IMG/VR virus record: IMGVR_UViG_3300044798_000674 | Coordinates: 1 to 20,833 of that record | Reading direction: 5' to 3' (one strand) | Length of the DNA stretch: 20,833 bases | Source of the DNA: a virus | Shown: positions 1 through 20,833 of the stretch, in pieces | How positions within the stretch are numbered: the first letter of the stretch is position 1 | How the letters are laid out: every line of letters begins with the position of its first letter | Program-made: the position numbers and the translations under genes | The notes under the pieces: model-generated | What the model was told of the DNA's origin: nothing | The model's input: only the letters and a program-made list of their open reading frames with translations | Database searches by the model: none

Positions 1-534
1 GTGGTCGACGACATCCGCGAGGTCTACGAGTACGCCTACGGCAAGTTCGGCTTCATCAAGGCCGAGGAGGCCCGGGCGCACGCGGTCAACGGTGTCATGA
101 TCACGATCGACAAGGTTTGGCCCTTCCTCGCGCCCAAGGAGCAAGCGACCGCGCCTGCTTCGCCGGCGCCGCCGAAGGATGAGAAGAAGCCGACTGCATC
201 GACACCCGCGCCGGCACAGCCGACGAAACCTGCCAAGGAGCAAGCACCGGCAGCTCCTGCTGTCCCCGCGAAGGCCGACAACCCTGCCCCGGAGACGGTC
301 GCGGGGGAGCCGGCATACGACCGCGTGAAGCTACATTGGAACCGATGCCCGGAGTGCGGGAACGAGGATATTGACGGCGAATACGAGAAGACCAATCCGA
401 AGACGGGGAAGACCTCCACGAAGAAGTACCAAGCATGTTTTGGCAATCTCGAGGGACTGAAGCAGCACAATGGTATCTTCCTCAACTTCGACGGGAAGAC
501 CGTCCCGATGAAGCCCAGGGAGGAAGAGGCATGA
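1..534 (+). CDS. Pro/Ala-linker protein with C-terminal zinc-ribbon-like motif (possibly 5' partial)
   Basis: This reads as a 177-residue protein with three parts. Residues 1-45 look helical. Residues about 46-105 form a long Pro/Ala/Lys-rich linker typical of a flexible tether. The C-terminal domain carries a CPEC knuckle (C116, C119) and C146, suggesting metal binding. The GTG start is the first base of the window, so the true start may lie upstream. It ends in an ATGA overlap with the next gene. I do not recognise the family. A tethered zinc-binding domain is compatible with nucleic-acid or protein binding, but the function is unknown. Confidence 0.7.
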   Translation: MVDDIREVYEYAYGKFGFIKAEEARAHAVNGVMITIDKVWPFLAPKEQATAPASPAPPKDEKKPTASTPAPAQPTKPAKEQAPAAPAVPAKADNPAPETVAGEPAYDRVKLHWNRCPECGNEDIDGEYEKTNPKTGKTSTKKYQACFGNLEGLKQHNGIFLNFDGKTVPMKPREEEA

Positions 535-758
535 GCAACGACATGTCCGTCGTGCTTCTGCAGAGGCTTCTCGAACTCGAGGCGTGCAAGGACAGCATAG
601 AGTTCGGAAAGGCCGACGGGCGGATCAAGGTCTATGTCAACAGCCGTGACCCGGCCGGCGCCATCGAACAGATCCAGACGATGATCGACATGCGCGCCTA
701 CGCCGAGGTGGCGAGCCCCCGGCCGGTCTCGCCGCCAGCGAAGGAGGCACCCCAATGA
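531..758 (+). CDS. Small hypothetical protein
   Basis: A 75-residue protein starting at the ATG that overlaps the previous stop (ATGA). A GGAGGAAGAGG ribosome-binding sequence sits just upstream, which favours this start over the longer reading from 435. The middle (VLLQRLLELEACKDSIEFG) looks like an amphipathic helix followed by strand-forming residues, and the last 15 residues are Pro-rich. It is translationally coupled on both sides. No family recognised. Confidence 0.7.
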   Translation: MSNDMSVVLLQRLLELEACKDSIEFGKADGRIKVYVNSRDPAGAIEQIQTMIDMRAYAEVASPRPVSPPAKEAPQ

Positions 759-952
759 CCCATGCCGAGAAGAAGGTCCTCGCGAAGGAGAAACGCGCAG
801 GTGCGAAGGCAATCCTCGGCATTCCATTCCCGACCGCCGAAGAGAGCAGAGGACCAACAGGACGCCGAAGAGCGCGCAGGTATGCTCGGAAGATCGCCCG
901 CGCATTCAGAAAGGAGATTCTCTCGCGCGCGTCCATGGAGGGGAACACGTGA
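755..952 (+). CDS. Small very basic hypothetical protein
   Basis: A 65-residue protein rich in Arg and Lys, with the cluster GRRRARRYARKIARAFRKE near residues 36-54. The start overlaps the previous stop (ATGA) and is preceded by GGAGG about eight bases away. The charge pattern suggests nucleic-acid binding, but there is no recognisable fold. It ends in a GTGA overlap with the next gene. Confidence 0.6.
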   Translation: MTHAEKKVLAKEKRAGAKAILGIPFPTAEESRGPTGRRRARRYARKIARAFRKEILSRASMEGNT

Positions 953-1251
953 GCATCGAACCGTCACGCGCTTTCCTGAAGGACTCCCGCCCGGTGGACA
1001 GTGTGCCCCTGGAGTCCCCGGCCCTCATCGTCTTCAAGGATGGACGAACAGGAGAGCCCTTCAAGGGTTATCTCGTGGACGTCGACGCGCTCACGACGGA
1101 GGAGCTGCAGAAGATCTACGCTGACATCAAAGGGCGGTTCCCCAACGCGCCGGTCTTCGACTCGTGGGTCGAGGTCGTCAAGATGGAGGGGATGCCGATC
1201 AGGGAGGAACGAGTCACCTCAGTGTCGTTCGACCTGAGGATGCTTATCTGA
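949..1251 (+). CDS. Hypothetical protein, GTG start
   Basis: A 100-residue protein starting at a GTG in a GTGA overlap, with GGAGGGG upstream. It reads as a compact alpha/beta protein (SPALIVFKDGRTGEP, LTTEELQKIYADIKGRF, then a strand-rich end). No catalytic motif is obvious. The good upstream ribosome-binding site and coupled start support it as real. Family unknown. Confidence 0.65.
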   Translation: MSIEPSRAFLKDSRPVDSVPLESPALIVFKDGRTGEPFKGYLVDVDALTTEELQKIYADIKGRFPNAPVFDSWVEVVKMEGMPIREERVTSVSFDLRMLI

Positions 1252-1272
1252 TGTGAGGGGGAGGGAAGGACC

Positions 1273-1503
1273 TTGTCAGAAGGGATGGAAGCACAAGAGA
1301 GGAACCCTCATAGCATGAGTCTCGACGAGCTCAGGATCCGGGCGGACGAAGCGCGCATGCTGATCAGCAGCGTGGAGCTCCGCCTGGACTTCCTAGACCA
1401 CTTTCCGGTGGTGAAGAAACTCTACTCCGAGGCGACGGCCGTTGCCACCGCCCGGCTGAATTTCTACGAGAAGCTGATCAGCGAAAGGGAAGGGAAAACA
1501 TGA
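1273..1503 (+). CDS. Small helical hypothetical protein, TTG start
   Basis: A 76-residue protein starting with TTG just after GGGAAGGA, a well-placed ribosome-binding site. An in-frame ATG at residue 5 is an alternative start. It is almost entirely charged amphipathic helix (LDELRIRADEARMLISSVE, then a long second helix), so a helical hairpin or coiled-coil dimer is likely. It ends in an ATGA overlap. No family recognised. Confidence 0.6.
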   Translation: MSEGMEAQERNPHSMSLDELRIRADEARMLISSVELRLDFLDHFPVVKKLYSEATAVATARLNFYEKLISEREGKT

Positions 1504-1757
1504 AGGCATTCGTGGACGGAAACATGGTTGCATTGGTGAATGATGACTTCATCGACTTACAAGAGAGCGATGCCGTCTGGGTGGAGGGAATCGCTTCGAA
1601 GTTCAAGACCCCACAGCAGATGCATGAGGAATTGCAATCGTGGGACAAGCTCATAGGACACAAGGATTACGACCAAGGATATATCCTCGGTTTCAGAATG
1701 GCCCTGAAATGGGCGCTCGGCATGGAACCTCCGAAAGAAGGCGGTGAGTCGCGATGA
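1500..1757 (+). CDS. Small hypothetical protein
   Basis: An 85-residue protein starting at the ATG overlapping the previous stop, with AGGGAAGGG upstream. It has an N-terminal strand region (MVALVNDDFIDLQES) and a C-terminal helix with the pattern DYDQGYILGFRMALKWALGM. Small virus proteins of unknown role often end this way. Base use here is less GC-rich than in its neighbours. It is coupled to the next gene by ATGA. Confidence 0.65.
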   Translation: MKAFVDGNMVALVNDDFIDLQESDAVWVEGIASKFKTPQQMHEELQSWDKLIGHKDYDQGYILGFRMALKWALGMEPPKEGGESR

Positions 1758-2188
1758 CCATGAGTCAGAACGTCCTCGCCCTGGATGGACGGGCGGAGAT
1801 GCAGAAGGGTCCTCCGATCGGGCAGCAGGTCCTGAGCATAATCACCATCCAGTCGCGCCGCGTGACCGACTTTGACGCGCCGTTCATTCTGACTGAAGAC
1901 GGCATGGCGGAGGCGTTGGGGATAACTCGCGCGCATGTCAGCATAGAGGCGTGGAAGCTGATACGAGCCGGAAAGGTGGAGCGGCGCAGGTCGTATGTTT
2001 CGTTCCCGGATGGAACTCAATGGTTCCAGAAGCGGCAGATATTCGTGTTAACCGAGTCGATGAGCCCCAAGGACCTGCACGACCTGCACGCGCTGGCCGA
2101 TTATGCGTGCAAGATGTATGGAACGCAACAGTGCCTGAAGCTCGCAGCTCTCATCACCGAGGGTACAACCAGGGGGAGAACGCGATGA
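1754..2188 (+). CDS. Winged helix-turn-helix transcription regulator
   Basis: A 144-residue protein. Residues about 40-105 read as a winged helix: FDAPFILTEDGMAEALGIT, then the recognition-helix segment RAHVSIEAWKLIRAGKVERRR, then a wing (YVSFPDGTQWFQKRQIFVLTE). The phrase LTEDGMAEALGITRAHVS is close to archaeal MarR/Lrp-like wings, notably those in Thermoplasmatota proteins. The C-terminal helix may dimerise. It lies in the early gene block and is likely a local viral repressor or activator. The targets are unknown. Confidence 0.75.
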   Translation: MTMSQNVLALDGRAEMQKGPPIGQQVLSIITIQSRRVTDFDAPFILTEDGMAEALGITRAHVSIEAWKLIRAGKVERRRSYVSFPDGTQWFQKRQIFVLTESMSPKDLHDLHALADYACKMYGTQQCLKLAALITEGTTRGRTR

Positions 2189-2478
2189 CACCAGCGACCG
2201 AACCTCACTTCTGCGCGCACATCTTCTTCACGAGGAAGGGCATCCTCGAAAGCCTGGTCGTGAAGGCGCCGTCTCTCGAGGAGATCAAGGCGCTATTCAT
2301 CACAAAGCTAGTCGTGAACACGGGTCGGCCGAACGAGAACTTCAGCGTGCGCGCCCGGATGATCAGCAAGAACAACATGCCGTACCCGATCTGGGACATC
2401 ACCTGCGCGCGGACAGACGCCGCATGGGTCAAGGTCCACAAGACTGAGGATCCCTGCCCAACGGGGTGGGCGACATGA
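2185..2478 (+). CDS. Hypothetical protein
   Basis: A 97-residue protein. The start is the ATG overlapping the previous stop (ATGA), with GGGGGAG upstream; this is preferred over the longer frame that opens at 1951. The sequence is mixed alpha/beta (FCAHIFFTRKGILESLVVKA, then SLEEIKALF) and contains three cysteines with no clear zinc pattern. No family recognised. Confidence 0.65.
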   Translation: MTPATEPHFCAHIFFTRKGILESLVVKAPSLEEIKALFITKLVVNTGRPNENFSVRARMISKNNMPYPIWDITCARTDAAWVKVHKTEDPCPTGWAT

Positions 2479-2870
2479 GCGAGGGGCAGTGCGTCGAGAA
2501 TGCAATATGTCCGTACCTCCATCTGCCATGCCAATGGTTTGGCGAGGAAATCAATGAATGCGTCTGGCCCGACAGCCACGACAACGCCGACTGTCCGTAT
2601 TCTCCGAGAGAAAAATGCTGTTTAAACTGTGAGGAAAATCACATCGCGTGCATGATCAGGGACACACTCGACGGCTACATCGACACGATGTTCCGAACAG
2701 ATAATCCTGAAGAACCCACCCCCCGGGACCGCATTGGGCGACTCAGTGGCCCGATTGAATTTGATGATGATTATCTACAAGCAGTCGCGCAGATGCTTCC
2801 TGATTCATGGTCCTGTTCGCTGTGGCATAAGGTTAGAGAAACCCCGCCATCTTCGGAGGCCAAGCGATGA
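2475..2870 (+). CDS. Cysteine-rich hypothetical protein
   Basis: A 131-residue protein starting at the ATG in an ATGA overlap. A GTG three codons earlier is possible. There are nine cysteines in the first 59 residues (C6, C12, C19, C29, C40, C48, C49, C52, C59), plus histidines, so it probably binds one or two metal ions or a cofactor. The rest is acidic and helical. The cysteine spacing matches no family I can name. Its base composition is lower in GC than most neighbours. Confidence 0.65.
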   Translation: MSEGQCVENAICPYLHLPCQWFGEEINECVWPDSHDNADCPYSPREKCCLNCEENHIACMIRDTLDGYIDTMFRTDNPEEPTPRDRIGRLSGPIEFDDDYLQAVAQMLPDSWSCSLWHKVRETPPSSEAKR

Positions 2871-3031
2871 GCCTCAACTTCGAATTCAAGACGCGCCCGG
2901 TCGAGGACGTCTGCGAGGTTGCAGGCTGCCGGAGGCCTGCGAACATCAGGGTCCTTGGGAAGTGGTTGTGCGACGAGCATTGGCGCGAGCACTGCCGAGA
3001 CCCGCCAACGTACCGGGCGGCGAGCCCATGA
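2867..3031 (+). CDS. 54-residue zinc-finger-like microprotein
   Basis: A very small frame of 54 codons bounded by ATGA overlaps at both ends. It encodes C16-x4-C21, C35-x2-H38, then H42 and C43 (VCEVAGCRRPANIRVLGKWLCDEH). This is a plausible treble-clef or CCCH zinc site of a kind common in small viral proteins. It fills what would otherwise be an unexplained gap, and both junctions are coupled, so it is very probably translated. Role unknown. Confidence 0.65.
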   Translation: MSLNFEFKTRPVEDVCEVAGCRRPANIRVLGKWLCDEHWREHCRDPPTYRAASP

Positions 3032-3378
3032 CGATCAAGGCGCGGAGGGACCGCGTGCGCGACTCGGCCATCACGATCTACGTCAAGACCCTTCGACGAA
3101 ACAGTCAAGCGTTCGGGGACATCAGGGACCAGGCCGAGAGGACCATCGAGTACTGCAAACAGAAGGGGTACTCCGAACCCAAGTTCGCCATCCGGGTCCT
3201 TGACGTCGTGACCAAGCAGCTCGACTTCATCGTCTGCAGGGAGGCCGAACTCAGGACTCTCCGGGGGGAACTCGCCCCGGATCAGACCTCGCTCGTAGAT
3301 GTTGCGCAGATTCCGGCCACGAACGATGGCCAAACAATGGCCACGACTGATGGCCAAGAGGGTGGTTCTGATGAGTGA
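3028..3378 (+). CDS. Helical hypothetical protein with repeat-encoded C-terminus
   Basis: A 116-residue protein starting at the ATG overlapping the previous stop. The first 75 residues are basic and helical (TIKARRDRVRDSAITIYVK, then DIRDQAERTIEYCKQKGY) and could bind DNA. The C-terminus reads PATNDGQTMATTDGQEGG, in which two ATxDGQ units are encoded by the palindromic DNA repeats at 3315 and 3339. Those repeats continue past the gene end, so the C-terminal peptide may be a by-product of a DNA-level signal. No family recognised. Confidence 0.65.
   Translation: MTIKARRDRVRDSAITIYVKTLRRNSQAFGDIRDQAERTIEYCKQKGYSEPKFAIRVLDVVTKQLDFIVCREAELRTLRGELAPDQTSLVDVAQIPATNDGQTMATTDGQEGGSDE
3315..3331. repeat. 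Palindromic repeat A
   Basis: GGCCACG-aac-GATGGCC: two imperfectly inverted 7-base arms around a 3-base spacer. It lies inside the 3' end of the upstream gene and recurs at 3339, 3529 and 3553. Arms are conserved at third codon positions while the spacer varies, suggesting DNA-level function. Confidence 0.7.
3339..3355. repeat. Palindromic repeat B
   Basis: GGCCACG-act-GATGGCC, exactly 24 bases after repeat A and with the same arms. Confidence 0.7.
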
Positions 3379-3592
3379 TTCGACCCTACTGGCTTCGTCC
3401 CTCTCTCTCTCTCTCTCTTCTCTGAGAATCTCAAGAAAGAAAGAAAGAAGAATGAAGAATAACCGTGGCCGTGGCCACGCGGTGGGCCACGGTTTCAGAG
3501 GCCTCTCACCTTTTTCAGGAAGCGAATCGGCCACGCTTGATGGCCGGAAAACGGCCACGGTTCGTGGCCACTTTAGCAGGATGGGATACTGA
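3371..3592 (+). CDS. Doubtful coupled small reading frame over the repeat region
   Basis: A 73-residue frame opens at an ATG overlapping the 3' end of the previous gene by eight bases and ends in a TGATG junction with the next start. The gene-like junctions favour translation. The product is low-complexity: a Ser/Leu run from the CT tract, then Arg/Lys, then ATLDG and ATVRG units from repeats C and D. That favours non-coding DNA that happens to stay open. Treat it as possible only. Confidence 0.25.
   Translation: MSDSTLLASSLSLSLSSLRISRKKERRMKNNRGRGHAVGHGFRGLSPFSGSESATLDGRKTATVRGHFSRMGY
3398..3459. repeat. Pyrimidine tract followed by purine tract
   Basis: A 26-base all-pyrimidine run (mostly CT dinucleotides, 3398-3423) is followed by TGAGAaTCTCA (3423-3433), a small inverted repeat. 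Then comes an almost pure A/G run built from AAAG units (to 3459). Such strand-asymmetric tracts unwind or form unusual structures easily. The tract sits between the two repeat pairs. Confidence 0.7.
3463..3492. repeat. Central inverted-repeat cluster
   Basis: CCGTGGCC (3463-3470) and its exact reverse complement GGCCACGG (3485-3492) flank a further perfect 10-base palindrome, CGTGGCCACG (3470-3479). It uses the same GGCCAC/GTGGCC words as repeats A-D and lies between the A/B and C/D pairs. Confidence 0.65.
3529..3545. repeat. Palindromic repeat C
   Basis: GGCCACG-ctt-GATGGCC, with the same arms as repeats A and B, 47 bases upstream of the ribbon-helix-helix gene start. Confidence 0.7.
3553..3569. 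repeat. Palindromic repeat D (perfect)
   Basis: GGCCACG-gtt-CGTGGCC, the only copy with perfectly inverted arms. It is 24 bases after repeat C, the same period as A to B, and ends 22 bases before the next gene start. Confidence 0.7.
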
Positions 3593-4170
3593 TGGTCGCT
3601 GTGGGAAGGATACACATCAGCGTGACGGAGGAGCATGCAGACTTGCTGGCCAGCATCGAGAAGAACTACCGGATCAAGCCGTCCGAGTTCTTCCGATTGA
3701 CCGTCGACTACATCATCGACAACAACACGGACCTGGAGCTGTGGGCGCACAGGGAACGCCTCAAGCGCATCGACAAGGAGCAAGCCCGAGTACAGGCGCG
3801 CATCACGGAGATCGAGACAGCTAGGCCCGTCTCTGCGACTCCTGAGGGGAAATTCGAGTTGCCTGCGCCCAGGAAGACGGTCATCACGCGCTCCGCGGAG
3901 GTGAGGATCGCCGACACCAACCATCTCGGAGGGACCGAACAGGAGAAGGGCACCTTCGTGCGTCTTGGCAAGTTGATCGGCGAGAGAGAGGCAAGTCCGA
4001 AGGCGAAGACCTGGTTTCAGGAGCACGCGAAGGAACATCCTCAGTGGCTCGAGGAGCTCCCAACGGGACATCTCTTGGCCATCGAGAAGGAGCTCGGTTG
4101 CAGCTTGCGAGTAGTATCTGAATTCAAGAGCAACGGATCCGCATCGCCGCTCGAGGAGGCTGCGAAGTGA
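3592..4170 (+). CDS. Ribbon-helix-helix DNA-binding protein
   Basis: A 192-residue protein. Residues 5-45 read as a ribbon-helix-helix fold: strand RIHISVTEEHADLLASIEK, then KPSEFFRLTVDYIIDNN as the second helix. These proteins bind short palindromes as dimers. A charged coiled-coil-like segment follows (residues 55-80), and then a C-terminal helical domain that may oligomerise. The start is in a TGATG junction with AGGATGGG upstream. The gene lies directly after palindromic repeats C and D, so autoregulation or origin binding at those sites is an attractive inference. The fold call is fairly secure; the target is not. Confidence 0.75.
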   Translation: MVAVGRIHISVTEEHADLLASIEKNYRIKPSEFFRLTVDYIIDNNTDLELWAHRERLKRIDKEQARVQARITEIETARPVSATPEGKFELPAPRKTVITRSAEVRIADTNHLGGTEQEKGTFVRLGKLIGEREASPKAKTWFQEHAKEHPQWLEELPTGHLLAIEKELGCSLRVVSEFKSNGSASPLEEAAK

Positions 4171-4607
4171 CGACTCACGAGTTCCGAGTGATGGGGGAGC
4201 CCGAGCCCAAGGGCAACATGAAGGGGTTCCCTCGAGGCCGGCATGTGATCATCACGGACGGCAACAAGAACCTCAAGGGATGGGAACAAGCCGTGCGCTA
4301 CGAGGCGCAGCGGTATGTCGAGGAGCACGGCCTGTCTTGCGCAGACGCGAAGACCACTGCGGTCGTTCTTCATGTCGAGTTCTCTTTTCAGAAGCCGAAG
4401 TCGACCGCGAAGTCCATCGTTGTGAAGACCACGCGCCCGGACCTCGACAAGCTCATACGTGCGATCGGGGACGCGCTCAAGGGCATCATATACGACGACG
4501 ACGGGCAGATCAACATGATAGTCGCGGAGAAGAAGTTCGCGCAGCCCGGCCAACAGGCAGGGGTTCTAATCAGATTCTGGGTCAAGCCGATCAGGGAGAC
4601 GCGGTGA
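4167..4607 (+). CDS. rusA: RusA-like Holliday junction resolvase
   Basis: A 146-residue protein, close to the usual 120-150 residues of the family. It has the RusA signature: RPDLDKLIRAIGDALKG (about 90-106) followed by IIYDDDGQI (107-115). D92, D94 and D110 or D111 are the expected metal-binding acidic residues. The N-terminal strand with EPEPKGNMK matches the family's substrate-binding segment. RusA enzymes cut four-way DNA junctions, in viruses often to clear branched DNA before packaging or during recombination. The GTG start lies in a GTGA overlap with the preceding gene. Confidence 0.9.
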   Translation: MTTHEFRVMGEPEPKGNMKGFPRGRHVIITDGNKNLKGWEQAVRYEAQRYVEEHGLSCADAKTTAVVLHVEFSFQKPKSTAKSIVVKTTRPDLDKLIRAIGDALKGIIYDDDGQINMIVAEKKFAQPGQQAGVLIRFWVKPIRETR

Positions 4608-4798
4608 ACAGGATGGGAAACGAGAAGGGAGAAGATCTGAAGGCACACCTTGGGCTCGTGATCAGGGGAGACATCTACGAGCTCCGGGACGTGGTCGACC
4701 ACCTCAACAAGGAGACCAAGAAGAGCCCGACCTTGGAGATCATCTACAAGAAGATCTCCGGGGAGAAGCTCTGGATCAAGGTGGGCGCGGAGGAGTGA
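4604..4798 (+). CDS. Small hypothetical protein
   Basis: A 64-residue protein starting at a GTG that overlaps the resolvase stop (GTGA). An ATG three codons in, at 4613, is an alternative. The sequence is a helix (GDIYELRDVVDHLNKETKK) followed by two strands (LEIIYKKI, LWIKVG). It is coupled to the resolvase, but I see no motif linking it to that activity. Confidence 0.6.
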   Translation: MNRMGNEKGEDLKAHLGLVIRGDIYELRDVVDHLNKETKKSPTLEIIYKKISGEKLWIKVGAEE

Positions 4799-4820
4799 CA
4801 AGAGAAGGGAGAGGAACGAG

Positions 4821-5090
4821 ATGGGAAAAGCGAAGCAGGTAGATCTGAACAACGAGCCCGTGAGCCCGGTCTCCGTCAAGAAGGAGCCGGTCAAGTATGT
4901 GAAAGAGACCTACGACATGCCCAAGTTCAAGTGCGTGGTCAAGGACTGCGACGTCGCAGAGGCGGTAGACAACGACGAGCTCGAGGACCTCGTGCGACAG
5001 AAACTCCGGGCGAAGAAGGGCGAGAAGATCGTCAAGGGTGAGACGGACGACGCCGTGAAGGACATCCTCGCGAAGCTCGAAGAGGACTGA
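4821..5090 (+). CDS. Small charged hypothetical protein
   Basis: An 89-residue protein with GGGAGAGGAACG upstream of its ATG. The N-terminus is Lys/Val/Pro-rich and the C-terminus is strongly charged and helical (NDELEDLVRQKLRAKKGEK, then TDDAVKDILAKLEED). Two cysteines (FKCVVKDCD) are too few for a zinc site alone. No family recognised. It precedes a winged-helix protein by five bases. Confidence 0.65.
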   Translation: MGKAKQVDLNNEPVSPVSVKKEPVKYVKETYDMPKFKCVVKDCDVAEAVDNDELEDLVRQKLRAKKGEKIVKGETDDAVKDILAKLEED

Positions 5091-5095
5091 TCAAG

Positions 5096-5605
5096 ATGTC
5101 TGCGCTCGAGCCCGGGATCCTCAAGGTGCTCAGGAAGGTTGCGGAACGAGATCCGAACGATGACCTCTCGTTGCAGAAGGTCGCCGAGAAAATCAGTGCG
5201 CGGGATGGATGGGTCTTACGGGCCCTCGGTCAGCTCGCAAAGGATGGCAAGGTGATCATGACCAGGGAGGCCGACGACGATGGCCGTGGCCCGTTCTACA
5301 GGCTGCTCATGCTAGACACGATACCGGAGGCCTCCACCAAGACGGAGGAAGAGGAAGCCGCTGAGATACCCGCCGCTGAGACCACCACACCGGAGACCCA
5401 TGTCACATCAACAATTGACTTCGGAGTGATGATCGCTCAGCCGAAGGCCGCGGGCGACTCTTCCCCTGGGCGGTTGCTTGCACCGATGGCGCTCCTAGGT
5501 GAAGTCGAGATCCTGGCGCAACGAGCCGGGTTCACGGTGAGGTCCGCTGAGTATCGCGCAGAGATGATCACGCTCGAGCTCGCGAGCAAGACTGCCAAGG
5601 CGTGA
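5096..5605 (+). CDS. Winged-helix protein with acidic linker
   Basis: A 169-residue protein. Residues about 5-72 look like a winged helix: ILKVLRKVAERDPNDDLSL, QKVAEKISARDGWVLRALGQ as helix-turn-helix, then KVIMTREADDDGRGPFYRLL as wing. An acidic, Thr/Pro-rich linker (about 77-105) joins it to a C-terminal segment of about 55 residues with mixed helix and strand. It probably binds DNA as a viral regulator. The start follows the previous stop by five bases and lacks a strong ribosome-binding site, so coupling is likely. Confidence 0.65.
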   Translation: MSALEPGILKVLRKVAERDPNDDLSLQKVAEKISARDGWVLRALGQLAKDGKVIMTREADDDGRGPFYRLLMLDTIPEASTKTEEEEAAEIPAAETTTPETHVTSTIDFGVMIAQPKAAGDSSPGRLLAPMALLGEVEILAQRAGFTVRSAEYRAEMITLELASKTAKA

Positions 5606-5609
5606 GTAC

Positions 5610-6080
5610 ATGGAGAACGCCGTCTTGGTGCACAATAGCGAGGAGGCGCGCGCTTTCATACAGAAGTTCCAGGAGGACCTCGCAACCTTGGTCATCTCCC
5701 GCACCACTAACGGCGGTTGCTGCGGATTGAACGAACAGTCGATCATGCGCAGTCTTCTCCTGTGGAACGCGGGGTATCTCGAGGGCACGCGCAAAGGGAA
5801 CCTGGAAATCCTCGCGAGCATGGGGCGGCTTCAGCCGGGTATGGCGTTTTTGCTTGACCGCGAGATGCCCGACGAGATATACGACAAGTACACCGCGGGA
5901 TTCAATGAAGGGCTTACGCACACCGACGAGAAGCGAGCGAAAGCCGTCGCAACGTTCGAGCGGTTGTATCCCCTAACAACACCCGCGGCGGCCGTCGATA
6001 ACGCGGCTCGCCCGGCCCGGGATAAGAATCTATCGGTGGGCATGCCCACCGATCAACAGAAAAAGGAGGAAGTGAAATGA
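5610..6080 (+). CDS. Hypothetical protein upstream of ParB-like gene
   Basis: A 156-residue protein, mostly helical, with two tyrosine-glycine patterns (AGYLEGTRKGNLEIL and KYTAGFNEGLTH) and a Cys-Cys in GGCCGLNE. The last 20 residues (about 137-156) are encoded across the 22-base palindrome at 6032 and look disordered. It ends in an ATGA overlap with the ParB-like gene, so the two are probably made together. No family recognised. Confidence 0.65.
   Translation: MENAVLVHNSEEARAFIQKFQEDLATLVISRTTNGGCCGLNEQSIMRSLLLWNAGYLEGTRKGNLEILASMGRLQPGMAFLLDREMPDEIYDKYTAGFNEGLTHTDEKRAKAVATFERLYPLTTPAAAVDNAARPARDKNLSVGMPTDQQKKEEVK
6032..6053. promoter_or_regulatory. Perfect 22-base palindrome before the ParB-like gene
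   Basis: The half-site ATCGGTGGGCA is followed directly by its exact reverse complement, with no spacer and no mismatch. It ends 23 bases before the ParB-like start, inside the 3' end of the upstream gene. It could be a ParB or regulator binding site. In mRNA it could also fold into a strong hairpin just before the AAGGAGG ribosome-binding site. The palindrome is certain; its function is inferred. Confidence 0.65.
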
Positions 6081-7468
6081 AGGAAACACTGGCAATGGTG
6101 AGCCCTTCGGAGATCCAACTGACAGGCTGGAACCCGAGGGAGGAGATCAAGGGAGACAAGCTCGAGGAACTCAAGACGAGCATCTCGAAGGAAGGCATAC
6201 AGGTCCGCCTGGTCGTCCGGAAGGCCGGGAAGGGCTACGAGCTCATCGACGGGGAGAGACGGCTCAGGGCGGCCAAGGACCTCAAGCTCAAGGAAGTCCC
6301 GGTGATCATCCGTGAGGCGACCGATCAGGAAGTCCGGGTCATCATGCTCATTTCGAATCTGCAACGCAAGGACCTGAGCCCCCTCGAGGAGGCCTCCGGA
6401 CTGCAGGCGCTCATCGACACGGGCGTGGATTCCAAGGACCTCGCGAAGAGTGCGGGCAAGTCTGAGACATGGGTCCAGGGGAGGCTCGCGCTGAACGCCG
6501 CCCCGGACGAGCTCAAGGACATGCTCAAGGACGGCGCGATCACTGCGCTGCATGTCACGACGCTTGTGCCATTCCTCGGCTATCCCATATATACCGAGAA
6601 GATCGAGCCCTGGATGAAACAGGATGTCAAGTACGCGAAGCAGCGCGGGGACACCCTGACCTTCGAGCGGTTCGACCGCGAGCTCGGCTACATGGTGCGG
6701 AATGACTATCACGCTGAGCGGATCCTGTGCCTGACGGACTTCCCATACGAGATCAAGCATCTCAAGACCTACTTTGACGATTCCGCCTGCAAGAAGTGCA
6801 TGCATGTTGTCGTCAAGAAGAAGGACCGCATCTGCCTGAACCGCCAGTGCTACAGCGACAAACTCAACCAGGCAAAGCAGGCGTTCGAAGCAGCTCAGGC
6901 CAAGAAAATCGAGAAGATGCAGACGGGCGGCGGAATCAGTACGAAGAAGCTCGAGTACGGCACGTACGAGGACCTCGAGTACGCCACCTTCGACAAGCGC
7001 CCATGCAAGAAGTGCGACAAGTGCAAGGTGGACAAGAGCAGGTCCTCGACGCTCGATCGGGGCAAGGGAGAGCAGCGCCTGATCTGTCTGAACCCGTCAT
7101 GCTTCCGCGGCAAGAAGGCACAGCTCACCAGGGCGAAGAACAAGGCGGCGAGCGAACAGAAGAAGCTGATCAGGAAGTGCTTCACCGTCCACTGTGTCAA
7201 CCGGAAGGAAGGCCTCACCGCGGAGGAGCTCCGGTTCGTTCTCAAGGAGAGATCCTACAACTTCAGAGGCAACCCGAAGATCACGGCGATGGATCAGAAA
7301 GGCCTCGAGAACCTGCTGCTCAGTGAGACTCTCCGGAGGGAGATACGCGACAACGGCTACGATGCCGCCGCGCTGAGGAACATGAGACGGACGCTGCCCT
7401 TCAAGGTGAACGAAGGGCTTGCGAAGAAGGTCGCGGATGACGAAACGGACAAGGACGAGGAGGACTGA
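6077..7468 (+). CDS. parB: ParB-like protein with duplicated zinc-ribbon C-terminus
   Basis: A 463-residue protein with strong AAGGAGG before its ATG. The N-terminal ParB/Spo0J domain shows NPRxxI (19-24), GERRLRAA (59-66) and NLQRKDLSPLEEA (94-106), which are the nucleotide (CTP) pocket motifs. A helix-turn-helix follows (SKDLAKSAGKSETWVQGRL, 119-137). The C-terminal half has two cysteine sites of similar design: C238/C241 with C253/C258, and C310/C313/C316 with C337/C342, each ending CLNxxC plus basic residues. The Lys-rich tail ends acidic. ParB proteins load on palindromic sites for segregation, and viral relatives also act as regulators or nucleases. No ParA is visible here. Confidence 0.85.
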   Translation: MKETLAMVSPSEIQLTGWNPREEIKGDKLEELKTSISKEGIQVRLVVRKAGKGYELIDGERRLRAAKDLKLKEVPVIIREATDQEVRVIMLISNLQRKDLSPLEEASGLQALIDTGVDSKDLAKSAGKSETWVQGRLALNAAPDELKDMLKDGAITALHVTTLVPFLGYPIYTEKIEPWMKQDVKYAKQRGDTLTFERFDRELGYMVRNDYHAERILCLTDFPYEIKHLKTYFDDSACKKCMHVVVKKKDRICLNRQCYSDKLNQAKQAFEAAQAKKIEKMQTGGGISTKKLEYGTYEDLEYATFDKRPCKKCDKCKVDKSRSSTLDRGKGEQRLICLNPSCFRGKKAQLTRAKNKAASEQKKLIRKCFTVHCVNRKEGLTAEELRFVLKERSYNFRGNPKITAMDQKGLENLLLSETLRREIRDNGYDAAALRNMRRTLPFKVNEGLAKKVADDETDKDEED

Positions 7469-7469
7469 G

Positions 7470-7766
7470 ATGGCAACACCGAAGGGAGCTGATCACCCAT
7501 ACAACAGGCTGCAGACGCAGTTTTGGAATGAGGCAGATAAGAATCGCGAGCTGCAAAAGGAACTCGCGGAAACGCGCGCAACGGCCGTCATGGAGAGCAA
7601 CTTGCGCGAATACGATCAGGCACAACTCAAGGATACCCGCGAGCGATTACAGCAGCAAGTAGCTCGACACCAGGGCTATCAAGAGGGCACAGAGGCGGCC
7701 ATTAAGCTCCTGCTGCGCTGCGACGAACAACGCAAGGGCATGGGCCTGTCGGCCTTGTTCGGGTGA
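7470..7766 (+). CDS. Coiled-coil hypothetical protein
   Basis: A 98-residue protein starting at the ATG one base after the ParB-like stop, with GAGGAGG upstream. This start is preferred to the Arg/Thr-rich upstream extension, which is a shadow of the ParB tail. Residues about 15-75 form a long charged, Gln-rich helix (NRELQKELAETRATAVMES and onward), suggesting a coiled coil. It may partner the ParB-like protein, but only position supports that. Confidence 0.65.
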   Translation: MATPKGADHPYNRLQTQFWNEADKNRELQKELAETRATAVMESNLREYDQAQLKDTRERLQQQVARHQGYQEGTEAAIKLLLRCDEQRKGMGLSALFG

Positions 7767-7770
7767 TCTC

Positions 7771-8067
7771 ATGCCGAGCAAGACGATCGATTTCTTCTGC
7801 TACATAATCGCCAACTCGAGGGGCACCGTGCGCACGACCAAGTACAAACCGTCCTTGGGGCGCGACGAAGTCGCCATCCGGCTCGCGTTCAAGTTGCCCG
7901 AGGTCATGTTCGCGCGGCCCGTTGTGCAGGCACAGATCACGGTAAGCGAGGCGGCAGTAGCGCCCAAGGACATTGCGCCAGAAATCCTCATCAACACGGC
8001 TGCACTGATCGAGCAGCAGCTCGGCATCAAGGTGGAACTCGTTGTCGTGCCTCCCGAGGAGCAGTGA
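7771..8067 (+). CDS. Hypothetical protein
   Basis: A 98-residue protein with a strand-helix-strand look: KTIDFFCYIIANSRGTVRTTK, then FKLPEVMFARPVVQAQITVS, a helix (APEILINTAALIEQQLGI) and a final strand (KVELVVVPP). It begins four bases after the previous stop. The regular alternation suggests a small folded alpha/beta domain, but no family is recognised. Confidence 0.65.
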   Translation: MPSKTIDFFCYIIANSRGTVRTTKYKPSLGRDEVAIRLAFKLPEVMFARPVVQAQITVSEAAVAPKDIAPEILINTAALIEQQLGIKVELVVVPPEEQ

Positions 8068-8069
8068 TC

Positions 8070-8501
8070 ATGCAGATCTACCTCGCCCATCCGATCGCCG
8101 CGCGCAAGATGATCCGGGAAAGAGAACTAGCGACCGAGCAGCGCACCGGCGTCGAACTGCTCAACCCGTTCTACGATACCGGGCGAGGCGACATCGAGGA
8201 GATAGACGCGGGCACGCGAGGTATCTGGGAAATCGACCCGGCCCCGGTGGTGGAAGGCGACATCAAGGACATCGAGAAGTGCCATGCCTTCGCTGCCGTG
8301 CTCTGCGACGGGCTGTCGATCGGGACGATCATGGAGACCGTGTACGCGTTCAAGGCAGGGAAGAGAGTCTACATCATCGACCTCGCCAACAAGTGTGGCC
8401 ATCCATGGATTAGGTACCATGCAAGCCTGATCTTCTCGTCCTGGGCGGCCTTCGACAAGTTCCTGGAACACATGAATCGCCCGGAGGTCGAGAAGACGTG
8501 A
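8070..8501 (+). CDS. Nucleoside 2-deoxyribosyltransferase-like protein
   Basis: A 143-residue protein. The start at ATG 8070 is chosen because GAGGAG lies eight bases upstream; a GTG at 8064 would sit too close. Family features seen are the N-terminal strand IYLAHPI, VELLNPFYD (28-36), DIEKCHAFAAVLCDGLSIGT (67-86) and METVYAFKAGKRVYII (88-103), with E89 in the position of the catalytic glutamate. These enzymes move deoxyribose between bases or hydrolyse nucleotides. In a virus the likely role is nucleotide salvage, base modification or removal of host signals. The fold call is good; the substrate is unknown. Confidence 0.75.
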   Translation: MQIYLAHPIAARKMIRERELATEQRTGVELLNPFYDTGRGDIEEIDAGTRGIWEIDPAPVVEGDIKDIEKCHAFAAVLCDGLSIGTIMETVYAFKAGKRVYIIDLANKCGHPWIRYHASLIFSSWAAFDKFLEHMNRPEVEKT

Positions 8502-8629
8502 GCGGCCCTAGTGAACATTGCCGGCAATGCGAAGCCGTCGGCGCAGTGCTTGGAGAGGACCCCAACTGCGATGGTTGCCCCTGGCTTATGCATGGGGTAA
8601 TTCCTGTGTCATTGGAGGATGCCGTTTGA
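8498..8629 (+). CDS. 43-residue CxxC/CxxC zinc-ribbon microprotein
   Basis: A very small frame starting at GTG in a GTGA overlap and ending in a TTGA overlap. It has C8-x2-C11 and C24-x2-C27 (HCRQCE and NCDGCP), a classic four-cysteine zinc knuckle pair. Both junctions fit the tight packing of the rest of the window, and it fills the gap before the next supported start. Function unknown. Confidence 0.6.
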   Translation: MSGPSEHCRQCEAVGAVLGEDPNCDGCPWLMHGVIPVSLEDAV

Positions 8630-9036
8630 CAACTCACATCTTCGCCATCACCTACAAGCCCAAGGAAGAGGCGGTGCGAACCGGAGCATGCCGACAGACG
8701 ATTAGGCCGGTCAGTGAAGCCCCTCACGCAAAGCCTAGACGGGTAGGTGACGACGCGCTGCTCCACGGATGGAAGGGCGTGCCATACTACTCGAAGTGGT
8801 CATGGAGACGACGGGACCCGCTCACAACCGTCAACCCGATAGAGGTCTCGGACGCAGGGATCGGGAAACACTTCCCCGGCAACTCTCGAAGCGAATGGAT
8901 CCAAGGATGGGATACATCCTATGCAGATGCCCTCGCCTCCCTCGACTTCATCTCACCGCCGACAGGTATCGCTCTCCGCGACGTCCTGCGGCACTATCAC
9001 GACTTCCCCCTGGACATGGAGGTCCTGCGATGGTAG
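8626..9036 (+). CDS. ASCH-like domain protein, TTG start
   Basis: A 136-residue protein starting at TTG 8626, with GGAGG upstream and a TTGA overlap; the longer frame opening at 8518 overlaps the microprotein in full and is not preferred. The pattern fits ASCH-like domains: KPKEEAVRTGACRQTIRP near the start, GDDALLHGWKG, SKWSWRRRDPLTTVNPIEVS, and an ADALASLDFIS segment followed by a C-terminal helix. ASCH domains bind RNA or modified nucleosides, and they occur in viruses. The family call is by pattern only. Confidence 0.6.
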   Translation: MTTHIFAITYKPKEEAVRTGACRQTIRPVSEAPHAKPRRVGDDALLHGWKGVPYYSKWSWRRRDPLTTVNPIEVSDAGIGKHFPGNSRSEWIQGWDTSYADALASLDFISPPTGIALRDVLRHYHDFPLDMEVLRW

Positions 9037-9113
9037 ACACGTAGCTGCGTAAGACTGCCCCCAACTAAAGAGAATCGAACCAAAGGAAAGCGAACCGGAA
9101 AGGGTTCACTCCG
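9037..9113 (+). promoter_or_regulatory. Candidate leader of the packaging/virion block
   Basis: One of the few real gaps in the window (77 bases). It contains CGAACC at 9076-9081 and again at 9091-9096, each followed by a G/A-rich GGAAAG. A GGTTC at 9103-9107 is the inverse of GAACC and could form a five-base-pair hairpin with a GGAAAG loop. No clear TATA box or bacterial promoter is visible. A control role is inferred from position. Confidence 0.3.
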
Positions 9114-9725
9114 ATGGTCAAGGCAACAGAGAAGCGCCCCAAGGATCGAGCAGGGTCAGTCAGAAACAGCAGGAAGCCCTGGGAACAACGAGACGGCGAG
9201 TCGCCCCAAGCCTTCGAAGCATTCTCCCTCTATCGCAGTCAAGGTGTCAAACGAAGTCATGTGAAGGTTGCGCATGAGTTAGGCAAGTCCTCCACGATCG
9301 TATCCCGGTGGTCCTCCCGACACGGATGGATCGACCGGGTCCGCGCCTACGACGCGGTGATCAGCAAGGAAGTCGTCGAGGATGAGAAGGACGCGATCGT
9401 CCGCATGAACCGGCGCCACATCAACGAATCACACAAGCTGCAGGAGCTCGTGCTGCAGCGCATCGGCAAGATCCGCCCGGAGGCCCTCAGCCCCACGGAC
9501 GTCGCCCGTTGGTTGGACATCGCGGTCAAGATCGAGCGCAAGTGCATGGGACTTGACGACAACGGGCCGATGGTCAACACCCAGGTCAATGTCGAAGTGG
9601 CGACAGAGGCCCACATCATTCTGGCGACCAAGCTCTACCCCAAAATCCTCACCATGTTGAGCGAGAAGCAGCGGGCTGAGTTGGACGCCTACAGAAAGCA
9701 ACTCGAGGAGGTGGCGTCGCATTGA
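9114..9725 (+). CDS. terS: Probable terminase small subunit
   Basis: A 203-residue protein. Residues about 22-80 match the helix-turn-helix start of many phage small terminases: PWEQRDGESPQAFEAFSLYR, then VKVAHELGKSSTIVSRWSSR and GWIDRVRAYDAV. A long helical region follows (about 85-150) and then a C-terminal part with strand and helix that could oligomerise. The small subunit recognises viral DNA and delivers it to the large subunit. GGAAAGGG lies upstream of the ATG. The large subunit is about 3.9 kb further on instead of adjacent, which is unusual. Confidence 0.7.
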   Translation: MVKATEKRPKDRAGSVRNSRKPWEQRDGESPQAFEAFSLYRSQGVKRSHVKVAHELGKSSTIVSRWSSRHGWIDRVRAYDAVISKEVVEDEKDAIVRMNRRHINESHKLQELVLQRIGKIRPEALSPTDVARWLDIAVKIERKCMGLDDNGPMVNTQVNVEVATEAHIILATKLYPKILTMLSEKQRAELDAYRKQLEEVASH

Positions 9726-9913
9726 AGTGCAGCAAGTGTGGCGACAAGGTCAGGCGCCTATTACGCAACAAGTGGGGCTGCATCAACTGCCTATGGCACG
9801 GCCCATCGAAACGCCGGCCGGTCACAGTCCAAGACCTATTCGCATCCGCAGTTCTGACGCGGGCGCAGCAGGCCATAAAACGAGTTTTCGGAGGATCAAG
9901 GCATGACAGCTGA
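9722..9913 (+). CDS. Small zinc-ribbon protein, TTG start
   Basis: A 63-residue protein starting at TTG in a TTGA overlap, with GAGGAGGTGG upstream. C3-x2-C6 (CSKCGDKVRR) and C20-x2-C23 (GCINCLWHG) make a short zinc ribbon, followed by a basic helix. It overlaps the phosphoesterase start by 11 bases. First member of the zinc-ribbon cassette between the terminase genes. Confidence 0.65.
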   Translation: MKCSKCGDKVRRLLRNKWGCINCLWHGPSKRRPVTVQDLFASAVLTRAQQAIKRVFGGSRHDS

Positions 9914-10733
9914 GAAAAGGTATCTGTTTGTGAGCGATGTGCACTCGGGCAGCCTCTACGGCTTGATGCAAGAGCGCGCTGAGATCTTGAATGTCCTGAC
10001 CGGCGAGTCAAGCATAGTCCACGCCAATGCCGGGCAGCGGTATCTCCTACGGCACTGGAAGGACATGGTGCGCAAGGTCGGCACGGTGGACTGCTGCATC
10101 ATCAATGGCGACATCTGCGACGGGATCCAGAAGAAATCCCAGGGCATGCATCTATGGACTACCGATCTCAACTCACAGGTCAGCAACGCCGTCGCCCTGC
10201 TCAAGATGATCAAGGCCAAGAAGTTCGTCGGCACGATGGGCAGCGGGTATCACAGCGGAGAGAACGCACCATTAGACAAGGTGGTCGTCGAGCAGCTGCC
10301 GCATGGAGAGTTCCATCCTGATTTCATCCTGCGGCCCGAGCACGACGATCCCACCTGGAAGGGATGCAAGTTCAGGGCGCATATCTCGCACGATGTGCCC
10401 ACGACCAAGTCTGTGTGGATGTACGCCACCACCGCGATCGCACGACAGATGGTCCTGCTGAAGCTCAACGACGCCATCAAGAAGTATGGCAGGGTGCCCC
10501 TGGTCGTGCGTTCGCATCAGCATTGGCTGGTGGGGGCCTACTACTCCCACTCGCAGGGATTCATCACAGCTGCTTGGCAACTGCGCACGCCCTTCGCCGT
10601 CAAGACGGGACAGGTGACGCCGCCCGAGATCGGTTGGTCGATGGTCTACGTGGAACCCAACGGCAAGTTCACAGTGGACCACGACGGCGTTGAGACGCCA
10701 GCAACAACTCTCTGTCCGGTGGTGGAAGCGTGA
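9903..10733 (+). CDS. Calcineurin-like metallophosphoesterase
   Basis: A 276-residue protein with the metal-binding motifs of the family in order: SDVHSG (D12, H14), INGDICDG (N68-D70), GTMGSGYHSGE (about 110-120), AHISHDVP (H163) and RSHQHW (H205, H207). The usual GNHD/E motif appears as GSGYH, a change seen in some phage relatives. Such enzymes cleave phosphodiesters or phosphomonoesters and may act on nucleic acid or nucleotides. GGATCAAGGC precedes the ATG. It lies between the two terminase genes, so a link to packaging or DNA processing is possible but unproven. Confidence 0.85.
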   Translation: MTAEKRYLFVSDVHSGSLYGLMQERAEILNVLTGESSIVHANAGQRYLLRHWKDMVRKVGTVDCCIINGDICDGIQKKSQGMHLWTTDLNSQVSNAVALLKMIKAKKFVGTMGSGYHSGENAPLDKVVVEQLPHGEFHPDFILRPEHDDPTWKGCKFRAHISHDVPTTKSVWMYATTAIARQMVLLKLNDAIKKYGRVPLVVRSHQHWLVGAYYSHSQGFITAAWQLRTPFAVKTGQVTPPEIGWSMVYVEPNGKFTVDHDGVETPATTLCPVVEA

Positions 10734-10855
10734 GCATGCACAGCGGCCCCGGGGATCCCGGACATCATCCTTGTCCGGACTGCAACGCGCGCATGAACCA
10801 ACCTCGCAGCAAGGTCGCGTATTGCCCGAGATGCAGGAGGTCGCACTTCGTATGA
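10730..10855 (+). CDS. 41-residue zinc-ribbon microprotein
   Basis: A short frame starting at GTG in a GTGA overlap (an ATG two codons in is possible) and ending in an ATGA overlap. It has C15-x2-C18 (CPDC) and C32-x2-C35 (CPRC), a textbook four-cysteine ribbon with basic residues. The coupled junctions on both sides support translation. Function unknown. Confidence 0.6.
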   Translation: MSMHSGPGDPGHHPCPDCNARMNQPRSKVAYCPRCRRSHFV

Positions 10856-11085
10856 AGCAAGCGATCAGCATCCGCGGCAAGACCGTCACCCTCGAGGATA
10901 TCAAGGCGCTGCCGGAAGAGGGGCGCTATTTCTGGAGTCCTGAAGAAGAGGAGCTTCTGCGAGAAGCGTATCGTTTGCACAAGACCCCGGATGGAGTGGC
11001 CGCCCTCCTGGGTCGAAGCAGACAAGCGGTGCGGCAGAAGATGCAGATGATGGGCCTGTGCCAGAGGATGAAGAGACATGCCTGA
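10852..11085 (+). CDS. Myb/SANT-like DNA-binding protein
   Basis: A 77-residue protein starting at the ATG in an ATGA overlap with AGGAGG upstream; the longer frame from 10690 is not preferred. Residues about 29-68 read as a Myb/SANT or GcrA-like helix-turn-helix: FWSPEEEELLREAYRLHKT, then GVAALLGRSRQAVRQKMQMM. This probably binds DNA and could regulate late genes. It overlaps the next start by eight bases. Confidence 0.7.
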   Translation: MKQAISIRGKTVTLEDIKALPEEGRYFWSPEEEELLREAYRLHKTPDGVAALLGRSRQAVRQKMQMMGLCQRMKRHA

Positions 11086-11296
11086 ACTCTGCTGCAGACA
11101 CTGTGATTGTTGCATAGCCGCCTGGGACGGCGACCACTGCAGACAGTGCGGGACGGACTGTTACGAGTGCCCTCTGCAAGCCGAGATGCTCGATATCCAA
11201 CGACTGCGACGTGAGGTCCTGCCCTTCTGGGTGCGCCTGTTCCTTGGGGCCATCGCGGCCGGCATCTTGTATGCCTTGGCATGGTGGTTGCTATGA
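11078..11296 (+). CDS. Zinc-ribbon protein with C-terminal membrane helix
   Basis: A 72-residue protein. The first 31 residues carry nine cysteines (C5, C6, C9, C11, C12, C21, C24, C28, C31) with HCRQCGTDCYEC, clearly metal-binding. Residues about 50-72 are hydrophobic (FWVRLFLGAIAAGILYALAW) and form a probable membrane anchor, leaving the cysteine domain on one face. A membrane-tethered zinc ribbon in a virion block could act at the cell envelope during assembly or exit; this is inference. Confidence 0.65.
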   Translation: MPELCCRHCDCCIAAWDGDHCRQCGTDCYECPLQAEMLDIQRLRREVLPFWVRLFLGAIAAGILYALAWWLL

Positions 11297-11610
11297 CGAT
11301 CTGCAACAAGTGCGCCAAGGCTGTCTGCAGCAAGTGGAACCAACAGCAGCCTGAACCTACAACCTGCACCCGCTGCGGAGCTCCCTTGACTGCACGCAAT
11401 CGGGCGGTGAAGCGCACCAACCCAATCAGGTGGATGTGCAGGACCTGCGCGGAAGCAGTGATCGAGCGCGATACGGATGCATGCTTTGTATGCAGCCGGC
11501 CGTTCACGCCTAGGGCCTTCCAAGCTATGCGCAGGATCCAGAGCAACCCACATAACAAGGATGCCCGACGCGTCTACGAACAGAACGTCCAGGGACGGAG
11601 GATCGCATGA
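11293..11610 (+). CDS. Multi-zinc-ribbon protein
   Basis: A 105-residue protein starting at the ATG in an ATGA overlap; an ATG four codons earlier is possible. It has repeated CxxC knuckles: C4/C7, C25/C28, C49/C52 and C64/C67, plus C12. That is enough for two zinc sites. A basic helical tail follows (PRAFQAMRRIQSNPHNKDAR), suited to binding nucleic acid. No named family recognised. Confidence 0.7.
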   Translation: MTICNKCAKAVCSKWNQQQPEPTTCTRCGAPLTARNRAVKRTNPIRWMCRTCAEAVIERDTDACFVCSRPFTPRAFQAMRRIQSNPHNKDARRVYEQNVQGRRIA

Positions 11611-11747
11611 CAGCCGGAGATCCAGAGAACACGACCTGCGACCGGACGACCCTCTTGTACTGTTGTTGCTGCGGGTATGTCAATGGAACGACTGCCCCAC
11701 CGTCGTACTGCCCCAGGTGCGGCAAGAAGTGGGGGGACTGCGAATGA
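11607..11747 (+). CDS. 46-residue zinc-ribbon microprotein
   Basis: A short frame bounded by ATGA overlaps on both sides. It encodes a run of four cysteines (19-22, YCCCCGY) and YCPRCGKKWG (C35, C38), plus C11 and C45. The CPRCGKKW ending is a common zinc-ribbon form. The tight coupling and cysteine pattern support a real gene. Function unknown. Confidence 0.6.
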   Translation: MTAGDPENTTCDRTTLLYCCCCGYVNGTTAPPSYCPRCGKKWGDCE

Positions 11748-12448
11748 CGGGCCTTGTTGCTGATATCGGCGAGTGGCAACCCCAACCCAAGAAAAGCCGC
11801 AGCCCATCTCTGACGATCATCATACTCGCGGTGGTCACTGCCCTCTGCATCATAATGCCGGCTGCGGCGACGCTGTTGCCCTTGACCGCGCCCCTTCCCA
11901 CAGGTGACGAACCCGCGCCGCCGACCGGCAACGAACCAGGACGACACCTGATCACATTGAACATGACGATGCGTGCCGAGATCCCGGGCGGCACCTACTA
12001 TATGTTCGAGGACTTCGCGAACTTCACACTGATGCGCAACCAATACGGTGCAACCCTTGGCATGCTAATCCACGATTGCAGCGGGCCGCCCGGCGTGGTC
12101 ACGGTGCGCGAGAACAACAGCAAGATCATCGACTCCTTCTTCTGGAAAGGCCAGGCCCTGATAGCCATGGGCAGTTGGCATTCATGGAGTTACGATCGGG
12201 ACGGCACCCTGATGAATGAGTCCTGGGGCTGGATGGAGAATGCAGCGATGGATTGGCTCGCGGGTAGATGGTCGCCTGCTGCCGGCATCTTCGTTGAACA
12301 TCAATCCAACCAAAGCGTCGGCAACGCACAGCTCGACATTCTGTACTTCGTGCCGCAGCCGATCCCCGAGTTCGCATTGTTGTATCCGATTATCACAATC
12401 ACCGCGTTAATTGTCATAGTGGGGAGGCGACGCGCACGGCAACCCTAG
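11744..12448 (+). CDS. Secreted or surface glycoprotein with PEF-type sorting tail
   Basis: A 234-residue protein starting at the ATG in an ATGA overlap; the longer frame from 11477 is a shadow. Residues about 23-47 are a membrane or signal segment (LTIIILAVVTALCIIMPAAA) after a basic start. A Pro-rich spacer leads to an extracellular-looking domain with five N-glycosylation sequons (N73, N93, N124, N158, N189). The C-terminus is tripartite: IPEF (207-210), a hydrophobic stretch (211-227) and RRR (228-230). That is the layout of archaeal PEF/PGF-CTERM signals processed by archaeosortases. It may be a virion or host-surface protein; the domain itself is unrecognised. Confidence 0.75.
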   Translation: MTGLVADIGEWQPQPKKSRSPSLTIIILAVVTALCIIMPAAATLLPLTAPLPTGDEPAPPTGNEPGRHLITLNMTMRAEIPGGTYYMFEDFANFTLMRNQYGATLGMLIHDCSGPPGVVTVRENNSKIIDSFFWKGQALIAMGSWHSWSYDRDGTLMNESWGWMENAAMDWLAGRWSPAAGIFVEHQSNQSVGNAQLDILYFVPQPIPEFALLYPIITITALIVIVGRRRARQP

Positions 12449-12804
12449 TGCTCACGCCCATGCGCACGGGCAAGGTCGATGGAGGCCTGCGGTGGAAAGT
12501 GCTATTGGCAAAAGGCCGTCGCATCGAGCGTGTGGCGATCGTGGACATGATCATCATGGATTTCATGGGAGGCAAAGTAGATGGCGAAACAATCGCGGAA
12601 GGAAGACGAGCAAAGAAAACAGCAAGAGGTCAAAGAAGGAAAGCGGATGCCGAACGGGCACGAGCTGCGGTGCGCCTGCACGCCGTGCCAACTGATGCGG
12701 CTGAACTTCAATGTGATGGTCCAGCGCAACAGCATCCTGGACTTGAACAACCGGCTGGTGGCACTCGAGCAGAAGGCGCTGTCCAAGGAGGCTCCCAAAG
12801 TTGA
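12448..12804 (+). CDS. Hypothetical protein, probably real only in its first part
   Basis: A frame starting at GTG 12448, adjacent to the previous stop, encodes about 45 residues that look like protein (GLRWKVLLAKGRRIERVAIV and DMIIMDFMGG). After about 12580 it becomes Arg/Ala-rich and runs out of frame over the next gene for 224 bases, where that gene has the better codon pattern. One fewer A in the AAA at 12574-12576 would end this gene at a TAG (12578-12580) directly before the next ATG. So the real gene may be only 12448-12580. Its TGA at 12802-12804 does overlap the TTG of a later gene. Confidence 0.4.
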   Translation: MLTPMRTGKVDGGLRWKVLLAKGRRIERVAIVDMIIMDFMGGKVDGETIAEGRRAKKTARGQRRKADAERARAAVRLHAVPTDAAELQCDGPAQQHPGLEQPAGGTRAEGAVQGGSQS

Positions 12805-12919
12805 GCAGCCGCTACATGATCCAGCACCAACTTGTGATCATGCGGTGCACGGGCCAGAACCACAGGTGCAAGAAGCAGTGCGAGAAGAAGGAGGTCCCGC
12901 CGGCGGTCCTCCCACATGA
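12581..12919 (+). CDS. Cys-rich and coiled-coil hypothetical protein
   Basis: A 112-residue frame with GGGAGG eight bases before its ATG. Basic residues lead to HELRCACTPCQ (C31, C33, C36) and a helix (SILDLNNRLVALEQKAL) that may be coiled. From about residue 73 the sequence is Pro/Glu-rich and its third codon positions lose their GC bias, while another frame (12801-12977) gains it. One extra A in the AAA at 12797-12799 would stop this gene at 12802-12804. The first 73 residues are well supported; the tail is not. Confidence 0.55.
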   Translation: MAKQSRKEDEQRKQQEVKEGKRMPNGHELRCACTPCQLMRLNFNVMVQRNSILDLNNRLVALEQKALSKEAPKVEQPLHDPAPTCDHAVHGPEPQVQEAVREEGGPAGGPPT

Positions 12920-12977
12920 ATGTCTCGAGGACGGGCAGCCCGAAGTGTGGCAGCACGTCCAGATCATCGCGTCATAG
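12801..12977 (+). CDS. 58-residue Cys-rich microprotein, TTG start
   Basis: A small frame starting at TTG with AAGGAGG nine bases upstream. It has strongly GC-biased third positions, unlike the frame it overlaps. C16, C23, C27 and C41 with nearby His residues (RCTGQNHRCKKQCEKK, then PHEC) suggest a metal site. Alternative starts are the ATG at residue 6 or 14. It ends with a helix-like WQHVQIIAS. Function unknown. Confidence 0.6.
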   Translation: MSSRYMIQHQLVIMRCTGQNHRCKKQCEKKEVPPAVLPHECLEDGQPEVWQHVQIIAS

Positions 12978-12988
12978 ATCAAGGTTCA

Positions 12989-13005
12989 CCTGGGCGTCGC
13001 CCGGG
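12989..13005. promoter_or_regulatory. GC-rich hairpin in short intergenic gap
   Basis: CCTGGG and CCCGGG (one G-T pair) flank a CGTCG loop in the 48-base gap before the next gene. There is no T-run after it, so a bacterial-type terminator is unlikely. It may affect translation or mRNA stability. Confidence 0.3.
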
Positions 13006-13025
13006 GGACAGGAGATGAAAACAAC

Positions 13026-13349
13026 ATGCCAAAGGTGATAGCAGACCACGACGAGATAGTGGAAGACAGGAACGACGAATGCTATGTGTTCGTGCAAGGC
13101 GAAACACACCTACACTGCAAGACATGCGGGCAGGAAGTCGAAATGCTGCAATGCAAGTGCGGCAAGTACGGCCCCAGGGCCTACATGGAAGCGCATTTCG
13201 CCGATCGGAAGGCAAAGGGCACGCCGGCCGCGCTCGCCACACACAAGCTCGTTGAAACAACGGTGCCGCCAATCGTCGTGTCGGCAAGAGAGGAAGCCGA
13301 TCAGTACGAGGTTGTGGAAGGCGCGCGCAAGAAGAAGCGGGTGCGGTGA
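13026..13349 (+). CDS. Zinc-ribbon hypothetical protein
   Basis: A 107-residue protein. HCKTCGQEVEMLQCKCGKYG (C31, C34, C43, C45) is a compact zinc ribbon, with C19 nearby and H57 in an HFADRKAKG helix. The C-terminal half is less structured and ends in a basic KKKRVR. GGAG lies upstream of the ATG. It is the last member of the zinc-ribbon cassette before the large terminase region. Confidence 0.65.
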   Translation: MPKVIADHDEIVEDRNDECYVFVQGETHLHCKTCGQEVEMLQCKCGKYGPRAYMEAHFADRKAKGTPAALATHKLVETTVPPIVVSAREEADQYEVVEGARKKKRVR

Positions 13350-13663
13350 GGGCCTTGGAATCCTCATCGTTCAAGGGCGGCGTGCGCACGCCTGCCCTGA
13401 ATAACCCGCACCCGGTCATTGCCTACGCTTGGCAGAAGCAGCTCGTCGCCGTCGACCTGGGAGACCGCGGTGACATCCAGGCTGCAAGATGGCAGTTGGA
13501 GATCTGGACTGAGAAGATCAGCAGCGAACTCGGTTACGCGATCGTGTTCGTTGGCCTGGTGCATCCAGACGCCAAAGGATTCGTAGGCGAGATGTTGAAC
13601 GCACTTGCGAAGCGCACGGACCTAGACCCGATATGGCTCAAGGAAAAGGACTGGAAGCCATAG
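13346..13663 (+). CDS. Hypothetical protein upstream of large terminase
   Basis: A 105-residue protein starting at a GTG in a GTGA overlap. Reading suggests a folded domain: PVIAYAWQKQLVAVDLGDRG, DIQAARWQLEIWTEKISSEL, YAIVFVGLVHPDAKGF and a C-terminal helix. It overlaps the terminase start by 31 bases. The position hints at a packaging accessory role, but no motif shows this. Confidence 0.65.
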   Translation: MRALESSSFKGGVRTPALNNPHPVIAYAWQKQLVAVDLGDRGDIQAARWQLEIWTEKISSELGYAIVFVGLVHPDAKGFVGEMLNALAKRTDLDPIWLKEKDWKP

Positions 13664-15138
13664 CCGATCTGCCCGCGATCATCAAGACGTTCGCGGAGCA
13701 AGTCGTTCGCCGGGACTGGCAAGGCACGCCGTACCACATAGCGAAGCATCACTATGAGTGGATACAGCACTGGCAGCAATCGCCCCTGCTGCTGATACTC
13801 GCCGCTCGAGGGCACGGCAAGACAGAGAACGTCGTCGTGTTGCCTATCCTGTGGATCCTCGCGAGCCTGCAGCATCAACTCGTGTACATCGTCTCGAGCA
13901 GCCAAGAGCAGGCTCACCTCATCCTGGACCGCGTCAAGACAGTGATCGAGCGCGAGATGCCACAACTGGTGGACAGGGACCGATGGGCCAAGCAGATGAT
14001 CAGGACCACGACGAACAACACAGTGATAGCCAAGGGCGCCACCACGCGCATCGTCGGCCCGCACCCGCAGTTCATCTTCGTGGACGACATCATCGAGGAC
14101 ATGCAGACGATCGCCGACAGCAACCTCACCCGTTGGTTCTTCGCAAGCCTGTTTCCCATGCTCGCCAAGGACGGCCGCATGCTCGTCGTCGGCACCTACA
14201 AACACTTCGGCGACACCTATCACAGCATCGAGGAACGTGGCATCTTCGACAAGCAACTGTACCCCGCGATAGATCCTGCCGGCAAGCTCCTGTGGCCCGA
14301 GTACTGGACGCAGGCCATGATCGACGAGCGCCGGGCTGCCCTGGGCGAGGTCCTGTTCGCGCGCGAGTACATGCTCAAGCCGGTGGACGAAGCGAGCAGC
14401 CTGCTGCCCATGCACCTGATCACGGAGTGCTTCAACGCCGAGATGCCGATCGCGAAGAGCTACGAGGGTCCTCTCGAAGTCTATGTCGGCGTGGATCCCG
14501 CCGCATCTGTAAGCATAGGCGCGGACTACACGGTGTTCGCGATCATGGCCTATGACAACAGCACAGACCACCGCACGGTGCTGAATGTGATCAGGCAGCG
14601 CGGCATGACACTGCAGGCGCACATCGACATGCTCCAGGACATCGAGGAGTCCTACAAACCCGTGCATGTGAAGATCGAGAAGAACGCCTTTCAGCGATGG
14701 CTCGAGCAGGAAGCGGCCGGGGCCCTGCGCAACATGCCGATCAGCGGGCACAACACCGGCAAGGAGAAGTCGGACATGCGGGAAGGCGTGCCCTCTCTAC
14801 GTCTGATGTTCGAGCGGGGCATGATCACGATACCTCGAGGACCGACAGAGGCAGAGACCAAGATGGGCAGGCAACCCTTCGAGTACGAGTCAGTCAAGAT
14901 CACCCAACCGCTCGTCGACGAGCTCAACAGTCTCACATGGGAAAGCGGCAAGATAGTCAGCGTGGCGAAACACGACGACACGGTGATGGCATTGTGGCTC
15001 TGCAACATGGCAATCAAGGAAGGCAAGCTGCAGCGGGGCCTAGCGATCACGACGGTGGACACGCAGGGCGGCGGGTCAAGATCTGCGGGCGCGACGCGGG
15101 CGAGTCATGTGATGCGCCGGCCGGGGGGATTTCATTGA
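13633..15138 (+). CDS. terL: Terminase large subunit (packaging ATPase and nuclease)
   Basis: A 501-residue protein of normal length for the family. The ATPase domain shows Walker A AARGHGKT (57-64), Walker B FIFVDD (147-152) and the coupling motif VVGTYKHFGD (185-194). The nuclease domain has VGVDPAASVSIGADYT (D288), HVKIEKNAF (E349) and SVAKHDDTVMALWL (D448, D449), the acidic triad of an RNase H-like fold. It pumps DNA into the prohead through the portal and cuts it at the end. The start is the ATG overlapping the previous gene by 31 bases. It is the firmest call in the window. Confidence 0.95.
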   Translation: MAQGKGLEAIADLPAIIKTFAEQVVRRDWQGTPYHIAKHHYEWIQHWQQSPLLLILAARGHGKTENVVVLPILWILASLQHQLVYIVSSSQEQAHLILDRVKTVIEREMPQLVDRDRWAKQMIRTTTNNTVIAKGATTRIVGPHPQFIFVDDIIEDMQTIADSNLTRWFFASLFPMLAKDGRMLVVGTYKHFGDTYHSIEERGIFDKQLYPAIDPAGKLLWPEYWTQAMIDERRAALGEVLFAREYMLKPVDEASSLLPMHLITECFNAEMPIAKSYEGPLEVYVGVDPAASVSIGADYTVFAIMAYDNSTDHRTVLNVIRQRGMTLQAHIDMLQDIEESYKPVHVKIEKNAFQRWLEQEAAGALRNMPISGHNTGKEKSDMREGVPSLRLMFERGMITIPRGPTEAETKMGRQPFEYESVKITQPLVDELNSLTWESGKIVSVAKHDDTVMALWLCNMAIKEGKLQRGLAITTVDTQGGGSRSAGATRASHVMRRPGGFH

Positions 15139-15317
15139 GCAAGGAACGGGTCTGCATCCTGTATCTCGAGCCGCGGATCGCCAAGGCCGTGCGCGAAGAG
15201 AGCGTCCAGACAGATTATGAATCGACTTTCAAGCGGCATGTGTCCATGTCCTCTCGCGTGGAAAGAATCTTGTTCCAGTATCTCAAAGAGCACGGAAAAC
15301 TGCCGAAAAATCCGTGA
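15135..15317 (+). CDS. Small hypothetical protein, possible frameshift at its end
   Basis: A 60-residue protein starting at TTG in a TTGA overlap with GGGGGAT upstream. The N-terminal strand (RVCILYLEPRIAKAVREE) and late helix (MSSRVERILFQYLKEHGKL) could be a small DNA-binding fold. The stop comes right after a run of five A (15306-15310). Dropping one A continues the frame as LPKIRERIVDRIVLEGSKA and on to a stop at 15397-15399, which overlaps the next gene's ATG. So the true product may be 87 residues. Confidence 0.55.
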   Translation: MSKERVCILYLEPRIAKAVREESVQTDYESTFKRHVSMSSRVERILFQYLKEHGKLPKNP

Positions 15318-15391
15318 GCGAATCGTTGACAGAATAGTTTTGGAAGGTAGTAAGGCAACCCCGGCGAATCTCGTTGGGGATAGGATGCAGC

Positions 15392-15568
15392 ATGTCTGAT
15401 ATCCCACTTTCGAGGTTCAAAGTCCCGGGCACCCTGCCCCCAGGCGACAACGCAACCATCCGGTCGATACCGCCGACGGGCAAGTGCGCGATCCTGAACA
15501 TGTATTGGGACCCGGACGAACAGAAGGTCATTTACGAGTACGAGGACGAACCCGAACCCGCACCATAG
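15392..15568 (+). CDS. Small acidic hypothetical protein
   Basis: A 58-residue protein starting at an ATG with GGGGATAGGA upstream; the frame also opens at a TTG at 15374. Features are a Pro-rich N-terminus (PLSRFKVPGTLPPGDN), a strand-rich centre (CAILNMYWDPDEQKVIYEYE) and an acidic Pro end. Small proteins of the type WDPDEQKVIY occur near virion genes, and it may be a structural accessory. No family is confirmed. Confidence 0.6.
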   Translation: MSDIPLSRFKVPGTLPPGDNATIRSIPPTGKCAILNMYWDPDEQKVIYEYEDEPEPAP

Positions 15569-15580
15569 GAGGTGAGAACG

Positions 15581-15898
15581 ATGACGATACAGAAGATGGC
15601 GCTAGACCCCAACGCGGCAGCCTACACAGACGACGAGATCGTTGCCAAGGTCAATGCCGCATCGGCTCAGATCACACGCGCAGGCAGCGTGGCAGCGGCC
15701 GCACGGCCACTTGGCACGGGCGAGGTCACGACAGCAAAGCTCGACGCAGGCGTAGCCAAGGACAACCTTGACGCGATGACCGACACCGCGCGTGGCTATG
15801 TCAAGACTGTGCCCACAACCGGACAATTCAAAGTCGTATCTGTGCAGCGGAAGGCTGACGGCAAGCTCGAAGCAAGTTACGATGATGTTGCAGTCTGA
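15581..15898 (+). CDS. Possible fibre or head-decoration protein
   Basis: A 105-residue protein starting at ATG 15581 because AGGAGGTGA lies seven bases upstream; a GTG three codons earlier is inside that site. It is Ala/Thr-rich with GTGEVTTAKLDAGVAKDNLD, a motif style seen in phage fibre and head-fibre proteins, and a strand-rich C-terminus (GQFKVVSVQRKADGKLEASY). It directly precedes a tail-collar protein, which supports a fibre role. The call is by pattern only. Confidence 0.5.
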   Translation: MTIQKMALDPNAAAYTDDEIVAKVNAASAQITRAGSVAAAARPLGTGEVTTAKLDAGVAKDNLDAMTDTARGYVKTVPTTGQFKVVSVQRKADGKLEASYDDVAV

Positions 15899-15906
15899 GG
15901 TGAAGC

Positions 15907-16473
15907 GTGGCTAAACAGAACGAGGCAGTAGCACACAGTAGCCTAGTCGATGGTACAGAGATATCGCTGCACAGTCACGGAGGCGGGGCGGGCATTCCGA
16001 CGGGCGTGATCGCCATGTGGTCGGGCCTCAAAGCGAACATCCCGACGGGTTGGTATCTCTGTGACGGCACCAACGGCACGCCGGATCTGCGCGACCGCTT
16101 CATTTCTTCGATCGGCGCAACCGGCGAACCGGGTGGCACGGGCGGTTCGACGACCTTGACGCATGCGGGCAGCGCGGTAGGCAATCATGCTGCACAATCA
16201 CACAGCGCGCACAGTGGCGCGGCGGTAGGCGATCACACCAATGTTGCTGTCCCAGGAACCGCCACTACAGCCGTGAAGATAGGTACATCTGCAAGCAGTG
16301 CTGCCGCGCAAACACATACCCATACAATTGCCACGATAACGCACAGCGTCACGCAACCGTCAGGGCATAGCGATCATGCGGCCCTAGTTCATTCAGTGAC
16401 GCAACCGAATGATCACACCGGCGTGAAGCCGCCCTACTACACCCTGGCGTTCATAATGAAGGGGGCGAGCTGA
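15907..16473 (+). CDS. Tail-collar / His-rich fibre protein
   Basis: A 188-residue protein with GAGGTGA before its GTG start. Residues about 30-66 match the phage tail-collar domain: IPTGVIAMWSG, IPTGWYLCDGTNGTPDLRDRF. Residues 84-172 are rich in His, Gly and Ala, with an HTHT motif and two copies of HSVTQP. The protein ends KPPYYTLAFIMK, the usual collar-fibre ending. Trimeric fibre tips such as T4 gp37 bind metal through HxH motifs, so the His region may do the same. It is likely a receptor-contact or fibre protein. Its place between the terminase and portal genes is unusual, and it ends in a TGATG junction. Confidence 0.8.
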   Translation: MAKQNEAVAHSSLVDGTEISLHSHGGGAGIPTGVIAMWSGLKANIPTGWYLCDGTNGTPDLRDRFISSIGATGEPGGTGGSTTLTHAGSAVGNHAAQSHSAHSGAAVGDHTNVAVPGTATTAVKIGTSASSAAAQTHTHTIATITHSVTQPSGHSDHAALVHSVTQPNDHTGVKPPYYTLAFIMKGAS

Positions 16474-18794
16474 TGGGCAAGGCCAAGAACCGACGCAAGG
16501 CCTCAATCAAGGTGCGGAAGGTCGAAGCCGAGCGCGAACCGATTGGCAGGCTGCCCCGGACGGAGATTGCACAGCTCAAGCGGCAGTTCCTGCGTGGCAG
16601 CCGCAAGATCGTCGAGCCGCCGATCAACTACGATATGCTGTACGAGCTCGCCGAGCGTTCGTACCTCGTGCGCATGGTCGTATGGGCGATTGTGCGTGAG
16701 TGCACGCGCAAGACGATCAAAGGCCTGCGGCGCTTCTGGGACTTCTATCCGACCTTCAAGAAGAAGTGCATGCAATGCGGCATGGAGTTCCAGGACGAGA
16801 TCGAAACGTGCCCGTGCGGCAGCGTGAAGTTCCGCGAGCCGGATCCCAACCAACTCAATCAGATCCGCAAGCTGCTCGACAAGCCCAACAACACCTACAC
16901 CTGGGGCGACATCGTCAAGCGGTCGCTGTATGACGCGCAGGTTGCAGATGATTGGTTCACCTCGATCGGCTTCGATTATACTCAAGAGATTCCGGTCGCC
17001 CTGTGGCACGAGGACCCGCGCAACATGGTCATCTGCGCAGACGACTTTGGCATGCTAGGCAACGACGAGTACTTCTGTCCCATCCATACGCGGGCGCACC
17101 CGGAGCGCTCCTACGATGAGAATCAGAGGACGTGCCCGGAGGAAGTCATCGTCGACCGCAAGCGGACTGTGTGTGGGCAGAAGCTGTATGCCACCGCCTA
17201 CATGCAGATTATTGACAACAAGATCACTGCGCGCTTTGCCAAGCATGAGATCATCCACGGCACGAGCTACGCAAGTGGTTCGCGTCTGTTCGGCAGCAGC
17301 AGCCTGCGTTGCTTGATCGTGGCCTTGACGACCGCCATGGCGATAGACAACTACGGGTACGACGCATTCAGCATGCAGCGCGAGCCCAACAGCGCCCTGC
17401 TGTTCACGGGCACGGCACAGTCCGAGGTCGACGCAGCTGCTGAGGAATTCCGCACGAGGCGGCAACAGAATCCCTATGAGCAGCTGTGGCTCGGCATGCA
17501 GGAAGGGCAAGGCCTGCAGTACATCAAGATGCTCGGCGACATCAGCAACGCCGGCACGATCGCGGAGCGCGAGTTCTTCCGGGGCGTCGTGTGCAGCGTG
17601 TTCGGTGTCAGCCCGGTGTTCGTGTCAATCGAAACGCCCGGCCGCCTAGGCAATGCCAATGAGGTCGGCATCCATGTTCAAAACAACACGACCGAGTCGA
17701 ACCAGGACCAGTTCGCCGAGCAGGTGAACAGGGACCTTCTGCCCTTGTTCAAGATCACCGATTGGTATTGGGATTTCGTACCCGTCGAGCCTGATGACGA
17801 CAAGTTGCAGGCGGATATCCTGAACACGCGAGCTACTGCTGCCAAGATGGCTGTTGATGCGGGCTTTGAGGTGTCATGGGATGCAGGCGGCGTGCATGTC
17901 AAAAGCGTTGCGGATACTGCAACAGTGCAGCGCGAAAGAATGAAGTCCCTGGTGATTCAATCTCTAGGATTTGCGGGCTTCGATATGGATGTTGACCCGT
18001 CGCTCTTTTCCGGCATCACGGTAAAAGGGAGGCGACCGCAGGCAACGCCGGGCTTCGCGCTATCTCTCGGCAAGGCCGATCATGTCGAGGATGCACCACG
18101 CGGCACGACGGCCACGCAGGACGTCTTCTACAGCGACGCGATTGCTGCCTATGAAGCGGCGGTCAACCGCGCAGTGAACAACATCACCGTCGACATGTCC
18201 AAGGACGAGGTATGGATGGCGATCAGCCGCGAGCTCGATGCGCTCGACGTGAAGCTTAGCCGCACGGCGCGCACCGCCGTCGAGACCGCCTATCTCAAGG
18301 GACTGCAGCAAGCGGCCAAGGATATGAACATCACTTTGAGCATGGACGGCAAGGACCAGGATGCGATCGACTATCTGGTGAACCAATGGCATGGTGTGAG
18401 CACGACGCTGCCCGAGTTCATCACCCAACAGCGCGACGCTTTCACCGTAGTAATCGAGCGCGCATACACCGAGCCAGGCAAGTTTGCCTTGGATAACATG
18501 GTCAAGGAGATGCGGGGCGTCGCCGACACCGAGAAGTTCAAGCTCGAGCGCATCGCTCGCACAGAAACGACTCTCATCAGCAACAACGGGCGCATCAACG
18601 GATACCTCAAGGACCCTGCCAACGCCACTGCGAAGTACACTTGGTCGATCGCCCCGGATGCCTGCGATGCCTGCAAGGCTATCGCTGCCCAGGGACCTAT
18701 GACGCTCGAGGAGCTCCGCAGCCTTACGAACGGCTTCTGCGTGCACCCGAACGACCGGTGCACACCTGTCCTCTCCTTGGAGGGATTGCTGTGA
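16473..18794 (+). CDS. Portal protein fused to MuF, with inserted zinc ribbons
   Basis: A 773-residue protein. The portal core spans about 30-520, with an early helical region (YDMLYELAERSYLVRMVVWA), EDPRNMVICADDFG, and FFRGVVCSVFGVSPVFVS (368-385) as a typical portal segment. Two cysteine insertions are unusual: C99/C102 with C113/C115, and C202 with C221/C234. A long helical linker follows. The end (about 690-768) is a MuF/head morphogenesis domain: RIARTETTLISNNGRINGYL, PDACDACK, and HPNDRCTP. The portal forms the DNA channel that docks the terminase; MuF is a minor head protein usually encoded separately or fused as here. Confidence 0.9.
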   Translation: MGKAKNRRKASIKVRKVEAEREPIGRLPRTEIAQLKRQFLRGSRKIVEPPINYDMLYELAERSYLVRMVVWAIVRECTRKTIKGLRRFWDFYPTFKKKCMQCGMEFQDEIETCPCGSVKFREPDPNQLNQIRKLLDKPNNTYTWGDIVKRSLYDAQVADDWFTSIGFDYTQEIPVALWHEDPRNMVICADDFGMLGNDEYFCPIHTRAHPERSYDENQRTCPEEVIVDRKRTVCGQKLYATAYMQIIDNKITARFAKHEIIHGTSYASGSRLFGSSSLRCLIVALTTAMAIDNYGYDAFSMQREPNSALLFTGTAQSEVDAAAEEFRTRRQQNPYEQLWLGMQEGQGLQYIKMLGDISNAGTIAEREFFRGVVCSVFGVSPVFVSIETPGRLGNANEVGIHVQNNTTESNQDQFAEQVNRDLLPLFKITDWYWDFVPVEPDDDKLQADILNTRATAAKMAVDAGFEVSWDAGGVHVKSVADTATVQRERMKSLVIQSLGFAGFDMDVDPSLFSGITVKGRRPQATPGFALSLGKADHVEDAPRGTTATQDVFYSDAIAAYEAAVNRAVNNITVDMSKDEVWMAISRELDALDVKLSRTARTAVETAYLKGLQQAAKDMNITLSMDGKDQDAIDYLVNQWHGVSTTLPEFITQQRDAFTVVIERAYTEPGKFALDNMVKEMRGVADTEKFKLERIARTETTLISNNGRINGYLKDPANATAKYTWSIAPDACDACKAIAAQGPMTLEELRSLTNGFCVHPNDRCTPVLSLEGLL

Positions 18795-19147
18795 TCGAAG
18801 TCCGGGTTGAGACCGCGGAACTCAAGAAGTTCTTGCGCAACCTCGAGGAAGGGATCCCGACACTCATGCGGCGCATCAACGCGGCAGTCGGGCAAGTCGT
18901 GTTCACATTCTCGCAGATGTGGTGTCCTGTAAAGACCGGCTTCCTCAAGAAGTCTGGGTATGCGCGCGAGGAAGGCCAAGACTTCGCGATAGGCTACACC
19001 GCACCTTACGGCCCCTATGTCGAGTGGGGGACGAAACACATGCGCCCGCGCTCGTACCTACGCACGGCCTGGATCATGACGAAGGGCAACATGCAGGGGA
19101 TCGTGAAGCGCGTGATCACACAGTACATCGAAGAAGCGAAGGGATGA
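18791..19147 (+). CDS. HK97-gp10-like head-tail connector protein
   Basis: A 118-residue protein starting at GTG in a GTGA overlap with the portal gene; the longer frame from 18641 is a shadow of MuF. The family hallmark is clear: CPVKTGFLKKSGY (about 45-57), then FAIGYTAPYGPYVEWGTKHM (about 65-84) and PRSYLRTAW. HK97 gp10-like proteins act at the neck or as tail-completion factors. Length and position fit the head-tail connector role. Confidence 0.85.
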   Translation: MIEVRVETAELKKFLRNLEEGIPTLMRRINAAVGQVVFTFSQMWCPVKTGFLKKSGYAREEGQDFAIGYTAPYGPYVEWGTKHMRPRSYLRTAWIMTKGNMQGIVKRVITQYIEEAKG

Positions 19148-19151
19148 TCAG

Positions 19152-20495
19152 ATGCCAGGATTCGAGGAAACAGAGAACGAGATCAGGTATCGTGTCAGGG
19201 ACCCTGCTCAGTTCGACGACTACGGCCGCAAGGAGATCGCGCCCGGCGTGTCGCTGCTGCTCGGACATGACAAGGCGACTGGCAAGTGGCTCGTGCAAGC
19301 CATCAGGTTCGACAAGGTCAACTTCACGCTTGCGCAGGCAGAGGCGTGGGTCACTGCTCACCCGGATGTGGGCAAGATGGAATCGAAGTACGCACCCACT
19401 GCGCAGCGGTATCGGTTCAAGATCGATGCGCCGATCAGCAAGCTAGACGGCACGGTCGACTCCGAACACTTCTACATCTACGGCGACGCAAGCGTAGAGC
19501 TCGTAGACAAGGAGAACGACAAGATCACAGAGAAGGCTCTCGCGGGCGGGCTGCCGCAGCTGCTGCGCCGGGCGCGTCTATCCCTGGTTCACACCGACAT
19601 ACTCGTAGGCCCCATCCTCGACGAACTCGACTACAAGGGAACCAAGTACCGCACCGCCGTGCAGAACGGCCGGCTCACGCTCGTGGGCGACATCTGGAAC
19701 GACACCAAGATGTGCAGACAGGTGCGGCAGGGGATCCTCGACGGTATCTACAATTCCTATTCGATCAGCGGCGAAGCAATCGAAGCGGGCACCGTATGTG
19801 ACCGGGACGGCTGCTTCAACAAGATCGACAAACTGGACCTCAGCGCAGTTGCAGTGTGCGAGGAAGGGATGAACCAGGCTGCAAAGTTCACACTTCTGGG
19901 CAAGGCTGATGATTTCGCTCTAGCAGGCGAAGTCGCTGCCAGCCCGGATAACATCCTAGGGGGGATGCACATGGAAGACAAGACGAAAGAAACCATGCAG
20001 CCAACCGTTGCCGACAAGGCATCGGGCGATCAGCCTAACTCCCCGAAATCGCCCGAAGTGAAGCAAGAGCCGCCCGCGCCGCCTGCTGATGAGCAGCCGG
20101 TGTCACCTGACCAGGCGCCGCCCGAAGAGGCATCCATGCAGGATGCCATGAAGGCGATGTTTGAGCAGCTGAAGATGGTGGGCGAAGCTGTTGCAGCTTT
20201 GTCAGCGCGCGTAGGCGCAATCGAGCAGGGAAACCAAGCCCAGGCACAAGCGGCCGCTGGAAAGGCTGCAGCCGAGAAGGCTGCTGCAGAGAAGGCGGCG
20301 GAAGATGCCAAGGCTGCGAACGCAAGTCCCGAGCCACCTGCCAAGAAAACCTTGGCAAAGGACGCGGGCGGCCAACAGTTCGGCAAGCCAAGCGGCAAGC
20401 CGAGATGGCAGGAGTTGGGCGAGCAGGTCAAGAAGGCCGGGGGCCTCAACAAACCGGGTTCGCCGATGCTCCAAGAGAAGAAGACCAAGAGGTGA
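19152..20495 (+). CDS. Prohead protease fused to scaffold
   Basis: A 447-residue protein. An N-terminal XkdF-like domain (about 15-85) leads to the protease: FYIYGDASVELVDKENDKIT, SLVHTDILVG with a likely catalytic H147, and YNSYSISGEAIE with a likely serine at 204 or 206, matching the H/S core of prohead proteases. From about 275 the protein is a Pro/Glu linker, then a helix (EQLKMVGEAVAALSARVGAI) and an Ala/Lys/Glu coiled segment ending in a basic tail. That part is a scaffold, cleaved away as the capsid matures. A nearby metal role for C188, C216, C221 and C236 is uncertain. Confidence 0.85.
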   Translation: MPGFEETENEIRYRVRDPAQFDDYGRKEIAPGVSLLLGHDKATGKWLVQAIRFDKVNFTLAQAEAWVTAHPDVGKMESKYAPTAQRYRFKIDAPISKLDGTVDSEHFYIYGDASVELVDKENDKITEKALAGGLPQLLRRARLSLVHTDILVGPILDELDYKGTKYRTAVQNGRLTLVGDIWNDTKMCRQVRQGILDGIYNSYSISGEAIEAGTVCDRDGCFNKIDKLDLSAVAVCEEGMNQAAKFTLLGKADDFALAGEVAASPDNILGGMHMEDKTKETMQPTVADKASGDQPNSPKSPEVKQEPPAPPADEQPVSPDQAPPEEASMQDAMKAMFEQLKMVGEAVAALSARVGAIEQGNQAQAQAAAGKAAAEKAAAEKAAEDAKAANASPEPPAKKTLAKDAGGQQFGKPSGKPRWQELGEQVKKAGGLNKPGSPMLQEKKTKR

Positions 20496-20500
20496 GCCAC

Positions 20501-20833
20501 ATGACGGCCTATGGAAATGTCGTTGATTTCATCAACGGCTACTACGCGGACATCTACGGCGATCAGTACGGCGAAGCACTGCGCCTGGACGATGTGTTGC
20601 GTAAGGCGGACGACCCGGCGCTTTCGAGCGACACGGGCATGGGAACGGCGGCTGCCACTGCGGGCATCTTCTACTCGTTGGTGTACGACGCAAAGGTGTT
20701 TTCCCTTCTGCCCCTCAAGCAGTTGACGGGCGAGAAGGTGAAGATCATCACGACCGATGAGGCGACCTCGGCAGGCCATCATGGAGGACACGGATTCGGG
20801 GGCGGGCGCGGGGGTCAAGCGGGGGGTCTGTGA
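20501..20833 (+). CDS. Major capsid protein, N-terminal part only
   Basis: A 110-residue frame starting at the ATG five bases after the protease stop; the frame also opens at 20405. The first 90 residues read like the N-arm of HK97-fold capsid proteins: ALRLDDVLRKADDPALSSDT, then FSLLPLKQLTGEKVKIITTD. A full protein would be near 300 residues. The frame instead turns into Gly-rich sequence and stops at the last base of the window. One fewer G near 20804 would keep a frame open to the end (GGGAGVKRGVC). So the gene is probably partial or frameshifted. Confidence 0.6.
   Translation: MTAYGNVVDFINGYYADIYGDQYGEALRLDDVLRKADDPALSSDTGMGTAAATAGIFYSLVYDAKVFSLLPLKQLTGEKVKIITTDEATSAGHHGGHGFGGGRGGQAGGL

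Follow-up and report, generated by a model that had tools for sequence, protein, structure and literature searches.

The 20,833-base window analyzed here, the whole of the viral record, contains at 3315-3569 an array of 17-bp repeats directly upstream of a gene for a ribbon-helix-helix (RHH)-like protein, and a related virus carries an array of the same plan, built from different words, at the same place. The array probably acts as a switch through which the gene controls itself, and it may also be a replication start. Judged from sequence, there is in our view an even chance that 3315-3569 is bound by the RHH-like protein of 3592-4170, which would shut down its own operon. An autoregulatory operator, which was absent from the original prediction, is at least as likely as the origin or partition site named there.

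The record is a complete IMG/VR entry classed as linear and is probably a genome fragment. It encodes a terminase, a portal protein, RusA and a ParB-like protein, and these genes indicate a tailed virus of bacteria or archaea. A search of genomes with the large terminase (TerL) for the host gave one weak, uninformative match to a cyanobacterial MAG (27%). A 98-aa protein at 7771-8067, to which no function was assigned, is 100% identical to its counterpart in the relative over 97 residues, above its neighbors. The features of the locus are as follows.

3028-3378, plus strand: upstream ORF of 116 aa, 70% identical overall to L005 4434-4799 of the relative, with a divergent tail
3315-3331, plus strand: repeat copy 1, GGCCACG-AAC-GATGGCC
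3339-3355, plus strand: repeat copy 2, GGCCACG-ACT-GATGGCC
3529-3545, plus strand: repeat copy 3, GGCCACG-CTT-GATGGCC, intergenic
3553-3569, plus strand: repeat copy 4, GGCCACG-GTT-CGTGGCC, a perfect 7-3-7 dyad, intergenic
3592-4170, plus strand: RHH-like protein of 192 aa, with an N-terminal strand-helix-helix motif, then a coiled coil (residues 48-77) and, at the C terminus, a helical domain; the proposed binder
4167-4607, plus strand: RusA-type Holliday junction resolvase (Pfam PF05866, E=6.3e-15), the next gene of the operon

The motif GGCCACG-N3-SRTGGCC occurs in these four exact copies and nowhere else in the record. The exact motif search thus confirmed the predicted positions and the spacing of exactly 24 bases within each pair, and the copies are confined to 3315-3569 instead of being spread evenly through the record. 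With up to two mismatches allowed on both strands, nine matches were found, eight of which were the four sites read twice; 1.28 were expected, and the maximum across 100 dinucleotide shuffles was six. The half-site GGCCAYS is present 12 times in the 280-bp locus, where 0.31 would be expected. The arms had been described as fixed and the repeats as palindromic, which is true only in part: the left arms are constant, but the right arms vary (GATGGCC in three copies, CGTGGCC in one), and copy 4 is fully symmetric whereas copies 1-3 pair at five of seven arm positions. Copies 1 and 2 lie within the unconserved C-terminal tail of the upstream ORF, where they encode the short peptide repeat PATNDGQ/MATTDGQ, and the argument from third codon positions holds for them but not for copies 3 and 4. 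Since the latter two are intergenic, a coding repeat does not account for the signal. As predicted, 22 bases separate the end of the last copy from the ATG at 3592.

Between the two repeat pairs lie the following elements.

3398-3423, plus strand: pyrimidine run of 26 nt, the longest in the record; its counterpart in the relative measures 29 nt
3433-3452, plus strand: purine run of 20 nt, which together with the pyrimidine run makes the two longest such runs in the record
3403-3462, no strand: 60-mer with the lowest stability in the record, as calculated from nearest-neighbor energy
3461-3494, no strand: central element AACCGTGGCC...GGGCCACGGTT, with four exact half-sites in the half-site map, the outer two diverging

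A run of 26 was obtained in none of 300 first-order Markov simulations. The central element contains the 10-base palindrome CGTGGCCACG at 3470-3479 and the inverted pair CCGTGGCC (3463-3470) and GGCCACGG (3485-3492), so that both runs, the pair and the palindrome were all found where the original prediction placed them.

Only one close relative was found, the 35,194-base IMG/VR contig IMGVR_UViG_3300044800_000226. It is circularly permuted with respect to the window and appears nearly complete, with about 0.8 kb missing as estimated from the alignment ends. Its proteins are 66% (RHH-like), 70% (upstream ORF), 68% (RusA) and 47% (ParB) identical to those of the window. Because the flanking proteins are 66-70% identical, the locus is homologous in the two viruses, and the relative's array falls between the same two genes, the upstream ORF and the RHH-like gene. 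The word there is CCGCACC-N3-GGTACAC, with copies at L005 4758, 4941 and 4966; a further, degenerate one is at 4709. When up to three mismatches were allowed across the relative's 35 kb, four matches were found, all in the array, and a reversed control pattern gave none. Two copies are 25 bases apart before the RHH-like start, and one or two are in the end of the upstream gene. Measured from the RHH-like ATG, the sites are at -292 (degenerate), -243, -60 and -35 in the relative and at -277, -253, -63 and -39 in the window; the relative's lone inverted half-site is at -101, against -128 to -107 for those of the window. The relative's longest pyrimidine run (29 nt) is likewise located between the outer site groups.

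The words themselves are not shared. The window's half-site words are absent from the relative's locus and the relative's are absent from the window's; the left half-sites have CAC in common at bases 4-6 and differ at the other bases. The 7-3-7 description fits the window's array securely but the relative's only tentatively, as the dyad there is weak (four of seven arm positions). In the relative, the two copies nearest the RHH-like gene form an exact tandem duplication of 25 bp, possibly a recent one. Architecture kept while words turned over in concert indicates an array that would be bound by a protein and co-evolve with its binder. One new word repeated at matching positions argues for a concerted change of site and binder instead of neutral drift, although the co-variation comes from one comparison, as a single relative carries the locus. 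The claim of a DNA-level, locus-specific signal is thus supported, with position and architecture conserved in the relative though every word changed. Relatives that kept the encoded peptides but not the DNA words had been named as evidence against such a signal, and this is not what was found: in the relative the coding tail and the words both changed, and the arrangement stayed.

Wider searches did not extend the comparison. The exact 24-bp double-site pattern had no match across IMG/VR, and no relative of the RHH-like protein was found among GenBank phages, PLSDB plasmids and GTDB genomes. More distant viruses identified by TerL, besides two relatives already found, were about 22% identical, and the RHH-like protein, upstream ORF, RusA and ParB were present at none of their loci. 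The more distant virus G002 is without the RHH-like protein and has an RHH-like coiled-coil ORF of its own, with no detectable relationship to that of the window. Directly before this ORF lies the 60-mer of lowest stability in all of G002 (L019 9078-9141, corresponding to G002 28078-28141), with an AT-rich imperfect inverted repeat. Another ORF of G002, at L019 12529-12824, contains a 33-bp tandem coding repeat of at least seven units, which encodes an 11-aa repeat (e.g., LEAYEKAKATA).

The original prediction named the adjacent RHH-like protein as a natural candidate binder, and the array adjoining its gene in both viruses fits this. Helices are predicted at residues 13-25, 30-43, 48-77 and 115-168. 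Residues 7-53 gave sub-threshold matches to DUF6290 and RelB, and a NikA-like match in the N-terminal stretch was also below threshold; all three are families which we take to be of RHH type. No curated RHH model matched above threshold. The structure model is of low confidence (pLDDT 62, with the first 10 residues below 50), and a structure search with it gave no fold match. On the sub-threshold matches, the motif and the predicted helices, the protein is a candidate RHH protein. The candidate N-terminal strand reads RIHISV in the window; its counterpart in the relative reads RIQVSL. Alternate strand residues face the DNA in known RHH proteins. If the same is true here, His8/Gln8 would be the only difference between the viruses among the positions expected to face DNA. 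The half-site and strand differences would then fit a one-residue change in specificity, as judged from this single comparison. The two viruses provide a natural pair of homologous, putative control arrays, alike in plan but not in words, each next to a candidate binder. These binders are two-thirds identical and their predicted DNA-facing strands differ at one position, which makes the pair a small, testable case of protein and site changing together.

We infer that the binder is the RHH-like protein, that it acts as a repressor and that looping may be involved. In the proposed mechanism, RHH dimers would dock on the 7-bp half-sites, and each 7-3-7 site would be filled by two dimers about one helical turn apart. 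Cooperative binding would join neighboring sites; both outer pairs, together with the inverted half-sites in the middle, would assemble into a single nucleoprotein complex that spans the soft pyrimidine/purine stretch and may be looped. Chiefly, the protein would in this way repress its own operon (RHH, RusA and the following early genes).

Autoregulation is favored for several reasons. First, the sites are directly upstream of the RHH-like gene in both viruses, with the final site 22 bp from the start codon in the window and 18 bp in the relative. Secondly, the signal is specific to this locus. Third, archaeal virus and plasmid RHH regulators commonly repress their own genes (PMC5569661; PMC9499535). 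A search for sigma-70-type promoters found none, and no clear archaeal TATA box was seen within the array. The conservation of the pyrimidine tract is less readily accommodated, as autorepression alone would not obviously need such a tract.

That tract bears on the serious rival to autoregulation, an iteron-type origin, which we consider possible though unlikely. The repeats would bind an initiator, either the RHH-like protein or one of the host helped by it, and the weak stretch would melt first. Tandem iterons are present, the least stable 60-mer of the record falls between the repeat pairs, and the relative has kept a pyrimidine tract as well. No Rep/initiator, helicase or polymerase was recognized in the ORFs scanned from the record or the nearly complete relative, which would leave room for such an origin. 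The lambda origin has four iterons beside an AT-rich region, a plan that the four iterons and weak DNA here resemble (PMC7466680). However, the repeats flank the weak stretch instead of standing on one side of it, and in the relative the array locus ranks no higher than seventh among the weakest places of the contig. Cumulative GC skew, which had been suggested as a check around 3.4 kb, has no minimum, turn or inflection at the locus in either record. Such an inflection is usual for bidirectional origins, not obligatory. In addition, we know of no RHH protein that acts as a replication initiator. A fuller version of this reading is a long shot: the array would be the origin of a tailed-virus lineage without a recognizable replication gene, the RHH-like protein would be the initiator or recruit the host's, the pyrimidine tract would open, and rapid co-evolution of iteron word and RHH strand would set incompatibility between related viruses. 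If the origin reading is true, it would provide a replication start for a virus group in which no replication gene has been recognized.

Autoregulation by the RHH-like protein has also to be weighed against other binders. It is quite unlikely that the ParB-like protein, or a DNA-binding protein of the host, is the binder and the RHH-like gene a mere neighbor. The features concerned lie outside the array.

6032-6053, no strand: ATCGGTGGGCATGCCCACCGAT, a perfect palindrome of 22 bp without a spacer, 23 bases upstream of the ParB-like start codon
6077-7468, plus strand: ParB-like protein (PF02195, E=2e-22; PF17762, E=7.2e-10)

ParB-type helix-turn-helix proteins do bind inverted repeats, and the array-bearing viruses both encode a ParB-like protein (47% identical), while the more distant G002 is without array and ParB. 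Yet in both viruses it is the RHH-like gene that stands next to the array, with ParB 2.5 kb away. The window's ParB has the palindrome ATCGGTGGGCATGCCCACCGAT of its own upstream, a candidate ParB site or operator, although it is absent from the matching place in the relative; a spacerless palindrome of 22 bp arose in two of 200 simulated sequences. A host protein as binder would leave the word differences between the viruses unexplained unless their hosts differ. The ParB-like proteins (L005 7427-8803 in the relative) are less alike than the products of neighboring genes (66-91% identical), and their similarity is concentrated in the N-terminal part.

A partition centromere, in which RHH dimers on a parC- or parS-like array would segregate a plasmid-like prophage, is very unlikely. 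Precedents are parC of plasmid R1 with the RHH protein ParR and parS of pSM19035 with the RHH protein omega. RHH-bound repeat clusters with words changing between related replicons are typical of ParR/parC, which has four 17-bp repeats that differ between families (PMC9426499), and a ParB-like gene is present in the record. Against this, no actin-like motor was matched among the ORFs scanned, a ParA-type ATPase was also not found, and no credible P-loop protein besides TerL was found in the record, which is probably a fragment, or in the nearly complete relative. The pSM19035 parS requires an uninterrupted run of four or more 7-bp repeats (PMC9499535), and the half-sites here are gapped. The relative carries an integrase and so probably integrates; a tRNA-Met-like sequence (L015 627-697, minus strand) adjoins its tyrosine integrase gene (L005 10-699), which suggests integration at a tRNA gene. 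With no motor NTPase (ParA, ParM) recognized in these scans and a ParB-like gene that has its own palindrome, the partition part of the original prediction is weak; its DNA-level array is supported, and an origin or partition function is not established. 

That there is no signal, only coding repeats and low-complexity drift, is scarcely credible: copies 1 and 2 do encode a peptide repeat, and (CT)n and similar microsatellites form readily, but copies 3 and 4 are non-coding and the arrangement is kept in the relative with different words. Two other candidates were rejected, an intrinsic terminator (the array matches on the minus strand, reading against the genes) and a packaging site, judged unlikely with the candidate small terminase gene (9114-9725) 5.5 kb off.

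Several known systems resemble the array in part. The lambda-type origin, with its O-protein iterons, likewise has four iterons close to weak DNA in the early region; here, the iterons are placed on both sides of the weak stretch and not within the gene for the candidate binder, and the ORFs scanned included no recognizable initiator or helicase loader. The parC of ParMRC plasmids, bound by the RHH protein ParR, likewise consists of repeat clusters upstream of the gene with words that diverge between related replicons, whereas here no motor was found and gapped near-palindromes replace direct repeats of one orientation. The WATCACW heptads of pSM19035 parS, bound by omega, are likewise 7-bp half-sites, and CAC is at positions 4-6 in all three words; here, the half-sites are 3 bp apart in 17-bp units spaced 24 bp apart, and no ParA was found. 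Lastly, the operators of SvtR and AvtR of archaeal viruses and of CopG and omega of plasmids likewise have an RHH-type gene beside repeated or inverted sites, and the cooperative spread from strong to weak sites that is common to them may, by analogy, also occur on the array. Compared with these operators, the candidate binder is larger, with a coiled coil and a C-terminal domain of no known type, and the array is composed of two plus two 17-bp sites around a conserved pyrimidine tract.
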